The notes under the pieces were generated by a model that saw only the letters and a program-made list of their open reading frames with translations, searched no databases and was not told where the DNA came from. From assembly GCA_015068455.1 (NCBI GenBank), contig SVKO01000001.1, forward strand, positions 241,825 through 305,824: DNA of 64,000 nucleotides. Direction: 5' to 3'. Positions within the stretch are counted from its first letter, which is position 1. Each line of letters starts with the position of its first letter. This DNA comes from Oscillospiraceae bacterium (GTDB lineage Bacteria > Bacillota > Clostridia > Oscillospirales > Oscillospiraceae). Both the position numbers and the translations under genes were made by a program. Positions 1-64,000 of the stretch are shown here, one piece after another.

Positions 1-1143
1 GTTGCCGACGCTGATCATCACGTCCACATGGCCGGTCTGTACCAGCTTCTGGCGGATGTCCTTGTCCTTGCTCTGGCTGTCCGTAGCGGAGGAGGCCATG
101 ACAAAGCCCGCCCGCCCGCGCTCGTTCAGGTAGGAATAGAAATAGGAGATCCAGAGGTAATTGGCGTTGCCGACCTCCTTGTTCTTGTTGACGGAGGGCA
201 GGCCGAAGGGCAGCCGTCCGGCGCTCTCGCAGGATTCGGCCTTGACCTTATCCACGTTGAAGGGCGGATTCGCCATGACGTAGTCGCAGCAGCCGTCCAG
301 ATTGTGGGCGTCGTGATAGAAGGTGTTGGCCTCGTCGCCGGATTTGATGACGCCCGTGAGGCCGTGCACCGCCATGTTCATCAGACACAGCTGGGCGTTG
401 TATTCCACCTTTTCCTGACCGTAGAAGGTCATGGCGCTGTTGGCGTTCATGCCGGCGGCGTTGACAAAATCGCCGCTCTGGATGAACATGCCGCCGCTGC
501 CGCAGGCCGGGTCCAGCAGGATGCCGCCCGTCGGCTCCAGGACATTCACGATCATCTTGACCAGGGATTTGGGCGTGAAGAAGACGCCGTCGTCCGAGGC
601 GATGTTCTTGGCGAACTTGTTGAGGAAGTATTCATAGATGCGGCCGATCACGTCGCCGCCCACGTCGTCCAGGGCGCTGTTATTGAAGATGCGCAGCAGC
701 TCCGCCAGCAGGTCGTCCCTGAAATCGGTGTAGCTCTTCGGCAGGACGCCCTTGAGCTGCTCGCTCTGGGCCTCGATCAGCTGCATGGCGTTGTTGACCA
801 CCTCGCCTAGGCTGTTCATGGGGTGGCCGTCCGTGTTCACGAGACCGGCGGCAGCGATATTCTCCGGCAGGTTCACCAGGTACTCATACTGGGCCTGCTT
901 CGGCAGGTACAGGGCGCTCTTGGCGGCAAAGTCGCTGGCCTCCACGGGCAGGACGCGTCCGCCGCGGGAGGGGCGGTTTTTCAGGATCTCGGCCTCCACC
1001 AGCTTGAAGCGGCTGTAGGCATAGCGCAGGAAGATCAGCCCCAGCACGGGCATGCAGTACTGATTCGATGTCAGCTTCGATCCAGCCCGCAGCAAATCGG
1101 CGGACTCCCACAGCTCGGATTCCAGTTTTCTGATATTGATCAT
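1..1143 (-). CDS. hsdM: Type I restriction-modification DNA methyltransferase subunit M, 3' end beyond window
   Basis: The first 381 codons of an N6-adenine methyltransferase, the modification subunit of a type I restriction system; it works with HsdS (specificity) and HsdR (cleavage), which would lie off the left edge. An N-terminal helical HsdM domain (about residues 1-150) is followed by the MTase fold. Motif I is DPACGSGG at 211-218 and the catalytic motif IV is NPPF at 292-295; the FFTPKSLV segment at 188-195 is typical of HsdM. The ATG at 1143 has AAAGGAG just upstream and follows the regulator gene by 12 bp, so the two are probably co-transcribed. No frameshift is seen in the visible part. 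The product call is secure; whether hsdS/hsdR are intact cannot be seen. Confidence 0.95.
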   Translation of the reverse strand, partial: MINIRKLESELWESADLLRAGSKLTSNQYCMPVLGLIFLRYAYSRFKLVEAEILKNRPSRGGRVLPVEASDFAAKSALYLPKQAQYEYLVNLPENIAAAGLVNTDGHPMNSLGEVVNNAMQLIEAQSEQLKGVLPKSYTDFRDDLLAELLRIFNNSALDDVGGDVIGRIYEYFLNKFAKNIASDDGVFFTPKSLVKMIVNVLEPTGGILLDPACGSGGMFIQSGDFVNAAGMNANSAMTFYGQEKVEYNAQLCLMNMAVHGLTGVIKSGDEANTFYHDAHNLDGCCDYVMANPPFNVDKVKAESCESAGRLPFGLPSVNKNKEVGNANYLWISYFYSYLNERGRAGFVMASSATDSQSKDKDIRQKLVQTGHVDVMISVGN

Positions 1144-1155
1144 CTTTTGCTCCTT

Positions 1156-1374
1156 TTATCCAAGCCACTCGGCCTCGATCTCCTCATAGGGAAGGCCGTT
1201 ATCCGTGCAGAACTCTTTGATATGCTTCATCGCCGTGATATTCGGGCGCGTTTTTCCGTTCTCCCAGCGGTTAATGGTCCCGACGGAAACGTGCAGCGCC
1301 TCTGCCAGGCTCTCCTGGCTCAGCAGCGCTTTCATTCGCATGTTCTTGATCGCTTCAGGAAGTGACATTTGCAT
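1156..1374 (-). CDS. XRE-family helix-turn-helix regulator, first gene of the RM operon
   Basis: A 72-residue protein made of little more than one HTH_XRE domain. The HTH core is about residues 15-60 (SQESLAEALHVSVGTINRWE, then a GKTRP turn), closely matching the Cro/C1 fold. It is likely a DNA-binding repressor or timing regulator. It sits directly before hsdM with its own strong promoter and the ribosome site GGAAGGAGG before the ATG at 1374. Small XRE proteins upstream of RM genes often act as controller (C) proteins; that role is inferred from position. No obvious inverted-repeat operator was recognised. Confidence 0.85.
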   Translation of the reverse strand: MQMSLPEAIKNMRMKALLSQESLAEALHVSVGTINRWENGKTRPNITAMKHIKEFCTDNGLPYEEIEAEWLG

Positions 1375-1402
1375 TCCATCCTCCTTCCAAATCTTTGCGT
1401 TT

Positions 1403-1431
1403 ATAATACCATCAACCTATCATTTTGACAA
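1403..1431 (-). promoter_or_regulatory. SigA-type promoter for XRE-hsdM
   Basis: On the minus strand, -35 TTGTCA (1426-1431) and -10 TATTAT (1403-1408) are separated by 17 bp. It lies about 30 bp before the XRE start codon. Confidence 0.75.
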
Positions 1432-1671
1432 GATGTTACAGGAATACTGTCGTTTTTTGTAGAATTGCCAGATTTATATTGATATTTTGCATGTGATCGT
1501 TCAAATAATCTGTGAAAAATGACATAGCCATCTAAAAACCAGCGCCACCGCCGGGCATGACAAGGCGCAGGGGAGGACGGGGGCCGGTTCTGTGTCTTTA
1601 TCCATCAAGGCAGAGAACCGTCCCCTGTCCTGTTTCGAAGCCACCTTCCAAATGCCCATACCAAACAAAAA

Positions 1672-1687
1672 AATCGCCAAAGGCGGT
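1672..1687 (-). terminator. Array terminator 4 (degenerate)
   Basis: Minus strand ACCGCC-TTT-GGCGAT followed by a run of T; the last and least perfect copy of the array's repeated terminator. Confidence 0.6.
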
Positions 1688-1813
1688 TTCTTTGCTTCGC
1701 ATCCGGCGGTGGATTCGCTTTTCTGCGGAAAAGCCACGGCGGTTGCGACAGTTCGGACTGCCGCCAAGTGCCGCCTTTCGAATCCACCTTCCAAATACCC
1801 ATACCAAACAAAA

Positions 1814-1830
1814 AACCGCCAAAGGCGGTT
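1814..1830 (-). terminator. Array terminator 3
   Basis: Minus strand AACCGCC-TTT-GGCGGTT followed by a T-run; one of four near-identical terminators spaced about 145 bp apart. Confidence 0.75.
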
Positions 1831-1958
1831 TCTTTGTTTCGCATACGGCGGTGGATTCGCTTTTCTGCGGAAAAGCCACGGCGGTTGCGACAGTCCACCG
1901 GACTGTCGCCAAGTGCCGCCTTTCGAATCCACCTTCCAAATGCCCATACCAAACAAAA

Positions 1959-1975
1959 AACCGCCAAAGGCGGTT
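1959..1975 (-). terminator. Array terminator 2
   Basis: Minus strand AACCGCC-TTT-GGCGGTT followed by a T-run. Confidence 0.75.
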
Positions 1976-2105
1976 TCTTTGCTTCGCATACGGCGGTGGA
2001 TTCGCTTTTCTGCGGAAAAGCCACGGCGGTTGCGACAGTCCACCGGACTGTCGCCAAGTGCCGCCTTTCGAATCCACCTTCACAAATACCCATACCAAAC
2101 AAAAA

Positions 2106-2122
2106 AACCGCCAAAGGCGGTT
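2106..2122 (-). terminator. Array terminator 1, behind the tRNA-tail copy
   Basis: Minus strand AACCGCC-TTT-GGCGGTT followed by a seven-base T-run, immediately after the 21-nt tRNA-Tyr tail copy. Confidence 0.8.
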
Positions 2123-2130
2123 TCTTTGTT

Positions 2131-2151
2131 TGGTGGGGGAAGGTGGATTCG
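2131..2151 (-). repeat. Exact 21-nt copy of tRNA-Tyr positions 56-76 including CCA
   Basis: This 21-nt segment is identical to 2278-2298, the end of tRNA-Tyr from the C of the T-loop through the encoded CCA. It is followed at once (minus strand) by a terminator hairpin, just as the real tRNA is. The other array units keep only the T-arm part of this copy. Confidence 0.9.
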
Positions 2152-2241
2152 CGAGCCGCGGGCTAAAAACATGCCACCGGCATGTTTTTGCGGCCATTGG
2201 CCGCCGCCCTGTTCGAATCCACCTTCCAAATGCCCAAACAC

Positions 2242-2278
2242 AGGAAAAAGAGACGTCCAACGGACGTCTCTTTTTCCT
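2242..2278 (-). terminator. tRNA-Tyr terminator
   Basis: A perfect 17-bp hairpin with a 3-nt loop whose lower stem is A-rich/T-rich, so the T-run is inside the arm. It begins at the last base of the encoded CCA and should end the tRNA-Thr/tRNA-Tyr transcript. Confidence 0.85.
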
Positions 2279-2362
2279 GGTGGGGGAAGGTGGATTCGAA
2301 CCACCGAAGTCAGTGACAACAGATTTACAGTCTGCCCCCTTTGGCCACTCGGGAATTCCCCC
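2278..2362 (-). tRNA. tRNA-Tyr (anticodon GTA)
   Basis: An 85-nt class II tRNA with a long variable arm. The acceptor pairs GGGGGAA with TTCCCCC; discriminator A and CCA are encoded. The anticodon loop contains GTA, giving Tyr. The T-arm is GGTGG-TTCGAAT-CCACC. It lies 53 bp after tRNA-Thr on the same strand, and its 3' end is the source of the sequence copied in the downstream array. Confidence 0.96.
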
Positions 2363-2415
2363 ATATGAAATTGTATCCGACCCGTTCCATCCGCGGGGCT
2401 GTCGCCTTTTGTTGA

Positions 2416-2491
2416 TGGAGCTGGTAGACGGACTCGAACCCCCGACCTGCTGATTACAAATCAGCTGCTCTACCAACTGAGCTATACCAGC
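2416..2491 (-). tRNA. tRNA-Thr (anticodon TGT)
   Basis: A 76-nt cloverleaf with acceptor GCTGGTA/TACCAGC, D-arm GCTC..GAGC, anticodon arm CTGAT-TTGTAAT-style loop with TGT, and T-arm around GGTTCGAGTCC; CCA is encoded. It is the first gene after a consensus promoter. Confidence 0.96.
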
Positions 2492-2510
2492 GTCTCGAGC
2501 GAACACAGCT

Positions 2511-2539
2511 ATTATACAGAAGCAAAACCGGAATGTCAA
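2511..2539 (-). promoter_or_regulatory. Consensus promoter of the tRNA-Thr/tRNA-Tyr unit
   Basis: Minus strand -35 TTGACA (2534-2539), 17-bp spacer, -10 TATAAT (2511-2516): a perfect match to the SigA consensus, about 20 bp upstream of tRNA-Thr. Confidence 0.9.
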
Positions 2540-2651
2540 GCATTATTTCTTGCCACGGGCCGGAAAATAAAACCCCTCGAAAAGTGGCTTTTCTTTTGGC
2601 CCTTTCCGCGATATAATGAACAAAACAACTGCGATGGGAGGGGATTGCCCG

Positions 2652-3947
2652 ATGCTGCCCGATGCCTTTATCCGCCGGATGCGCGGCCTGCTGGGGCCCG
2701 AGGCCGACGCCTTTTTCGCGTCCTATGACCTGCCCCGGGCGGTGGGCGTCCGCTTTCACAAGGGGCCGGACCGCACGGATCTGCCCTTCGTTCTCGATCC
2801 CGTGCCCTGGGCGGCGCACGGCTATTATTATGATCCCGCCGCCCGGCCCGGCCTGCACCCCTGGCACGACGCGGGGGTGTACTATCTCCAGGAGCCCAGC
2901 GCCATGGCCCCGGCGGCCCTGCTCGATCCGCAGCCCGGGGAGCGGGTGCTGGATCTGTGCGCCGCGCCGGGGGGCAAATCCACCCAGCTCGCCCGGGCCA
3001 TGGAAGGCCGGGGGATCCTGGTGTGCAATGAGATCAGCCCCAAGCGGGCAAAGATCCTCTCGGGCAACGTCGAGCGCCTGGGGATCGCCAACGCCTTGGT
3101 TTTGAACGAGACCCCGGAGCGGCTGGCGGAGCGGCTGCCCGGCTGGTTCGACCGGGTGCTGGTGGACGCCCCCTGCTCCGGCGAGGGTATGTTCCGCAAG
3201 GAGGAAGCCGCCCTCACCGACTGGAGCGAGGACACCGTCGCCATGTGCGCGGCGCGGCAGAAATCCATCCTGGAGGCCGCGGCGAAGCTCCTGCGCCCCG
3301 GCGGCCGCCTGGTCTACTCCACCTGCACCTTCGCCCCGGAGGAAAACGAGGGCGCGGTCGAAGCCTTTTTGAAAAATCACCCCGATTTTCGCCCGGAGGC
3401 CGTGGAGGCGCCCCGGTTCAGCCCGGGGCTGACGGGAACGCCCGGCATGTACCGCCTCTGGCCCCACCGGCTGCGGGGGGAGGGGCAGTTCGCCGCCGTG
3501 CTGCGCCGCGCAGACGGCCCGGAAGCCCCGGAAATCACTTTGCAGGCGCCGGAAGCCCTGCCCCCGGAGAGCCGGGAGCTTCTGTCGCAGCTGCCTCCGC
3601 TGCCCGACGGCGGCGCGGTGCGCTTCGGGCAGACGCTGTACCTTCTGCCGCCGGGAACGCCGGAGCTGCGCGGGACGCGGGTGCTCCGGGCCGGCCTGGA
3701 GCTGGGGCAGCTGAAAAAGGGCCGCTTCGAGCCCGCCCACGCCCTGGCCCTGTGGCTTCCGGCGGCGGAAAACGCCGTCGATTATCCCGCGGACAGCCCG
3801 GAGATCGCCCGCTTCCTGCGGGGCGAGACCCTGCCCACGGAGCAGCGGGGCTGGATCCTCGTCCGGGTGGACGGCTATGGTCTCGGCTGGGGAAAGGGCG
3901 CCGCCGGCGTGCTGAAAAATCACTACCCGAAGGGCCTCAGGCGATGA
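2652..3947 (+). CDS. rsmF: 16S rRNA (cytosine-C5) methyltransferase, RsmF/NOP2/Sun family
   Basis: A 431-residue SAM-dependent m5C RNA methyltransferase acting on rRNA. The SAM-binding motif DLCAAPGGKS is at 101-110; the two family cysteines are in DAPCSGEGM (Cys175) and YSTCTF (Cys225), the proposed releasing and nucleophilic residues. Residues from about 285 to the end form the pre-PUA/PUA-like RNA-binding region seen in RsmF-type enzymes. Two in-frame ATGs lie upstream (2616, 2634), but the ATG at 2652 follows GGGAGGGG and begins where the family begins. A TATAAT at about 2612-2617 may be its -10. The exact target base cannot be told from sequence. Confidence 0.9.
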   Translation: MLPDAFIRRMRGLLGPEADAFFASYDLPRAVGVRFHKGPDRTDLPFVLDPVPWAAHGYYYDPAARPGLHPWHDAGVYYLQEPSAMAPAALLDPQPGERVLDLCAAPGGKSTQLARAMEGRGILVCNEISPKRAKILSGNVERLGIANALVLNETPERLAERLPGWFDRVLVDAPCSGEGMFRKEEAALTDWSEDTVAMCAARQKSILEAAAKLLRPGGRLVYSTCTFAPEENEGAVEAFLKNHPDFRPEAVEAPRFSPGLTGTPGMYRLWPHRLRGEGQFAAVLRRADGPEAPEITLQAPEALPPESRELLSQLPPLPDGGAVRFGQTLYLLPPGTPELRGTRVLRAGLELGQLKKGRFEPAHALALWLPAAENAVDYPADSPEIARFLRGETLPTEQRGWILVRVDGYGLGWGKGAAGVLKNHYPKGLRR

Positions 3948-3949
3948 TA

Positions 3950-3994
3950 AAAGCCATTGCGCGACCGGATAAACCGGATCGGCAATGGCTTTTT
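3950..3994. terminator. Bidirectional terminator between rsmF and TM2 gene
   Basis: AAAGCCATTGC pairs with GCAATGGCTTT around a 21-nt loop, with a T-run on the right and A's on the left, serving both convergent genes. Confidence 0.8.
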
Positions 3995-4008
3995 ATTTAT
4001 GGAAAAAG

Positions 4009-4653
4009 TCACACGTAATACGGATTCGGCTTCAGCAGGAGCGAGATCAGGTCGATCAGACAACCGATCCCAAGCAGCCCCGCAGTCAGGAGGTACAGGA
4101 TCCCCATGCCGATCTTGCCCTCATAGAATTTATGACCGCCCACAACACCAAGGAACAGGCAAAGCAAAACGGATACCCATTTATTTTTTTCTCTGCCTCC
4201 ACGAACAACTACCGTATTGGTGACCGTGTTTGTGTTCGTGTTTGTATTTGCATTGTTGATGATAATGTTCGGCTGATAGTACGGCGGATAGATCTGTTGG
4301 GCGCTTGCCTGCTGGTAGCCGGGCTGCGGCGGCTGCTGCGTATTCGGCTGATATATTGGCTGCTGTGCTGCCGGCTGCGTGGGAACATTTATCTGGTACA
4401 CCGGTTGCTGGGGCGCAGCCTGTCGCATGCTTGTCTGATATGTCGGCTGCACAGGCGCAGATCGGGTTGGGATTTGCGTTGCCGGGCCTCCGCAATAGGG
4501 GCAAAAGGCAACTGAAGCGGCAATCTGCTGTCCGCAATGTGTGCAAAACCTTGTGGGCTGTACAGGGAAGTCAGTCGGCTGCGCAGGAGCATAACCATTG
4601 CCAGCGGTGCCGACAAATTCCAGTTCATCCGGCGCACTGTAGTTCGATCTCAT
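4009..4653 (-). CDS. Zinc-ribbon and TM2-domain membrane protein
   Basis: A 214-residue protein. Near the N-terminus is a zinc ribbon, CTHCG...CPYCG, about residues 37-55. A Gln/Pro-rich low-complexity linker follows (about 65-150), ending in an Asn-Thr repeat. The C-terminal TM2 domain (about 155-208) has two hydrophobic helices around GGHKFYEGK, the family signature. It is predicted to be anchored in the cytoplasmic membrane with the ribbon and linker in the cytosol. Function is unknown; TM2 proteins with zinc ribbons are common in Firmicutes. ATG 4653 follows AAGGGAGG. The Gln/Pro linker is compositionally unlike its neighbours. Confidence 0.88.
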   Translation of the reverse strand: MRSNYSAPDELEFVGTAGNGYAPAQPTDFPVQPTRFCTHCGQQIAASVAFCPYCGGPATQIPTRSAPVQPTYQTSMRQAAPQQPVYQINVPTQPAAQQPIYQPNTQQPPQPGYQQASAQQIYPPYYQPNIIINNANTNTNTNTVTNTVVVRGGREKNKWVSVLLCLFLGVVGGHKFYEGKIGMGILYLLTAGLLGIGCLIDLISLLLKPNPYYV

Positions 4654-4686
4654 AAAATGCCCTCCCTTAAATCATGATGTAGTCAT

Positions 4687-4716
4687 ATTATAGTATAGTT
4701 TGGAAGATGTTTTCAA
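4687..4716 (-). promoter_or_regulatory. Promoter of the TM2 gene
   Basis: Minus strand TTGAAA (4711-4716), 18-bp spacer, TATAAT (4687-4692), about 30 bp before the start codon. Confidence 0.7.
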
Positions 4717-4829
4717 TACTAAATATGAATTTTTGTTCATTTTGAGGGGAAATGGCTTCAATCAGAATTGTTTTTTCATACTTGCCCCCTTCACAGGCGC
4801 GGATAATGCCGGATTATGTAAATTAGCCC

Positions 4830-4858
4830 TTTACAATCGGGCCAATCTATGGTATATT
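4830..4858 (+). promoter_or_regulatory. Promoter of murA
   Basis: TTTACA (4830-4835), 17-bp spacer, TATATT (4853-4858). The leader of about 80 nt contains a weak hairpin (AATATTCGC ... GCGAAATAT) near 4866-4891 of unknown meaning. Confidence 0.65.
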
Positions 4859-4945
4859 ACTCTATGAATATTCGCTATATTGGCGAAATATGGATTATTA
4901 AGACCCGGAAAATCCGCACATACTCCTATCAAAGAGGGTATTCAT

Positions 4946-6241
4946 GTGATTAAATATTTGATTCAAGGCGGCAAGCCCCTGGAGGGCGAGGTCGTCATCA
5001 GCGGCGCCAAGAACGCGGCGGTGGGCATCCTGCCCGCAACGCTTCTGGTCGACGGCGTCTGTAAAATTGAAAATGTACCGGACATCTCCGACGTCCGGCT
5101 CCTGCTGGAGATCCTGTCCGACATGGGCGCGATCATCCGCCGCCAGAGCCCCAACGTCCTGGAGATCGACTGCTCCCATGTGCACGACATGGTCGCCCCC
5201 ATGGAGCTGGTCCGCCGCATCCGCGCCTCCTACTACCTGATCGGCGCGCAGCTGGGCCGCTTCCGTCATGCCCAGGTGGCTCTGCCCGGCGGCTGCAATT
5301 TCGGCCCCCGGCCCATCGATCAGCACATCAAAGGTTTTGAGGCCATGGGCGCCGAGGTCCGGCAGGACGGCGGCTTCATCTTCGCCTCCGCCCCCGACGG
5401 CTGCCTCCCCGGCGGCCGCGTCAACCTGGACGTGGTCAGCGTCGGCGCCACCATGAACATTATGATCGGCGCGGTCCTGGCCAACGGCACCACCATCATC
5501 GAGAACGCCGCCAAGGAGCCCCACATCGTCGATCTGGCCAACTTCCTCAACTCCATGGGCGCCAAGATCTCCGGCGCCGGCACCGACGTCATCAAGGTGC
5601 GCGGCGTGAGATCCCTGCACGGCGGCTTCTATTCCATCATCCCCGACCAGATCGAGGCCGGCACCTACATGGCCGCTGCGGCGGCGGTGGGCGGCTGCGT
5701 GACGGTGCGCAACGTCATCCCCAAGCATCTGGACTGCATCAGCGCCAAGCTGCGGGAGATGGGCGCCAAGGTCACCGAGTACGATGACGCGATCACCGTG
5801 GAAAAGGTGCGCCGCCTGCGCCGCACCCACGTCAAGACCATGCCCTACCCCGGCTTCCCCACGGACATGCAGCCCCAGGTGGGCGTGTGCATGGCCCTGG
5901 CCCAGGGGACCAGCATCATCTCCGAGGGCATCTACGATACCCGCTTCCGCTACTGCTCCGAGCTCAACCGCATGGGCGCCGCCATTCAGGTGGACACCAA
6001 GATGGCCGTGGTGGAGGGCGTGGAGAAGCTCCACGGCAGCGTGGTCAAGGCCTGCGACCTGCGCGCCGGCGCTGCCATGGTCATCGCCGGTCTGGCCGCC
6101 GACGGGCAGACCACGGTGGAGGACGCCCACTATATCGAGCGCGGCTACGAGTGCTTCATCGACAAGCTCCGCGCCCTGGGCGCCGACATCCGCCGTATCG
6201 AAGCCCCCGACAACCCCACCAAGGCGAAGCACGCCGGATAA
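4946..6241 (+). CDS. murA: UDP-N-acetylglucosamine 1-carboxyvinyltransferase
   Basis: First committed step of peptidoglycan synthesis: transfers enolpyruvate from PEP to UDP-GlcNAc in the cytosol. The 431-residue product has the substrate-binding Lys22-Asn23 (SGAKNAAV) and the catalytic cysteine Cys117 in PGGCNFG, the residue alkylated by fosfomycin. Six repeated beta-alpha units typical of EPSP synthase folds span the length. A longer ATG start exists at 4880, but family alignment and AAAGAGGG seven bases upstream favour the GTG at 4946. A terminator follows before rsmA. Confidence 0.96.
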   Translation: MIKYLIQGGKPLEGEVVISGAKNAAVGILPATLLVDGVCKIENVPDISDVRLLLEILSDMGAIIRRQSPNVLEIDCSHVHDMVAPMELVRRIRASYYLIGAQLGRFRHAQVALPGGCNFGPRPIDQHIKGFEAMGAEVRQDGGFIFASAPDGCLPGGRVNLDVVSVGATMNIMIGAVLANGTTIIENAAKEPHIVDLANFLNSMGAKISGAGTDVIKVRGVRSLHGGFYSIIPDQIEAGTYMAAAAAVGGCVTVRNVIPKHLDCISAKLREMGAKVTEYDDAITVEKVRRLRRTHVKTMPYPGFPTDMQPQVGVCMALAQGTSIISEGIYDTRFRYCSELNRMGAAIQVDTKMAVVEGVEKLHGSVVKACDLRAGAAMVIAGLAADGQTTVEDAHYIERGYECFIDKLRALGADIRRIEAPDNPTKAKHAG

Positions 6242-6253
6242 ATCGCAAATCAT

Positions 6254-6286
6254 GCCGCCGGAAACGCACGTTTTCGGCGGCTTTTT
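6254..6286 (+). terminator. Terminator after murA
   Basis: GCCGCCG-GAAAC / GTTTTCGGCGGC hairpin with a GCAC loop and TTTTT. It lies 15 bp before the rsmA start, so rsmA may depend on readthrough. Confidence 0.7.
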
Positions 6287-6300
6287 CAACAGGAGCGCTT

Positions 6301-7167
6301 ATGGACTTATGTGACATCAATCAAATCCGTGCCCTTTTGGAGATCCACGGCTTTCATTTCTCCAAAGCCAAGGGGCAGAATTTCCTGACCCGGGCCTGGG
6401 TGCCCGCCCGCATCGCCGAGGAGGCGGGCGTCGATGAAACCTGCGGCGTGCTGGAGGTGGGCCCGGGCATCGGCTGCCTGACCGAGCAGCTGTGCCTGCG
6501 GGCGGGGAAGGTGTGCGCTGTCGAAGTGGACACGTCCCTGGCGCCGATCCTTGAAAAAACCGTGGGCGATTTCGAAAACCTGACGGTGAAATACGCCGAC
6601 GTGCGCAGGCTGGATCTCCAGGCCCTGGTGGCGGAGGAATTTGCCGGACTGCGCCCCATGGCCTGCGCCAACCTGCCCTACTACATCACCTCGCCCATCC
6701 TGACGGCCCTGCTGGAATCCCGCGCCTTTTCCGCAGTGACGGTCATGGTGCAGAAGGAGGTGGCGCAGCGCATCTGCGCCAAAGCGGGGTCCGCCGACTA
6801 TTCGGCGTTTACCGTGTTCTGCCAGTACTACGCCGAGCCGGAGATCCTCTTCGACGTGAGCCCGGACTGCTTCGTGCCCCGGCCCAAGGTGACCTCCTCC
6901 GTCATCCGGCTGAATGTCCGCACGGAGCCGCCCTGCGCGCTCCTGTCCGAGGCGGCCTTCTTCCGCACGGTGCGCGGGGGCTTCGCCATGCGGCGCAAAA
7001 CCGCCTGCAACGCCCTGGCGAGCGCCTTCCCGAAGCTGGGCAAGGCGGGCGTCGCCGAGGCGCTCCTGGCCTGCGGCCACGATCCCTCCGTGCGCTGCGA
7101 GACCATGACGATCCCCCAGTTTGCCGCTCTGTCCGACGAGCTGTACCGGAGGGAGCGGGATGTTTAA
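6301..7167 (+). CDS. rsmA: 16S rRNA N6-dimethyladenosine transferase
   Basis: Also called ksgA. A 288-residue methyltransferase that dimethylates two adjacent adenines in the 3'-terminal hairpin of 16S rRNA, a late small-subunit assembly checkpoint. The SAM motif GPGIGCL is near residues 54-60, GQNFL near 25-29, and the target-adenine motif NLPYYI at 124-129. The ATG at 6301 has AGGAG five to nine bases upstream. The frame is open much further upstream through murA, but that part is a shadow. The end overlaps the next gene by 8 bp. Confidence 0.95.
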   Translation: MDLCDINQIRALLEIHGFHFSKAKGQNFLTRAWVPARIAEEAGVDETCGVLEVGPGIGCLTEQLCLRAGKVCAVEVDTSLAPILEKTVGDFENLTVKYADVRRLDLQALVAEEFAGLRPMACANLPYYITSPILTALLESRAFSAVTVMVQKEVAQRICAKAGSADYSAFTVFCQYYAEPEILFDVSPDCFVPRPKVTSSVIRLNVRTEPPCALLSEAAFFRTVRGGFAMRRKTACNALASAFPKLGKAGVAEALLACGHDPSVRCETMTIPQFAALSDELYRRERDV

Positions 7168-7837
7168 CTTTGTATTTCTGGACGCCGACGACACCCTGCT
7201 CGACTTCCTGCTCACCGAGCGCGCCGCCATCACCGAGAGCTTTCAGCGCTTCGGCCTTTCTCCGACGGATGACCTGATCACTCAATACAGCGCCATCAAC
7301 AAGGCCTGCTGGGAGCGGATGGAGCGCGGCGAGATCACCCGGGACCGGGTGCTGATCGAGCGCTTCGAGATCCTCTTTGCCCGGCTCGGCGCAGACATCG
7401 ATCCCCACGTGTTTGAGGGCACCTACCAGGCCCTTTTGGGGCAGCATGCCTTTCTGGTGGAGGGGGCTGTGGAGATCCTGGCTTACCTGCGCCCGAAATA
7501 CAAGCTGTATATCGCCTCCAACGGCGTGGCCGCCACCCAGGACAGCCGCTTCCGCGACGCGGGGCTGACGGGCTGGTTCGACGATATTTTCATCTCCGAG
7601 CGCATCGGGCATCACAAGCCGGAAAAAGCCTACTTTGACGCCTGCTTTGCGCAGATCCCCGGCTTTCGCCGGGACCGGGCCATCATCGTGGGCGACAGCC
7701 TGAGCTCGGACATCCTCGGCGGCATCAACGCCGGCATCGCCACCTGCTGGTTCAACTACCGCCGCCGGCCCGCCCGGGACGACATCCGGCCGGACTATAC
7801 CATCGACACGCTGGAAGAACTGAAAAGCATCCTGTAA
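7160..7837 (+). CDS. HAD-superfamily hydrolase, YjjG-like pyrimidine nucleotidase
   Basis: A 225-residue HAD subfamily IA phosphatase. Motif I is DADDT at about residues 8-12 with the nucleophile Asp; motif II is the ASNG segment; Lys in HHKPEKAYF and Asp pair in VGDSLSSD complete the active site. The variant DADDT resembles YjjG, a 5'-nucleotidase that removes non-canonical pyrimidine nucleotides; the exact substrate is inference. The ATG at 7160 overlaps the end of rsmA and sits behind GGAGGGAG. A clear terminator follows. Confidence 0.85.
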   Translation: MFNFVFLDADDTLLDFLLTERAAITESFQRFGLSPTDDLITQYSAINKACWERMERGEITRDRVLIERFEILFARLGADIDPHVFEGTYQALLGQHAFLVEGAVEILAYLRPKYKLYIASNGVAATQDSRFRDAGLTGWFDDIFISERIGHHKPEKAYFDACFAQIPGFRRDRAIIVGDSLSSDILGGINAGIATCWFNYRRRPARDDIRPDYTIDTLEELKSIL

Positions 7838-7871
7838 AAAACTGCCTCCTGAACAGCAGGAGGCAGTTTTT
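7836..7871. terminator. Terminator between yjjG-like gene and peptidase gene
   Basis: AAACTGCCTCCTG pairs with CAGGAGGCAGTTT, with T's on the right and A's on the left; it serves both converging genes. Confidence 0.85.
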
Positions 7872-7895
7872 ATTCATTTGCAAAGCGCGTACCTG

Positions 7896-9620
7896 TCAGT
7901 CCGGCAATTGCGCTTCGATGGTCTCGCGGGCGCGCGCGGCGTGGCCGGGCGTCATGGGGCTCTCCAGGCCCGCGTCCTCCAGCGCGTCGGCATAGGGGAT
8001 ATCCCAGTCCTCCAGCAGGATCTGGTAGGCCTCCCAGGCCGCGTCGGGATCATCCAGGGCCAGCTGATAGAGCTGCATGGCAGCGTCGGCGGAGGTGCAG
8101 TAGCTCACCATATAGAAGGGCATCTCAAACAGGTGCGTCACCTGGGTCCACCACAGGGCGGAAATCTCCCCGTCGTCCTCAAGCTGCCCGTAATCGCGCA
8201 TGCATTCCAGACACAGCTCGTTGAAGCGTTCGGCGGTGCGCTCGTCCTCCGGCAGCTCGTAGACCGCCTGCTCAAAGGCGGAGTAGGCCGCCTGGGAGGT
8301 GTAGGCGTCCAGGGCGTCGAGAAGCTTGATGCGCTTGAGCTCGTCGTAATGGGGCGTGCCCTCCAGCTTTTCCAGGGCCAGAAACTCCATGCCCTGGGAC
8401 CAGGTCTCGTCCAGATCCAGGGGTGCGCTCCAGAGCCCCTGGGAGTAAGCCGCCAGAAAATGGCCGAATTCATGGGCCGTCGTGACCAGGTCCTCCACGT
8501 CCCCGTAGGCGTCCACGAAGAGATACGGCGTATCGTAGCGGTAGAGATAGGCCGTGTAGGAGACGGGCGACTTGCGCAGGTCCGCGCTGACGTTGTACAG
8601 CTCGTAGTCCTCCATGAAGCCGAAGGCCTCCGCCGCCGGATCGCCCAGCGCATCCATCGCATCCCGCAGCCGCTCCATCAGCTGCCGCTCGTTCAGAACG
8701 GGGTATTCGATGCGGTCGTATTCGCCCCGGTCGATCAGCTCCTGCCGGTAGGGGCCCAAAACCTGCCGGATCTCGCCGAGCCAGGCGCTTGCCTCGGCGG
8801 GGGAATAATCGCGGGCATAGTCGTCATAGCAGAACTGCTCGTAGCTGTCATAGCCCAGCTTCCCGGCGATTTCCAGGCGCACGTCGATGAGCTGCGCGTA
8901 GATCCCGGCGATCTCGCCGTTCACCCGCTGCAGCCAGGCCAGATAGGCGCTGTTGTGCTCATCCTCCGACAGCGATTCCCGGGCAAGGTACTCGTTCAGG
9001 CTCATTTCTTCTCCGTCGATCTCCACCGCGTCGTCGGCGATCAGGGCCCGGTAGTCCGCCAGAAGCTCGCTTTCGCGCTGGTACAGGGCCATGAGCGCAT
9101 CGTCGAAGGAATCCTCCTGCTCGTAGTAGTCCAGATCGCCCGGCGCAAAATAGCCGCTGCGCTCCAGGGCAGGCCGCAGCTTGCTCACGGCGCAGGCGTG
9201 GAGCATCTGCTCGCGCCACTGCTCCACCTGGGCGCTCATGATCTCGCAGCGGTTGTATTCGTCCCGGTAGTATGCGTCGCTCTGGTCGGAATCGGAGCGG
9301 ATCATGGCGATGGTATCCAGGGTATAGAAGTTGTCATAGATCCAGAACGCCCTGTCCAGAGCGGCGATCAGCGCTTCGGCATCCTCTCCGCGTTCGGCCA
9401 GCGTCCTGGCGCGGCCGAATGCGTCGTTGAGTTCCCGGGCATCAGGGGATTTGTAGGGCATTTCGGAAAATGGCCGGATGGCGTCGTAATTCTGGACGTC
9501 CGCAACGGCCCTGGCAAAGGCCCCCCGGCCCTTGTAAAGCGCACGGAACATCTTTTCCGCGCCGGAGCAGCCGCAAAGCAGCAGGCACAGCGCCAGACAC
9601 AGGGCAATCAGTCGCTTCAT
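7896..9620 (-). CDS. M3-family (oligoendopeptidase F-like) metallopeptidase lipoprotein
   Basis: A 574-residue protein beginning with a lipoprotein signal peptide; the lipobox ends LLLCGC, with Cys18 as the probable lipidated residue, so it should be anchored outside the membrane. The zinc motif HEFGH lies near residues 383-387, with the third ligand Glu in the ETWSQGMEF segment about 25 residues later, the M3 peptidase layout. It probably degrades peptides outside the cell. Start chosen at ATG 9620 because AAGGAGG precedes it and the signal peptide begins there; an upstream in-frame start (9716) would destroy it. Stands alone between two terminators. Specificity unknown. Confidence 0.87.
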   Translation of the reverse strand: MKRLIALCLALCLLLCGCSGAEKMFRALYKGRGAFARAVADVQNYDAIRPFSEMPYKSPDARELNDAFGRARTLAERGEDAEALIAALDRAFWIYDNFYTLDTIAMIRSDSDQSDAYYRDEYNRCEIMSAQVEQWREQMLHACAVSKLRPALERSGYFAPGDLDYYEQEDSFDDALMALYQRESELLADYRALIADDAVEIDGEEMSLNEYLARESLSEDEHNSAYLAWLQRVNGEIAGIYAQLIDVRLEIAGKLGYDSYEQFCYDDYARDYSPAEASAWLGEIRQVLGPYRQELIDRGEYDRIEYPVLNERQLMERLRDAMDALGDPAAEAFGFMEDYELYNVSADLRKSPVSYTAYLYRYDTPYLFVDAYGDVEDLVTTAHEFGHFLAAYSQGLWSAPLDLDETWSQGMEFLALEKLEGTPHYDELKRIKLLDALDAYTSQAAYSAFEQAVYELPEDERTAERFNELCLECMRDYGQLEDDGEISALWWTQVTHLFEMPFYMVSYCTSADAAMQLYQLALDDPDAAWEAYQILLEDWDIPYADALEDAGLESPMTPGHAARARETIEAQLPD

Positions 9621-9708
9621 CTTCCCGCCTCCTTCTTTTTTATTTATTGTACCACAGCGGCGAAAAAAGGCGAAGCGTGAATATGCGCACCCAATAATTA
9701 CCAGCATA

Positions 9709-9726
9709 TTCGACAATTATGTCGAA
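9709..9726. promoter_or_regulatory. Palindromic pair of 0A boxes upstream of spo0A
   Basis: TTCGACA (9709-9715) and TGTCGAA (9720-9726) are perfect inverted matches to the Spo0A-binding 0A box (TGNCGAA), separated by 4 bp. They lie about 135 bp before spo0A, fitting autoregulation, and about 90 bp from the divergent peptidase gene, which could also be a target. A downstream TGGAGAAA near 9730 loosely resembles a SigH -35, but no clear matching -10 was found. Otherwise 9621-9857 holds nothing recognised. Confidence 0.75.
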
Positions 9727-9857
9727 TCATGGAGAAAACTTTATGTCTAAATTATCTCATTTCTATTGCATCGGGAACCATTTTATGGTAGATTTGTTTC
9801 AGCGGCGCAAGAACAGCGCATATCTCTTTTGAAATTGGATTACGGGGGAGTAACGCA

Positions 9858-10643
9858 ATGGAACGATGCTACAATGTCCTGATTGCCGACAGCAATGAGG
9901 CGTTTTGTGAAGAACTGGCGCAGCGCCTGACCGGCGCCGGGGGATTTGCCGTGGCGGGGATCGCCAGCGACGGCCAGCGGGCCGTGGAGCTGCTGCGCAC
10001 CTGCCGGCCGGAGCTCATGGTGCTGGATCTGATGCTGCCGAAGCTGGACGGCGTCTCGGTGCTGAAGGCGGCGGGCGAGCTGGAGCGGCGGCCGGTTTCG
10101 GTGGTGCTGTCGCCCTTTGTGACGGACTACGTGGCGCAGATGGCCGCCAGCCTCGGCACGCAGTATTTCATGCTTCGGCCCTGCGATATCCGCGCCGTGG
10201 CGGACAGGATGCGCGAGCTGCGCGACAGCCTCAACCAGAAGCGGAACCCCGCCGTGCGCACCCGCTCCGACGTCAATATCGAGGCCATGGTCACCTCCAT
10301 CATTCACGAGATCGGCGTCCCGGCCCACATCAAGGGCTACCAGTATATGCGCGAGGCGATCATGATCGCGGTGCAGGATATGGACGTGATCAATTCCATC
10401 ACGAAGGTGCTGTATCCCCAGGTGGCAAAGACGTTCCAAACCACATCCTCCCGGGTGGAGCGGGCGATCCGCCACGCCATCGAAGTGGCGTGGGAGCGGG
10501 GCGACATCGAGACCCTGCAGCGCTTTTTCGGCTACACCGTCTCCAACGCCAAGGGCAAGCCGACGAATTCGGAATTCATCGCCCTCATCGCCGACAAGCT
10601 CCAGCTGCAGATCAAGAACATGCAGTCGCTGAAGATCTCCTGA
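9858..10643 (+). CDS. spo0A: Sporulation master response regulator Spo0A
   Basis: A 261-residue regulator: receiver domain (about 1-125), linker, and the Spo0A C-terminal DNA-binding domain (about 141-255) with the diagnostic segment [19 protein letters not shown] and the recognition helix [12 protein letters not shown]. The acidic pocket Asp11 and phosphoacceptor Asp57 (LDLMLP) are present; Ser85 stands in for the switch Thr/Ser. The residue normally Lys in the K-P-F/C motif is Arg107 (LRPCD). When phosphorylated it binds 0A boxes and commits the cell to sporulation. ATG 9858 follows GGGGGAG. A pair of 0A boxes lies upstream. Confidence 0.96.
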
Positions 10644-10668
10644 AGCGTCCCGGCCGGAATAATAAAGA

Positions 10669-10700
10669 ACAGGGACCTGCGCGGCAGGTCCCTGTTTTTT
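10669..10700. terminator. Terminator between spo0A and LysR gene
   Basis: ACAGGGACCTGC / GCAGGTCCCTGT with TTTTTT; convergent genes share it. Confidence 0.85.
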
Positions 10701-10709
10701 CGCGGTCGG

Positions 10710-11597
10710 TCAGGCCTTCTCGCCATAGAGCTCGCCGATCACCTCATGGGCGCAGGCAATCAGGCGGGCGACGGTGGGCTTGGGAATGGCGTTTTTCCGG
10801 GTGATGATGCCCAGGGTGCGGGCATAGGCCGGCGACAGGGGCAGGGCGCAGACGCTCTGCTCATAGCCGCGGATGCTCAGCTCTGAGAGCATGCTCACGC
10901 CCAGACCGTGGGCCACCATGGAAATCAGCGCCTGGTTGCTGGTCATGGTGGTGAGGATCTCCGGGTGAACATTGTGGGAATTGAGCACGGCGAGGATATC
11001 GGCGGCGTTGCCGAAGGCCGGCATCAGGAATTCCGTCCCGGCGTAATCCTCCACCGCAAATTTTTCATACCGCTCGCCATAGGCGGTTTTGGGCAGCAGC
11101 GCCAGCAGGGGGTCCTCATGCAGGGGATACCAGTCCACGTTCTCCCCCTTGGGAACGCTGGTAAAGGCCAGATCGAACCGTCCGGCGATGACGTCGGCAA
11201 ACAGCCGGTCCCGGGGGCCGTCCTGTACGGTGACCTGCACATTGGGATACTCGCTGCGGAACCGGTCCAGGATCGCAGGCAGCCAATGGGTCGCAATGCT
11301 GGCAAAGGCGCCGACGCTGATGAGCACATTGGCCTGGTCGTTGATGGCGCGGATCTCCTCGGAAAGGCGGTCCGACGCCTCCAGGAATTGATGGATCAGG
11401 GGCATGATCCGCGCCCCGTCGGGCGTCAGCCGAATGCCGAAGTGGCCGCGCTCAAGCAGGCGGAAGCCCACTTCGCCCTCCAGCGCGTTCATCATATGCG
11501 TCAGGCCGGACTGCGTATAGCCCAGCATATCCGCCGCGCGGGTAAAGCTGCCCTGGGTCACGGCGGTGACCATGGCTTCGAATTTTTTCGTATCCAT
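10710..11597 (-). CDS. LysR-type transcriptional regulator
   Basis: A 295-residue LTTR: an N-terminal winged HTH (about 1-60, with GSFTRAADMLGYTQSGLTHM as the helix-turn-helix) and a periplasmic-binding-like effector domain (about 90-290). It starts at ATG 11597 behind AAGGGAG. Such regulators usually control a neighbouring or divergent gene, but the divergent gene here is rimP, an unlikely target, so target and ligand are unknown. A promoter-like TTGGCA with TATATA/TATAAT lies near 11640-11685 on the minus strand. Confidence 0.93.
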   Translation of the reverse strand: MDTKKFEAMVTAVTQGSFTRAADMLGYTQSGLTHMMNALEGEVGFRLLERGHFGIRLTPDGARIMPLIHQFLEASDRLSEEIRAINDQANVLISVGAFASIATHWLPAILDRFRSEYPNVQVTVQDGPRDRLFADVIAGRFDLAFTSVPKGENVDWYPLHEDPLLALLPKTAYGERYEKFAVEDYAGTEFLMPAFGNAADILAVLNSHNVHPEILTTMTSNQALISMVAHGLGVSMLSELSIRGYEQSVCALPLSPAYARTLGIITRKNAIPKPTVARLIACAHEVIGELYGEKA

Positions 11598-11815
11598 ATC
11601 GTCGCTCCCTTCCGGGCGTTGCCCGTTTTTGACGAATTATACATTATATAGATTATAAAATATTCCCTGCCAATAATCAATAGAAATATGCGAGTTTCTA
11701 ATAAAAGGGAGGGATATTTTTCTCTGCCGCACCGCCCCGCGCCGTTTCGGCGCGCTTTCATGGGCCGCAACCCCTGTAAACGCAGAAAAAGTCGAAGTTT
11801 TTCTTGAAAAAACAC

Positions 11816-11844
11816 TTGCATTTCTGCGCGATCCATGCTATAAT
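11816..11844 (+). promoter_or_regulatory. Promoter of the rimP-nusA-infB operon
   Basis: TTGCAT (11816-11821), 17-bp spacer, TATAAT (11839-11844). Transcription would begin near 11851, only about 25 nt before the leader hairpin. The rest of 11598-11815 holds the LysR promoter region and a small GCGCC/GGCGC hairpin, nothing else recognised. Confidence 0.8.
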
Positions 11845-11874
11845 CGCCATGATCTTAGAGTAAGTTATTACCAG

Positions 11875-11900
11875 AGAGAGGGGATTTCCCCTCTCTTTTT
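11875..11900 (+). terminator. Leader terminator (attenuator) before rimP
   Basis: AGAGAGGGG pairs perfectly with CCCCTCTCT around ATTT, followed by TTTTT at 11896-11900. It lies between the operon promoter and its first gene, so most initiations could end here. In Bacillus subtilis the equivalent rimP-nusA leader terminator is NusA-stimulated and gives NusA autoregulation; the same role here is inference from position. Confidence 0.75.
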
Positions 11901-11919
11901 GATTGAGAAAGGCATGGCT

Positions 11920-12372
11920 ATGAAAGTGACTGAACGGGTCCGGCTTCTGGCAGAGCCGGTGGCGGCGGCGCAGGGCTGCGAGCTCTGGGACGTGGAATAC
12001 GTCCGCGAGGGCGGCGGCTGGTTCCTGCGGGTCTACATTGACAAGGAAGGCGGCGTGGACATCAACGACTGCGAAGCCATTTCCCGCGCCCTCGATCCCA
12101 TTCTCGACGAGGCCGATCCCATCCCCGACAGCTACACCTTTGAGGTGTGCTCGGCGGGCCTGGAGCGCACCCTCAAGCGGCCCGGCGACTTCGAGCGCTT
12201 CCTGGGCGCGGACGTGCTGGTGCGGCTCTACCGTCCCCGGGACGGCGCCAAGGAATTTGCCGGCGTGCTGAAAGGCTACGACGGCGGCGACGTGACCGTG
12301 GAGGTCGGCGGCGCACCCATCACCTTTACAAAGGCAGAGATCGCGCAGGTGCGACTGCGCGTGGACTTCTGA
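11920..12372 (+). CDS. rimP: Ribosome maturation factor RimP
   Basis: A 150-residue protein that helps assemble the 30S subunit before initiation. The N-terminal RimP domain (about 1-80, LAEPVAAAQGCELWDVEY start) is followed by a C-terminal Sm-like barrel (about 83-150). Longer TTG (11899) and ATG (11914) starts are possible; ATG 11920 has AAAGG at the best spacing. First gene of the operon and 11 bp before nusA, the conserved arrangement. Confidence 0.93.
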   Translation: MKVTERVRLLAEPVAAAQGCELWDVEYVREGGGWFLRVYIDKEGGVDINDCEAISRALDPILDEADPIPDSYTFEVCSAGLERTLKRPGDFERFLGADVLVRLYRPRDGAKEFAGVLKGYDGGDVTVEVGGAPITFTKAEIAQVRLRVDF

Positions 12373-12383
12373 GGAGGAACATC

Positions 12384-13472
12384 ATGAACGCTGAAATTTT
12401 TGCAGCCCTCAAGCAGCTCGAGCGGGAGCGCGGCATCCCCACCGACTACATGGTGGACAAGATCACCCAGGCGCTGACCGCCGCTTATAAGAAAAACTGT
12501 GAGGGATATAAGGAAAACATCCACGTCGTGCTGGGTGAAGAGGGCATCCGCATGTATGCCCAGAAGGAAGTCGTGGACGAGGTCCTGTCTCCCATGACCG
12601 AGATCACCCTGGACGCCGCCCGCGAGATCGAGTCCACCGCCCAGCTGGGCGACCTCGTCGATGTGGACATTGAGCCCAAGGGCTTTGGCCGCATCGCCGC
12701 CCAGACCGCCAAGCAGGTCATCATCCAGGGCATCCGCGAGGCCGAGCACGGCATGATCTACGACAATTTCTCCTCCAAGCAGCATGAGATCCTCACCGGC
12801 ACGGTGCTGCGCATTTCCCCCGATTCGGGCGATATGACCGTGCGCATCGGCCAGGGCAGCGACCGCACCGACGCCTACCTCAACGCAGGCGAGCAGGTGC
12901 GCGGCGAGCGCTACCGCGAGGGCGACCTCATCCGCGTGTACATCGCCGACGTGCGCCGCGGCACCCGCGGCCCGCAGATCATCGTATCGCGCACCCATCC
13001 GGGCCTCGTGAAGCGCCTGTTCGAGATGAACGTGCCCGAGATCGAGGACGGCCTGGTGGAGATCAAGTCCATCGCCCGCGAGGCGGGCTCGCGCACCAAG
13101 CTGGCCGTCTGCGCCACGGAGGAGAACATCGATCCCGTGGGCGCATGCGTCGGTCCCAGAGGCGGACGCGTCGGCGCCGTGGTGGACGAGCTGCACGGCG
13201 AAAAGATGGATATCGTGGTCTGGTCCGAGGACCCCGAGGAGTTCATCGCCTCGGCCCTGAGCCCGGCGGACGTCATCTCCGTCACCCTGGCCCCCGGCGC
13301 CAAGGCCTGCCGGGTCATCGTTCCCGACGATCAGCTTTCCCTGGCCATCGGCAAGGAGGGGCAGAACGCCCGCCTCGCCGCCCGGCTCACCGGATATAAG
13401 ATCGACATCAAGCCCGCCTCCCAGGCGGACGCCGAGCCCTTCCCCGCCCCCGCGCCGGAGGAAGAGGAGTAA
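12384..13472 (+). CDS. nusA: Transcription elongation/termination factor NusA
   Basis: A 362-residue protein that binds RNA polymerase and nascent RNA, promoting pausing, termination and antitermination. Domains in order: N-terminal polymerase-binding domain (about 1-125), S1 (about 133-200, starting LTGTVLRI), and two KH domains (about 205-345). The short acidic end (EEEE) replaces the long acidic repeats of Gram-negative NusA, the usual Firmicute length. ATG 12384 follows GGAGGAAC. A longer open frame upstream is a shadow in rimP. It may control its own operon through the leader terminator. Confidence 0.96.
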   Translation: MNAEIFAALKQLERERGIPTDYMVDKITQALTAAYKKNCEGYKENIHVVLGEEGIRMYAQKEVVDEVLSPMTEITLDAAREIESTAQLGDLVDVDIEPKGFGRIAAQTAKQVIIQGIREAEHGMIYDNFSSKQHEILTGTVLRISPDSGDMTVRIGQGSDRTDAYLNAGEQVRGERYREGDLIRVYIADVRRGTRGPQIIVSRTHPGLVKRLFEMNVPEIEDGLVEIKSIAREAGSRTKLAVCATEENIDPVGACVGPRGGRVGAVVDELHGEKMDIVVWSEDPEEFIASALSPADVISVTLAPGAKACRVIVPDDQLSLAIGKEGQNARLAARLTGYKIDIKPASQADAEPFPAPAPEEEE

Positions 13473-13511
13473 GCATTCAGGATAAGACCGTTCCGTCAGG
13501 GAGGGAGTACC

Positions 13512-13784
13512 ATGGCAAAGAAAATACCGATGCGCCAATGCCTGGGCTGCCGCGAGATGAAGCCCAAGCGGGAGCTGGTGCGCGTTGTGCGCTCGCCCCA
13601 GGGCGAAATCTCCATCGATCTCCGGGGCAAGGCCCCCGGCCGCGGCGCCTATGTCTGCCGCGACAGCGCATGCCTCAAGCAGGCCCTGCGCAGCCGCGCC
13701 ATCGAGCGCAGCCTCGATACGCCCATCCCCCAGGAGCTCTGTGACGCGCTGATCGCGCAGATGGAGGTGCCGGATGGAACATGA
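13512..13784 (+). CDS. ylxR: YlxR family nucleic-acid-binding protein (RnpM)
   Basis: A 90-residue basic protein with the family features MRQCLGCREM near the N-terminus and GRGAYVC in the middle. The B. subtilis homologue binds RNase P RNA and modulates its activity (hence RnpM). The ATG at 13512 follows GGGAGGGAG. It lies between nusA and ylxQ as in most Firmicutes and overlaps ylxQ by 11 bp. Confidence 0.9.
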   Translation: MAKKIPMRQCLGCREMKPKRELVRVVRSPQGEISIDLRGKAPGRGAYVCRDSACLKQALRSRAIERSLDTPIPQELCDALIAQMEVPDGT

Positions 13785-14199
13785 CAAGGCCCTGGGCCTG
13801 CTGTCGCTGGCCCGCAAAGCCGGCCGCATCGAGGTGGGAGAAGCCCCGGTAAGCATCGCGGCCCGTGCGGGCAAGGCGCGGCTTGTGCTGGTGGCGTCGG
13901 ACGCATCCGATCACACCCTGCGCAAAACCCAAAACCTCGTCGCCGGAACAAAGCAGCCCCTGCTGAAGGTGCCCTATGACAAGGACACCCTCGGGAACAC
14001 CGTGGGCTACAGCGCCATCAGCGTATGCGCCCTGACAGATCCCGCCCTGGCGCTGCATTTTGTCCGGGCGCTGGAGCCGGAGGCGCAGGATGCAGAGTTG
14101 ACCGCGCTCCTTCTCGAGCGCGCAGAAAAGGCCCGCCGCCGGCAGGCAGAGCAAAAGGCCCACCGCGCCAACGTGCGGCGCGGGAAGAAGAAATCGTAG
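13774..14199 (+). CDS. ylxQ: L7Ae/L30e-family ribosomal-like protein YlxQ
   Basis: A 141-residue protein whose first 100 residues form an L7Ae/eL30-type fold that binds kink-turn RNA ([15 protein letters not shown] start, [12 protein letters not shown] middle). It has a basic C-terminal tail rich in Arg/Lys/Ala (about 110-141) longer than usual YlxQ. The conserved position before infB supports the call; its RNA target is unknown. Confidence 0.88.
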
Positions 14200-14215
14200 T
14201 TATGGAGGTGGCCGT

Positions 14216-16618
14216 ATGAGTATTGTGAAATACAGAGTCAGAGACGTTGCCGCGGATTTTGGCGTGGAGGCCAAGCAGATCGCGCAGACGCTTTCGAAAT
14301 TCTTTGAAAAGCCCCGGAGCAACATGCAGGTGCTCACGGAGGAGCAGCTCAACGTGCTGTTTGATTATATGACCCAGCAGAACCAGATCAGCTCCATCGA
14401 GCAGGTCTTCGCCGAGGCCATGGCCCGGCGTCAGGAGCTGGAGAAGCAGGCCGCAGCCGAGAAGGCGAAAAAGGAGGCCGAGCAGGCCGCGCAGGCGGAA
14501 AAAGCCGCCAAGGAGGCCCCCAAGGCTCCGAAGGAGAGCGCCCAGCCGGCTGCCCAGGCGCCGAAGGCGGAGACCCGTCCGCCGAAGCCCGTCAAGCCTG
14601 CCAAGCCCGCGGAGCCCCAGCGCAAGCGCGAGCGGCGCGTGGTGGATACCTCCGCCGTCACCGTGAACGCGGAGCGCTTCGACGACCGCGTGGACGTGCT
14701 GGTCACCGCCCGGGAGCAGAACTTCACCGGCGGCAAGCAGCGCATCGGCGGCCGCGGCACCAAGAAAAAGCAGCAGAACCAGAAGAAGGGCAAATTCGCC
14801 GGCAACAAGTCCCGCTCCGAGGAGCAGGAGAAGATGCGCCGTCTGCAGCTGGAAATCGCCAAGAAGGCCCCGCTGACGGTCAAGATCCCCGACGAAATCA
14901 CCGTGGGCGAGCTGGCTTCGCGCATGAAGAAGACCGCCGCCGAGGTCATCAAGTTCCTGATGCGCAACGGCGTCATGGCCGGCATCAACCAGAATATCGA
15001 CTTCGAGACCGCCGAATATGTGGCCACGGAAATGGGCTGCAAGGTGGAAAAGGAGATCGTCGTCACCATCGAAGAGCGCCTGTTCGACGACCATGTGGAT
15101 ACGGAAGAAGAGCTCGTCACCCGGCCGCCCGTGGTGGTGGTCATGGGCCACGTCGACCACGGCAAGACCAGTCTGCTCGACGCCGTGCGCAACACCAACG
15201 TGGTCTCCGGCGAGGCCGGCGGCATCACCCAGCACATCGGCGCCTACACGGTTGAAATCAACGGCCAGCCCATCACCTTCCTGGATACCCCGGGCCATGC
15301 GGCCTTCACCGAGATGCGCGCCCGCGGCGCCCTGTGCACCGACATCGCCATCCTGGTGGTCGCGGCGGACGACGGCATCATGCCCCAGACCATCGAGGCC
15401 ATCAACCATGCCAAGGCCGCGAAGATCCCCATCATCGTGGCCGTCAACAAAATGGACAAGCCCGGCGCCAACCCCGACCGCGTGCTCACCCAGCTCACCG
15501 AGCACGAGCTGGTGCCGTCGGAGTGGGGCGGCGACACCGAGGTGTGCCGCATCTCCGCCAAGACCGGCGAGGGCATCGACGAGCTGCTTGAGACGGTCAT
15601 CATGACCGCCGAGCTGGCCGAGCTGCGCGCCAACCCCAACCGCGCCGCCAAAGGCACCGTCATCGAGGCCCGCCTGGACAAGGCCCGCGGCCCCATCGCC
15701 ACCCTGCTGGTGCAGAACGGCACCCTCAACCACGGCGACATCATCATCGCCGGCACGGCCGTGGGCCGTGTGCGCGTCATGACCAACGACAAGGGCCGCG
15801 CCGTCAAGCACGCCGGACCCTCCGTGCCCGTGGAGATCACGGGCCTGGCCGAAGTGCCCGCCCCCGGCGACGAGTTCGCCGCCGTGGAAGACGAGCGCAT
15901 GGCCAGACAGCTGGTGGAGCAGCGCAAGCAGCGCATCAAGGACGCCGCCGCAAAGCTCACCCAGAAGGTCACCCTCGACAACCTCTTTGCCAAGATGCAG
16001 GAGGGCGAGATGAAGGAGCTGAACCTCATCGTCAAGGCCGACGTGCAGGGCTCCGCCGAGGCGGTCAAGGCCTCCCTGGAGAAGCTCAACAACGAAGAGG
16101 TCCGCGTCAAGGTCATCCATGCCGGCGTCGGCGCCATCAACGAATCCGATATCCTGCTGGCCTCCACGGCCAACGCCATCGTCGTGGGCTTCAACGTCCG
16201 CCCGAACGACGCCGCCCAGGCTGCCGCCAAGCGCGACCACGTGGATATGCGCATGTACCGCGTCATCTACGACGCCATCAACGAGATCGAAGCCGCCATG
16301 AAGGGCATGCTGGCGCCGAAGTACCGCGAGGCCGTCATCGGTCACGCCGAGGTCCGCCAGACCTACCGCGTCAGCGCCATCGGCACCATCGCCGGCTGCT
16401 ACGTCCGCGACGGACGCATCACCCGCGACGGCCAGGTGCGCGTCCTGCGCGACAACATCGTCATCCACGAGGGCAAGATCGGCTCGCTGCAGCGCTTCAA
16501 GGACTCCGTCCGCGAAGTCCAGGAGAAGTACGAATGCGGCATGAGCATCGAGCGCTTCAACGACATCAAGGAAGGCGACGTGTTTGAGTGCTTCATCATG
16601 GAGGAGATCCCCCGCTGA
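14216..16618 (+). CDS. infB: Translation initiation factor IF-2
   Basis: An 800-residue GTPase that delivers fMet-tRNA to the 30S subunit and promotes subunit joining. An N-terminal IF2_N helical domain (about 1-55), an Ala/Lys/Pro/Glu-rich linker (about 75-145), a second IF2_N domain (about 220-275), then the G domain with GHVDHGKT at about 311-318, DTPGH at about 356-360 and NKMD near 411-414. Two beta-barrels and a C-terminal fMet-tRNA-binding domain complete it. ATG 14216 follows ATGGAGGTGG. Confidence 0.97.
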
Positions 16619-16646
16619 GGCACAGCGCCCATAGAGAAACCACAGC

Positions 16647-16680
16647 GCGGGGCAGCGCGGTCTGACCGCCGCTGCCCCGC
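16647..16680 (+). terminator. Strong hairpin between infB and rbfA
   Basis: GCGGGGCAGC / GCTGCCCCGC with a nested GCGG/CCGC stem. The tail GGTTCTTT is poor in T, so it may be a partial terminator or an RNA-processing/stability element within the operon. Confidence 0.5.
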
Positions 16681-16753
16681 GGTTCTTTGATCCAACGCCC
16701 CCTGCTTAGGAGGCACCCGCCCGACAAACACTGTACAGATGGGAGGAACCCCC

Positions 16754-17131
16754 ATGTCTACCAACCGAATCGGACGCATCAACGAGGAGATCCAGCGCGA
16801 GCTCAGCGCGCTGCTGCGCAATGTGAAGGACCCCCGCGTCCAGAAAACCATGATCTCCGTCACCCGCGTGCAGACCACCTCGGATCTGCGCTACGCCAAG
16901 GTCTACGTCAGCATGCTCGACAAGGATCAGACCAGGGAGGTCCTCAAGGGCCTCAAATCCGCCGGCGGCTGGCTGCGCCGGGAGCTGGGCGCAAGGCTCC
17001 AACTGCGCTATACCCCGGAGCTCGTCTGGGAGGAGGACACCTCCATCACCCACGGCGCCCGGATTTTCGACATTCTCGCCACCCTGGACATCCCGGAGGA
17101 TGCGCCGGAGGAGACGGGCAATGATGACTGA
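16754..17131 (+). CDS. rbfA: 30S ribosome-binding factor A
   Basis: A 125-residue KH-fold protein needed for 16S rRNA 5'-end maturation and cold adaptation. Typical family features are RIGRINEEIQRELSALL at the N-terminus, the VTRVQTT segment and SMLD. An upstream ATG at 16739 is in frame, but GGGAGG lies properly before ATG 16754 and the family begins there. The stop overlaps the next gene by 11 bp. Confidence 0.93.
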   Translation: MSTNRIGRINEEIQRELSALLRNVKDPRVQKTMISVTRVQTTSDLRYAKVYVSMLDKDQTREVLKGLKSAGGWLRRELGARLQLRYTPELVWEEDTSITHGARIFDILATLDIPEDAPEETGNDD

Positions 17132-18074
17132 GCTTGCTATGGCCCGGGCGCTGCAGGCGCTGGATCGGGCCGTGATCCTCACCCACCGCCGCCCCGACGG
17201 CGACACCGTGGGCTGCGCGGCGGCCCTGTGCCTGGGACTGCGGGCACTGGGCAAGCGGGCAGTTATCCTGGAAAACCCCGAGCTGACGGACAAATACACC
17301 CCCTATTTTGAGGGCCTGACCTGCGGCGCCATCGACCCGGACGATACCATCATCGCCGTGGACGTGGCGGCGGAGGACATGTTCTCCAAGGGCCTCGCGC
17401 TGCCCCGGCCCATCGACCTGGCCATCGACCACCACGGCACCAACTCCGGCTATGCGAAAAAGAGCCTGATCCGGTCCGACCGGGCCGCCTGCGGCGAGAT
17501 CGTCTATGACGTGCTGCGGGAGATGGGCGTGCAGATCACCGGCCGGATCGCCGAGGCTCTGTATGTGGCCATCTCCACCGATACCGGCTGCTTCCGCTAC
17601 TCCAACGTCACCGCCAACACCCTGCATGTGGCGGCGGAGCTGCTGGAGGCGGGGGTGGACGCCTATGCGGTCAACCGGAAAATGTTCGAGCTCAAGCGCT
17701 TCGCCCGCCTGCGGCTGGAGGCCTATCTCACCGAGACCATGCGCTTCTATGCCGACGGAAAGATCGGCGTATGCCTGATCCCGGCGGATATCCGCCAGCG
17801 CCTCGGTCTGACCGAGGACGACGTGGACGACATCTCCGGTTTCGCCCGCATGATCGAGGGCGTGGAGCTGGCGGCCATGCTGCGGCAGATGCCGGACGCC
17901 ACGAAGCTCTCCCTGCGCTCCGGCCGGCTGTACGACTCCGGGGCCATCTGCAAGGCCCTGGGCGGCGGCGGCCATTTCAGCGCCGCGGGCGCCAGCCTGC
18001 ATCCCGACCCCGAAAAGGCGGAACGGCAGCTTCTGGAGGCCGTCTACGCCCTGTATCCCGAATTGAGGCAGTAA
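17121..18074 (+). CDS. DHH-DHHA1 phosphoesterase, NrnA-like oligoribonuclease/pAp phosphatase
   Basis: A 317-residue DHH-family protein. The metal-binding motifs are the DGDTVG segment near residues 21-26 (usually DGDAIG), the DHHG motif near 104-107, and GGGGH of the DHHA1 domain near 288-292. NrnA degrades 2-5 nt RNA oligomers and dephosphorylates 3'-phosphoadenosine 5'-phosphate in the cytosol; the second activity is inferred. The start lies inside the end of rbfA (ATG ATG at 17121/17124), so translation is coupled. Its place before truB is conserved in Firmicutes. Confidence 0.88.
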   Translation: MMTELAMARALQALDRAVILTHRRPDGDTVGCAAALCLGLRALGKRAVILENPELTDKYTPYFEGLTCGAIDPDDTIIAVDVAAEDMFSKGLALPRPIDLAIDHHGTNSGYAKKSLIRSDRAACGEIVYDVLREMGVQITGRIAEALYVAISTDTGCFRYSNVTANTLHVAAELLEAGVDAYAVNRKMFELKRFARLRLEAYLTETMRFYADGKIGVCLIPADIRQRLGLTEDDVDDISGFARMIEGVELAAMLRQMPDATKLSLRSGRLYDSGAICKALGGGGHFSAAGASLHPDPEKAERQLLEAVYALYPELRQ

Positions 18075-18075
18075 T

Positions 18076-18948
18076 ATGCCCAGCGGGATCCTGATCATCG
18101 ACAAAAGTCCCGGCTGGACCTCCCAGGACGCGGCGGCCAAGCTCCGCGGCCTGTACGGCGAACGCCGGGTGGGCCACGGCGGGACCCTGGACCCCATGGC
18201 CACGGGGGTGCTGCCCGTTTTCCTGGGCCGGGCCACCCGGGCGGTGGAGTTCTTTGAGCACGCCGAGAAGGAATATGTCGCCGGCGTGCGCCTGGGGCTG
18301 ACCACCGATACGGAGGACACGTCCGGCGCCGTCTTATCCGAGCAGCCCGTGCACGTGGCCGAGGCGCAGGTGCGCGCCGCCGTGGAAGCCCTCGCGGGCG
18401 AGCGGGAGCAGGTGCCGCCCATGTACTCCGCCGTGAAGATCGGCGGCCGCAAGCTCTATGAGCTGGCGCGCGCCGGCAAGGAAATCGAGCGAAAGGCCCG
18501 GCGCATCACCGTCATCGAATCCGAACTACTGGACGGCGGCGGGGCGCACTGGCGCTTCCGCGTACTGTGCTCCAAGGGCACCTACGTGCGCACCCTCTGC
18601 CGGGAGCTGGGGGAAACCCTCGGCTGCGGCGGCTGCATGGAATCCCTGCGCCGCACCCGCGCCGGCTGCTTCGGCCTGGACGGCGCCCATACCATAGAAG
18701 AGATCATGGCCATGCCCCCGGAGGCGCGGCTTTCCCTGCTCCTGCCGGTGGACCGCCTGTTTTCCCGGTATCCCGCCCTTCCGCTGACAGAGAACCAGAC
18801 CCGCCGGGTCAAATGCGGCGGTACGTTCAGCCTGCCCTGTGCCGACGGGACCTATCGCTTCTACGGGCCCGACGGCGAATTTCTCGCCCTGGGCCGGGTC
18901 GAAACCGGCACGGCCTCGACCGTCAAGAGTTTTTTTGAGGTGAATTGA
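18076..18948 (+). CDS. truB: tRNA pseudouridine-55 synthase
   Basis: A 290-residue enzyme that makes pseudouridine 55 in the T-loop of nearly all tRNAs. The catalytic aspartate is Asp39 in HGGTLDPMATG; the KxGG-like RVGHGG and the RTRAGC C-terminal segments are present, with a PUA-like end. It is separated from the preceding stop by one base. It acts on the same T-arm segment that is copied downstream of tRNA-Tyr and tRNA-Val in this window. Confidence 0.95.
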   Translation: MPSGILIIDKSPGWTSQDAAAKLRGLYGERRVGHGGTLDPMATGVLPVFLGRATRAVEFFEHAEKEYVAGVRLGLTTDTEDTSGAVLSEQPVHVAEAQVRAAVEALAGEREQVPPMYSAVKIGGRKLYELARAGKEIERKARRITVIESELLDGGGAHWRFRVLCSKGTYVRTLCRELGETLGCGGCMESLRRTRAGCFGLDGAHTIEEIMAMPPEARLSLLLPVDRLFSRYPALPLTENQTRRVKCGGTFSLPCADGTYRFYGPDGEFLALGRVETGTASTVKSFFEVN

Positions 18949-18949
18949 T

Positions 18950-19861
18950 TTGCAACCTTCATCCGTCATCGCCCTCGGCTTTTTCGACGGCGTCCACCTG
19001 GGCCACATGGCGCTGCTGCGCACGGTGCGTCAGCGTGCCGATGCGCTGGGTCTGCCTGCCGTCGCCCTGAGCTTCGACACCCATCCCGACGCGCTGGTGC
19101 GCCGGACGGCCGTGCCCCTGCTGAGCACCACCGCCCAGCGGGAGCGCCTCCTGCGCGCCGAGGGACATATGGACGAGGTGCGCTTCCTCCATTTTGACGA
19201 GGAATTCATGAACATGCCCTGGCAGGCCTTCCTGGACGAGATCCTCATCGGGCAGTTCGGCGCCCGTCATCTGGTCTGCGGCTACGACTACCGGTTCGGC
19301 GCCGGGGGCGCGGGCACGGCGGAACTGCTGGCGAAGGCCTGCGCCGAACGCGGCCTGGGCTGCGACATTGTGGACAAGGTGGAGCTGGACGGGATCACCG
19401 TCTCATCCTCCCACATCCGCAGGCTGCTCGCTGCCGGCGACGCCGCCGGGGCGGCCCGCTTCCTGGGCAGGCCCTACTGCCTGACGGGCCGGGTGGTCCA
19501 CGGCAGCGCCCTGGGCCGCACCATGGACACGCCCACGGCCAACCTTGTGCCCGATCCTGCCCTGCTTCTGCCGAAACGGGGCGTATATATCACCCGGGCC
19601 CGCTGCGCCGCCGGCGAATTCGCCGCCGTCACCAATGTGGGCACCCGGCCCACGGTGGACGGGGACGGCGTGCGCGTGGAGGCCTGGCTGCTGGACTACG
19701 CCGGCGACCTCTACAACCGGGAAATCGAGCTGGACTTTTACACATACCTGCGCCCGGAGCAGAAATTTGGCGATCTGCAGGCGCTGCGGGACGAAATCAT
19801 CAAAAATGCCGATCAGGCGCGGGCCTATTTCATTGCCCGCGCGGAAAGGGAGGAATTATGA
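18950..19861 (+). CDS. ribF: Bifunctional riboflavin kinase/FAD synthetase
   Basis: A 303-residue enzyme converting riboflavin to FMN and then FAD. The N-terminal adenylyltransferase domain (about 1-175) has GFFDGVHLGH at about 9-18 and SSSHIRRLL; the C-terminal riboflavin kinase barrel (about 180-300) includes the GRTMDTPTANL segment. The start is TTG at 18950, one base after the truB stop and behind GAGGTG; no nearer ATG fits. The C-terminus overlaps the next start (ATGA). Confidence 0.94.
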   Translation: MQPSSVIALGFFDGVHLGHMALLRTVRQRADALGLPAVALSFDTHPDALVRRTAVPLLSTTAQRERLLRAEGHMDEVRFLHFDEEFMNMPWQAFLDEILIGQFGARHLVCGYDYRFGAGGAGTAELLAKACAERGLGCDIVDKVELDGITVSSSHIRRLLAAGDAAGAARFLGRPYCLTGRVVHGSALGRTMDTPTANLVPDPALLLPKRGVYITRARCAAGEFAAVTNVGTRPTVDGDGVRVEAWLLDYAGDLYNREIELDFYTYLRPEQKFGDLQALRDEIIKNADQARAYFIARAEREEL

Positions 19862-20820
19862 AAAAAACATTGATCCCCATCGGGCTTCTCGGCGCGGCTG
19901 CGCTCTTTGCCCTGCGCCGGCTCCAGCTGGCCAAGTCCTATGACGGCAGCGGCCTGATCCCCAGGGGCGACAAGATCTCCCTGGCGCTGTATCTGGTCTG
20001 CGCCCTGGCGGCGGTCCTGATCCTGGTCCTCTGCCTTCGGGAAAAGCCGGGCATTCAGAGCCCCGCAAAGCAGAATAAGCTTCGCGGCCTGCTGGCCGTC
20101 ATTGCAGGTCTTGCCCTGCTGGCCTCCTATCTGCCCCCGGCTTGGGAGGGCGGCGCGAAGCTGATCGTGCTCATTTTTGCCTTCTGCGCCTCCTGCGCCC
20201 TTGTAGTGGAGGGTCTGTACCACATGGGCGGCGCGGTGGGTTCCCTGCTGGGCGGATGCATCCTACCGGTGTACCTGGCGGCGCTGCTCATCAGCGACTA
20301 CCGCGGCTGGAGCCACAATCCTCTGGTGGCGGATTTCTGCTTCCCGCTGCTGTTCCTTGTGAGCGCCATGCTGGCGTCCTATCACCTGGCGGCCTTCCGC
20401 GTGGGCCGGGGCAAGCGCCGTACCACGGCCTTCTTCGTGGGCTGCGCCCTGCTGTTCGCCGGGCCTGTCCTGGCAGGCGGCGGCTGGCGCTCCGTCCTGC
20501 GCGCCCTGGCGGTCTGCATCTACCTGATCGCGGAGTTCTTCCCCTACCTGGACGAGCCGGAGCCCCTTCCGGAGCCCGAGCCCGCCGCGACCGAAGAACC
20601 GGCTGCCGCCGGGGAGACCGCCGAAGCGGACGCACTTGACGCATTCGATATCCCGGAAGAAATCCCCGAGGCGGCGGGCGACGCCGTGACGGAAGAAATC
20701 CCCGCGGAGGAGCTCCCCGAAGCCGCGGAAGATCCCGCGGTGACGGAAATCTCCGAACCGGCGGAGGAAGCCGCGGCGGAAATCCCCCAGGCAGGGGAAG
20801 AGATCGCCCCGGAACTCTGA
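19858..20820 (+). CDS. Multi-pass membrane protein with acidic C-terminal tail, function unknown
   Basis: A 320-residue protein not recognised as a known family. About seven hydrophobic segments occupy residues 1-235 (near 3-19, 42-60, 76-92, 98-116, 120-145, 155-175, 195-230). The rest (about 236-320) is a low-complexity tail dominated by Glu, Ala and Pro with repeated EIPEAA-like units, probably disordered and strongly negative. Translational coupling to ribF (ATGA overlap) puts it at the end of the rimP operon. Homologues with such tails are hard to assign; no catalytic motif is visible. Confidence 0.7.
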   Translation: MKKTLIPIGLLGAAALFALRRLQLAKSYDGSGLIPRGDKISLALYLVCALAAVLILVLCLREKPGIQSPAKQNKLRGLLAVIAGLALLASYLPPAWEGGAKLIVLIFAFCASCALVVEGLYHMGGAVGSLLGGCILPVYLAALLISDYRGWSHNPLVADFCFPLLFLVSAMLASYHLAAFRVGRGKRRTTAFFVGCALLFAGPVLAGGGWRSVLRALAVCIYLIAEFFPYLDEPEPLPEPEPAATEEPAAAGETAEADALDAFDIPEEIPEAAGDAVTEEIPAEELPEAAEDPAVTEISEPAEEAAAEIPQAGEEIAPEL

Positions 20821-20828
20821 TAAAAGAA

Positions 20829-20869
20829 TAAAAGCAAGCCATTGCATTTGTGCAATGGCTTGCTTTTTT
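20829..20869. terminator. Terminator ending the rimP operon
   Basis: AAAGCAAGCCATTGCA / TGCAATGGCTTGCTTT, a 16-bp stem with T-runs in both directions, shared with the convergent exchanger gene. Confidence 0.88.
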
Positions 20870-20883
20870 CTTTCCATGCGGAA

Positions 20884-21843
20884 TTACAGTGCAAACTGGT
20901 AGACGCAGAAGGCCGCGTAAATCACCAACAGGCCGATGCCCTGCGCGCGGGTGAGCTTCTTTTTCGCCAGGGCCGGGATCGTGAGCAGGGCCATGACCAG
21001 CAGCATCACCGGGATATCCACCACCAGGGAGGAGTTCATCCCCGCGATCTGCTTGGAGGCGGGCACCGGGAAGGGCCGGAGGGCCGCCGAAACGCCGGTC
21101 ACCAGCACCAAATTGAACAGGTTCGCGCCGATGATATTGCCCAGAGACAGGGCGCTGTGGCCCTTGACCAGGGCCGTGATGGCGGTGACGAGCTCGGGCA
21201 GGGAGGTGCCCAGCGCCACGAAGGTCAGGGCGATGACGGATTCCGGCACGCCCAGGGCCTGGGCGATCTTGGTGCCGTTGTCCACCAGCAGCCGGGCGCC
21301 CACGGCGATGGCCGCCGCGCCGATCACCAGCAGGAGCAGCAGCTTGACGATGCTCTCCTCCGCCTTCGTCTGCTCCGTGGCCGGGGCTGCGCTTTTCATG
21401 GCCTGCCGGACCGTGATGCCCATATAAATCACAAACACCGCCAGCAGGCAGAAGCCCGCGATCCGGGAGAACTCCCCGGCGGCGTAGGCGAAGTAGGCAT
21501 AGAGCGCCGCGGCCGCAAAGAAGAAGATCACCGGGATGCGGAAGCTGGCCCGGTCCACCTTCGACGGGCGGATGGCGCAGGTCAGGGCGCAGATCAGGGC
21601 GGTATTGCAGATGACCGAGCCGATGGCGTTGCCGTAGGCGATCTCGCCGTGGCCGGAAACGGCGGAGGTGGCGGAGACCATGACCTCCGGCAGGGTGGTT
21701 CCGATGGAGACCACGGTGGCGCCGATGAGCAGCTCCGGCACGCCGAAGCGATGGGCGATGCCGCTGGCGCCGTCGACGAACCAGTCGCCGCCTTTGATGA
21801 GAAGCAGGAAGCCCAGGAGGAACAGCAGAACGGGGATCAACAT
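20884..21843 (-). CDS. Calcium/sodium antiporter (CaCA family, YrbG-like)
   Basis: A 319-residue membrane exchanger built from two inverted repeats of five helices. The alpha-repeat signatures are GATVVSIGTTLPEV (about 42-55) and the LTFVALGTSLPELV segment (about 206-219), whose acidic residues bind Ca and Na. It should export calcium using the sodium gradient. ATG 21843 follows AAAAGGAG. It lies 55 bp after the ABC permease gene on the same strand with no terminator seen between, so it could be transcribed with it. Confidence 0.92.
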   Translation of the reverse strand: MLIPVLLFLLGFLLLIKGGDWFVDGASGIAHRFGVPELLIGATVVSIGTTLPEVMVSATSAVSGHGEIAYGNAIGSVICNTALICALTCAIRPSKVDRASFRIPVIFFFAAAALYAYFAYAAGEFSRIAGFCLLAVFVIYMGITVRQAMKSAAPATEQTKAEESIVKLLLLLVIGAAAIAVGARLLVDNGTKIAQALGVPESVIALTFVALGTSLPELVTAITALVKGHSALSLGNIIGANLFNLVLVTGVSAALRPFPVPASKQIAGMNSSLVVDIPVMLLVMALLTIPALAKKKLTRAQGIGLLVIYAAFCVYQFAL

Positions 21844-21898
21844 AGCGTTATGCTCCTTTTCAATTCATAGAAATCTACATGCCTTTGGACGCTCGGGA

Positions 21899-22855
21899 TC
21901 AGGAAAGGTTCCCGAGTGATTCATGCTGCCGGAGATTCTTTTTGCGGCGGCGGCGGGACCGCACCACCACGTAGACCATCATCACCACGGTGATGAGATA
22001 GGGAATGGTCGCGGTCAGATCCGAGCTGATCACGCCCTGCAGGCGATAGCCCAGAGCGTCGAAGAAGCCGAACATCAGCGCGGCCAGATAGGCTTTGCTC
22101 GGGTTGGCGGCGCTGAAGATGACGCAGGCGAAGGCAATGAAGCCCCGGGAATTGCTCATGTTTTCGGTGAAGGTGCCGTTGAGGTACCCCAGGGACAGGT
22201 GGGCGCCCGCCAGGCCGCAGAACACGCCGCACAGGATGCTGGCCAGCCACTGCATCCGCTCGGGACTGACGCCGGCGGTGCGCAGGGTCTCGGGCTGCTC
22301 GCCGGAGGCCCGGAGCCAGAACCCCCAGGGCGTCTTGTAGACGAACAGCCACATGAGGAGCACCAGGATCCAGGTGACGTAGACGAACACCGAATGGTGA
22401 TTCAGGATCTTGCCCAGGAAGGGGATATGGTTCAAGAAGTTCAGGTGCAGCCGGGGCAGGCTGGTGACATGGTGGCCGGAGGTGCCGGACAGGCCGAAGA
22501 TGGCCCGGGACAGGTAGGCCGTGGCGCCGGCGGCGAAGGTGTTCAGCGCGCAGCCGATGATGAACTCATCGGAGCGCAGCTTCACCACGAACAGGGCGAA
22601 CAGCAATCCGACAAGGACGCCCAGACCCACGGCAGCCAGGACGCCCAGGCCCGCCGAGGCGGTGAGATAGGAGCCGATGACGCCGACGAAGGCGCCCAGC
22701 AGGATCATGCCGTCCATGCCGATGTTCATGATGCCGGCATGCTCGGTCAGGGCGCCGCCCATGGCCGCCAGGGCCACGGGGGTGGCGCTGCGCAGCATCT
22801 GATTGAAGGTGCCGGGGGAGATGACGGTTTTGAGCAGAGACCAGAGTTCACGCAT
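21899..22855 (-). CDS. BMP-type nucleoside ABC transporter permease 2
   Basis: A 318-residue inner-membrane permease of the BPD_transp_2 (branched-chain/ribose/nucleoside) family with about nine hydrophobic helices and a conserved EHAGIMNIGMDGM segment near residues 38-50. With the preceding permease it forms the channel for a nucleoside substrate delivered by the BMP lipoprotein. It overlaps the first permease gene by 8 bp and ends in a basic tail. Confidence 0.92.
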   Translation of the reverse strand: MRELWSLLKTVISPGTFNQMLRSATPVALAAMGGALTEHAGIMNIGMDGMILLGAFVGVIGSYLTASAGLGVLAAVGLGVLVGLLFALFVVKLRSDEFIIGCALNTFAAGATAYLSRAIFGLSGTSGHHVTSLPRLHLNFLNHIPFLGKILNHHSVFVYVTWILVLLMWLFVYKTPWGFWLRASGEQPETLRTAGVSPERMQWLASILCGVFCGLAGAHLSLGYLNGTFTENMSNSRGFIAFACVIFSAANPSKAYLAALMFGFFDALGYRLQGVISSDLTATIPYLITVVMMVYVVVRSRRRRKKNLRQHESLGNLS

Positions 22856-23918
22856 TGGCCCGCACCTCCTTTGCCTTGCGCCGCGCCTCCAGGCGCCGGG
22901 CGATGGCGCTGCGCACGCCGCCCTCGGCGGCCATGAAGAAGATGACCAGCGTCTGGATGATGAGATAGATCTGATTCGGCACCTTCGCGTTCAGCTCCAT
23001 GCCCGCCGCGCCGATCTTGAGCACGGCGAACAGCAGGCTCATGGCGATGGCGGTCACGGGCTCATAGCGGGCGATCATGGCCACCATCAGGCCCTCGAAA
23101 TAATAGTCGTTGCTGACGCTGGATTTGAAGATGTGCTCCGCGCCGTAGACCCGCAGCATACCCACCAGGCCGCACATGGCGCCGGAGACCAGCATGCTGA
23201 GCAGGACGATCCGGTCGGTTTTCATGCCGGCAAAGAAGGCGAAGCGGGGATTCTGGCCGGTGAGACGGATCTCATAGCCGGCGGCGGTCTTTTTCAGCAC
23301 GTACCATACGAAAAACGCGACGGCCGCGGAGAGGAAGATGCCGGTGGAGAGATTGGAGCCGGGGGTCAGCTTGCCCAGCCAGAAGGCCTTGGGCAGGTTG
23401 CCGGTGCCGGCGACGATGTTGTTGTTGGGGTTTTTCCAGGGCCCCTTGGCCAGATACTGGCAAATGTAGACCGCCACCGTATTGAGCATGATGGTGGTGA
23501 TGACCTCGCTGACCTTGAGCTTGACCTTTAAGATGCCCGGGATGAAGGCGTAGGCGGCGCCCATGGCCATGGCGCCGAGGATCGCGCAGGGGATGGCCAG
23601 CCAGGCAGAATGCCCTTTGAGGACCACGCCGATCTGCGCCGCCACGATGGCGCCCAGCAGGAGCTGGCCCTCGCCGCCGACGTTGAAGATGCCGGCCTTG
23701 GCGCCCACGATGCACGCCAGGGCGCAGATGCACAGCACCATGGCATACTCCAGGGTGTCGCCGATGTGGCGGGCATTGGAGAAGGTGCCCCGGAGCATCT
23801 CCCCGTAGGCGCGGGCCGGGGAATAGCCCGTCAGCGCCAGCACCAGGGCCCCGATGGCCAGGGCCAGGACGATGCTGACGGACAGGGAGATCAGATAAGA
23901 GATGTTTTTACGTTTCAT
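22848..23918 (-). CDS. BMP-type nucleoside ABC transporter permease 1
   Basis: A 356-residue permease of the same family, with about ten hydrophobic helices and the equivalent GIFNVGGEGQ segment near 76-85. It is the larger of the pair, as in nupPQ-type systems. The start overlaps the ATPase gene by 11 bp, so the three transporter genes are translationally coupled. Confidence 0.92.
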   Translation of the reverse strand: MKRKNISYLISLSVSIVLALAIGALVLALTGYSPARAYGEMLRGTFSNARHIGDTLEYAMVLCICALACIVGAKAGIFNVGGEGQLLLGAIVAAQIGVVLKGHSAWLAIPCAILGAMAMGAAYAFIPGILKVKLKVSEVITTIMLNTVAVYICQYLAKGPWKNPNNNIVAGTGNLPKAFWLGKLTPGSNLSTGIFLSAAVAFFVWYVLKKTAAGYEIRLTGQNPRFAFFAGMKTDRIVLLSMLVSGAMCGLVGMLRVYGAEHIFKSSVSNDYYFEGLMVAMIARYEPVTAIAMSLLFAVLKIGAAGMELNAKVPNQIYLIIQTLVIFFMAAEGGVRSAIARRLEARRKAKEVRANA

Positions 23919-25452
23919 TGGCAGCCTCCTGGGTGCGGTCGCCGGTCATATAGTAGCCCAATTGCTCCCGGGTGACGGCGCCGGCCTCGAATTCGCCGGT
24001 GACGGCGCCCTCGTAGAGGGTGATGATGCGGTCGGAAAGCCGCAGGACCTCGTCCAGGTCGGCGCTGGAGAGCAGGATGGCGCAGCCGTGATTGCGCTTT
24101 TCCATGATGCGCTCGTGGATGAACTCCGACGCGCCGATGTCCACGCCGCGGGTGGGCTGGGCGATGACCAGGGCGGGGGTATCGAAGGAGAATTCCCTGG
24201 CCACGACGATTTTCTGCAGGTTGCCGCCGGACATGTCGCCGGCGGGGGTTTCGATGCCGCCGGAGCGCACGTCATAGCGCTCGTAGAGCTCTTTGGTATA
24301 CTGCCGGACGGCGTCCGCCTTCAGATGGAAGCCGAAGCGCAGAAAGCGCTTGTCCCGCTGGCGGCCGGTGAGCAGATTATCCGAAATGCTGGCCTCCTCG
24401 CTGACGCCGGTGCGCAGCCGGTCCTCGGGGATGTGGGCCAGGCCCGCGCCGCGGACGGCGCCGGGGTCCCTGCCCGTGACGTCGGCGCCGCACACCAGCA
24501 CCTTGCCGGAATCGGGCTTTCGCAGGCCGCAGACGGCCTCCAGCAGCTCCGACTGGCCGTTGCCCTCGATGGCGGCGATGCCCAGCACCTCGCCGGCGCG
24601 CACGCTCAGACTCACGCCCCGCACCGCCGGGAGGCCCCGGCTGTCGGAGACGAACAGATGTTCCACGACGATGGCGCTCTCACCGGGCGTTCCCTCCCGC
24701 TCCAGGCGGTCGAAGAGCACCTCTCTGCCCACCATCAGGGAAGCCAGGGAGGCCTGGGTGACGTTCTTCGTCTCCTCCACGCCCACCAGCTTTCCCTGCC
24801 GCAGGATGCCCACCCGGTCGGAGATGGCCATGACCTCGTAGAGCTTGTGGGTGATGAGGATGACGGTCATATTCTTTTCTCGCACGATGCGCCGCAGCAC
24901 CGCGAAGAGCTCGTCGGTCTCCTGGGGGGTCAGCACGGCGGTGGGCTCGTCCAGGATCAGGATGTCCGCGCCCCGGTACAGGGCCTTGAGGATCTCCACC
25001 CGCTGCTGCTCGCCCACGCCCAGATCGCGCACCTCGGCCTCGGGGTCCACCTGCAGGCCGTATTCCTCGCAGAGCTCCCGCGTCAGCGCCATGGCCTTCC
25101 GGTCGTCGAAAAAGATCCCGGCGCGCCGCGGCTCGCGGCTGAGCACGATGTTCTGGGCCACGGTGAAGGAGGGCACCAGTTTGAAATGCTGATGCACCAT
25201 GCCCACGCCCGCGGCGATGGCGGCGCGGGGCGTATGCTCCGTCACCCGTTCTCCGCGGATATATACCTCGCCCTCGGTGGGCTCGTAGATGCCGTAGAGG
25301 ATATTCATCAGGGTGGATTTGCCGGCGCCGTTCTCGCCCACCAGGGCAAACACCTCGCCCCGGCGGATCTCCAGGGAGATATCGTCGTTGGCCAGCACGC
25401 CGGGGAAGGCCATGCTGACATGGTCAAAGCGGATGATGCTTTCAGGCAACAC
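23908..25452 (-). CDS. Nucleoside/simple-sugar ABC transporter ATP-binding protein, two NBDs
   Basis: A 514-residue cytosolic ATPase with two fused nucleotide-binding domains. The first has Walker A GENGAGKST (about 39-47), a signature in the LGVGEQQRVEILKAL segment and Walker B ILILDEPTA. The second has the usual degenerate P-loop (IEGNGQSEL) and the signature SGGNLQK. This layout is typical of BMP/ribose importers (NupO/YufO-like). The start is GTG at 25452, directly behind GGAGGAGGTG; the frame shows no nearer ATG. Confidence 0.93.
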   Translation of the reverse strand: MLPESIIRFDHVSMAFPGVLANDDISLEIRRGEVFALVGENGAGKSTLMNILYGIYEPTEGEVYIRGERVTEHTPRAAIAAGVGMVHQHFKLVPSFTVAQNIVLSREPRRAGIFFDDRKAMALTRELCEEYGLQVDPEAEVRDLGVGEQQRVEILKALYRGADILILDEPTAVLTPQETDELFAVLRRIVREKNMTVILITHKLYEVMAISDRVGILRQGKLVGVEETKNVTQASLASLMVGREVLFDRLEREGTPGESAIVVEHLFVSDSRGLPAVRGVSLSVRAGEVLGIAAIEGNGQSELLEAVCGLRKPDSGKVLVCGADVTGRDPGAVRGAGLAHIPEDRLRTGVSEEASISDNLLTGRQRDKRFLRFGFHLKADAVRQYTKELYERYDVRSGGIETPAGDMSGGNLQKIVVAREFSFDTPALVIAQPTRGVDIGASEFIHERIMEKRNHGCAILLSSADLDEVLRLSDRIITLYEGAVTGEFEAGAVTREQLGYYMTGDRTQEAANET

Positions 25453-25563
25453 GCCACCTCCTCCAATGATTCATATAGTATGCTTTCCGTCACGCCGGTA
25501 CGCTCATCCGCCGCCGCTCCGCGCGGATACGGATCGCCGCGGTCCCGCGGACGGGTAAATTCA

Positions 25564-25591
25564 GCAAAAGGCTGCCGGGGGCAGCCTTTTG
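25564..25591 (-). terminator. Intercistronic hairpin between the BMP lipoprotein and ATPase genes
   Basis: GCAAAAGGCTGCC / GGCAGCCTTTTGC. There is no long T-run after it on the minus strand, so it may attenuate rather than stop transcription. Such hairpins often let the binding protein be made in excess over the membrane parts. Confidence 0.6.
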
Positions 25592-25603
25592 CTCGGTTTC
25601 ATT

Positions 25604-26599
25604 TTATTTTCTGGTGCTGTCGACGGTGATCTCGCCGCTGACGATCTTCTTGGCCAGATCCTCCACCTGCTTCTTGACCTCGTCGGGAACCTGCTGGGTC
25701 ATGGTGTCGTCGCCGTAGCCGACGCCCACATAGCCCGCGGACAGGTCCGCCACCCAGGTGGTGCCCCACTTGGAGCCGTCGCCGCCCAGATACTCGGAGA
25801 CGGCGGTGTAGATGGACTGGCCGACCTCCTTCTTCATGGAGCAGATGATCTGCTCGGGGGCGATGTACTTCTGATCGGAGTCCACGCCGATGGCATAGAA
25901 GCCGTACTCCTTGGCGGCCTCGAACACGCCGGAGCCGGCGGCAGAGGCGATCTGGAAGATGACGTCGGCGCCCTTGTCGTGCAGGGCGATGGCGCATTCC
26001 TTGCCGATGGCGGCGTCGTCATAGGTGCCGGTGTAATTGGTTTCGACGCGGATATCGGGATTAAAATACTTCGCGCCCTGCTTGTAGCCCACGATGAAAT
26101 CGTTGATGGTGTCGGAGTCCTCGCCGCCCACGGCGCCGATGACGCCGCTCTCGGACATCGCCGCGGCGACGTAGCCCGCCAGGAAGGAGCCCTCGTTCTG
26201 GGCATAGGTGATGTTGAGCACGTTGTCGATGGGCTCGGAGGTGGCATTGTCGATCCAGATGAATTTTACGTCGGGATAGTCGGGGGCGACGGTCTCGATG
26301 TCGTAGAACTCCCAGCCGACGCACACCACGATCTGGTTCTTGTCGGCGGCGTTGCGCATCTGGGGCTCATGATTCTCGTTGTTGCATTCGATGGTGGTCA
26401 CCTTGACGCCCAGGTCCTTGGCCAAACGGTCGACGCCCTCCTTGGAGGAATCATAGAAGGAGCGGTCGCCGAAGGTGCCGGCCACGACCAGCGCCAGGGT
26501 CACATCCTCGCCGGACTCGGCGGGCTTCTTTTTGGCGCAGCCGGCAAACATGCCGGCAAGGATGGTCAGCGCCAAAACAATCGCAATCAGTTTTTTCAT
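25604..26599 (-). CDS. BMP-family nucleoside-binding lipoprotein
   Basis: A 331-residue substrate-binding lipoprotein: signal peptide with lipobox LAGMFAGC (Cys21), then the Bmp/PnrA fold with the VVAGTFGDRSFYDSS start, GWEF, and GVDSDQKY segments typical of purine-nucleoside binders such as PnrA and NupN/YufN. It is the first gene of the importer operon. Nucleoside rather than sugar is the likely ligand by family; the exact one is unknown. Confidence 0.92.
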   Translation of the reverse strand: MKKLIAIVLALTILAGMFAGCAKKKPAESGEDVTLALVVAGTFGDRSFYDSSKEGVDRLAKDLGVKVTTIECNNENHEPQMRNAADKNQIVVCVGWEFYDIETVAPDYPDVKFIWIDNATSEPIDNVLNITYAQNEGSFLAGYVAAAMSESGVIGAVGGEDSDTINDFIVGYKQGAKYFNPDIRVETNYTGTYDDAAIGKECAIALHDKGADVIFQIASAAGSGVFEAAKEYGFYAIGVDSDQKYIAPEQIICSMKKEVGQSIYTAVSEYLGGDGSKWGTTWVADLSAGYVGVGYGDDTMTQQVPDEVKKQVEDLAKKIVSGEITVDSTRK

Positions 26600-26643
26600 T
26601 TCGGTACCTCTTTCTGTCGGTTAATTTCGCAAGATACAGCGTC

Positions 26644-26672
26644 ATTATAATCCCCGCCGCAGGGAAAAGCAA
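26644..26672 (-). promoter_or_regulatory. Promoter of the nucleoside importer operon
   Basis: Minus strand TTGCTT (26667-26672), 17-bp spacer, TATAAT (26644-26649), about 45 bp before the start. The leader is too short for a purine riboswitch. Confidence 0.75.
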
Positions 26673-26757
26673 GCATTGCAGGAAAGAATTCTCATTTTGT
26701 GTACAATTGTACGCCGCAGGCCGACACAGGGCCGTTTTTTCCGCAGGAGCGCGCGAT

Positions 26758-26786
26758 TTGACAAAAAAACGCGTATCGTTTGTGAT
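26758..26786 (+). promoter_or_regulatory. Promoter of ppdK
   Basis: TTGACA (26758-26763), 17-bp spacer, TGTGAT (26781-26786). The leader is about 115 nt and AT-rich for this genome; with the divergent importer promoter it accounts for the gene-free 26600-26906. Confidence 0.6.
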
Positions 26787-26906
26787 TTTTTGCCGGATAA
26801 TGATTGCGTCGGAAGGAATTTTATGTTATTATTGTTTATTATCAATGGCATTGAATCTTCAGGAGGACGAACCGTCCTCTTATCAATCGAAAGGGGTAAA
26901 AGATCT

Positions 26907-29774
<2,868 letters not shown>

Positions 29775-29794
29775 TCCCGACCCCGTCATAAATC

Positions 29795-29830
29795 AAGCCT
29801 GCCGGCGTTTCGCCGGCAGGCTTCCTTTAT
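29795..29830 (+). terminator. Terminator of ppdK
   Basis: AAGCCTGCCGGCG / CGCCGGCAGGCTT, tail CCTTTATTT. Confidence 0.75.
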
Positions 29831-29848
29831 TTAATAAGGATAACAGGA

Positions 29849-29873
29849 AAACCCGCCCCGGTCGGGGCGGGTT
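29849..29873 (-). terminator. Terminator of the tkt-rsmG-rpiB group
   Basis: AACCCGCCCC / GGGGCGGGTT; on the minus strand it is followed by TTTCC. It lies 10 bp beyond the rpiB stop. Confidence 0.7.
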
Positions 29874-29882
29874 CTGATTCGC

Positions 29883-30323
29883 TCATTCGTTTTCCAGGGC
29901 CATGAATTTGTCGATGCGGCGCTGGTGGCGGCCGCCCTCGAACTCGGTGGTCAGGAACACGTCCAGGATCTCCAGGGCCAGCTTTTCGCCCAGAACGGCG
30001 GCGCCCATGGCGATCACGTTGGCGTCGTTGTGCTGGCGGGTCAGCCGGGCGGACATGAGATCGGACAGCAGGGCGCAGCGGATGCCCTTGACCTTGTTGG
30101 CGGTCATGCTCATGCCGATGCCGGTGGTGCACAGCAGAACGCCGCGCTCGCACTGCCCGGAGGCCACGGCCTTGGCCGCCAGGATGCCGTAGTCGGAATA
30201 ATCGCAGCTGTCGGGAGTGAAGGTGCCGAAGTCCGTCACTTCGTGGCCCAGGTCCTCCAGATGCTTGCGCACCGCCTGCTTCAGGGCCAGCGCGCCGTGG
30301 TCACACGCGAGAGAGATTTTCAT
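29883..30323 (-). CDS. rpiB: Ribose-5-phosphate isomerase B
   Basis: A 146-residue RpiB/LacAB fold enzyme interconverting ribose 5-phosphate and ribulose 5-phosphate. Features: ACDHGA near the N-terminus, CTTGIGMSM (about 65-73), NKVKGIRCAL and the RHQRRIDK C-terminus. Start chosen at ATG 30323 (GGAGG seven bases upstream) rather than an in-frame start four codons earlier. It follows rsmG by about 20 bp and, with the transketolase genes, covers the non-oxidative pentose phosphate pathway. Confidence 0.93.
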   Translation of the reverse strand: MKISLACDHGALALKQAVRKHLEDLGHEVTDFGTFTPDSCDYSDYGILAAKAVASGQCERGVLLCTTGIGMSMTANKVKGIRCALLSDLMSARLTRQHNDANVIAMGAAVLGEKLALEILDVFLTTEFEGGRHQRRIDKFMALENE

Positions 30324-30344
30324 AATTGCCTCCAAATAGTATTG

Positions 30345-31040
30345 TTACAGCGGCTGCTGCTTGATCTTGGCGAAACGGCGGGGATATTTCGCGGGGGTGG
30401 GGCGGATCTTGTCGATGATCACCACCCGGTGGACCGCGTCGCCCACGGAGTATTCGGCCATCTCCCGGACGCTGCCGCCCAGGGTGCGGATGGCCGGCCC
30501 TGCCTCCTGCGCCTCATCCTCGGCCGCCGCGCCCTTCATGGCCAGGAAGCTGCCGCCCACCTTGACGTAGGGCAGGCACAGCTCGCACAGCACGTTCAGC
30601 CGCGCCACCGCCCGGGACACGCACAGATCATACGTTTCCCTGCGCCCCTCGATGAGCTCCTCGGCCCGGCCCGTCAGGCATTCCGCCTCCAGGCCCAGCG
30701 CCGGCAGCAGCTCATCCGAGAGCCACTGCATCCGCTTGGCGGTGGAGTCCAGCAGACTCAGCCGGATCGACGGCTCGCCGATCAGCAGGGGCACGCCGGG
30801 AAAGCCCGCCCCGCAGCCGACGTCCACGACCCGCTTGCCGCGGAAATCCGCCAGGCGCAGCAGGGCAAGGCTGTCGAGAAAGTGGAGCCTCGCCACCTCC
30901 GCAGGCTCCGTGATGGCGGTCAGATTCATGACCGCGTTTTTTTCCAGCAGCAGGTCGCAGCAACGCCCGAAGGCCGCAAGCTGGGCGTCGTCCAGTGTCA
31001 GGCCGAGGGCGCCTGCGCCGTCGCGGAGGAGCTTCAGCAT
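30345..31040 (-). CDS. rsmG: 16S rRNA (guanine-527-N7) methyltransferase
   Basis: A 231-residue SAM-dependent methyltransferase (GidB). The NLTAI segment near 39-43 and the SAM motif VDVGCGAGFPGVPLLI near 71-86 are family signatures. It methylates G527 of 16S rRNA; loss of RsmG gives low-level streptomycin resistance in several bacteria. Between the transketolase pair and rpiB in a leftward run, with an intervening terminator upstream. Confidence 0.94.
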   Translation of the reverse strand: MLKLLRDGAGALGLTLDDAQLAAFGRCCDLLLEKNAVMNLTAITEPAEVARLHFLDSLALLRLADFRGKRVVDVGCGAGFPGVPLLIGEPSIRLSLLDSTAKRMQWLSDELLPALGLEAECLTGRAEELIEGRRETYDLCVSRAVARLNVLCELCLPYVKVGGSFLAMKGAAAEDEAQEAGPAIRTLGGSVREMAEYSVGDAVHRVVIIDKIRPTPAKYPRRFAKIKQQPL

Positions 31041-31051
31041 ACTTTCTCCTT

Positions 31052-31078
31052 AAAAACCGGCCGGCTTGCGCCGGCCGG
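31052..31078 (-). terminator. Terminator between transketolase and rsmG
   Basis: CCGGCCGGC / GCCGGCCGG with TTTTT on the minus strand, 11 bp before the rsmG start, so rsmG/rpiB may rely on partial readthrough. Confidence 0.75.
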
Positions 31079-31094
31079 ATCGGTGATTGATTTC

Positions 31095-32042
31095 TTACTT
31101 CTTCATGGCGATGGCCGCCTTGGCCTTGGCGGCGATGTTCTCCGCCGTCAGACCGAAGTAGGCCAGGCACTCGTCGGCCTTGCCGCTGCGGCCGAACTGG
31201 TCCTCCACGCCCACACGGAGCACGGGCACCGGGCAGCAGCCGGACACGCACTCGGCCACGGCGCCGCCGAGGCCGCCGATGATGTTGTGCTCCTCGCAGG
31301 TGACGAGGGCGCCGGTCTCCTTGGCTGCCTTGCAGATCAGCTCGCAATCCAGGGGCTTGATGGTGTGGATGTCCAGCACGCGGGCGGAGACGCCCTCGGC
31401 GGAGAGAAGCTCCGCGGCCTCCATGGCCTTATAGACCATCAGGCCGGTGGCCACCAGGGTGACGTCCGCGCCGTCGCGGATGGTGACGCCCTTGCCGATC
31501 TCGAACTTGTAGCCCTCGAGCTCATCGGTGAAGATGGGGGTGTTGGGGCGGGACAGGCGCAGGTAGGCCGGGCCGTCGAAATTCAGAAGGGCTTCCACAG
31601 CCTGCTCGGTCTCGTAGCCGTCGCAGGGGTGGATGACGGTCATGCCGGGGATGGCGCGCATCAGCGCCAGATCCTCGATGCACTGGTGGGTGGCGCCGTC
31701 CTCGCCGACGGAAACGCCGCCGTGGGTGCCGACGCAGACCACGTTCAGGCCGGGATAGGCAACGGAGTTGCGCACCTGCTCATAGGCGCGGCCGGCGGCG
31801 AACATGGCGAAGGTGTTGGTGAAGGGCTTGAGGCCGGCGGCAGCCATGCCGGCGGCGACGCCGACCATGTTGCACTCGGCGATGCCCATGTTGAAGAAGC
31901 GGTCGGGGTATTCTTGCGCGAAGAATTTGCTCATGGTGGCGTTGGACAGGTCGGCGTCCAGCACGACGAGCTTGGGATACTTGGCGCCCAGGGCGGCAAG
32001 GGCCTTGCCGTAGGCGTTTCTGGTTGCAATCTTGCCTGACAT
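31095..32042 (-). CDS. Transketolase, C-terminal subunit
   Basis: A 315-residue pyrimidine-binding plus C-terminal domain half of a split transketolase. The MGIAECNMVGVAAGMA segment carries the glutamate that activates thiamine diphosphate, and THGGVSVGEDGATHQ is present. It pairs with the N-terminal half encoded one base upstream. Split transketolases are common in Clostridia. It acts in the non-oxidative pentose phosphate pathway; a dihydroxyacetone or DXP-like role is less likely from the motifs. Confidence 0.93.
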   Translation of the reverse strand: MSGKIATRNAYGKALAALGAKYPKLVVLDADLSNATMSKFFAQEYPDRFFNMGIAECNMVGVAAGMAAAGLKPFTNTFAMFAAGRAYEQVRNSVAYPGLNVVCVGTHGGVSVGEDGATHQCIEDLALMRAIPGMTVIHPCDGYETEQAVEALLNFDGPAYLRLSRPNTPIFTDELEGYKFEIGKGVTIRDGADVTLVATGLMVYKAMEAAELLSAEGVSARVLDIHTIKPLDCELICKAAKETGALVTCEEHNIIGGLGGAVAECVSGCCPVPVLRVGVEDQFGRSGKADECLAYFGLTAENIAAKAKAAIAMKK

Positions 32043-32043
32043 A

Positions 32044-32895
32044 TCAGCCTACCTCCTTCTCGAGCTGCGCGATCTGCGCCTCAAGCTCGGCCTTGGCCTG
32101 GGCAAACTGCTCGTCGTTGGGAGCCTTGCCGTGCCAGCCGGCGTTGTTTTCCATGAAGCTGACGCCCTTGCCCTTGACGGTCTTGAGCAGGATCACGGTG
32201 GGCATGCCCTTGCAGGCCTCGGCCTCGGCCAGGGCCGCGCGGATGGCGGCGAAGTCATGGCCGTCGCACTTGACGACGTTCCAGTTGAAGGCCGCGAACT
32301 TGGCGTCCAGGGGCTCGGTGGGCATGACGTCCTTCGTCGCGCCGTCGATCTGCAGACCGTTGACGTCCACGAAGAAGCACAGGTTGTCCAGATGGTACTT
32401 GGCCGCCGCCATGAAGGCTTCCCAGGCCTGGCCTTCGGCCAGCTCGCCGTCGCCGCAGATGGCGTAGGTGCGGTAGCTCTTGCCCTGGGCCTTGGCCGCC
32501 AGGGCCATGCCCACGGCGGCAGAGGTGCCCTGGGCCAGGGAACCGGTGGACATGTCCACGCCGGGGACGTGGGCCATGTCGGGATGGCCGGAGTAGTGGG
32601 CCTTGATGGAGCGCAGGAGCTTCATATCCTCGGTGGGGAAGAAGCCGCGCAGGGCCAGCACGGAGTACAGGGCCGGGGCGCAGTGACCCTTGGACAGCAC
32701 GAAGCGGTCACGGTCCGGGTTCTTCGGATCGGCGGGGTCGATGTTCATCTGGGCAAAATAGAGGGTGGTGAGTGCGTCCATGCACGACAGGGAGCCGCCG
32801 GGATGGCCGCTGGCTGCGGTGTGGACGGCGTCCACCGCCAGAAGCCTTCCGCGGGTCGCCCAAAGGGCGAGCTCTTGGTTGGTGATGTTGTTCAT
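32044..32895 (-). CDS. Transketolase, N-terminal subunit
   Basis: The 283-residue diphosphate-binding half: SGHPGGSLS near 29-37, SKGHCAPALY near 68-77, and the GDGELAEGQ...VDVNGLQIDG thiamine-diphosphate motif near 144-180. The stop is one base before the ATG of the C-terminal subunit. On the minus strand a TATAAT lies near 32990 with a poor -35, and a GC-rich hairpin sits in the leader. Confidence 0.93.
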   Translation of the reverse strand: MNNITNQELALWATRGRLLAVDAVHTAASGHPGGSLSCMDALTTLYFAQMNIDPADPKNPDRDRFVLSKGHCAPALYSVLALRGFFPTEDMKLLRSIKAHYSGHPDMAHVPGVDMSTGSLAQGTSAAVGMALAAKAQGKSYRTYAICGDGELAEGQAWEAFMAAAKYHLDNLCFFVDVNGLQIDGATKDVMPTEPLDAKFAAFNWNVVKCDGHDFAAIRAALAEAEACKGMPTVILLKTVKGKGVSFMENNAGWHGKAPNDEQFAQAKAELEAQIAQLEKEVG

Positions 32896-33125
32896 AGAAT
32901 ATCCATTCCTTTTGTTGAAATTTCCGCCGCGCGGCGCGGCGGGACTATGCCGGGGCGGCCTGTGGGCACAATCCCCTTTATAATGCGTCTATTATAGCAC
33001 AACTGCGGCGCGGTTGCTACGGTATTTTTCAAAAATTTGCGCATAAAACAGGGTTTTCTGTCCCGCTGCACCTTTCCCGCCGCCGGGGCATAGAATGGCG
33101 CACGGAATATCGGGGAGGGGTGCCT

Positions 33126-33590
33126 ATGAATCCGTACGACCGCCGGAAGGTGCATGAGGTATGGGCGCGGGTGCGTCCCGGGCAGGACGTGTTCGCCCCG
33201 GGACCGCAGCGACCGGGGCAGGGAGGGAAGCCGCCGGGGAACGGGCTCCAGCCGCCGGCGCCGCCGCCGGGACCGCCGGAGGCGCAGATGGCCGCCGACG
33301 CACTGGAGAATCTGGCCGCGGGCTATGATTTCCTGGCGGGCAGACGGCGGGCGCCCTGGCTGCGGCGGCTGGCGGCCCAGTGCCGCAGGGGCGTCCGGGC
33401 ATTGCAGGCCTGCGCCGGGGTGCGGGCGGGAGAGATCCCGAATACCCGGGCGGACGTCTGCGCCCAGCGGCGCTCCGAGCAGGCCCTGCGGGATCTGCTG
33501 GATCAGCTCGACGGCCCCTGCCGGGAGGCCGCAGCCCGACTGCGCCGGGAGTCCATGGGACGATCCCGGGCGATCGCGCGGCTGCAGTGA
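33126..33590 (+). CDS. Small Pro- and Arg-rich helical protein, function unknown
   Basis: A 154-residue protein not recognised. It opens MNPYDRRKVHEVWARVRP, continues with a Pro/Gly/Gln-rich linker (about 18-52), and ends in a helical Ala/Arg/Leu region (about 55-154) resembling two helical hairpins; a ferritin-like bundle is possible but no metal ligands are evident. A GTG two codons upstream is in frame; ATG 33126 has GGGAGGGG at good spacing. It is transcribed away from the transketolase genes and has its own terminator. Confidence 0.65.
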   Translation: MNPYDRRKVHEVWARVRPGQDVFAPGPQRPGQGGKPPGNGLQPPAPPPGPPEAQMAADALENLAAGYDFLAGRRRAPWLRRLAAQCRRGVRALQACAGVRAGEIPNTRADVCAQRRSEQALRDLLDQLDGPCREAAARLRRESMGRSRAIARLQ

Positions 33591-33594
33591 AGCA

Positions 33595-33627
33595 AAAAGC
33601 GGACGCCGGAACCCGGCGTCCGCTTTG
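33595..33627. terminator. Terminator between the 154-aa gene and DUF3592-like gene
   Basis: AAAGCGGACGCCGG / CCGGCGTCCGCTTT, shared by converging genes. Confidence 0.8.
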
Positions 33628-33629
33628 AT

Positions 33630-34061
33630 TCAGGACCAGATAAAGGAAAAGTATATGCCGTTGGCGAAGAAAACCAGAGCCAGGAAGGCCATCGCACCGC
33701 AGATAAAGGGCTCCGCCGGAAAGGTGAGATCCTTCAGATAAGCCCGATCGGGATGCTTTGGCTGGTATATGACCTGGAGCATGGGAGGAAAATGATGGGG
33801 CTTGACATTGCTGACGGTCTGTTCGATGGTGTATTTCTTTCCGTCCACGGTGTAGGAATAATGGGCGGTCGTAATATCGTGGATGAATTCTCCGGACCTG
33901 CTGTGAAAACGGTGATTGCCTTCATGCTCCGTGCGCTCCAGATACGCCCCGGTGTGCTTGACTCTGTCTTTCCGGAATCCCAGACAGACGATCAAATACC
34001 GGATTGCCGCTGCCAGAAAAAGCATGCCGACGGCCAAACAGATATATCCATAAATACGCAC
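33630..34061 (-). CDS. DUF3592-like membrane protein
   Basis: A 143-residue protein with one hydrophobic helix at each end (about 4-27 and 116-138) flanking an extracytoplasmic beta-rich domain (about 38-110) containing YSYTVDGKKYT and VIYQPKHPDRAYL, typical of DUF3592 proteins. Function unknown. The start is GTG at 34061 behind GGGGGG; there is no ATG that keeps the first helix. Confidence 0.75.
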   Translation of the reverse strand: MRIYGYICLAVGMLFLAAAIRYLIVCLGFRKDRVKHTGAYLERTEHEGNHRFHSRSGEFIHDITTAHYSYTVDGKKYTIEQTVSNVKPHHFPPMLQVIYQPKHPDRAYLKDLTFPAEPFICGAMAFLALVFFANGIYFSFIWS

Positions 34062-34199
34062 GCGGATCCCCCCTTCGGCCTGTTTTTTCTATTTTACCAT
34101 ATCCCCGTATTCCCCGGCAAGGGGCGTCTGCGGCGCGCCCGCCGCTTCCCTTCGGAGATCGGCGGCGGCCGGGGGAAGAAGCGTTTTCTGCAAATATCG

Positions 34200-34228
34200 T
34201 TGATTTCCGCTTTTGCACATGTTATAAT
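34200..34228 (+). promoter_or_regulatory. Promoter of the DUF3810-like gene
   Basis: TTGATT (34200-34205), 17-bp spacer, TATAAT (34223-34228). Confidence 0.75.
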
Positions 34229-34279
34229 ATGTTTTACGGCAGGGGAAACTGTCAAAAGAACGCAGAAAGGAGCAGGAGC

Positions 34280-35377
34280 ATGAGGATCGTTCGCCGCTTT
34301 GTATTCGCCGTCGCTTTTCTGGTCGCCACGGTACTGCTGATCCGCGCCGCCAAGCAGCACGGGGACTTCTTGTTCATGTTCTATCCCGGCATCCTGCGCG
34401 AAGTGGAAACCTTCCTGTCCGAGCTCACCGCCAAGCTCGACTATGTGCTTTGGGAGCGTCTCGCCCTGATCTGCCTGATCTGGGCGGTCATCACGCTGCT
34501 TTTGGATATCATTCTTCAGGAAAATCTGCTGCGCTGGGTTTCCGGCGTCGCAGCGTTCCTTGCCCTGCTGCTGTGCCTGTTCGTGGGCATGTCGGGGCTC
34601 AACCGCTATGCCCCCTCCGTGGCGGAGAGCATGCGCCTGGAAAACCGCACCGACTACAGCGCCGACGAGCTGCGCAAGGCCGCCATCTACTACCGCAACG
34701 GCGCCAACGAGGCCGCGGAGAAGGTCGGCCGCGGGCCGGACGGCCAGTTCCGGGCGGCAGGCTTTGAGACCCTGGGCGAGGAGCTGGGCAGCGGCATGAA
34801 GAACATGATCCGCACCAGCTACGTCTTTGGCGGCAGCACCGCCGCCCCGAAGAAGCTCAATCATTTCAAGCGCTATTCCGACGGCCCCAGCGTCTACTGC
34901 TGCCTTACGGGCGAATGCTGCATCGATCCCGCCGTGGAGGATTCGGCCATGCCGTTCCTCATGAGCTTTGAGGCAGCCCGCCGGATGTCCATTTTCCGCG
35001 ACGGCGACGCCGCTTTCGTTGCGATCCTCGCCTGCATCGCCTCCGACAGCAAAGACTATAACTACTCCGGCTATTTCATGGCCTATCGCCTGTGCATGCA
35101 GGCCCTGTCGGAGCTGGACCCCGCCGAGGCCGACACCGTGGCCGAAGGGGAGAGCGAGGCCCTGCGCGCGGATCTGGCAAGCGCAAAGTATCTGCCCGAG
35201 CACGCCGTTTCCGGGGCGTGGATCGACCGGGTGGAAAAGCTGGACAAGAAGGAGCGCGGCCGGGAGATGCCCGAGGTGCCCGACGCCGCCGCCCTGCTGG
35301 TGATCTGGCATAAGCATCTGACCGAACCGGCGGAAGCGCCGGCGGAAGAGTCGGTGGAAGAGCCGCTGGCGGCATAA
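34280..35377 (+). CDS. DUF3810-like membrane protein lacking the zinc-protease motif
   Basis: A 365-residue protein with three N-terminal hydrophobic helices (about 5-22, 62-80, 87-108) and a soluble domain. The LNRYAP, YSADEL and YSGYFMAYRL segments match DUF3810, whose members usually carry HExxH-type metal ligands. At the matching place (residues 230-234) this protein has FEAAR, so the two histidines are gone; the rest of the local pattern (PF..., AAF, LAC) is kept. It is therefore probably a non-catalytic relative. The C-terminus is an acidic Pro/Ala/Glu tail. ATG 34280 has AAAGGAGCAGGAG upstream. Confidence 0.75.
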   Translation: MRIVRRFVFAVAFLVATVLLIRAAKQHGDFLFMFYPGILREVETFLSELTAKLDYVLWERLALICLIWAVITLLLDIILQENLLRWVSGVAAFLALLLCLFVGMSGLNRYAPSVAESMRLENRTDYSADELRKAAIYYRNGANEAAEKVGRGPDGQFRAAGFETLGEELGSGMKNMIRTSYVFGGSTAAPKKLNHFKRYSDGPSVYCCLTGECCIDPAVEDSAMPFLMSFEAARRMSIFRDGDAAFVAILACIASDSKDYNYSGYFMAYRLCMQALSELDPAEADTVAEGESEALRADLASAKYLPEHAVSGAWIDRVEKLDKKERGREMPEVPDAAALLVIWHKHLTEPAEAPAEESVEEPLAA

Positions 35378-35389
35378 CGAAAAAACGAC

Positions 35390-35432
35390 GGGTCCTTTGC
35401 CGTTCCAAGCGACGGCAGGGGGCCCGTTTGCC
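35390..35432 (+). terminator. Imperfect terminator before the RluA-like gene
   Basis: ACGGGTCC...GCCGT / ACGGC...GGGCCCGT with a T-rich tail. The stem has internal mismatches, so efficiency is uncertain. Confidence 0.45.
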
Positions 35433-35450
35433 TGTGTTTTGAGGTGTTTT

Positions 35451-36125
35451 ATGACCATTCCGATCCTGTATGAAGACGAATATCTGCTCCTGTGCGCCAA
35501 GCCCGCGGGCGTGGTGTCCGAGACGGACCGGGGCAGGGGAATGCCGGAGCTGCTTTCGGCCCGGCTGCGCGAAGCGGGCGAAGCGGATTTCATCGCCGGC
35601 GTCCACCGGCTGGATAAGCAGGTGGGCGGGCTGATGGTGTTCTCCCGCCGGAAAAACGTGACCGGCGCGCTGATCGAGCAGATCCGGCGCCGGGAGGTGG
35701 AGAAGGAATACCTGGCCGTGCTGCGGGGCAGCCCCGACGCGCCCGAGGGCACCCTGGAGGATCTGCTTTTCCACGACAGCCGGTGCAATAAAACCTTCGT
35801 GGTGGACCGCATGCGCAAGGGCGTGCGGGAGGCGAAGCTCTCCTACCGCACCGTCGCCGCGCAGGACGACGGCGGACAGACCCTGACCCTGGTGCGGGTG
35901 CGCCTGCACACCGGCAGGACCCACCAGATCCGCGTCCAGTTCGCCTCCCGGGGCACGCCCCTGCTGGGCGACATCCGCTACGGCAGCAAGGCCGCCTGCG
36001 GCCCCGCCCTCTGGTCATACCGCCTGCATTTTGTCCATCCCGTGACCGGCGAGGCCGTGGACTGCACCTGCCCGCCGCCGAAGGAATACCCCTGGAGCCT
36101 GTTTTTCCCGGAGGAGTCCCAATGA
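35451..36125 (+). CDS. RluA-family pseudouridine synthase
   Basis: A 224-residue enzyme of the RluA/TruC type without an S4 domain. The catalytic Asp55 lies in VHRLDKQVGG and the HTGRTHQIRVQFA segment is conserved. It isomerises uridine in rRNA or tRNA; the target cannot be inferred. ATG 35451 follows GAGGTG. The end overlaps the transporter gene by 4 bp, so the next two genes are coupled to it. Confidence 0.92.
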   Translation: MTIPILYEDEYLLLCAKPAGVVSETDRGRGMPELLSARLREAGEADFIAGVHRLDKQVGGLMVFSRRKNVTGALIEQIRRREVEKEYLAVLRGSPDAPEGTLEDLLFHDSRCNKTFVVDRMRKGVREAKLSYRTVAAQDDGGQTLTLVRVRLHTGRTHQIRVQFASRGTPLLGDIRYGSKAACGPALWSYRLHFVHPVTGEAVDCTCPPPKEYPWSLFFPEESQ

Positions 36126-36991
36126 ACAAAACCAACCGCGCCGCCGCCTGGCTGAGCCTGTGCATGGCGGTCTTCGGCACCATCAGCATCTTCGTCAAGG
36201 GCATCGACCTGCCCGCCTCGGAGATCGCTCTGTACCGGGCGGCCATCGCCTGTGTCGTGCTCTTTGGCTATCTGACCCTCTCGGGGCGGCTGGGACAGCT
36301 CAGGACCCTGGGCCGGGATCTGCCCCTGCTGTTCGCCTCCGGCGCAGCCATGGGCTTCAACTGGATCTTTCTGTTCACCGCCTACCGCTATACCACCGTG
36401 GCTCTGTCCACCCTGGCCTATTATTTTTCCCCCACCCTGGTGGTGCTGGGCTCCGTGGCCCTGTTTCGGGAAAAGCTGACTGCCCGGCAGATCCTGTGCT
36501 TCCTGGGCTCCACGGCGGGCCTGGTGCTGATCGTGGGCGTGCGCGGCGGCGGCAGCCGGGACCTGACGGGCCTCGCCTTCGGCCTGCTGGCGGCGGTGCT
36601 CTATGCCGCGGTGGTGCTGTGCAACAAAAAAACCGCCCGTGTGGACGGCGTGGTGCGCACCTGGGTGCAGCTTCTGGCGGCGGCCCTGGTCATCACGCCA
36701 TATGTGGCCATGACGGGAGGCTTTCACATCGGCGGCCTCGATCCCACCGAATGGGGCAATCTGCTGGTCATCGGCGCGCTCTTCACCGGCGTCCTCTACG
36801 CGGTCTATTTCTCCGCCGTGGGCCGGCTGCCCGGACAGCAGGCGGCGATCCTGAGCTACATCGATCCGGCGGTTTCGGTGCTGGTATCGGTATTCTGGCT
36901 CCGGGAGCCCATCACGGCTGTGCAGATCCTGGGCGGCGCGCTGATCCTGGCCTTCGCCATGGCCAACGAGCTGGGGAGGCGGACAAAATGA
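36122..36991 (+). CDS. EamA-family (DMT) transporter
   Basis: A 289-residue protein with ten hydrophobic helices in two EamA repeats (about 8-140 and 150-285). Members export or import small metabolites; the substrate is unknown. It is translationally coupled at both ends (ATGA overlaps) to two pseudouridine synthase genes, an odd functional mixture that probably reflects operon convenience. Confidence 0.92.
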   Translation: MNKTNRAAAWLSLCMAVFGTISIFVKGIDLPASEIALYRAAIACVVLFGYLTLSGRLGQLRTLGRDLPLLFASGAAMGFNWIFLFTAYRYTTVALSTLAYYFSPTLVVLGSVALFREKLTARQILCFLGSTAGLVLIVGVRGGGSRDLTGLAFGLLAAVLYAAVVLCNKKTARVDGVVRTWVQLLAAALVITPYVAMTGGFHIGGLDPTEWGNLLVIGALFTGVLYAVYFSAVGRLPGQQAAILSYIDPAVSVLVSVFWLREPITAVQILGGALILAFAMANELGRRTK

Positions 36992-37614
36992 CCTATCTGC
37001 TCCACAAGCCCGCGGGGCTGGTATGCGCCAGGACCGACCGCGAAAACCCGACGGTGATGTCGCTGTTCCCGCCGGAGCAGCAGCATCTGTTCCCCGTGGG
37101 CAGGCTGGACAAGTATTCCGAAGGCCTGCTGCTCGTCACCGACGACGGCAAGCTCTGCCGCCGCCTGCTGGACCCGGAAACCCATGTGGAGAAGCGCTAT
37201 TTCCTCTGGGCCGCCGGAGACCCGGCGCCTGAAGCCTGCGCCGCCATCCGCGGCGGCCTGCGTCTGCAGGGCCTGCCGGCGCCCACGAAGCCCTGCCGGT
37301 TCGAGGTCGGGGCGCATACGCTGATTTCCCGGCTGGACGTGCCGGTGTTTCCCAACCGGCGGGCCCTGCTGGACGCGCCGGACACGCCGGTATTCTCCGC
37401 CCGGATCTGGCTGACCGAGGGCAAGCGCCATCAGATCAAGCGAATGCTGGAGGCGGTGGGCTGCGCCTGCCTGTACCTGCGCCGGGAGGCCTTCGGCCCC
37501 CTGGAGCTGGACCCGCGCCTCTGCCCGGGCCAGTACCGCCCCCTGACGAAGGCCGAGCTCGCCGCCCTGCGCGCCGCGGCAAATCTGCCGCCGGCGCAGG
37601 AAGCGCGGGGATGA
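36988..37614 (+). CDS. RsuA/RluE-family pseudouridine synthase, no S4 domain
   Basis: A 208-residue enzyme with the catalytic Asp41 in GRLDKYSEGLLLVT and the GKRHQIKRML segment near the end. The N-terminal S4 RNA-binding domain found in RsuA and RluB is absent, as in RluE. It starts at ATG 36988 overlapping the transporter stop. The target RNA is unknown. Confidence 0.9.
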   Translation: MTYLLHKPAGLVCARTDRENPTVMSLFPPEQQHLFPVGRLDKYSEGLLLVTDDGKLCRRLLDPETHVEKRYFLWAAGDPAPEACAAIRGGLRLQGLPAPTKPCRFEVGAHTLISRLDVPVFPNRRALLDAPDTPVFSARIWLTEGKRHQIKRMLEAVGCACLYLRREAFGPLELDPRLCPGQYRPLTKAELAALRAAANLPPAQEARG

Positions 37615-37625
37615 TTGCCGAATAA

Positions 37626-37658
37626 AAAACAGGTGACTGCTGCCAGTCACCTGTTTTT
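37626..37658. terminator. Terminator between pseudouridine synthase and HIT genes
   Basis: AAACAGGTGACTG / CAGTCACCTGTTT plus TTTT, usable in both directions. Confidence 0.85.
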
Positions 37659-37691
37659 GTATCCCCCGCGGGGGCAGTTTGTCAAATCGCG

Positions 37692-38027
37692 TCAGTTGAA
37701 GGCGCCCAGGGGCTTGCCGCCGAGGACGTGGAAGTGCAGATGCTGCACGGTCTGGCCGGCGATCTCGCCGCAGTTGGTGACCACGCGGAAACCGTCGAAA
37801 TCCAGCTCCTTCGTCAGCTTGGCGATGACCGCGAAGATGTGGCCGACGACGGCCGCGTCCTTTTCGGTGATCTCCGACGCGGAGCTCAGGTGCTTCTTGG
37901 GCACCACCAGGAAGTGCTTCGGCGCCATGGGGGCGATGTCATAGAAGGCGTAGCACAGCTCGTCCTCATAGACCTTGGTCGAGGGGATCTCGCCGGCGAT
38001 GATTTTGCAGAACAGGCAGTCGTTCAT
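37692..38027 (-). CDS. HIT-family nucleotide hydrolase
   Basis: A 111-residue HINT-like protein; the catalytic triad motif HLHFH has His96, His98 and His100, and CLFCKIIAGEIPS is the standard N-terminus. Such enzymes hydrolyse adenosine phosphoramidates including aminoacyl-AMP. It lies 20 bp after alaS on the same strand, so both are likely under the T-box; HINT removal of stray aminoacyl-AMP would fit. ATG 38027 follows AAAGGAG. A longer frame upstream into alaS is a shadow. Confidence 0.93.
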   Translation of the reverse strand: MNDCLFCKIIAGEIPSTKVYEDELCYAFYDIAPMAPKHFLVVPKKHLSSASEITEKDAAVVGHIFAVIAKLTKELDFDGFRVVTNCGEIAGQTVQHLHFHVLGGKPLGAFN

Positions 38028-38047
38028 AAGTTGCTCCTTTCCGTTTC

Positions 38048-40702
<2,655 letters not shown>

Positions 40703-40740
40703 AGGGAACCGCCTCCAAAATATAACAATAATTGTTTATG

Positions 40741-40960
40741 AAAATAAAAACCGCTCCCGCCGTGCTCAGGGGCGAAGCTGTGCTCCACGGTACCACCCTG
40801 ATGACACCCGGCAGGGGCGTCGCTCGATCGTCCTGTAACGGGAACCCCCGTCCTGCTCTCGCAGGCAGCTCGGAAACGGCCTCCGGCCGGGCGTTCCGCG
40901 GGGCTCGCACCGTCCCCCGTTCGCTTTGGGCGCCAAAACCGGTTCTTTTCCTCATCGCAT
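40741..40960 (-). promoter_or_regulatory. T-box riboswitch of alaS
   Basis: On the minus strand, the antiterminator T-box AGGGTGGTACCGTG lies at 40786-40799, near the consensus AGGGTGGNACCGCG. Upstream are the Stem I hairpins, and a candidate alanine specifier GCT at 40867-40869. The downstream hairpin (AGCTTCGCC / GGCGGGAGC with one bulge, then GGTTTTTATTTT) is the terminator near 40744-40782. Uncharged tRNA-Ala should pair with the specifier and T-box to permit transcription. The specifier assignment is tentative; the T-box itself is clear. Confidence 0.9.
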
Positions 40961-40978
40961 TTGCGTATTTGCAGGATT

Positions 40979-41006
40979 ACTATACCATAAAAACGCAAAA
41001 AGTCAA
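40979..41006 (-). promoter_or_regulatory. Promoter of alaS
   Basis: Minus strand TTGACT (41001-41006), 16-bp spacer, TATAGT (40979-40984), just before the T-box. Confidence 0.75.
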
Positions 41007-41052
41007 CAAAAAAACAAAAACTTCTGTCGACGCCGATCTTTACAATCCGCGC

Positions 41053-41081
41053 TTGACTATTCGTTCGCCATATACTAAAAT
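41053..41081 (+). promoter_or_regulatory. Promoter of the MBOAT-deacetylase operon
   Basis: TTGACT (41053-41058), 17-bp spacer, TAAAAT (41076-41081), divergent from alaS. Confidence 0.7.
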
Positions 41082-41134
41082 TATTTGATGAAGAAAGCAG
41101 AAAAAAAGCGCATTTGCGCAGATGGTGACGGAAT

Positions 41135-42535
41135 ATGGTTTTTGCAGATCTCTTTTTCATTTACTTCTTCCTTCCGCTGTGCCTGATCTTCTATTTCACG
41201 GCAAAAACGCTGGATCGGAAGAATCTTGTACTTATCATTTTCTCACTTGTTTTCTATGCCTGGGGCAAGCCCCTGTACGTGCTGCTTCTGCTGTTCAGCG
41301 CGGGATTCAACTGGGCCCTCGGCCTGGCACTGGAGAAGTTCCGCGGCACGCCCATGTCCAAAATCGTGCTCGGCGCGGGTATTGCGGTGGATCTGGCGCT
41401 GCTGCTGGTATTCAAATACAGCGGCGCCCTGTTCCGCGCCCAGACCAAGGCCGCGCAGGCCGCCATGCCCATCGGCATCGGCGTTTTCACCCTCCAGGCG
41501 GTCTCCTATCTTGTCGACTGTTTCCGGGAAAAGGTGGCCGTGCAGCACAGCTTCAAGAAATTCCTGCTGTATCTTTCCCTGTTTCCCCAGCTTCTCGCCG
41601 GTCCCATCGTCCGCTACAGCGCGGTCGAGCAGGCGATCGACGACCGCCGGACCTCCGTGAGCGACGCCTGCGACGGCGCCCTGCGGGTGATCGTCGGCCT
41701 GGCAAAGAAGGTCATCCTCGCCAATAATCTCTACGCCATCGTCACCGCCTTCTTCGGGAGCGACATCTCCGGCCTGAGCGTGCTGGGCACCTGGTACACC
41801 GCCGTCATTTTCACCCTGTACATCTATTTCGAATTCAGCGGTTACGCCGACATCGCCATCGGCCTGGGCCGGATCTTCGGCTTCCGGTTCGACGAAAACT
41901 TCAACTATCCCTTTGCCGGCCGGACCGTCACCGATTTCTGCGGCCGCTGGTATCTCTCCCTGGGCGCGTTCTTCCGCGATTACGTGCTGAGTCTTCCGTT
42001 CTTCGGGAAAAACTACCGATATCTGGGCCTGTTCCTGGTCTGGCTGTGCACCGGCATGTGGTTCGGCTCCGGCTGGAATTTCATCCTCTGGGGCCTGTAC
42101 CTCGGCTTCTTCCTGTTCTTCGAGCAGACCTTTGGCAAAAACATCGTGGAAAAATGGCCCGTCTGGGTCAAGCATATCTACAGCAAGCTCGTCATCGTCC
42201 TCGGCTTCGGCATCTTCTATTTCCGGGCCCCGGGCCAGCTGGTGAAGTTCTTCGGCCGCGTCTCCGGCCTGAGCATGCTGACAAGCCGCGCGCCATTCGC
42301 CGATTCGCTGACCTGGGCGTCGTTTACGGACAACTTCTTCCTGATCGCGGCGGCCGTCATCTGCTCCCTGCCCCTGCTGCCCAGGATCAAGACCTTCTTC
42401 CTGAAAAACCGCAATCACACGGTCTATGCCATCGGGCGCTACGGCGCGCTGGCATGCTGTGCGGCCATGCTTGTGATCCTGAGCATCCTGCTGGCGGGCG
42501 CCGCCGGCAATCCCCTGGCATACTTCCGATTCTGA
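41135..42535 (+). CDS. MBOAT (AlgI/DltB-like) membrane protein lacking the conserved histidines
   Basis: A 466-residue protein with about ten to twelve hydrophobic helices. The order and local sequence follow AlgI-type O-acyltransferases that move acetyl groups across the membrane (NFNYPF, FFRDYV, GWNFILWG). AlgI-like enzymes have WHISL, GLWHG and a nearby H in the WG-YHG turn. Here these are WYLSL (Tyr273), GMWFG (Phe310) and LYLG (Leu323), so all three histidines are replaced. The codons TAT and TTC read cleanly, so this is not a frame artefact. Acyltransfer is doubtful; a channel or scaffold role is inference. It is followed 26 bp later by a deacetylase chimera. Confidence 0.85.
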   Translation: MVFADLFFIYFFLPLCLIFYFTAKTLDRKNLVLIIFSLVFYAWGKPLYVLLLLFSAGFNWALGLALEKFRGTPMSKIVLGAGIAVDLALLLVFKYSGALFRAQTKAAQAAMPIGIGVFTLQAVSYLVDCFREKVAVQHSFKKFLLYLSLFPQLLAGPIVRYSAVEQAIDDRRTSVSDACDGALRVIVGLAKKVILANNLYAIVTAFFGSDISGLSVLGTWYTAVIFTLYIYFEFSGYADIAIGLGRIFGFRFDENFNYPFAGRTVTDFCGRWYLSLGAFFRDYVLSLPFFGKNYRYLGLFLVWLCTGMWFGSGWNFILWGLYLGFFLFFEQTFGKNIVEKWPVWVKHIYSKLVIVLGFGIFYFRAPGQLVKFFGRVSGLSMLTSRAPFADSLTWASFTDNFFLIAAAVICSLPLLPRIKTFFLKNRNHTVYAIGRYGALACCAAMLVILSILLAGAAGNPLAYFRF

Positions 42536-42561
42536 GCCCGGCAAGCTGAGAGGTGAACCAT

Positions 42562-43791
42562 ATGAATGAAGATCAAATCCGCGAAAACTCCGGGCAAATC
42601 CAGGAGGACATCCAAGCCGAGCGCCGAAAAAAGCGCTGGCAGCGCCGCCGCAGCTGGACGCGGGCCCGCAGCTCCGGCGTCAGCGTTCTCGTGCTGGGCG
42701 GTCTGCTGCTGCTGACGGCCCTGTTCCTGCTGGTGTTTCCCCGCTCCACCGTCTCGGCGCTGGAGAACCGGACGCTGACGCCGTTCCCGAAGTTCAGCTT
42801 TGCCGGCTGGTTCGACGGGGAATTCACCTCCGGCGTGACCGACCACTATGACGACACGGTGCCCTACCGCGATTCATTCCAAACCATGAGCAACCGATTT
42901 AAACGCATGTTCGGTCTTCACCCCGGCAAAAACGCAGAAGACGTCAGCAATACGCCGGCCGATCCGGAGGATTCGGCCGCGGACGCAGAGACTCCGGCAG
43001 ACGCCGCACAGACCGATCCCGCCGCCCCGGCGGACGCCGCCGCTTCTGCCAACACCGCGCCGTCCGGCCCCATGGTTCCGGCCGAAGCCGAGGTCCCGCC
43101 CCTGCCCGACTATTCCGATGCGACGGGCCGCGTTGCCCTGACCTTTGACGACGGGCCCAGCGGGCCCAACAGCGAAGTCCTGCTGGCCATGCTCGCCGAG
43201 CGGGACGTCAAGGCGACGTTTTTCCTGTGCGGCTACCGGATCGAGGAATGCCCCGCGGAGCTGTGCAAAAAGCTGGCCGAGCCCGGCCATGAGCTGGCCA
43301 TGCACGGCTACAGCCACACCTCCTTCAAGGAGATGTCCTCCGGCGGGATCCAGGACGAGCTTTCCAAGACCAAGGAACTGATCCAGAAAAACGCGGGCGT
43401 CACGCCCACGCTGGTGCGGCCGCCCTACGGCGCGATGAATGACGATTCGTACGAGGCGCTGCGGCAGGCGGGCTATCCCGTCATCATCTGGGACGTGGAT
43501 ACGGAGGACTGGCGCAACTCGGACCCCGAGGACGTCGCCAACACGGTCTTCGAGCAGGTGCAAGACGGCAGCATCATCCTGATGCACGATATGCACCAGA
43601 GCTCCGTGGACGCCGCCGCGCTGATCATCGATCAGCTCAAATCCGAGGGCTATGTTTTCCTGACTGTTTCGGAGCTGGCCCAAAGCATGGGCGTGACCCT
43701 TGCGCCCGGCGAGCGGTACCGCAGCATTGAGCCGCCGGAGGATGAGAGCGCCGCGGAGGAAAGCTCCGCGGACGAAAGCGCCGAAGAATAA
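42562..43791 (+). CDS. DHHW N-terminal segment fused to a polysaccharide deacetylase
   Basis: A 409-residue protein. A cytosolic basic start (1-36) and one membrane helix (about 40-60) lead to a segment (65-118: ENRTLTPFPKFSF, then FTSGV.DHY.D..PYRDSF) matching the N-terminus of DHHW/AlgX-like proteins that partner MBOATs. An Ala/Pro/Asp-rich linker (121-185) connects to a complete NodB domain (188-375): TFDDGP (Asp196-197), His248 and His252, RPPYG (286-290), WDVDTEDW and LMHD (His342). It should deacetylate a surface glycan outside the cell. The GTG nine bases upstream is less likely than ATG 42562 behind GAGAGGTG. Confidence 0.88.
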   Translation: MNEDQIRENSGQIQEDIQAERRKKRWQRRRSWTRARSSGVSVLVLGGLLLLTALFLLVFPRSTVSALENRTLTPFPKFSFAGWFDGEFTSGVTDHYDDTVPYRDSFQTMSNRFKRMFGLHPGKNAEDVSNTPADPEDSAADAETPADAAQTDPAAPADAAASANTAPSGPMVPAEAEVPPLPDYSDATGRVALTFDDGPSGPNSEVLLAMLAERDVKATFFLCGYRIEECPAELCKKLAEPGHELAMHGYSHTSFKEMSSGGIQDELSKTKELIQKNAGVTPTLVRPPYGAMNDDSYEALRQAGYPVIIWDVDTEDWRNSDPEDVANTVFEQVQDGSIILMHDMHQSSVDAAALIIDQLKSEGYVFLTVSELAQSMGVTLAPGERYRSIEPPEDESAAEESSADESAEE

Positions 43792-43868
43792 AACGAACCG
43801 GGGGCGGGACCCGCAGCGGGCCCCGGCCCCGGCTTTCTGCTGTCTGCCGTGCGATTTTCTTCTTTTTT

Positions 43869-43910
43869 GAAAAACGGGACCCCGCCGGAGTTGGCGGAGT
43901 CCCGTTTTTT
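43869..43910. terminator. Terminator between the deacetylase and 144-aa genes
   Basis: AAAACGGGAC...CCGCC / GGCGG...GTCCCGTTTT with T-runs both ways. A second GC-rich hairpin lies just before it (about 43797-43835). Confidence 0.8.
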
Positions 43911-43914
43911 CACA

Positions 43915-44349
43915 TCAGCCCGGTGTTTTGCCAAACAGCTTGGCCAGCGGCTCAATGATGGTCTTCAGATCGCTGATCGCCTCATTGAGCGTTTTGATGT
44001 CCAGGGCGTCCACCGCTTCGCCCGCCACGCGCAGGCTCTCCTGGGCCTGCAGGGCCGTATCGCCGATGTCCGTGCTGAGCTTCTCCCAGTCGACGGCGGA
44101 GAGCTCCTTGGTGATCGTCTCCAGCTCCACGGTGATCTCGTTCCAGTCCACCTCGGCCAGCTCCGCCGTGGGCACGGCGATGTCGTCCACGATCCTGTCC
44201 ACCTTGACGATCGTCTGGGAGATCTGGTTCACGTTCTGCACCACGACCACGCAGGTGACCACCAGCGCCACCACCATGACGGCCAGCATCAGGACGATCA
44301 GCCGGTTGAGCCGGTTTTGCTTCTTCAGCAGCACATTTGTTTGATCCAT
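43915..44349 (-). CDS. Single-pass membrane protein with heptad-like repeats, function unknown
   Basis: A 144-residue protein: a short basic cytosolic start, one long hydrophobic helix (about 16-38) and an extracytoplasmic helical region in which VDW-containing units recur (VDWNEITVELETI, then VDWEKLSTDI). The pattern suggests an amphipathic or coiled-coil stalk, reminiscent of methyl-accepting or division-type stalks but without their motifs. Not recognised. It has its own promoter divergent from the GTPase gene. Confidence 0.65.
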   Translation of the reverse strand: MDQTNVLLKKQNRLNRLIVLMLAVMVVALVVTCVVVVQNVNQISQTIVKVDRIVDDIAVPTAELAEVDWNEITVELETITKELSAVDWEKLSTDIGDTALQAQESLRVAGEAVDALDIKTLNEAISDLKTIIEPLAKLFGKTPG

Positions 44350-44390
44350 CTCTATCTCTCCTCTTCGCGTTTTTTGAACTCTCTGCGTCC

Positions 44391-44419
44391 ATCATACCGC
44401 ATCAAAAGACGATTTGCAA
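44391..44419 (-). promoter_or_regulatory. Promoter of the 144-aa membrane protein
   Basis: Minus strand TTGCAA (44414-44419), 17-bp spacer, TATGAT (44391-44396). Confidence 0.7.
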
Positions 44420-44435
44420 GAGGCGCGAAAAGACG

Positions 44436-44464
44436 TTGGCTTTTGCGGCCCCATCTGCTATAAT
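44436..44464 (+). promoter_or_regulatory. Promoter of the GTPase-NYN operon
   Basis: TTGGCT (44436-44441), 17-bp spacer, TATAAT (44459-44464). The 45-nt leader carries a GGGCCG/CGGCCC hairpin (44477-44492). Confidence 0.75.
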
Positions 44465-44512
44465 GGGGGCAAAACAGGGCCGTTTTCGGCCCGGAAATCC
44501 CGGGAGAACCCC

Positions 44513-47116
44513 ATGAAGAAGCTGACCGTCGGCGTCCTGGCCCATGTGGACGCGGGAAAAACGACGCTGTGCGAAGCCCTGCTCTACCGCTCCGGCGCCA
44601 TCCGCGCGCCGGGCAGGGTCGACCATAAAAACGCCTTTTTGGATACCCACGCCCTGGAGCGGGCGCGGGGCATCACCATATTCTCCAAACAGGCCATCGT
44701 GCAGCTGCCCGGCGCGGCGCTGACCCTGCTGGACACCCCGGGGCATGTGGACTTCTCCGCGGAGATGGAGCGCACATTGCAGGTGCTGGACTACGGCATC
44801 CTGGTCATCAGCGGCACCGACGGCGTGCAGGCCCACACCCGCACCCTCTGGCAGCTTTTGCAGCGCAACGCCATCCCCACCTTCATTTTCGTGACGAAGA
44901 TGGATCTGCCCGGCGCGGACCGGGAGAAGGTGCTCTCCGATCTGCGGAGCGCGCTGGGCGCGCCCTGCGTGGATTTCGGCCTGGACGACGCCGGGCGGTA
45001 CGACGAATGCGCCATGTGCGACGAGGCCCTGATGGAGGAGTATCTGGACACCGGCGTCCTGACGGACAGCGCCGTCGCCGCCGCCGTCGCCCGCCGCAGC
45101 CTGACGCCCTGTTTCTTCGGCTCGGGCCTGCGGATGGAGGGCATAGACGCGCTGCTCGACGCCCTGGATCGCTATACCGCCGCGCCCGCCTGCGGGACGG
45201 AATTCTCCGCCCGGGTGTTCAAGATCTCCCGGGACGCCCAGGGCGCCCGGCTGACCCATCTGAAAATCACCGGCGGCGTCCTTCGCCAGCGCGCCGCCCT
45301 GCGCTACCAAAGCGAGCGGGGAGAGGCCATGGAGGAGAAGGTCACCGCCATCCGCCTGTATTCCGGCGAGAAATTCACCGCCGCCGAGGCCGCCGAGGCC
45401 GGCAGCGTCTGCGCCGTCACGGGTCTGAGCGCCACCTGGGCAGGTCAGGGCCTGGGCGCCGCCCCGGAGGGGAAAAAGGCCCTGCTCGAGCCGGTGCTGA
45501 GCTACCGCATCGTCCTGCCCGAGGGAACGGACGAGCGCACCGTGCTGCCGAAGCTGCGCCAGCTCGCCGAGGAGGACCCCCAGCTGCACGTGCAGTGGCG
45601 CGACCCGGAGATCCGGGTGCAGCTCATGGGCGACGTGCAGATCGAAATATTATGTAAACTTATCGAGGAGCGCTTCGACCTGCGCGTGGGCGTGGACGCC
45701 GGGCGCATCCTCTACCGCGAAACCATCGCCGCTCCCGTGGAGGGCGTGGGCCATTTCGAGCCCCTGCGCCACTATGCCGAGGTGCACCTGCTCCTGGAGC
45801 CCCTGCCGAGGGGCAGCGGCATAGAATACTGCGCGGACTGCAGCGAAAACCTGCTCGACCGCAACTGGCAGCGGCTGATCCTGACCCATCTGATGGAGAA
45901 GCCCCATCTGGGCGTGCTCACCGGCGCGCCGGTGACGGACGTCCGCTACACCCTCAAATCCGGCCGGGCCCACCTCAAGCACACCGAGGGCGGCGACTTC
46001 CGCCAGGCCACCTACCGCGCCGTGCGCCAGGGGCTCATGGGCGCCGAGAGCATCCTGCTCGAGCCCCTGTACCGGTTCACCATCGAGCTGCCCATGGAGC
46101 AGCTGGGCCGGGCCATCAACGATATCCGCGCCATGAGCGGCAGCTTCGAGCCGCCGGAGGAGCGCGGCGGCATGATGGTGCTCAGCGGCGAGGCCCCGGT
46201 GGCGACCATGCGCAACTATGCCCGGGATCTGGCGGCCTATACCCACGGTCTGGGGCGGATCTCCCTGTTCGTGGCGGGCTACGGGCCCTGCCACGATGCG
46301 AAGCAGGTCATCGAGGAAATCGGCTACGATCCCCTGGCGGATCTGGAAAATACCCCCGACTCCGTCTTCTGCGCCCACGGCGCGGGCTTCAACGTACGCT
46401 GGGACAAGGTGCCGGAGTACATGCATCTGGAGAGCTGCCTCAAGCCCGAGGCCGCCGAGGACGCGCCCATCCTGCGCAGGGGGAATCTCAACATCGACGA
46501 AAAAGAGCTGGAGGCCATCATGGAGCGGGAGTTCGGCCCCATCCGCCGGAAGGAATACTCCGCGCCCCAGCGCAGCCCCGTGCTCTACGAACGCAGTCTG
46601 CCCGAGCGCAGCACGAAGCAATACCTGATCGTGGACGGCTACAACGTCATCTTCGCATGGGACGGCCTGCGGGCGCTGGCCGGACAGGATCTGGAGCGGG
46701 CCCGGGAGGCCCTCATCGATCTGCTCATCAACTACCGCGGCTTCACCGGCTGCGAGCTGGTGCTGGTGTTCGACGCCTATCGGGTGCCGGACAATCCCGG
46801 CGCGCGCACCGTCCGGGACGGGGTGCGCATCGTCTACACCGCCCAGGGCGAGACCGGCGACATGTACATCGAGCAGCTGGCCAACGGCATCGGCAAGAAT
46901 GAAAACGTCCGCGTGGTCACCAGCGACGCCCTGATCCAGATCTCGGCCCTGCGCTCCGGCATCCTGCGGGTGAGCGCCCGGGAATTTGAGCAGGAGCTCC
47001 TGCGCACCGACGAGCAGATCGCCGCCCTGCTGCGGGCCCTGCAGGAAAAGGCCGGGCCCATGCACTCCGTGATCGTCCGCGGCACAAAAAAAGAGGGGAG
47101 TCAAAATGGACGCTGA
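44513..47116 (+). CDS. Tet(M)-like ribosomal GTPase fused to a Rae1/YacP-like NYN ribonuclease
   Basis: An 867-residue fusion. Residues about 1-650 follow the EF-G/Tet(M) plan: G1 AHVDAGKTT (9-17), RGITI, DTPGHVDF, and TKMD in place of NKxD, then domains II-V, ending with the Tet(M)-like CHDAKQVIEEIGYDPLADLE and HGAGF segments. After a linker, residues about 703-850 form a complete NYN/PIN domain like B. subtilis Rae1: LIVDGYNVI, VLVFDAY, ETGDMYIE and TSDALIQ. Rae1 cuts mRNA in the ribosomal A site. The fusion suggests ribosome engagement and mRNA cleavage by one protein. ATG 44513 follows GGGAG. First gene of an operon with YlmH. Tetracycline resistance is not implied. Confidence 0.9.
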   Translation: MKKLTVGVLAHVDAGKTTLCEALLYRSGAIRAPGRVDHKNAFLDTHALERARGITIFSKQAIVQLPGAALTLLDTPGHVDFSAEMERTLQVLDYGILVISGTDGVQAHTRTLWQLLQRNAIPTFIFVTKMDLPGADREKVLSDLRSALGAPCVDFGLDDAGRYDECAMCDEALMEEYLDTGVLTDSAVAAAVARRSLTPCFFGSGLRMEGIDALLDALDRYTAAPACGTEFSARVFKISRDAQGARLTHLKITGGVLRQRAALRYQSERGEAMEEKVTAIRLYSGEKFTAAEAAEAGSVCAVTGLSATWAGQGLGAAPEGKKALLEPVLSYRIVLPEGTDERTVLPKLRQLAEEDPQLHVQWRDPEIRVQLMGDVQIEILCKLIEERFDLRVGVDAGRILYRETIAAPVEGVGHFEPLRHYAEVHLLLEPLPRGSGIEYCADCSENLLDRNWQRLILTHLMEKPHLGVLTGAPVTDVRYTLKSGRAHLKHTEGGDFRQATYRAVRQGLMGAESILLEPLYRFTIELPMEQLGRAINDIRAMSGSFEPPEERGGMMVLSGEAPVATMRNYARDLAAYTHGLGRISLFVAGYGPCHDAKQVIEEIGYDPLADLENTPDSVFCAHGAGFNVRWDKVPEYMHLESCLKPEAAEDAPILRRGNLNIDEKELEAIMEREFGPIRRKEYSAPQRSPVLYERSLPERSTKQYLIVDGYNVIFAWDGLRALAGQDLERAREALIDLLINYRGFTGCELVLVFDAYRVPDNPGARTVRDGVRIVYTAQGETGDMYIEQLANGIGKNENVRVVTSDALIQISALRSGILRVSAREFEQELLRTDEQIAALLRALQEKAGPMHSVIVRGTKKEGSQNGR

Positions 47117-47867
47117 ACTTTCCCGCCGGGCCCTGGATCTGGCGCACCGGGCGGAAAAATACGCCGCCCCTGCCAACACCGGCTTCCTGACCCCCGCCGA
47201 GCAGGCGGAGCTCCGCGCCTTCTGCGCCCGGGAGCGGCTGGACGCCGTCTTTCACGGCGGCGGGGATGAAAACGACCGCCGCGCCGCCTTCTTCCTGCCC
47301 TCCTGGATGGAGGAGGATGCGCTGGACGTCTCCGAAGCCATCGCCGCTCTGGAGATCACCGCCGCCTTCGGCGCCCCCGGTCACCGGGACTACCTGGGCG
47401 CCATCCTGGGCCTGGGGATCAAGCGCGACTGCCTGGGGGACATCCGCGTGGCGGGCAGCACCGCATACCTGTTCTGCCTGGCTTCCATCGCGCCCTATTT
47501 ATGCGCGAATCTGGAATCCGTGGGCCGCTGCGGGGTGAAGATCCGGCAGATCGCCCTGTCCGACGTGCCGCCCCTGCAGCGGAGCTGCCGCGAGGTGCGC
47601 TTCACCGTCAAGAGCCTGCGGCTGGACAGCGTGCTGGCCGGCGCCTTCTCGCTGTCCCGGGCAAACGCGGCGGCGGCCGTTGCCCAGGGCCTGGTCAGCG
47701 TCAACTATTTGCCCTGCGAAAAGCCCGACCGCGCCGTGGCCCCGGGGGACGTGCTCAGCCTCCGGGGCAAGGGCAAGGTCACCGTGGGCGAGCCGGGGGG
47801 CAAAACTCGCAAGGACCGGCAATTCATCACCGTGGAGCTCTGGACAGACGCTCCGGAAAAGAGGTAA
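47106..47867 (+). CDS. ylmH: S4-domain RNA-binding protein YlmH
   Basis: A 253-residue YlmH-family protein: an N-terminal RRM-like region (about 15-90, with FLPSW), a middle domain (95-175, GHRDYLGAILGLGIKRD) and a C-terminal S4 domain (about 178-250). B. subtilis YlmH binds the 50S subunit and has been linked to ribosome quality control. Here it is coupled by an 11-bp overlap to the GTPase-nuclease gene, unlike its usual place in the division (divIVA) cluster. Confidence 0.9.
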   Translation: MDAELSRRALDLAHRAEKYAAPANTGFLTPAEQAELRAFCARERLDAVFHGGGDENDRRAAFFLPSWMEEDALDVSEAIAALEITAAFGAPGHRDYLGAILGLGIKRDCLGDIRVAGSTAYLFCLASIAPYLCANLESVGRCGVKIRQIALSDVPPLQRSCREVRFTVKSLRLDSVLAGAFSLSRANAAAAVAQGLVSVNYLPCEKPDRAVAPGDVLSLRGKGKVTVGEPGGKTRKDRQFITVELWTDAPEKR

Positions 47868-47869
47868 CT

Positions 47870-49048
47870 ATGAACTATCCCCAGGTGGGCCTGCGTCCGG
47901 GCGAGGAGCGCGATCTCCGGACGGGCAAGCTCTGGATCTATGAAAACGAGCTGGAATGGGCGGAGGATACCTGCCAGAACGGCGATATCGTGGCCGTGCT
48001 GGACGCAAAGGAGCGCTTCGCGGCCTATGGCTTCTTCAACGCCTTGTCAAAAATCACCGTGCGCGTCCTGAGCTTCGACGAAGGCGCGGTCTTCGACCGG
48101 GCATTCTTCCGGGACCGCATCCAAAGGGCCTGGGATTTCCGCCGCGCCCTGGGCTTTTCCGACGCCTGCCGGGTGGTATTCGGCGAGTCCGACGGCCTGC
48201 CCGGTCTGACGGTGGACAAATTCGGAGATTACCTGAGCTTCCAGATCGTGTCGCTGGGCATGGAGCGCCGCAAGCAGGAAATCATCGATATTCTGGCCGA
48301 GATTTTTGCGCCCAAAGGCATCTTTGAGCGCGACGACCTGGCCGTCCGGGAAAAAGAGGGTATGGTCCAGATCTCCGGCTGCGTCTACGGCTCCGTCCCT
48401 GCCCAGGTGGAGATCCGGGAGCACGACGCCCGGATGCTGGTGGACATCCCCCACGGCCAGAAAACCGGCCATTTCCTCGACCAGCAGGAGAACCGGGGCC
48501 GCATCGCGCCCTATGTGAAAAACGAGACCGTGCTGGATCTGTGCTGCTGCACCGGCGGCTTCAGCGTCCACGCCGCCCTGTACGGAGCCAAATCCGTGGA
48601 GGCGGTGGACGTGTCGGCGGAGGCTCTGGCGCTGACCATGGAAAACGCCCGGCGCAACGGCGTGGCCGGCCGCGTCACCGTCACCGAGGCCAACGTCTTC
48701 GACCTGGCCCGGGCCTATGCGGACGCGGGGCGGCAATTCGGCTGCGTCATCTGCGATCCGCCCGCCTTTGCCAAAAGCCGCCGCGCCCTGGACGCGGCGT
48801 GGCGGGGATATAAGGAGCTGAACCTGCGCGCGATCCGCATGGTCCGTCCCGGCGGCTTCCTCGTCAGCTGCTCCTGCAGCCAGAGCATGACTCCGGAGCT
48901 CTTTTTGCAGATGCTCCGGGAAGCGGCCGCCGACGCTGGCCGAAGCGTGCGCCTGCTGGAAGCCCTTCTTCAGAGCCGGGATCATCCCGCCTGCCTGGGC
49001 GCGGAGCAGGCCCTCTATCTCAAGGGCTACATCCTGCAGGTCATCTGA
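47870..49048 (+). CDS. Class I SAM-dependent rRNA m5C methyltransferase, RlmI-like
   Basis: A 392-residue enzyme with an N-terminal PUA domain (about 1-75), an EEHUD-like middle (about 80-190) and a Rossmann methyltransferase. The SAM motif LDLCCCTGGFS is near 221-231, CDPPAFAKS near 294-302, and the catalytic-cysteine segment VSCSCS near 335-340. RlmI methylates C1962 of 23S rRNA; the exact base here is inferred. ATG 47870 follows GAGGT, two bases after the ylmH stop. The long upstream frame is a shadow. Its 3' end overlaps the convergent small gene by 8 bp. Confidence 0.9.
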   Translation: MNYPQVGLRPGEERDLRTGKLWIYENELEWAEDTCQNGDIVAVLDAKERFAAYGFFNALSKITVRVLSFDEGAVFDRAFFRDRIQRAWDFRRALGFSDACRVVFGESDGLPGLTVDKFGDYLSFQIVSLGMERRKQEIIDILAEIFAPKGIFERDDLAVREKEGMVQISGCVYGSVPAQVEIREHDARMLVDIPHGQKTGHFLDQQENRGRIAPYVKNETVLDLCCCTGGFSVHAALYGAKSVEAVDVSAEALALTMENARRNGVAGRVTVTEANVFDLARAYADAGRQFGCVICDPPAFAKSRRALDAAWRGYKELNLRAIRMVRPGGFLVSCSCSQSMTPELFLQMLREAAADAGRSVRLLEALLQSRDHPACLGAEQALYLKGYILQVI

Positions 49049-49304
49049 TCAGCGCGCTCAGCGCCCAGCAAAGGCCTGTGATCCCCGCGCCCGCCATCAT
49101 CAGCAAAACGCCCCGCCAGCTTCGGCGGGGCCTTTTTTCCGCCCGGGCGCGAACATAATCGTCAGCCGCCCGGCATGCCTGCCGCAGCACCTGGGCGTCG
49201 CTCACCTCCGGCGCATCCTCCCGCAGCAGGAAAATCGCCTGCTCAAAGAGCGTCGTATCGGGCGCGCGCACCACGATCACCCGTCTGGAAACGCCTTTTA
49301 TCAT
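49041..49304 (-). CDS. Small protein with one C-terminal membrane helix, function unknown
   Basis: An 87-residue protein: a mixed N-terminal region (RRVIVVRAPDTTLFEQAIFLL), an Arg-rich middle and a hydrophobic helix at about 66-85 near the C-terminus, a tail-anchored layout. Not recognised. It overlaps the end of the RlmI-like gene head to head and is preceded by the start of the PLD-like gene's 3' side; GGAGGG lies before ATG 49304. Confidence 0.6.
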   Translation of the reverse strand: MIKGVSRRVIVVRAPDTTLFEQAIFLLREDAPEVSDAQVLRQACRAADDYVRARAEKRPRRSWRGVLLMMAGAGITGLCWALSALIR

Positions 49305-49346
49305 TGAATCCCTCCTTCGTGCAGCGCCTCCCCGGCCGCCGCGGCG

Positions 49347-50342
49347 TCAAACAGCGCGGCAGGCGGCCGACGCTCGTTCCAAATACGCTTCAAGCCCCGC
49401 CGCCGCATCGCCGTAAAGCCAGACCCCGCCGAAACAGTCGCCCACGACGGCGGAGGATGCGTCGACGCAGCAGGCCAGAGCGCGCACCTGCCCGTCGGCG
49501 CAGCCAAAGGTGCTGACGTCCCGCACCGCCCGGCTGCACCCGGTGAGAACGCGCACCTGTGCCCCGGCGCGATCCGCCAGGCGAAGGGCGGCTGCCAGCG
49601 GCGGGCCGGGGCCGGGCCGCGGCGTCAGGAGCCAGACGCGCTCCTCCGCCCGGTGGACCATGCTCAAAACCGCCCGCCGGAGCGCGGCGCCGCCGAGGGG
49701 CAGAACATAGCAGTATTGCTCCGGGCCGACGTTCCGCGCCCGGTCCGGCGGGGGCTGCAGCGCTGTTTCGCGCCAATGCGCGGCAAACCGTTCGCCGAAC
49801 GCCTCCGCCGCGCCGCCCTCCAGCCGGAGGCAGGGCGCGATCCAGGGCCTCCGGCTGCTGCGCAGGCCCGCCCAGTCGTCCCGCAGGGCAATGGCGCCGG
49901 CATAGCACACCCGGCCGTCGATCAGGATCGCGGCGCCGTTTGCCGCGAACGGCCCGGGACGCGCCATGCCGATGCGCATGTGCCGCAGCTCCCGGAGCCC
50001 GGACAGGCGGCAGCGCGGCCCGAGGATCAGGCGCACGTCCACGCCCCTGGCGGCGCACTGGCGCAGGGCCGTGAGGACCGCATCAAACACGACGCCCGGC
50101 CGGGCATCCGTCAGCTCCAGCCAGAGCCGGCGTTCGGCGGCGCGCAGCTCGGGAAGCATCGCGCCGAGGCATTCCTCGGCGCCGCGCATCCAGCGGATCT
50201 GCGCCCCGTAGCGCAGAGGCCCGCCGGCGGCCCGGGCGGCGGCCGCTGCGGCGGGGGCCTCCGCCTGAAGACAGGCCAGGACCCCGGCGCCGGCCGGTGC
50301 GGCGGACTCTGCCCGGGCGGGCATGGCATATGTAAGCAGCAC
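49347..50342 (-). CDS. Degenerate PLD/cardiolipin-synthase-like protein
   Basis: A 331-residue Ala/Arg-rich protein with two PLD-like halves. The local order WLELTDARPGVVFDAVL, RGVDVRLILGP and ILIDGRVCYAGAIALRDDW matches the first half of cardiolipin synthases, but where HxKxxxxD is expected it reads ANGAAILIDG: His and Lys are missing. The second half (RVWLLTPRPGPGPPL, GAQVRVLTGC) has no HKD either. It is probably catalytically inactive. The start is taken as GTG 50342 behind GGAGGGG; an internal ATG at 50324 is the alternative. Confidence 0.6.
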   Translation of the reverse strand: MLLTYAMPARAESAAPAGAGVLACLQAEAPAAAAAARAAGGPLRYGAQIRWMRGAEECLGAMLPELRAAERRLWLELTDARPGVVFDAVLTALRQCAARGVDVRLILGPRCRLSGLRELRHMRIGMARPGPFAANGAAILIDGRVCYAGAIALRDDWAGLRSSRRPWIAPCLRLEGGAAEAFGERFAAHWRETALQPPPDRARNVGPEQYCYVLPLGGAALRRAVLSMVHRAEERVWLLTPRPGPGPPLAAALRLADRAGAQVRVLTGCSRAVRDVSTFGCADGQVRALACCVDASSAVVGDCFGGVWLYGDAAAGLEAYLERASAACRAV

Positions 50343-50487
50343 GAAACCCCTCCGTTCCGAGTTCTGGGGGACAGCCGTCCCCTTTAAGCATATGGTCCGG
50401 CGGCGGCAGAAATGCCCTTTGACTATTTTATACAAAGGAAAAATTTCATTAGTTGAAAATGTTGTGGGACTTTTTCCGGAAAAACCC

Positions 50488-50516
50488 TTGAAATTTCCGA
50501 TAAAACGTGCTATTTT
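50488..50516 (+). promoter_or_regulatory. Promoter of the lysine operon
   Basis: TTGAAA (50488-50493), 17-bp spacer, TATTTT (50511-50516), immediately before the riboswitch. Confidence 0.65.
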
Positions 50517-50521
50517 TTTAT

Positions 50522-50780
50522 GCAGATAGAGGCGCACTGTGCGATCAGTATCCTTCCCGCCAAGGCCCGCAGGTTTTGGGTTGGTGAAAGGCGTTCGGTG
50601 CCGAAGGCAGGGGCTGCTGCGGTGCTCCTGTGCTGGGCCGGCAAACCAATAGCTGCCGGACTGTCGCATCTTTATGCGGAGGGCTATCGCTTCAATTTCC
50701 GGCATCCGTCTTCGCTGCAATCGCGGCGGAGTTCGATGTGTTTTAAGGAGCGGCCTTCCCGGAGGACGCTCTTTTTTAGC
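50522..50780 (+). promoter_or_regulatory. Lysine riboswitch with terminator
   Basis: The leader of dapA matches the lysine (L-box) aptamer in order: AGATAGAGGCGC at the 5' side, CAGTATCCTT, GGTGAAAGGC...GTGCCGAAG, TGCTGGGCCGG, and GGACTGTCGC...GCGGAGGGCTATCGC closing the aptamer at about 50692. The expression platform ends with a hairpin (GAGCG...CGCTC, 50748-50771) and TTTTTT at 50772-50777. Lysine binding should favour the terminator and shut off dapA-dapB-lysC. Confidence 0.85.
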
Positions 50781-50811
50781 GTTCCCGGCATCACGATATG
50801 GAGGTATTATC

Positions 50812-51699
50812 ATGAGACAACCCATCTTTAAGGGCATCGCCACCGCCCTCATCACCCCCTTCCGGGACGGACAAGTGGATTACGAGGCCATGGGCCGCCT
50901 GATCGACTGGCAGATCGAAAGCGGCATCAACGCGCTGGTCATCTGCGGCACCTCCGGCGAGGGTCCCACCCTCACCGACGCCGAGCACCGCGAATGCATC
51001 CGCTTTGCCGTGGAGCGCGCCGCGGGCCGGGTGCCCATCATCGCCGGCACCGGCTCCAACGACACCGCCTATGCCATCAGCCTGACCAAATACGCCTGCG
51101 AAGTGGGCGCCGACGCCATGCTGGTGGTCACCCCCTACTACAACAAGGCCACCCAAAGCGGTCTGGTCGCTTCCTTCAACGCCATCGCCGACGCATCGAC
51201 GAAGCCGCTGATCGTCTACAACGTGCCCTCGCGCACCGGCTGCGGCATCAAACCTGAGACCTATGCCCGCATGGCAGAGCATAAGAACATCGCGGCCATC
51301 AAGGAAGCCAACGGCGACATTTCCTCCGTCGTGGCCACCCGGGCCCTGGTGGGCGACCGGCTGGACATCTACTCCGGCAACGACGACCAGATCGTGCCCA
51401 TCCTTTCCATGGGCGGCATGGGCTGCATCTCGGTGCTGTCCAACGTGCTGCCGCGGGAAACCGTGGAAATCTGCGACCGCTTCTTTGCCGGCGACGTGGC
51501 CGGCGCCGCGGCGCTGCAGTGCAAATACCTGCCGCTGATCAACGCCCTGTTCTGCGAGGTCAATCCCATCCCCGTCAAGGCCGCCATGGCCGCCATGGGC
51601 TTCTGTGAGAACAGCCTGCGCCTGCCCCTGACCCCGATGGAGGACGCCCACCGCCAGGTGCTGCTTGCGTGCATGCGCGACCAGGGTGTGAACGTATGA
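50812..51699 (+). CDS. dapA: 4-hydroxy-tetrahydrodipicolinate synthase
   Basis: A 295-residue aldolase condensing pyruvate with aspartate semialdehyde, the first dedicated step to diaminopimelate and lysine. The Schiff-base lysine is Lys164 (AAIKEA), with Tyr in YNVPSRTG near 136 and the TSGEGPTLT pocket. ATG 50812 follows ATGGAGG. It overlaps dapB by 4 bp. Under the lysine riboswitch; in a spore former the pathway also feeds dipicolinate. Confidence 0.96.
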   Translation: MRQPIFKGIATALITPFRDGQVDYEAMGRLIDWQIESGINALVICGTSGEGPTLTDAEHRECIRFAVERAAGRVPIIAGTGSNDTAYAISLTKYACEVGADAMLVVTPYYNKATQSGLVASFNAIADASTKPLIVYNVPSRTGCGIKPETYARMAEHKNIAAIKEANGDISSVVATRALVGDRLDIYSGNDDQIVPILSMGGMGCISVLSNVLPRETVEICDRFFAGDVAGAAALQCKYLPLINALFCEVNPIPVKAAMAAMGFCENSLRLPLTPMEDAHRQVLLACMRDQGVNV

Positions 51700-52433
51700 G
51701 AGCCATCGTATGCGGCGCCTGCGGGCGCATGGGCAGGGTCCTGCGGCAGATGATCAACGAGGCTCTGGACTGGACCCTCGCCGCCGGCGTGGATCCCTAC
51801 GGCCAGACGCCGGACGTGCTGCCGTCCCTGGAGGGCTGCCCCGAAGCGGACGTCATCATTGATTTTTCCCACCACAGCGGCACAAACGCCCTGCTGGCCT
51901 ACGCCGTGGAGCGGAAGCTGCCCGTGGTGATCGCCACCACCGGCCACACCCCCGAGGAGCTGGCCGCCATTGCCGAGGCCGCGAAGAAGATCCCCGTCTT
52001 CCGCTCGGGCAACATGTCCGTGGGCGTGGCCCTGCTGTGCTCTCTGGCAAAGAAGGCGGCGAGCGTCTTCCCCGAGGCGGACATCGAGATCGTGGAGACC
52101 CATCACAACCACAAGCTCGACGCCCCCAGCGGCACCGCCCTCATGCTGGCCGAGGCCATCGGCGAGGCGCGGGACAATCCCCCCCTGCAGCTCGGCCGCT
52201 CGGGCAACTGCCCGCGCCAAAAGGGCGAGATCGGCATCCATGCCGTGCGCCGGGGCGAGATCGTCGGCATCCACGAGGTGCTGATCTCCACCCCCACCCA
52301 GACCGTCACCCTGCGCCATGAGGCCCATACCCGCGCGCTGTTCGCCGAGGGCGCCATGGCGGCGGCGGAGTATCTCTGCGCCCAGGGCCCCGGCCTTTAT
52401 AATATGCAATCCATGATCGATCAGGAGAACTAA
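51696..52433 (+). CDS. dapB: 4-hydroxy-tetrahydrodipicolinate reductase
   Basis: A 245-residue NAD(P)H-dependent reductase, the second step of the diaminopimelate pathway. Nucleotide-binding GACGRMGR near 7-14 and the catalytic segment HHNHKLDAPSGTA near 134-146 are present. It starts within the dapA stop and its own stop overlaps the lysC start by one base, so the three are coupled. Confidence 0.96.
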   Translation: MRAIVCGACGRMGRVLRQMINEALDWTLAAGVDPYGQTPDVLPSLEGCPEADVIIDFSHHSGTNALLAYAVERKLPVVIATTGHTPEELAAIAEAAKKIPVFRSGNMSVGVALLCSLAKKAASVFPEADIEIVETHHNHKLDAPSGTALMLAEAIGEARDNPPLQLGRSGNCPRQKGEIGIHAVRRGEIVGIHEVLISTPTQTVTLRHEAHTRALFAEGAMAAAEYLCAQGPGLYNMQSMIDQEN

Positions 52434-53737
52434 TGGAAACAATCACAGTCAAATTCGGCGGCAGCTCCCTGGCTGACGCCGCACAATTCCGCAAAGTCGC
52501 GGAAATCATCACCGCCGACCCCCGCCGGGCCTTCGTGGTGGTCTCCGCCCCCGGCCGCCGGTTCGCCGACGACACGAAAGTCACCGATCTGCTCTATCAG
52601 GCCTTTGAGCACGCCGGCACGCCGGCCTTCGCCGGGACGTGGGCGCAGATCGCCGAACGCTTTGAGACCATTGTCCGGGAGCTGGATCTGAACGTTGATC
52701 TGGGTCTCGACGACGTAAAAGCCGAAATCGAGGCCGGCGCAAACCAGGACTATTGCGCCAGCCGCGGCGAATACCTGAACGCAAAAATTATGGCAGCCCT
52801 CCTGGACCGGCCCTTCATCGACGCCGCCGACTGCGTCTTTTTCCGCGCCGACGGCAGCTTTGACGCCGCCCGCACCGACGAGACCCTGGGCGCCGCCCTG
52901 GCGGACAAGACCGGCGCCGTCGTGCCCGGCTTCTACGGGGCGAATCCCGACGGCAGCGTGCGCACCTTCTCCCGCGGCGGCTCCGATATCACCGGCGCCA
53001 TCGTGGCCCGGGCCTCCGGCTCGAGCTGCTACGAGAACTGGACGGACGTATCCGGCATCCTGGCGGCGGACCCCCGCATCGTGGCCGACGCCCTGCCCAT
53101 CCGGGAGATCACCTACCGCGAGCTGCGAGAAATGGCCTACATGGGCGCCTCCGTGCTCCATGAGGACGCCATCTATCCCGCGAGAACCGCCGGCATCCCC
53201 ATCCGCATCCGCAACACCAACGCCCCCGGGGATCCCGGCACCGTCATCTCCCGGGAGGCCTCCGGCGAACATCTGCTCCCCGTCACCGGCATCGCCGGAA
53301 AGAAGGATTTCAGCATCATCCACATCGAGAAGGATCAGATGAATGAAACCCCGGGCTTCGTCAGCAAGGTGATCGAGCCCTTTGCCGCCCGGGGCATTTC
53401 CATTGAGCATCTGCCCACAGGCATCGACTCCATGTGCGTGGTGGTGCCCACCGCCCAGATCCGCGACAGCCGCACGGAGCTGCTGTGCGACATCCGCGAC
53501 GCGGTGAGCCCCGACGTGATCCTGGTGGAGAACGACATGGCCCTGGTGGCCGTGGTGGGCCGGGGCATGGTGCGGCGCAAGGGCGTCGCGGCCAGGCTCT
53601 TCGGCGCGCTGGCCCAGGCCGGCGTCAACGTCCGTATGATCGACCAGGGCTCCGGCGAGCTCAACATCATCGTCGGCGTGGACACCGCTGACTACGAAAC
53701 CGCCATCCGGGCGCTCTACGGCGCATTCTTTGCGTAA
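52433..53737 (+). CDS. lysC: Aspartate kinase
   Basis: A 434-residue aspartokinase: kinase domain (about 1-285, KFGGSS near 7-12, FSRGGSD near 181-187) and a C-terminal pair of ACT domains (about 300-434) for allosteric control, probably by lysine. It phosphorylates aspartate at the head of lysine, threonine and methionine synthesis. Last gene of the riboswitch operon; the palindromic element that follows may act as its terminator. Confidence 0.95.
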   Translation: METITVKFGGSSLADAAQFRKVAEIITADPRRAFVVVSAPGRRFADDTKVTDLLYQAFEHAGTPAFAGTWAQIAERFETIVRELDLNVDLGLDDVKAEIEAGANQDYCASRGEYLNAKIMAALLDRPFIDAADCVFFRADGSFDAARTDETLGAALADKTGAVVPGFYGANPDGSVRTFSRGGSDITGAIVARASGSSCYENWTDVSGILAADPRIVADALPIREITYRELREMAYMGASVLHEDAIYPARTAGIPIRIRNTNAPGDPGTVISREASGEHLLPVTGIAGKKDFSIIHIEKDQMNETPGFVSKVIEPFAARGISIEHLPTGIDSMCVVVPTAQIRDSRTELLCDIRDAVSPDVILVENDMALVAVVGRGMVRRKGVAARLFGALAQAGVNVRMIDQGSGELNIIVGVDTADYETAIRALYGAFFA

Positions 53738-53743
53738 ACGCGC

Positions 53744-53907
53744 AAAAGCTCCCTCGGGGAGGGAGCTGTCGAGCGCAGCGAGACTGAGGGAGAATGCCGT
53801 ACCGATTCTATGTACAGATCCAAACCGGTGCAATGCAGAATCGTACCGTTCGCAGCGCTCCCTCCGTCACGGCTTCGCCGTGCCACCTCCCTCCCGGAGG
53901 GAGGTAA
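53744..53907. repeat. MITE-like multi-hairpin palindromic element
   Basis: A 164-bp element between lysC and purA. Its ends are hairpins: AGCTCCCTC/GAGGGAGCT on the left, ACCTCCCTCC/GGAGGGAGGT on the right. Inside are CACGGC/GCCGTG and a larger inverted repeat (GTACCGATTCT / AGAATCGTAC). GC-rich palindromes of this kind with CTCCCTC ends are common dispersed repeats in gut Clostridia (recalled, not searched). No ORF spans it. The rest of 53738-54030 shows a weak AACGCT/AGCGTT hairpin and no convincing promoter. Confidence 0.8.
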
Positions 53908-54030
53908 GGGTGCTGTGCGCCATCAGAACGCTTTGTCCGGACGGAACAGCGTTTCCGCTTCCATAAAAACTACGAACCATCCCACATAATGTCCGTGCAT
54001 CCAACGCCCGGGCAGGAAAGGAAGATCTTT

Positions 54031-55308
54031 ATGAGCAACTGCGCAGTCGTCGGCATCAACTGGGGAGACGAGGGCAAGGGCCGCATGGTGGACCTGATCG
54101 CCCGGGACTTCGACGTCGTCGTCCGCTATCAGGGCGGCAACAACGCCGGTCACACCGTGGTCAATGAGTACGGCTCCTTCGGCCTGCACCTGATCCCCTC
54201 GGGCATTTTCTCCGAGGGCGTCGTGAACGTGCTGGGCAACGGCGTCGTCATCGACCCGGAGAGCCTGTGGAAGGAGATGGAGGGCCTGCGCGCCGCGGGC
54301 GTGCGCGTCACGCCGGAGAATTTCAAGATCTCCGACCGCGCCTCCATCGTGTTTCCCTACCATCTGCAGCTCGACGGCCTGGAGGAGGAGCGCCTGAAGG
54401 ATAAGAAATACGGCTCCACCCGCCGGGGCATCGCGCCGGTCTACTCCGACAAGTATCAGAAAAAGACCATCATGATGGGCGAGATCCTCCACCCCGACTA
54501 CCTCAAAGCCCGCCTGCAGGGCATCCTGGAGTGGAAAAACCTGACCCTCACCGGCGTCTACGGCGCCGAGCCCAACGAGTTCGGCCGGATCTATGACTGG
54601 GTCATGCGCTACGGCGGCTATCTGAAGGATTATATCTGCGACACCACGGAATTGCTGACGAACGCCCAGCGCCAGGGCAAGAACATCATGTTCGAGGCCC
54701 AGCTCGGCGCCCTGCGGGACATCGACTTCGGCATTTATCCCTATACCTCCTCGTCCTATTCCATCGCGGGCTACGCCTGCATCGGCGCCGGCATCCCCGG
54801 CAGCCATGTGGACAGGACCGTGGGCATCGTCAAGGCCTACTCCACCTGCGTGGGCGAGGGCCCCTTCACGGCCGAATGGTTCGGCCCCGAGGCGGACAAG
54901 CTCCGCGAGGCGGGCCATGAATACGGCGTTTCCACCGGCCGTCCCCGCCGGGTGGGTCCCCTCGACCTGGTGGCCACCCGCTACGGCTGCCTGATCCAGG
55001 GCGCCACGGAGCTGGCCCTGACCAAGCTGGATGTGCTGTCCTATCTCGATGAGATCCCCGTGTGCACCGCCTACGAGCTGGACGGCGAGAGAACCGACCG
55101 CTTCCCCTTCCCGGCAGATCTGGACCGGGCCAAGCCCGTGTTTGAGTCGCTGCCCGGCTGGGGCGGCATTGACATCGGCGGCGTCCGCCGGTTTGAGGAT
55201 CTGCCGAAAAACGCGCAGGACTACGTGCTGTATGTGGAAAAGGCCCTGGGCGTCCATATCCGCTACGTCTCCGTCGGCCCCGGCCGCGATGACTATATTC
55301 TCCGCTGA
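54031..55308 (+). CDS. purA: Adenylosuccinate synthetase
   Basis: A 425-residue GTP-dependent enzyme joining IMP and aspartate to adenylosuccinate. The P-loop GDEGKGR with its catalytic Asp is near residues 12-18, GNNAGHT near 37-43 with the catalytic His, and STGRPRRVG near 301-309. ATG 54031 follows AAAGGAAG; an upstream in-frame ATG at 53989 lacks a ribosome site. It is followed 8 bp later by purB, the next enzyme of the pathway. Confidence 0.96.
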   Translation: MSNCAVVGINWGDEGKGRMVDLIARDFDVVVRYQGGNNAGHTVVNEYGSFGLHLIPSGIFSEGVVNVLGNGVVIDPESLWKEMEGLRAAGVRVTPENFKISDRASIVFPYHLQLDGLEEERLKDKKYGSTRRGIAPVYSDKYQKKTIMMGEILHPDYLKARLQGILEWKNLTLTGVYGAEPNEFGRIYDWVMRYGGYLKDYICDTTELLTNAQRQGKNIMFEAQLGALRDIDFGIYPYTSSSYSIAGYACIGAGIPGSHVDRTVGIVKAYSTCVGEGPFTAEWFGPEADKLREAGHEYGVSTGRPRRVGPLDLVATRYGCLIQGATELALTKLDVLSYLDEIPVCTAYELDGERTDRFPFPADLDRAKPVFESLPGWGGIDIGGVRRFEDLPKNAQDYVLYVEKALGVHIRYVSVGPGRDDYILR

Positions 55309-55316
55309 GGTGTGCT

Positions 55317-56732
55317 ATGAAAAACGTGTATGAATCCCCCCTGGCATCCAGATATGCATCGGAGTACATGCTGAATCTGTTCTCGCCCGACGTGCGCTAC
55401 CGGACCTGGCGCAGGCTGTGGGTCAGCCTGGCCAAGGCCGAGCACAAGCTGGGTCTGCCCGTGAGCGAGGCCCAGGTCCGCGCCCTGGAGAGCGCCGTCG
55501 ACGCTCCCATCGACTATGACCTGGTGGCAAAGCGCGAGGCCGAGGTGCGCCACGACGTCATGGCCCACATCTACGCCTACGGCGTGCAGGCCCCCGAGGC
55601 CAAGGGCATCATCCATCTGGGCGCCACGAGCTGCTACGTCACCGACAACGCCGACCTGGTCATCTACCGCGACGCCCTGCGCTATATCCGCGGCGAGCTC
55701 TGCGCCGCTGCGGCCAACCTGTGCGATTTCATCGAACAGTATGCCGCCATGCCCTGCCTGGGCTACACCCACTTCCAGCCCGCCCAGCTCACCACCGTGG
55801 GCAAGCGCGCCAGCCTGTGGCTGCAGGATCTGATGCTGGATCTGGAGGAGCTCGACGACGTGCTGGGCGCCATCCGCTTCCTGGGCTGCCGGGGCACCAC
55901 CGGCACCGAGGCCAGCTTCATGGATCTGTACGACGGCGACACCGAGAAGATCGACGAAATGAACCGCATGATCGCCGCGGACTTCGGCTTTGAGAAGCTC
56001 TACGACGTGTGCGGCCAGACCTACCCCCGCAAGCTCGACAGCCGCATCCTGAACGTCCTGTCCTCCATCGCCCAGAGCGCCAGCCGCTTCGCCAACGACA
56101 TCCGGCTCCTGCAGCACGAGCGCGAGGTGGAGGAGCCCTTTGAAAAGAGCCAGATCGGCTCGTCCGCCATGGCCTACAAGCGCAACCCCATGCGCTCCGA
56201 GCGCATCTGCTCCCTGGCCCGCTATCTGATGGCCGACGCCGCCAACGCCCCCATGACCGCCAGCGTGCAGTGGCTCGAGCGCACCCTGGACGATTCCGCC
56301 AACCGCCGCATCTCCCTGCCCGAGGGCTTCCTGGCCTGCGACGCGATCCTGCGGCTGATGCGCAACGTCACCTCCGGCCTGCATGTGAACGAGCACATCG
56401 TCTCGCGGCATGTGCGCGACTATCTGCCCTTCATCGCCACGGAAAACCTGATGATGGAGGCCGTGCGCCGGGGCGGCGACCGCCAGGAGATCCACGAGAT
56501 CATCCGCAGCGCCTCCATGGCCGAGACCGCCAAGATGAAGCAGGGCGAGCCCTGGGATCTGGTGGCGGCCCTGGCGCGGGAGCCCGCCTTCTGCATGGAC
56601 GAAAACCAGATCCGCGCCCTGCTGATCCCCGAGGATTACACCGGCCGCGCCCCTCAGCAGGCCAAAGCCATGGCCGAGCGCTGCCGCATCTGGGCCGTGC
56701 CCGCCGAGCAGACCGCGGAGATCAATCTGTAA
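55317..56732 (+). CDS. purB: Adenylosuccinate lyase
   Basis: A 471-residue fumarase/aspartase superfamily lyase making AMP from adenylosuccinate (and AICAR from SAICAR). The signature GSSAMAYKRNPMRSE lies near 280-294; the catalytic His region GATSCYVTDN is near 102-111. Together with purA it forms the AMP branch. A cluster of hairpins follows. Confidence 0.96.
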   Translation: MKNVYESPLASRYASEYMLNLFSPDVRYRTWRRLWVSLAKAEHKLGLPVSEAQVRALESAVDAPIDYDLVAKREAEVRHDVMAHIYAYGVQAPEAKGIIHLGATSCYVTDNADLVIYRDALRYIRGELCAAAANLCDFIEQYAAMPCLGYTHFQPAQLTTVGKRASLWLQDLMLDLEELDDVLGAIRFLGCRGTTGTEASFMDLYDGDTEKIDEMNRMIAADFGFEKLYDVCGQTYPRKLDSRILNVLSSIAQSASRFANDIRLLQHEREVEEPFEKSQIGSSAMAYKRNPMRSERICSLARYLMADAANAPMTASVQWLERTLDDSANRRISLPEGFLACDAILRLMRNVTSGLHVNEHIVSRHVRDYLPFIATENLMMEAVRRGGDRQEIHEIIRSASMAETAKMKQGEPWDLVAALAREPAFCMDENQIRALLIPEDYTGRAPQQAKAMAERCRIWAVPAEQTAEINL

Positions 56733-56940
56733 GAATACAGGAATGAAAAATGGGCGTGTTGCAAAATAAAAAGCGACACGCCGAAACAGAAGGAAAGGCT
56801 GCAAAAAGAGAGCAGCAGGGGGAAGAGTGAAGGGGGGCAAGGCCCGCCCTTCGCGTTCAATCAAAAAGATTTCCGGCAAACTGCCGGAAATCTTGCAAGG
56901 GGCCGTTGCAAAATGCATTTTGCAACGGCCCCGTTTTGTA
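56733..56940. repeat. Gene-free stretch with three inverted repeats after purB
   Basis: It contains GGCGTGT / ACACGCC (about 56752-56781), AAGATTTCCGGCA / TGCCGGAAATCTT (56866-56894), and a perfect palindrome GGGGCCGTTGCAAAAT / ATTTTGCAACGGCCCC (56899-56932). The string GTTGCAAAAT occurs in the first spacer and in the last stem. The final palindrome with TTTTG probably terminates purB and the opposite gene; the rest has no coding signal. Confidence 0.65.
56899..56938. terminator. Terminator between purB and radical SAM gene
   Basis: A 16-bp perfect stem followed by GTTTTG on the plus strand; the only strong stop between these converging genes. Confidence 0.65.
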
Positions 56941-57828
56941 TTATTCCTCAAGCAGCCCCTGCAAATCGAAATCGGGGATATATTCCGCGGCGGCGCTGTC
57001 GAGATCCTGGTAGTAAAAGTCCCGCAGGCCCTCCATCTCCGCCCAGCTCAGCACGGCCGCATATTCGTCCCGGCTCACGCGCCGGTCCAGGGGCGCCGTC
57101 TGTCCCGGCATGGGGCAGTACTGGCCCATGATCGATACCAGCGCGCCCCGCGGGGCGGCCTCCCGGGCCAGCCAGGATACCGCGTCCAGGGAATTGTCCA
57201 AAAATCCCGGCAGCACCAGATGCCGGATGAGGGTGCCCCGGCGCAGCTCGCCGTCGGTGATCTCGGCGGGGCCCGTCTGGCGGAGCATCTCTCCGATCGC
57301 GGCCCGGGCGACCTCGGGATAGTCCGGCGCGGCGCTCAGGCGGAGCGCCAGGGCGCCGTCGGCATATTTATAGTCCGGCAGATACACGTCCACCAGGCCC
57401 TCCAGGGCCCGCAGGGTCTCCACGCGCTCGTAGCCGCCGCAGTTGTAGACCACCGGCACCGGCAGCTTCGGGGAAAGGGCCTCGACCACCGTGGGCAAAA
57501 ACTGGGTGGCGGTGACGAGGTTGATGTTCTGGCAGCCTTCGTCGATCAGGCGCGCAAAGCAGCCGCGCAGCGCCCGGGCCGACAGGGGCTTTCCGAATCC
57601 GCCGGCGCTGATGGACGCGTTCTGGCAGAAGACGCAGCGCAGAGTGCAGCCGGAGAAGAACACCGCCCCGCTGCCGCAGCTGCCGGAAATGACCGGCTCC
57701 TCCCAGTAATGGGCCGCCGCCCGGGCCGCGGCCGCGCCCGCCGGCATCCGGCAGAAGCCCAGCTCGCCCTTCGTGCGGTCCACGCCGCACTGCCGCGGAC
57801 ACAGCCGGCATTCAGTATAAGAAAGCAT
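56941..57828 (-). CDS. Radical SAM protein, PflX-like (pyruvate formate-lyase activase family)
   Basis: A 295-residue radical SAM protein. The [4Fe-4S] motif is CTLRCVFC with Cys61, Cys65 and Cys68; an N-terminal Cys cluster (Cys7, 10, 14, 26 in CRLCPRQC and GFC) is typical of PflX-type proteins. It probably activates a glycyl-radical enzyme or acts on an unknown substrate, but no such enzyme is nearby. Start chosen at ATG 57828 (GGAGG upstream) rather than an in-frame start 25 codons earlier. It converges on purB. Confidence 0.88.
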   Translation of the reverse strand: MLSYTECRLCPRQCGVDRTKGELGFCRMPAGAAAARAAAHYWEEPVISGSCGSGAVFFSGCTLRCVFCQNASISAGGFGKPLSARALRGCFARLIDEGCQNINLVTATQFLPTVVEALSPKLPVPVVYNCGGYERVETLRALEGLVDVYLPDYKYADGALALRLSAAPDYPEVARAAIGEMLRQTGPAEITDGELRRGTLIRHLVLPGFLDNSLDAVSWLAREAAPRGALVSIMGQYCPMPGQTAPLDRRVSRDEYAAVLSWAEMEGLRDFYYQDLDSAAAEYIPDFDLQGLLEE

Positions 57829-57874
57829 GTTTGCCTCCGAAAAAGCAAGGATCGCGCCGTACCGGCGCAATTTG

Positions 57875-57903
57875 ATTATACCAACCGGCGCTGTTCCGGG
57901 CAA
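57875..57903 (-). promoter_or_regulatory. Promoter of the radical SAM gene
   Basis: Minus strand TTGCCC (57898-57903), 17-bp spacer, TATAAT (57875-57880). Confidence 0.7.
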
Positions 57904-57923
57904 GGAAAAATTTCACCGGACTA

Positions 57924-57952
57924 TTGACAAACCTACCGGGCATTGGTATAAT
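57924..57952 (+). promoter_or_regulatory. Consensus promoter of tRNA-Val
   Basis: TTGACA (57924-57929), 17-bp spacer, TATAAT (57947-57952), a perfect SigA match like that of the tRNA-Thr/Tyr unit. Confidence 0.9.
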
Positions 57953-57963
57953 AGCTGTGCTTT

Positions 57964-58039
57964 GGACGGTTAGCTCAGCTGGTAGAGCATCTGCTTGACG
58001 TGCAGGAGGTCAGGGGTTCGAGTCCCTTATCGTCCACCA
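57964..58039 (+). tRNA. tRNA-Val (anticodon GAC)
   Basis: A 76-nt cloverleaf with acceptor GGACGGT/ATCGTCC, D-arm GCTC..GAGC, anticodon stem TCTGC/GCAGG and loop TTGACGT, giving GAC for Val. Discriminator A and CCA are encoded. The T-arm is around GGTTCGAGTCC. Its 3' end is copied twice downstream. Confidence 0.95.
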
Positions 58040-58045
58040 AAAAAG

Positions 58046-58074
58046 TACCGCAGCTTTTGCTGCGGTATTTTTTT
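58046..58074 (+). terminator. tRNA-Val terminator
   Basis: TACCGCAGC / GCTGCGGTA with a TTTT loop and seven T's, six bases after the CCA end. The same terminator recurs at 58417-58445. Confidence 0.9.
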
Positions 58075-58084
58075 GCCCATGAGA

Positions 58085-58203
58085 AAGGGACTCGAAAGAT
58101 CAGTTCCGACAGTCCGGGGGACTGTCGGGCGCCGCCGCAACGGGCGGCGCAACCTTACTTTTCTGCCTTGGCAGAAACGCGGCGAGTCCCTTATCGTCCA
58201 CCA
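58085..58203 (+). repeat. Structured unit 1 after tRNA-Val, ending in a 21-nt tRNA tail copy
   Basis: AAGGGACTCGAA (58085-58096) is antisense to the tRNA-Val T-arm. It is followed by a 10-bp hairpin CCGACAGTCC/GGACTGTCGG (58106-58128), GCGCCGCC/GGCGGCGC (58129-58150), and a TTTCTGCC/GGCAGAAA hairpin (about 58160-58176). It ends in an exact copy (58183-58203) of tRNA-Val positions 56-76 including CCA. Outer antisense and sense pieces can pair, making a cloverleaf-like shape. The ACAGTCC/GGACTGT hairpin is shared with the tRNA-Tyr array. Confidence 0.9.
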
Positions 58204-58204
58204 T

Positions 58205-58243
58205 AAAAGGATTGCTATCTTGACAAAGGTAGCAATCCTTTTT
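58205..58243 (+). terminator. Terminator behind the first tRNA-Val tail copy
   Basis: AAAAGGATTGCTA / TAGCAATCCTTTTT, directly after the CCA of the copy. Confidence 0.85.
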
Positions 58244-58275
58244 ATAATCAAATGCGATAAGTCATACGGATGCGG

Positions 58276-58395
58276 TATGATGAAATCGACGTGATCAGCG
58301 GTGGGCTATGGATGCGCCAGCTAAGCGCAGACCCTGGCCCATCGGCTGATCGTTTATGTTACGAAATTTAACGATAACCCCGATTTTGTTAAAAT
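58276..58395. other. Gene-free spacer with inverted repeats between the two tRNA-Val units
   Basis: It contains an imperfect stem GATCAGCGGTGGGC / GCCCATCGGCTGATC (about 58292-58350) enclosing GCGC/GCGC, and a weaker AAATTTAAC / GTTAAAAT. No ORF or known RNA is recognised. It may be a further, diverged structured unit. Confidence 0.45.
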
Positions 58396-58407
58396 AGCAA
58401 TCTATAG

Positions 58408-58532
58408 CCAAAAAAGTACCGCAGCTTTTGCTGCGGTATTTTTTTGCCCATGAGAAAGGGCCTCGAACAATCCGTTCCGACGCTCCGGAGGCCTGTCGGT
58501 CCGCCCGCGGGAGCGTCCCTTATCGTCCACCA
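58408..58532 (+). repeat. Structured unit 2 after tRNA-Val
   Basis: Positions 58408-58460 repeat 58037-58089 exactly (53 nt: CCA end, terminator and the start of the antisense piece). AAGGGCCTCGAA (58456-58467) is the antisense T-arm with one mismatch; CCGAC/GTCGG (58477-58499) is a decayed form of the conserved hairpin. An 18-nt tRNA-Val tail copy with CCA ends the unit (58515-58532), two bases shortened in the T-loop. Confidence 0.88.
58417..58445 (+). terminator. Second copy of the tRNA-Val terminator
   Basis: Identical stem and T-run to 58046-58074, again preceded by CCA. Confidence 0.85.
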
Positions 58533-58537
58533 AAAAA

Positions 58538-58575
58538 GAAACCTCTTTTGTTCCTCGGGCAAAAGAGGTTTCTTG
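58538..58575 (+). terminator. Terminator behind the second tRNA-Val tail copy
   Basis: GAAACCTCTTTTG / CAAAAGAGGTTTC, then TTGTTGTT; it lies directly behind the copied CCA. Confidence 0.75.
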
Positions 58576-58604
58576 TTGTTGCCGCCAACGAAATATGGTA
58601 TAAT
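58576..58604 (+). promoter_or_regulatory. Promoter of the mgtC-like gene
   Basis: TTGTTG (58576-58581), 17-bp spacer, TATAAT (58599-58604). About 140 nt of leader follows with no recognised riboswitch. Confidence 0.65.
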
Positions 58605-58743
58605 TATGCCAGCCTGATGCGTAAGCTCATTTGAACTCAGCGATTTGGCGGGGAACGGCTGATCCGCCGTTCCAATCCGTCTGCCGATCGGATTTGATCT
58701 CAGGAAACAGAGGAACGGCGTGTCGGAAGAAACGGAGGATACC

Positions 58744-59435
58744 ATGGAACAGATTCGAGCGTTTTTCAATTATATCGGGGAATTCAATGCGGTCAGCGTG
58801 CTGCTGCGCGTCTTTCTTTCCGTGATCGCCGGCGGCGTGATCGGCTACGAGCGGGACGTCACGGCAGGGCGGCGGGTTTCCGCACGCATCTGCTGGTCTG
58901 TCTCGGCGGTGCAATGACGTCGCTTTGCAGTGTATTTGTTACCACTGTATCCGGCATGGACGGCGACATTTTTCGGATCTCCGCGCAGGTGATCTCCGGC
59001 ATCGGTTTTCTGGGCGCCGGCATCATTCTGGTCAAGAACAACAGCACCGTTGCCGGCCTGACCACCGCCGCCGGCATGTGGGTCACGGCGACGATCGGCG
59101 TGGCCTTCGGCTACGGCTTCTATGCCGGCGGGCTGCTGGCCGCGGTCATCTGCGTGGTCAATGCCGCACTTCTGACCAAGGTCGAGCACAACCGTCTGCA
59201 GGCGATCCGCTTCTATGTGGAAGTCAACGACATTGAAAAGATCCAGACCGTTCTGGAGCAAATCGAAACGATCCTGGAAAAGGACGTCTTTATTGAAACG
59301 ATCCCGGCCAAGAGCAGGATCGTCGGAAGCATCGGCTTCGAAGTCATGAATCTGAATTCGAACCGGGGCAGCTATGAGGAAATCAAGCAGGCCATCGGTC
59401 AGATCGATGGGATCAGCTTCGTCGTTCCGGGCTGA
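58744..59435 (+). pseudogene. MgtC/SapB-family membrane protein, interrupted by a frameshift
   Basis: ATG 58744 (behind GGAGG) encodes LLRVFLSVIAGGVIGYERD, the MgtC start, then leaves frame in the GC run GGGCGGCGGG at 58866-58877 and stops at 58917. In the +1-shifted frame, GFRTHLLVCLGGAMTSL continues the MgtC pattern, and the remaining helices (SGIGFLGAGIIL, GLTTAAGMWVTA) and a C-terminal ACT-like domain run intact to 59435. One missing base explains it. It is either a real inactivation, a recoded site, or a sequencing or assembly error; the undamaged remainder favours a recent event or error. MgtC proteins modulate Mg/phosphate physiology. Confidence 0.85.
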
Positions 59436-59498
59436 TCCGGCTGCCGCTGCCCCTGCAGGATGCAAACCGGCAGCGGATGCCGTTTTTATCTGCTGCAT

Positions 59499-59532
59499 AA
59501 GGACAAGCCGCCGCGGCGGCTTGTCCTTTTTT
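59499..59532 (+). terminator. Terminator after the mgtC-like gene
   Basis: AAGGACAAGCCGCC / GGCGGCTTGTCCTT followed by TTTT. Confidence 0.85.
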
Positions 59533-59568
59533 CACCGCGGCGGTTCCGGGGCGGGGGACCGGCCGCCC

Positions 59569-59597
59569 TTGTTTTTGCCGGGCGGCTGTGGTATACT
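59569..59597 (+). promoter_or_regulatory. Promoter of the bceRS operon
   Basis: TTGTTT (59569-59574), 17-bp spacer, TATACT (59592-59597). Confidence 0.7.
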
Positions 59598-59630
59598 CAA
59601 ACAATCAGGAACAGGCAGGAGGTGCACATC

Positions 59631-60302
59631 TTGTATCGGATCTTTCTCGTCGAGGACGACCGCGGGATCGCGGACGCCATCGCGGCGCAGACCGCGCTGT
59701 GGGACATGGAGACGGTCTGCGCGCGGGATTTCCGCAGCGTCATGACGGAATTCGCGGCATGCGACCCCCAGCTCGTGCTGCTGGATATCTCCCTGCCCTT
59801 TTATGACGGCTACCACTGGTGCCGGGAGATCCGGAACGTCTCCCGGGTGCCGGTCATTTTCATCTCCTCCGCCGCCGACAACATGAACATCATCATGGCG
59901 ATGAACATGGGCGCGGACGATTTTATCGCCAAGCCCTTCGATCAGAGCGTGCTGATGGCGAAAATCAACGCCCTGCTGCGGCGCACCTACGATTTCGGCA
60001 CGTCGACGAGCGTGCTTGAACATCGCGGCGCCCTGCTCAACACCGGCGACGGCTCGCTGAGCTACAACGGCGAAAAAATCGAGCTGACGAAAAACGAATA
60101 CCGGATCCTGCTGGGCCTCATGCAATCCAAGGGCAAAACCGTCAGCCGGGAAAAGCTCATGGAGCTGCTGTGGGAGTCCGACGAATTCGTGGACGACAAC
60201 ACCCTGACGGTGAACATCGGCCGCCTGCGCAAAAAGCTGGACGCGGCCGGCCTGCACGACTTTATCACGACAAAACACGGCGTGGGGTATCTGATCCAAT
60301 GA
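59631..60302 (+). CDS. bceR: Bce-type response regulator (OmpR family)
   Basis: A 223-residue regulator: receiver (about 1-115) with phosphoacceptor Asp52 (LLDISLPFYDG) and Lys101 (KPF), and an OmpR-type winged helix (about 125-222, NIGRLRKKL). Bce systems sense peptide antibiotics through their ABC transporter and induce it. The start is TTG at 59631 behind AGGAGG; the next ATG would cut into the receiver. It overlaps the kinase gene by 4 bp. Confidence 0.92.
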   Translation: MYRIFLVEDDRGIADAIAAQTALWDMETVCARDFRSVMTEFAACDPQLVLLDISLPFYDGYHWCREIRNVSRVPVIFISSAADNMNIIMAMNMGADDFIAKPFDQSVLMAKINALLRRTYDFGTSTSVLEHRGALLNTGDGSLSYNGEKIELTKNEYRILLGLMQSKGKTVSREKLMELLWESDEFVDDNTLTVNIGRLRKKLDAAGLHDFITTKHGVGYLIQ

Positions 60303-61285
60303 AACAGTTCTGGAAGCTTTATCTGCGCGGCTGGCTCCCGGGGCTCGCGCTGTTCGCGCTGTGCTGCGCCGTATTCGGCGCCACATTCTGGCTGTACGGC
60401 CTGCCCCTGGGCGCGGTGGGCTATCCTGCGGCCGTATGCGGGGTGCTGTGGCTCTTTTTCGCGCTGATGCGCGGCAATCGCGATGCGCTGAAATACCGCA
60501 GACTCTGCGCGCTCACCGAAGCGCTGACCCCGGAGATGCTCCCGCCCGCCGAAACCGTGGACGACGCGGCCTATCGCCGCATCATCTCGCTCCTGCTGGA
60601 CGCACGAAGCGTGCAGCAGAGCAGCGCCGCCCGGCGCTATTCCGACATGGTGGAATACTATACGCTCTGGGCCCACCAGATCAAAACGCCCATCGCCTCC
60701 ATGCGCCTGACCCTGCAGAATGAGGATACGGCCCTCTCCCGCCGGCTGACGACGGAGCTGGGGCGGGTGGAGCGCTATGTGGAGATGGTGCTGGCTTACC
60801 TGCGGCTGGACGCCGACGCCACCGATTACGTGCTGCGCGAATACGAGCTCGATCCCATTGTGCGCGCCGCAATCAAAAAATTCTCCGGCGAGTTCATCAA
60901 TCGCCGGCTGCGCCTGGATTTCCGCCCGACAAACCTGCGCGTGCTGACGGATGAAAAGTGGCTCAGCTTTGTACTGGAGCAGCTTTTGTCCAACGCGCTC
61001 AAGTATACGCCGGAGGGAAGCGTATCGGTTTTCCTCGAAGCCCCAGCCACCCTCTGCGTCGCGGACACGGGCATCGGCATCGCGCCGGAGGACCTGCCGC
61101 GGATCTTCGAGCAGGGCTACACGGGCTACAACGGCCGCACGGACAAGCACGCCAGCGGCCTGGGCCTGTACCTCTGCAGGCGCATCTGCAAAAACCTCGG
61201 CCACGGGATCTCGGCGCAGTCCGAGCCGGGCAAGGGAACGACCGTACGCCTCGACCTGGGGCGGAAAAAGCTCTCGGTGGAATGA
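60299..61285 (+). CDS. bceS: Bce-type intramembrane-sensing histidine kinase
   Basis: A 328-residue kinase with two close N-terminal helices (about 12-33 and 37-57) and almost no extracellular loop, the hallmark of intramembrane-sensing kinases. The DHp histidine is His126 (WAHQIKTPI); the ATPase has N, G1 and G2 boxes (LLSNALKYT, VADTGIGI, SGLGLYL). It is activated by the BceAB transporter rather than by the drug itself, by analogy. Confidence 0.93.
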   Translation: MKQFWKLYLRGWLPGLALFALCCAVFGATFWLYGLPLGAVGYPAAVCGVLWLFFALMRGNRDALKYRRLCALTEALTPEMLPPAETVDDAAYRRIISLLLDARSVQQSSAARRYSDMVEYYTLWAHQIKTPIASMRLTLQNEDTALSRRLTTELGRVERYVEMVLAYLRLDADATDYVLREYELDPIVRAAIKKFSGEFINRRLRLDFRPTNLRVLTDEKWLSFVLEQLLSNALKYTPEGSVSVFLEAPATLCVADTGIGIAPEDLPRIFEQGYTGYNGRTDKHASGLGLYLCRRICKNLGHGISAQSEPGKGTTVRLDLGRKKLSVE

Positions 61286-61302
61286 CCGGCGCAAATCGAA
61301 AC

Positions 61303-61338
61303 CTTACAGAAATGTAAGAAACAGCGGGGAAATGTAAG
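61303..61338. promoter_or_regulatory. BceR operator and bceAB promoter region
   Basis: CTTACA-GAAA-TGTAAG (61303-61318) is a perfect inverted repeat of the form bound by BceR-type regulators; a further TGTAAG half-site lies at 61333-61338. A -10 TATGAT is at 61371-61376 with no good -35, fitting an activator-dependent promoter. Confidence 0.75.
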
Positions 61339-61401
61339 CCAAATGCAGGGCAAAACATTTTCCCGTTTGTTATGATGTGTACACCAAAAGGAGGAACAAT
61401 C

Positions 61402-62166
61402 ATGAGTATTTTGGAAGTACACGATTTAAAGAAAGTTTATACCTCGCGCTTCGGCACCCAGCAGGTGGAGGCGCTGCGCCGCGTGAATTTCTCCGTGGAG
61501 CGCGGCGAATACGTGGCCGTCATGGGCGAATCCGGCAGCGGCAAAACCACCCTTCTGAACCTGCTGGCTGCCCTCGACCGGCCCACCTCCGGCAGCGTGC
61601 TGCTTGACGGCACCGATACGGCGTCCCTGCCGGAAAAGGAAGTGGCCGCCTTCCGGCGCGATCACCTGGGCTTTGTGTTCCAGGATTTCAACCTGCTGGA
61701 CACCTTCACCCTGGAGGACAACATCTATCTGCCTCTGGTGCTGGCGGGCAAGTCCCACGCCGAGATGGAAAAGAAGCTCCTGCCCCTGGCCATGGATCTG
61801 GGCATCGCGGACCTTCTGAAGAAATATCCCTATGAGGTGTCCGGCGGCCAGAAGCAGCGCGCCGCCGTGGCCCGCGCTCTGATCACCGAACCCAAGCTCC
61901 TGCTGGCCGACGAGCCCACGGGCGCCCTGGACTCCCGCTCCACCGACGAGCTGCTGTCCCTTTTCGCCCAGGTCAACCGCGCCGGGCAGACCATCGTCAT
62001 GGTGACCCACAGCGTCAAGGCGGCCAGCCATGCCACCCGCGTGCTGTTCATCCGCGACGGCGAGGTCTACCACCAGATCTACCGCGGGAACGACACCAAC
62101 GAGCAGCTCTATCAGAAGATCTCCGACACTCTGACGGTTCTGGCGACGGGCGGTGAGCTGAAATGA
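61402..62166 (+). CDS. bceA: Bce-type ABC transporter ATP-binding protein
   Basis: A 254-residue ATPase of the MacB/LolD-like class: Walker A GESGSGKTT (about 40-48), signature VSGGQKQR, Walker B LLADEPTGALD. With BceB it frees lipid targets from peptide antibiotics such as bacitracin. ATG 61402 follows AAGGAGGA. It overlaps bceB by 4 bp. Confidence 0.94.
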   Translation: MSILEVHDLKKVYTSRFGTQQVEALRRVNFSVERGEYVAVMGESGSGKTTLLNLLAALDRPTSGSVLLDGTDTASLPEKEVAAFRRDHLGFVFQDFNLLDTFTLEDNIYLPLVLAGKSHAEMEKKLLPLAMDLGIADLLKKYPYEVSGGQKQRAAVARALITEPKLLLADEPTGALDSRSTDELLSLFAQVNRAGQTIVMVTHSVKAASHATRVLFIRDGEVYHQIYRGNDTNEQLYQKISDTLTVLATGGELK

Positions 62167-64000
62167 AGCGCGGATTCTACTTAAAGCTCGCCCTGGACGG
62201 CATGAAAAAGAACAAGCGGCTGTACATTCCGTATCTTCTGACCTGCGCGGGCATGGTGATGATGTTCTACATCCTGTACGGTCTGGCCATGTCCCCGCTG
62301 ATGGAAACCATGCGCGGCGGCAACACCATGGGCCTCGTTCTGATGCTCGGCACCTGGGTCATCCTGCTGTTCTCCCTGCTGTTCCTGCTCTATACCAATT
62401 CGTTTCTGGCGCGCCGGCGCAACAAGGAGTTCGGTCTTTACAACATTCTCGGCATGAACAAGCGCAACCTCAGCCGGATCCTGCTGTGGGAAACCCTGCT
62501 GTGCGCCCTCTTCTCCATCGGCGCCGGACTGGCCGGCGGCATCCTGCTGTCCAAGCTGGCGGAGCTCTTCCTGCTGCACATGGCGGGGGAGCAGGCGGAC
62601 TTTGCCCTTCGCATCGTGCCGAAGGGCATCCTGGCGGCGATCCTGTTCTACGGCGCCATCTTTGCCGTACTGATGGTCATTTCCCTGGCCCGGCTGCACA
62701 TCTCCCGGCCCCTGGACCTGCTCAAGAGCGAGGCCGCCGGTGAAAAGCCCCCGAAGGCGAACTGGCTGTTTGCTCTGGCGGGCGTGATCATCCTGGGCGT
62801 GGCCTATTATCTGGCTGTCACCATTGAATCGCCCCTGACCGCGGTGACGCTGTTCTTTGCGGCGGTGCTGATGGTCATTGTGGCCACCTATCTGCTGTTT
62901 ATCGCCGGCTCTGTGGCATTATGTAAACTTCTGCAGAAGAAAAAGGGCTATTATTACAAGCCGAACCACTTCGTTTCCGTTTCGTCCATGGCCTTCCGCA
63001 TGAAGCGCAACGGCGCGGGTCTGGCCGCCATCTGCATCCTGGCCACCATGGTGCTGGTGATGCTCTCGTCCACCAGCTGCCTCTACTTCGGCGGCGACGA
63101 CGCCCTGCGCGGCAGCTACCCCTATGACGTGATGACCGTTGCCGGATTCAACGCCCCGGCGGACTGCACGCCGGAAGTGCAGAACCAGCTGGAGGAGATC
63201 ATTCAGCGTACGGCGGACGGCCATGCGCAGAACTCTGTTCTCTATTCCGTGCTGGATACCAGCGGCAGCTTTGAAGACGGCGTCCTGGACCCGGGCGGCT
63301 TCGACCGCCGCGTCGTCTCCTCCTCGGCTTCCGCTCTGGAAGCGGTGCGTTCCGTATGCATCCTGCCGCTGTCCGACTACAACCGTCTGGCCGGAACAAA
63401 CCGAACCCTCGCCCCCGGCGAAGCCCTGCTCTGGTCCAGCAACCAAAAATACGACTTCGATACCTTTGCCGTCAAGGGCTGCCGGACCCTCCAGATCCGG
63501 GAGCAGCTGGACAGCCTGCCCATCCGCATCGCCAATTCGGCCGTGCTGGCCACGACCTACTTTGTGATCGTGCCGGACTGGACGGACTACTGCGCCGAAG
63601 TGAGCGCTTACGTAACCGGTCTGGGCAGCGATATGATCACGGCGGATACGGAAATGTTCGCATGCTTTGACCTGCCCGGTCTGAGCGAAGCGGAGCAATG
63701 CGAAATTCAAGACAAAGTCAGCGACGCGGCACAGGATGTGCGCGATCCCGGCTGGCGCTATTTCTCAACGGCCAGCCTGGCGGACAACCGCAGCGACTTC
63801 TTCTCCACCTACGGCAGCCTCTTCTTCCTGGGCATCATCCTCTCCATCGTCTTTATTGCGGCGGCCGCCCTCATCATCTACTACAAGCAGCTGTCCGAGG
63901 GCTACGAGGATCAGAGCCGCTTCGGCGTCATGCAGAAGGTCGGCATGACCAAAAAGGAAATTCGCCGCGCCGTCAACTCCCAGGTGATCACGGTGTTCTT
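62163..64000 (+). CDS. bceB: Bce-type ABC transporter permease, 3' end beyond window
   Basis: The first 612 codons of an FtsX/BceB permease: helix 1 near residue 19-42, an FtsX core near 55-190, further helices, and a large extracellular domain (about 305 onward) that in BceB receives the peptide antibiotic. A final helix near 550-580 (FFLGIILSIVFIAAAALIIYY) begins the second FtsX domain, which runs off the edge. It is coupled to bceA by ATGA. The drug specificity is unknown. Confidence 0.92.
   Translation, partial: MKRGFYLKLALDGMKKNKRLYIPYLLTCAGMVMMFYILYGLAMSPLMETMRGGNTMGLVLMLGTWVILLFSLLFLLYTNSFLARRRNKEFGLYNILGMNKRNLSRILLWETLLCALFSIGAGLAGGILLSKLAELFLLHMAGEQADFALRIVPKGILAAILFYGAIFAVLMVISLARLHISRPLDLLKSEAAGEKPPKANWLFALAGVIILGVAYYLAVTIESPLTAVTLFFAAVLMVIVATYLLFIAGSVALCKLLQKKKGYYYKPNHFVSVSSMAFRMKRNGAGLAAICILATMVLVMLSSTSCLYFGGDDALRGSYPYDVMTVAGFNAPADCTPEVQNQLEEIIQRTADGHAQNSVLYSVLDTSGSFEDGVLDPGGFDRRVVSSSASALEAVRSVCILPLSDYNRLAGTNRTLAPGEALLWSSNQKYDFDTFAVKGCRTLQIREQLDSLPIRIANSAVLATTYFVIVPDWTDYCAEVSAYVTGLGSDMITADTEMFACFDLPGLSEAEQCEIQDKVSDAAQDVRDPGWRYFSTASLADNRSDFFSTYGSLFFLGIILSIVFIAAAALIIYYKQLSEGYEDQSRFGVMQKVGMTKKEIRRAVNSQVITVF

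Follow-up and report, generated by a model that had tools for sequence, protein, structure and literature searches.

An acyl-adding membrane machine appears rebuilt into a decoration-removing one in a single Oscillospiraceae genome

Within the window, by which we mean the whole 64-kb stretch of DNA analyzed, we identified a two-gene locus that seems to have changed from an acyl-adding device into a decoration-removing one, a change seen in one genome. The reading that we favor, and to which we would give about even chances, is that the acylation machine was taken apart and that its docking half now serves to keep an active deacetylase bound to an MBOAT without catalytic function.

The first gene (41135..42535, plus strand, as are all features below unless stated) encodes a 466-aa MBOAT protein of the AlgI/PatA/DltB-like type, judged from Pfam, an alignment with DltB, and the columns of its orthologues. 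The protein belongs to the MBOAT fold family (PF03062, 41.7 bits against a cut-off of 27) with DltB as its nearest solved relative by sequence and by fold, and its AlphaFold2 model keeps the MBOAT fold, with DltB as the top match. A phmmer alignment places Tyr273 (codon 41951..41953) opposite DltB His289 and Phe310 (codon 42062..42064) opposite His336, the invariant MBOAT histidine; both DltB histidines are named as active residues (PMC11035591). To assess conservation, we took one genome per species and collected 80 orthologous MBOATs in a DNA scan with the peptide patterns W[LF]CTGMW and MVFADLFF, which omit the histidine codons and therefore leave the sample unbiased for histidines. Both columns are His in 80/80 orthologues, so that the window protein lacks the pair of histidines expected of a catalytic MBOAT. 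The initial annotation had listed three lost histidines, of which Tyr273 and Phe310 stand and Leu323 falls away, since 74 of the 80 orthologues have Phe and the other 6 have Tyr in this column, where DltB has His; on the aligned columns, two histidines, not three, were lost in the window lineage. Further changes were seen: Cys269 (codon 41939..41941) takes the place of a near-invariant Trp of the orthologues and aligns with DltB Trp285, described as a tunnel-blocking residue (PMC11035591), and the funnel residues near DltB Tyr128 have become smaller (S116G, F117V, F120L). The C-terminal acyl-shuttle motif FXYXXF (42515..42532), FLYFRF in the orthologues, reads LAYFRF here, with Tyr463 and the last Phe kept and the first Phe gone.

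The second gene (42553..43791) encodes a 412-aa chimera of a DHHW membrane anchor and N-terminal part, a linker, and a NodB deacetylase; its likely start is the ATG at 42562, because the orthologues begin at M4. The DHHW-derived part (residues 4-131, 42562..42945) comprises a cytoplasmic basic stretch, a TM helix, and an ENR..PKFSF..GEFT..YDDTVPYRD region. The DHHW model matches residues 71-171 over model positions 1-105 of 385 only (3.7e-11), leaving the catalytic SGNH/DHHW domain missing, and over 162 residues the chimera N-terminus shares 46% identity with the complete DHHW protein of the sister pair, so that its DHHW origin is genuine; the model match, this identity, and the orthologue starts together led us to reject a chance likeness. 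The reading frame runs unbroken through the junction into a NodB/CE4 domain (residues 189-394, 43117..43734) that matches Polysacc_deac_1 at residues 192-310 (1.8e-31) and retains all five motifs (TFDDGP, HGYSH, RPPYG, WDVDTEDW, ILMHD), placing the chimera in the CE4/NodB family. The best NCBIfam model is PdaB (7.8e-51), with a score of 172.6 bits against the equivalog TIGR02764 that lies below its curated cut-off of 237.4, so the chimera is not a member of that equivalog. The earlier description of the partner as a DHHW anchor and N-terminus joined to a complete NodB, which would have failed had the N-terminus proved unrelated to DHHW proteins, was thus confirmed. Convergent to the chimera, a gene on the minus strand (43915-44349) encodes a small protein that has one helix, a repetitive coiled tail, and no credible family.

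Comparison with relatives indicates what the locus looked like before the change. The congener, the one further genome of the genus examined, carries an orthologous MBOAT (66% identity) with RWHISL and GMWHGASWN, followed directly by a full 531-aa DHHW protein, so that the sister pair is intact. Across the orthologous loci, 70/71 readable partners have either the DHHW motif of the catalytic domain or the C-terminal part of a DHHW protein, and the lone exception is shortened after its N-terminal part, beside an MBOAT that keeps both His. These intact pairs mark the change in the window as a real replacement rather than a misread N-terminus, and they bear out the view that an acylation pair lost both catalytic centers and gained an intact deacetylase at the same locus. 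The chimera is known from one genome only, and a search of 400 family and 245 order genomes (partly overlapping) returned no second match spanning the DHHW and NodB parts; the same chimera beside histidine-keeping MBOATs, which the initial annotation would have counted against itself, was accordingly not encountered there. In the whole window genome (99.67% complete) we found no DHHW catalytic domain, the sole DHHW match being the chimera N-terminus (model 1-105); the congener has four DHHW genes. Among individual loci, L102 (4980-5555) has a DHHW partner of only 191 aa, corresponding to the N-terminal part, with FkbH directly next and both MBOAT histidines kept; the partner in L120 likewise stops after the N-terminal part, but its contig ends there.

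The orthologous loci further define an ancestral operon in the order MBOAT-DHHW-FkbH-ACP: of the 57 loci with enough sequence, 49 have an adjacent FkbH gene and 53 encode an acyl carrier protein. Neither FkbH nor ACP was found within the 64-kb window and, set against these loci, the operon of the window lineage has lost both. FkbH enzymes load three-carbon glyceryl units onto carriers, so the ancestral cargo may not have been acetyl. With FkbH and an acyl carrier protein in the operon, the ancestral machine was probably not the plain acetylase that had been proposed; the operon suggests carrier-fed envelope acylation, with a possibly glyceryl-like cargo. The Dlt system is alike in this respect, as a carrier feeds its MBOAT, and the ancestral operon has a dedicated carrier protein of its own. 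An FkbH neighbor is not obligatory, since it is missing beside intact MBOAT and DHHW genes at L071, L126, L135, and L103, the last of which lacks the carrier too. Elsewhere in the window genome, a second, different MBOAT with intact histidines is accompanied by an SGNH-like partner, an acyl carrier protein, and FkbH (L019 5345-9941; G000:C4 ~247-252 kb), and this set may have taken over the ancestral function. In the literature searched, we found no paper describing such a link between FkbH and an MBOAT and none on an MBOAT-NodB pairing.

Next to these losses stands the question of the graft's source. The window genome encodes a secreted PdaB-like protein (G000:C4; L016 951-1724, minus strand) with an apparent orthologue in the congener; the chimera NodB domain shares 61% identity with the former and 52% with the latter. 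In the tree, the chimera domain groups with the genome's own PdaB-like gene, apart from the congener orthologue (SH-aLRT 92, not a starred branch), a pairing that probably places the graft after a duplication in the window lineage. The secreted PdaB-like gene of this genome was thus the probable template of the NodB domain, and acquisition from outside was rejected on the same grouping. Its branch is five times longer than that of the paralogue (0.73 vs 0.14), with the motifs intact. The PdaB-like homology (~189-394) starts where the SGNH domain of the sister protein would begin, and the Pro/Ala/Glu-rich linker ahead of it has a similar counterpart in the sister protein.

These observations can be assembled into the following scenario. 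In the ancestor, an acyl group, the likely product of FkbH, would have reached the MBOAT on an acyl carrier protein; the two MBOAT histidines would have passed it on to the shuttle Tyr at the C-terminus, and the DHHW protein would then have transferred it to a surface glycan. In the window lineage, FkbH and ACP have gone from the operon, a NodB domain that probably derives from the secreted PdaB-like protein of the same genome has taken the place of the DHHW catalytic domain, and the MBOAT is left without its two histidines and without much of its catalytic funnel. The chimera would now be an active N-deacetylase at the outer membrane face, acting on nascent wall glycan, with the dead MBOAT still needed as its scaffold. 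Docking is suggested by analogy: the MBOAT PatA acetylates the Tyr of a C-terminal FXYXXF motif and PatB uses such an acetyl-Tyr, the PatA/PatB complex model places the N-terminal membrane part of PatB against PatA helices 1 and 17, and PatB stays active in vitro without it (PMC12148441), which fits a role in anchoring and docking. The chimera has kept this part, by which DHHW/PatB-type proteins are fixed in the membrane and would be docked to their MBOAT, and the window MBOAT keeps helix 1, with its catalytic funnel lost and its shuttle motif lost in part. A deacetylase docked on a dead MBOAT is the account that explains most simply the kept anchor, the exchanged catalytic part, the kept helix 1, and the losses in funnel and shuttle motif. 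Counting against the scaffold are the relaxed constraint on the MBOAT, which a relic would also show, the restriction to a single genome, the non-significant clustering of changed columns given below, and the shuttle Tyr, kept though presumably useless.

The main rival, which we consider quite possible although somewhat improbable, holds that the chimera is a NodB deacetylase that gained a membrane anchor through the fusion, next to an MBOAT left over without a role and in decay. The loss of both histidines, the funnel, and the shuttle Phe would suit a relic, as would the absence of acyl supply genes from the locus, the presence of the other MBOAT-SGNH-ACP-FkbH set in the genome, and a poorly modeled catalytic region (AlphaFold2 pLDDT ~48-68 over residues 251-320 vs 75-94 for the sister catalytic region, from the same alignment). 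So would the rates, which we assessed by counting changes unique to the window genome or to the sister against two outgroups, with rpoB as the clock gene (AlaRS is absent from the congener draft). The MBOAT has 76 unique changes in the window vs 17 in the sister, 4.5 times as many, and generally faster evolution of the window genome was rejected by rpoB (11 vs 12). A branch model gave the MBOAT an omega of 0.18 on the window branch vs 0.053 in the background (LRT 17.1 for the difference), values that are rough because synonymous sites are near saturation.

Other features speak against a relic. Omega = 1 on the window branch was rejected (LRT 27.5), and the 466-codon frame holds neither stop nor frameshift; had the excess of ~77 missense changes been neutral, about 2 to 3 stops should have come with them, and the probability of seeing none is ~0.05-0.15, a value that counting frameshifts would lower further. 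Plain neutral decay of the MBOAT therefore seems unlikely, and the gene may be under weak constraint for another reason. The DHHW-derived part of the chimera is not accelerated (7 vs 6 unique changes, counts only, over a short part) and keeps 17/19 conserved columns, more than a bare anchor needs. The first MBOAT helices are almost unchanged: of the 211 columns with the same residue in 90% or more of the orthologues, 44 changed in the window protein, but only 1/27 in residues 1-60, which correspond to the PatA helix 1 region contacted by PatB in the published model, vs 43/184 elsewhere (p 0.02), a contrast set beforehand from the docking idea. All other regional contrasts are post hoc, with 2/43 changed at residues 132-222, 8/17 at 105-131, 10/20 at 262-286, and 5/9 at the C-terminus, and the strong contrast of 3/70 vs 41/141 was picked after the data were seen. 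A general test for clustering of the changed columns was not significant (p 0.11), and conserved columns mapping to the DltB active-site pocket changed in 5/11 cases vs 39/200 elsewhere (p 0.054). In light of the 4.5-fold acceleration and the relaxed constraint on the MBOAT, the initial argument that both genes change in a matching direction, against random decay, was too strong; plain decay is better countered by the intact frame, by an omega clearly lower than 1, and by docking helices that have hardly changed.

A second alternative, which we regard as improbable, grants the MBOAT a new activity, either an open passage serving as a conduit, which the initial annotation had in mind for acyl groups or glycan, or an altered chemistry such as acetate release or substrate transfer to NodB. 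Cys269 in place of the tunnel-blocking Trp, the smaller funnel residues, and the kept Tyr463 are compatible with such a change; however, no new conserved motif is seen in what is one sequence only, model confidence is low in exactly that region, and a CE4 deacetylase needs no conduit. Its specific form, in which an MBOAT without histidines and blocking Trp would act beyond a scaffold as an open membrane passage cooperating with a docked NodB, for instance to let a substrate or product pass, and an acyl-exporting enzyme would have become a working part of a deacetylation machine, we hold to be a shade less probable still. Finally, an assembly or sequencing artefact, which could be suspected from the restriction of the chimera and the histidine changes to one genome, is hardly credible in an assembly of 12 contigs at the completeness given above, with a window contig of 567 kb, a NodB copy that differs by 39% from the sole close candidate source in the genome, and MBOAT changes spread over >100 codons, all in frame.

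The locus can be compared with several known systems. With PatA/PatB1- and AlgI/AlgJ-type MBOAT-SGNH pairs, the window pair has in common the gene order, the MBOAT fold, the position of the C-terminal Tyr shuttle, and the DHHW N-terminal anchor with the next conserved region, to which direct orthology with intact MBOAT-DHHW pairs is added. Unlike them, it lacks both MBOAT histidines and the SGNH/DHHW catalytic domain, with a CE4 deacetylase instead; judged from its genes, it descends from an MBOAT-SGNH acyltransferase pair and no longer qualifies as one. The DltB/DltC/DltD/DltX machinery of teichoic acid D-alanylation provides the closest solved structure of the MBOAT, but the window pair is without counterparts of His289 and His336, a carrier, and a transferase partner. 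PdaB/PgdA-type CE4 deacetylases share with the chimera the NodB domain and its five motifs; in contrast to them, the chimera has a DHHW anchor in place of a secretion signal, an MBOAT neighbor, and faster evolution than its paralogue. MBOAT relatives without catalytic His exist in eukaryotes, namely HHATL and GUP1; these keep the fold as the window protein does, but are not known to have an SGNH or CE4 partner.

The locus offers a natural experiment on MBOAT-SGNH machines, as the docking half evolved at a normal rate while both catalytic centers were lost, suggesting that docking is separable from catalysis. If the pair is functional, one domain exchange would turn an enzyme that adds groups to a surface glycan into one that removes them, and, as far as the literature searched shows, no bacterial MBOAT retained as a partner after losing its catalytic function would have been described before. 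Beyond the window, the comparison revealed a conserved MBOAT-DHHW-FkbH-ACP operon in gut Clostridia, which we observed across Acutalibacteraceae-type genomes (L060-L139, e.g., L061 6001-11080).

Follow-up and report, generated by a model that had tools for sequence, protein, structure and literature searches.

At the 3' ends of many tRNA genes, in this bacterium as in related ones, lies a family of short insertions. It is best explained, at a probability of roughly 45%, as a set of non-coding structured cassettes that take their arms as copies from the local tRNA, most simply by template switching during replication. A tentative formulation of what this would amount to is new mobile DNA with borrowed ends, where a core inserts behind tRNAs and rebuilds both repeats from each host, by template switching at the T-arm and possibly without any transposase. 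In published descriptions available as open papers, no family seems to fit the cassette; a search of these papers for palindromic elements behind tRNA genes returned only a short motif of M. kandleri (PMC5217627), and silence there does not amount to novelty. The order within a unit is tRNA (S1), a terminator (t) or short spacer, AS, E and S2, where S is a repeat of positions C56-A76 of the adjoining tRNA, AS is an inverted copy of that segment, and E, the conserved core of about 59-95 nt, consists of several hairpins and falls into at least two classes (type 1, and Tyr-type or type 2). The tRNA is left intact, with its own 3' end present on both sides of the unit, and E is common to the loci of one genome while AS and S are locus-specific.

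The window, meaning the whole 64,000-nt stretch that was analysed, contains such units behind tRNA-Val and behind tRNA-Tyr. At the Val locus, the initial annotation had described a terminator, an antisense T-arm, hairpins, an exact 21-nt copy of the tRNA end and a second, decayed round beginning with a 53-nt direct repeat, and all of these statements hold:

57964-58039, + strand: tRNA-Val(gac), found by ARAGORN and Rfam
58019-58039, + strand: S1, positions C56-A76 of tRNA-Val
58040-58074, + strand: t1, a terminator-like hairpin (AAAAAGTACCGCAGC..GCTGCGGTATTTTTTT) directly after A76, from fold and sequence
58085-58094, + strand: AS, AAGGGACTCG, the reverse complement of tRNA-Val positions 56-65
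58095-58182, + strand: E, a type-1 core with three hairpins (hp1 58106-58128, hp2 58129-58150, hp3 58160-58176), from the type-1 model R1 and covariation
58183-58203, + strand: S2, an exact 21-nt copy (CGAGTCCCTTATCGTCCACCA) of tRNA-Val C56-A76
58204-58407, + strand: t2, a terminator-like hairpin, and an unrelated stretch separating the two rounds
58037-58089 and 58408-58460, + strand: first and second copies of the 53-nt direct repeat (terminator and start of AS)
58456-58514, + strand: AS' and E' of the second round, decayed, within a weak R1 match (58456-58575, 28.4 bits)
58515-58532, + strand: S3, an 18-nt truncated copy of tRNA-Val 59-76
58533-58575, + strand: t3, a terminator-like hairpin behind S3, from sequence

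The AA that follows AS complements T54-T55 and extends the inverted T-arm copy to 12 nt (AAGGGACTCGAA, 58085-58096), and the ACAGTCC/GGACTGT hairpin lies at 58109-58115/58119-58125. Model R1 matches the unit at 58085-58193 with 103.5 bits, a score to be read with the Val row itself being part of the model, and 58040-58250 has a folding energy of -111 kcal/mol (z = -10.9), a value reached by 0 of 200 shuffles. The unrelated stretch of about 205 nt between the rounds has a promoter-like TTGACA-17-TATAAT (58220/58243); this consensus-like promoter sits inside a terminator-like hairpin, and the last 53 nt of 58204-58407 match at 83% a sequence near a PF05635 gene in genome G179 (L359). At gathering score, no Rfam family except tRNA was found at the Val and Tyr loci, the only other match in the window being a lysine riboswitch (RF00168, 80 bits) at 50519-50694. 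Elsewhere, in G088, a Gut-1 RNA (RF01706, L220:637-713) lies about 800 nt upstream of a unit.

The tRNA-Thr/tRNA-Tyr pair near 2.3 kb is on the strand opposite to tRNA-Val. Behind tRNA-Tyr the plan is that of the Val locus but the arms are Tyr-specific, as had been proposed from the sequence:

2278-2362, - strand: tRNA-Tyr(gta), unlinked to tRNA-Val
2131-2225, - strand: Tyr unit 1, with AS at 2212-2225, a type-2 core and S2, exact over 21 nt, at 2131-2151
1995-2078, - strand: Tyr unit 2, with a Tyr-type core (model R2), a class matched in seven families
1850-1933, - strand: Tyr unit 3, with a Tyr-type core (model R2)
1708-1788, - strand: Tyr unit 4, with a Tyr-type core (model R2)

Beyond the last Tyr unit there is a repeat, GACAGGGGACGGTTCTCTG (window 1590-1640, - strand), and similar sequence occurs behind tRNA-Thr(ggt) of the same genome.

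When the downstream regions of all 44 tRNA genes of the source genome (G000) were searched, at least 13 were found to carry units with tRNA-specific arms, some of them degraded, or truncated where a contig stops (Arg-acg, Arg-ccg, Gln-ctg, Gly-ccc, Leu-tag, Lys-ttt, Ser-gct, Ser-gga, Trp, Val-gac, Tyr, Glu-ttc and Leu-caa), and related arrangements with other cores stand behind Ala-ggc, Ala-cgc, Leu-cag and Leu-taa; relatives carry units as well. Over 283 tRNAs there are 71 sense copies of at least 12 nt, which start exactly at C56 in 46 cases, at 57 in 11 and at 55 in 6, and which end exactly at A76 in 36. The middle of AS frequently deviates from a perfect copy, and AS is frequently in two parts. 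The inner one, adjoining E, is complementary to positions 56 to about 66; farther out come an A-rich spacer and then an outer part that prolongs the terminator arm and is complementary to the acceptor/CCA end. This outer part is present in 19 of 48 first units (shuffled mean 5.4, maximum 10). The arms also follow the tRNA between species, in that the T-stem of tRNA-Lys differs between G001 and the source genome (TCCAGCGGG vs TCCCGCGGG) and the G001 units carry the local version.

A chance origin of these local matches is excluded by shuffling. With downstream regions permuted among tRNAs within each of four genomes whose tRNA loci were widely sampled (G000, G001, G152 and G211; 143 tRNAs), 19 local S copies stand against a shuffled mean of 0.63 (maximum 5; 2000 shuffles), and 23 local AS copies against 0.93 (maximum 5). 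The claim that a recurring process, not chance duplication, had produced the Val and Tyr loci is borne out by other tRNAs, species and families of the order, which show the same arrangement. Ordinary local duplications of tRNA ends near unrelated hairpins would accord with the tandem unit arrays seen at Arg-acg, Tyr and Glu, but they can hardly be the explanation, as one core recurs in seven families at similar distance and with the same C56 boundary, and they are contradicted by the shuffling, by the clustering and covariation of the cores, and by the further R2 loci described below. Among 34 pairs of terminators behind S1 and S2 (t1 and t2), 12 exceed the 99th percentile of likeness between random terminators, some of them within tandem arrays, and the terminators at L216 and L386 match completely or almost completely. 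Since t1 and t2 are related in these 12 cases, the tRNA end and its terminator were often duplicated together, while in the remaining two thirds of pairs the likeness is no greater than random.

The pairing in E behaves as expected of a structured RNA, with covariation above controls. In the type-1 alignment, which comprises 12 cores plus 10 nt each of AS and S, 19 of 25 pairs change on both sides, and the covariation score is 0.596, against 0.20 when shuffled and at most 0.13 with slid partners. The Tyr-type class (AAAGGCGGCTCTTGGC-hairpin-GCAACCGCCGTGG-CTTTTCCGCAGAAAAG) has strong sequence conservation. On wider alignment, the hairpin that had been noted as shared by the Val and Tyr loci became stronger instead of weaker. 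In addition, unpaired bases in E are kept across families, which suggests a binding partner or function that pure template switching would not need. On the strength of such features the units could be read as a selected cis-acting RNA for tRNA 3' processing, termination or readthrough control, where AS could pair either with the 3' end of the tRNA itself or with S2, as two alternative folds, and selection would keep AS and S matched to the tRNA. The strong covariation and conserved unpaired bases are in keeping with this, as are the placement of units on the tRNA strand at all loci except one, the spacing of first units (almost all 41-58 nt from the tRNA among the 73 type-1 matches with a same-strand upstream tRNA), and the presence of some units within tRNA arrays, where they are probably transcribed. 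Such a role is nevertheless improbable as the explanation, given the patchy occurrence of the units (15 of 106 genera), their absence from orthologous tRNAs of sister species, the terminator-like hairpin that precedes most units, the many decayed or truncated S copies, one E that is inverted, and occupied tRNAs that have no isoacceptor class in common. Covariation in such hairpins is also no proof of RNA function, since template switching itself can generate changes of this kind. The earlier proposal of either a structured RNA family or a non-autonomous element targeting the tRNA 3' end is compatible with the data in both of its forms. Four features had escaped that annotation, namely that the arms are copies of the local tRNA and not borne by the element, that the core occurs in either orientation, that the terminator is dispensable, and that terminators are often duplicated with the tRNA end.

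Across genomes, which were mostly fragmented assemblies with one genome per species, R1 matches 21 of 200 genomes of the family, in 15 of its 106 genera, and units were not found in G004 and G008 of the same family. Beyond the family, R1 gave one match among 394 genomes of the order, behind a tRNA-Met in G342, and its arm mismatches that tRNA. Model R2, for the Tyr-type class, matches 31 of the 394 genomes, in seven families and nearly always close behind a tRNA. Among 28 further R2 loci, independent of the building of the model, 25 have a same-strand tRNA, mostly at 9-58 nt, and in most of these S or AS matches the local tRNA over at least 8 bases from C56. A search of genome contigs with the exact type-1 core pattern, which is too specific and fits type 1 of one species, gave 35 matches, two of them clostridial ones lacking a tRNA and lying in coding-like sequence. 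E clusters by genus more than by isoacceptor: on a tree of 61 type-1 cores, poorly resolved and taken to support the statement on clustering only, the genus label changes 12 times (minimum 7, shuffled mean 34) and the isoacceptor label 29 times. Cores at different loci of one genus seem, from their sequences, to exchange whole hairpin modules.

An insertion is seen at tRNA-Phe of a conserved Val-Asp-Phe-Gly-Cys array, where G152 has a unit with a Tyr-type core and G211 and G068, of the same genus, are empty. The comparison of orthologous filled and empty loci that the initial annotation had called for gives here a net insert of 117 bp with a direct repeat of 21 nt, or 27 counting TTTTTA, and G152 and G211 share 95.5% identity across the 291 nt that begin with the second S. 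At tRNA-Gly(ccc), near a contig end, E of G211 aligns to that of its sister species G152 only when reversed (score 54.5 vs -11), with the same arms and with both ending at C56. Units that lack an upstream tRNA are often at contig ends or behind a tRNA 3' fragment fused to foreign DNA (as before the units at L243, L216, L263, L252, L246 and L215); these fragments are likely att ends left by elements that use these tRNA genes as integration sites, and several units have lost their tRNA to sequences that resemble such elements. In the source genome, a stretch of about 15 kb with a serine-recombinase-like end (G000:C1:362654-377643; L064, L073) appears to have split the tandem unit array of tRNA-Ser(gct) inside a terminator hairpin.

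The main rival explanation is a dedicated T-loop recombinase, which we regard as unlikely. Here, a tyrosine recombinase would insert [S t AS E], in the form of a small circle, into the T-loop, with crossover within positions 54-60; like an integrative element, the circle would bring its own tRNA 3' end and terminator, and the folded single strand AS-E-S may be the recombination site. For class II phage Ms6 the proposed integrase crossover is a 7-bp T-loop segment that contains C56 (PMC1762012), and the sharp left boundary, intact tRNA and tandem accretion of the units would fit such a reaction, as would the loci with differing terminators after S1 and S2 and the use of the same tRNAs by larger elements, as indicated by the tRNA 3' fragments with foreign DNA before several units. 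Against this, a tRNA-specific circle leaves the spread of E unexplained when E clusters by genus more than by isoacceptor, a third of loci have two related, hence local, terminators, and the bases of E to the left of C56 fail to restore the T-stem half-site. Integron attC boxes (RYYYAAC/GTTRRRY) are present in 0 of 60 cores on either strand, and there was no real match among viral contigs, phages and plasmids for the patterns and Val unit tried: the type-1 pattern gave two matches in viral contigs, both lacking a tRNA and in coding-like DNA, the Tyr-type pattern gave none, and the Val unit had no match in plasmids and phages.

Mobilisation in trans by a protein such as the PF05635 four-helix-bundle protein of rRNA intervening sequences is rather less plausible still. 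The gene is frequent behind tRNAs here, with 12 of 31 copies within about 450 nt downstream of a same-strand tRNA, and it occurs in 12 of 20 unit-bearing genomes vs 2 of 14 others; the sole copy found in the source genome (G000:C11:20199-20510, L337) separates tRNA-Lys from its unit, and a copy in G193 comes directly after E. However, PF05635 is absent from the unit-rich genomes G152, G155 and G211, most of its tRNA-linked copies are behind other palindromic arrays that lack AS, E and S, and no reverse transcriptase was found in unit-rich genomes, so that the tie between these genes and the units is weak. The tRNA-linked PF05635 genes (L337 of G000, and L345, L347, L348, L350, L354, L356, L360, L361, L362, L364 and L365) mostly stand behind long arrays of palindromic repeats (TGATATC.., GTGAAAT.., TTCACTATTCAC..). 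As for other enzymes, a Y1 transposase of the RAYT type (PF01797) had no match in G000, G150, G152, G155 and G211, and a reverse transcriptase was likewise not found in these five, with eight unit-bearing genomes in all giving no RVT_1 match; both are unlikely drivers there because they are undetected in several unit-rich genomes.

Taken together, the local matching, the filled and empty pair, the inversion of E and the related terminators say that the local tRNA is the source of the arms, as in the preferred reading. In the mechanism that we propose, E would spread from tRNA to tRNA, and S and AS would not be carried in but arise as copies of the host tRNA, at insertion or later, with template switching in replication as the simplest machinery. 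The T-arm is nearly universal, and its loop (TTCGAA in many tRNAs) almost complements itself. The T-arm could act as a nearly universal bridge by which E passes between tRNA loci. Template switching has been described to give inverted copying, homogenised inverted arms and inverted spacers (PMC8604942), and can form new RNA stems as well as mend existing ones (PMC8794818). The units show both homogenised arms and spacer inversion. On the other side, the reported spacer inversions span a few bases (PMC8604942) whereas E is about 59-95 nt, a simple inverted copy is at odds with the A-rich spacer that usually replaces the middle of AS, and among the compared genomes no birth event with a donor E was caught. 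Fold-back at the terminator was considered as the necessary origin of AS and rejected, as several Tyr-type units are 9-23 nt behind a tRNA with no terminator.

Several known systems share part of this plan. Like the units, integrative elements with a T-loop crossover (class II integrases, mycobacteriophage Ms6) insert into the T-loop, keep the tRNA intact with a second copy of its 3' end and leave a direct repeat from the T-loop to CCA, as do the copies that start at C56 (46 of 71); by contrast, the units are only 60-170 bp, are non-coding and have an inverted T-arm copy, and one core serves many tRNAs with ends matching each, not a single tRNA with an element-borne att. At 59-95 nt the cores are too short for an integrase gene of their own; an integrase may act in trans. 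MITEs and REP/BIME palindromes are likewise short, non-coding, palindromic, multi-copy and found in both orientations, whereas the inverted repeats of the units are those of the host tRNA and vary from copy to copy, in place of shared element-specific termini, and the Y1 transposase that accompanies REP/BIME with RAYT was not detected in the five genomes named above. Integron cassettes resemble the units in having a folded site (attC) with conserved structure and variable sequence and in forming tandem cassettes, but the units lack the attC boxes and a cassette gene, and their target is the tRNA end. The 23S rRNA intervening sequences (PF05635) are also stem-loop insertions at structured RNA genes, inside the mature RNA, while the units are behind the tRNA and mostly have no PF05635 gene. 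Retroelements (group II introns, retrons, DGRs) differ from the units in the reverse transcriptase, for which the eight genomes gave no match. Template-switch mutations and inverted triplications (quasipalindrome correction) can give the same S-AS-S order, arm homogenisation and spacer inversion; these are sporadic and local, unlike the units with a conserved core at the turn and dozens of loci.

Ends of its own are what defines a transposable element; in the units, the target supplies them. If confirmed, this would be a repeat that takes its borders anew from every host site as it spreads; it would help to explain the build-up of hairpins behind tRNA genes in this order, and would provide a natural system for testing propagation by template switching alone. 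It also cautions that a tRNA 3' fragment found behind a tRNA need not be the scar of an integrated phage. In G001 (L125-L140) and G068 (L277-L300), tRNAs that have no unit often have other multi-hairpin arrays of several kinds right after the terminator, suggesting that tRNA 3' flanks gather palindromic elements in general. A further core class (GGTTCGAACACAAGGATT...AAATCCGAAGTGTCACGGAG) stands behind Ala and Thr tRNAs, with tRNA copies that start later (L301, L312, L317, L330, and L080 at Ala-cgc of the source genome). Behind a tRNA-Met (L386:370-620), an inverted copy of the anticodon arm (TTCGGGTTATGAGCCCGAA) is combined with another core class and a copy of the tRNA 3' end, and the first and last terminators of this array are nearly identical.
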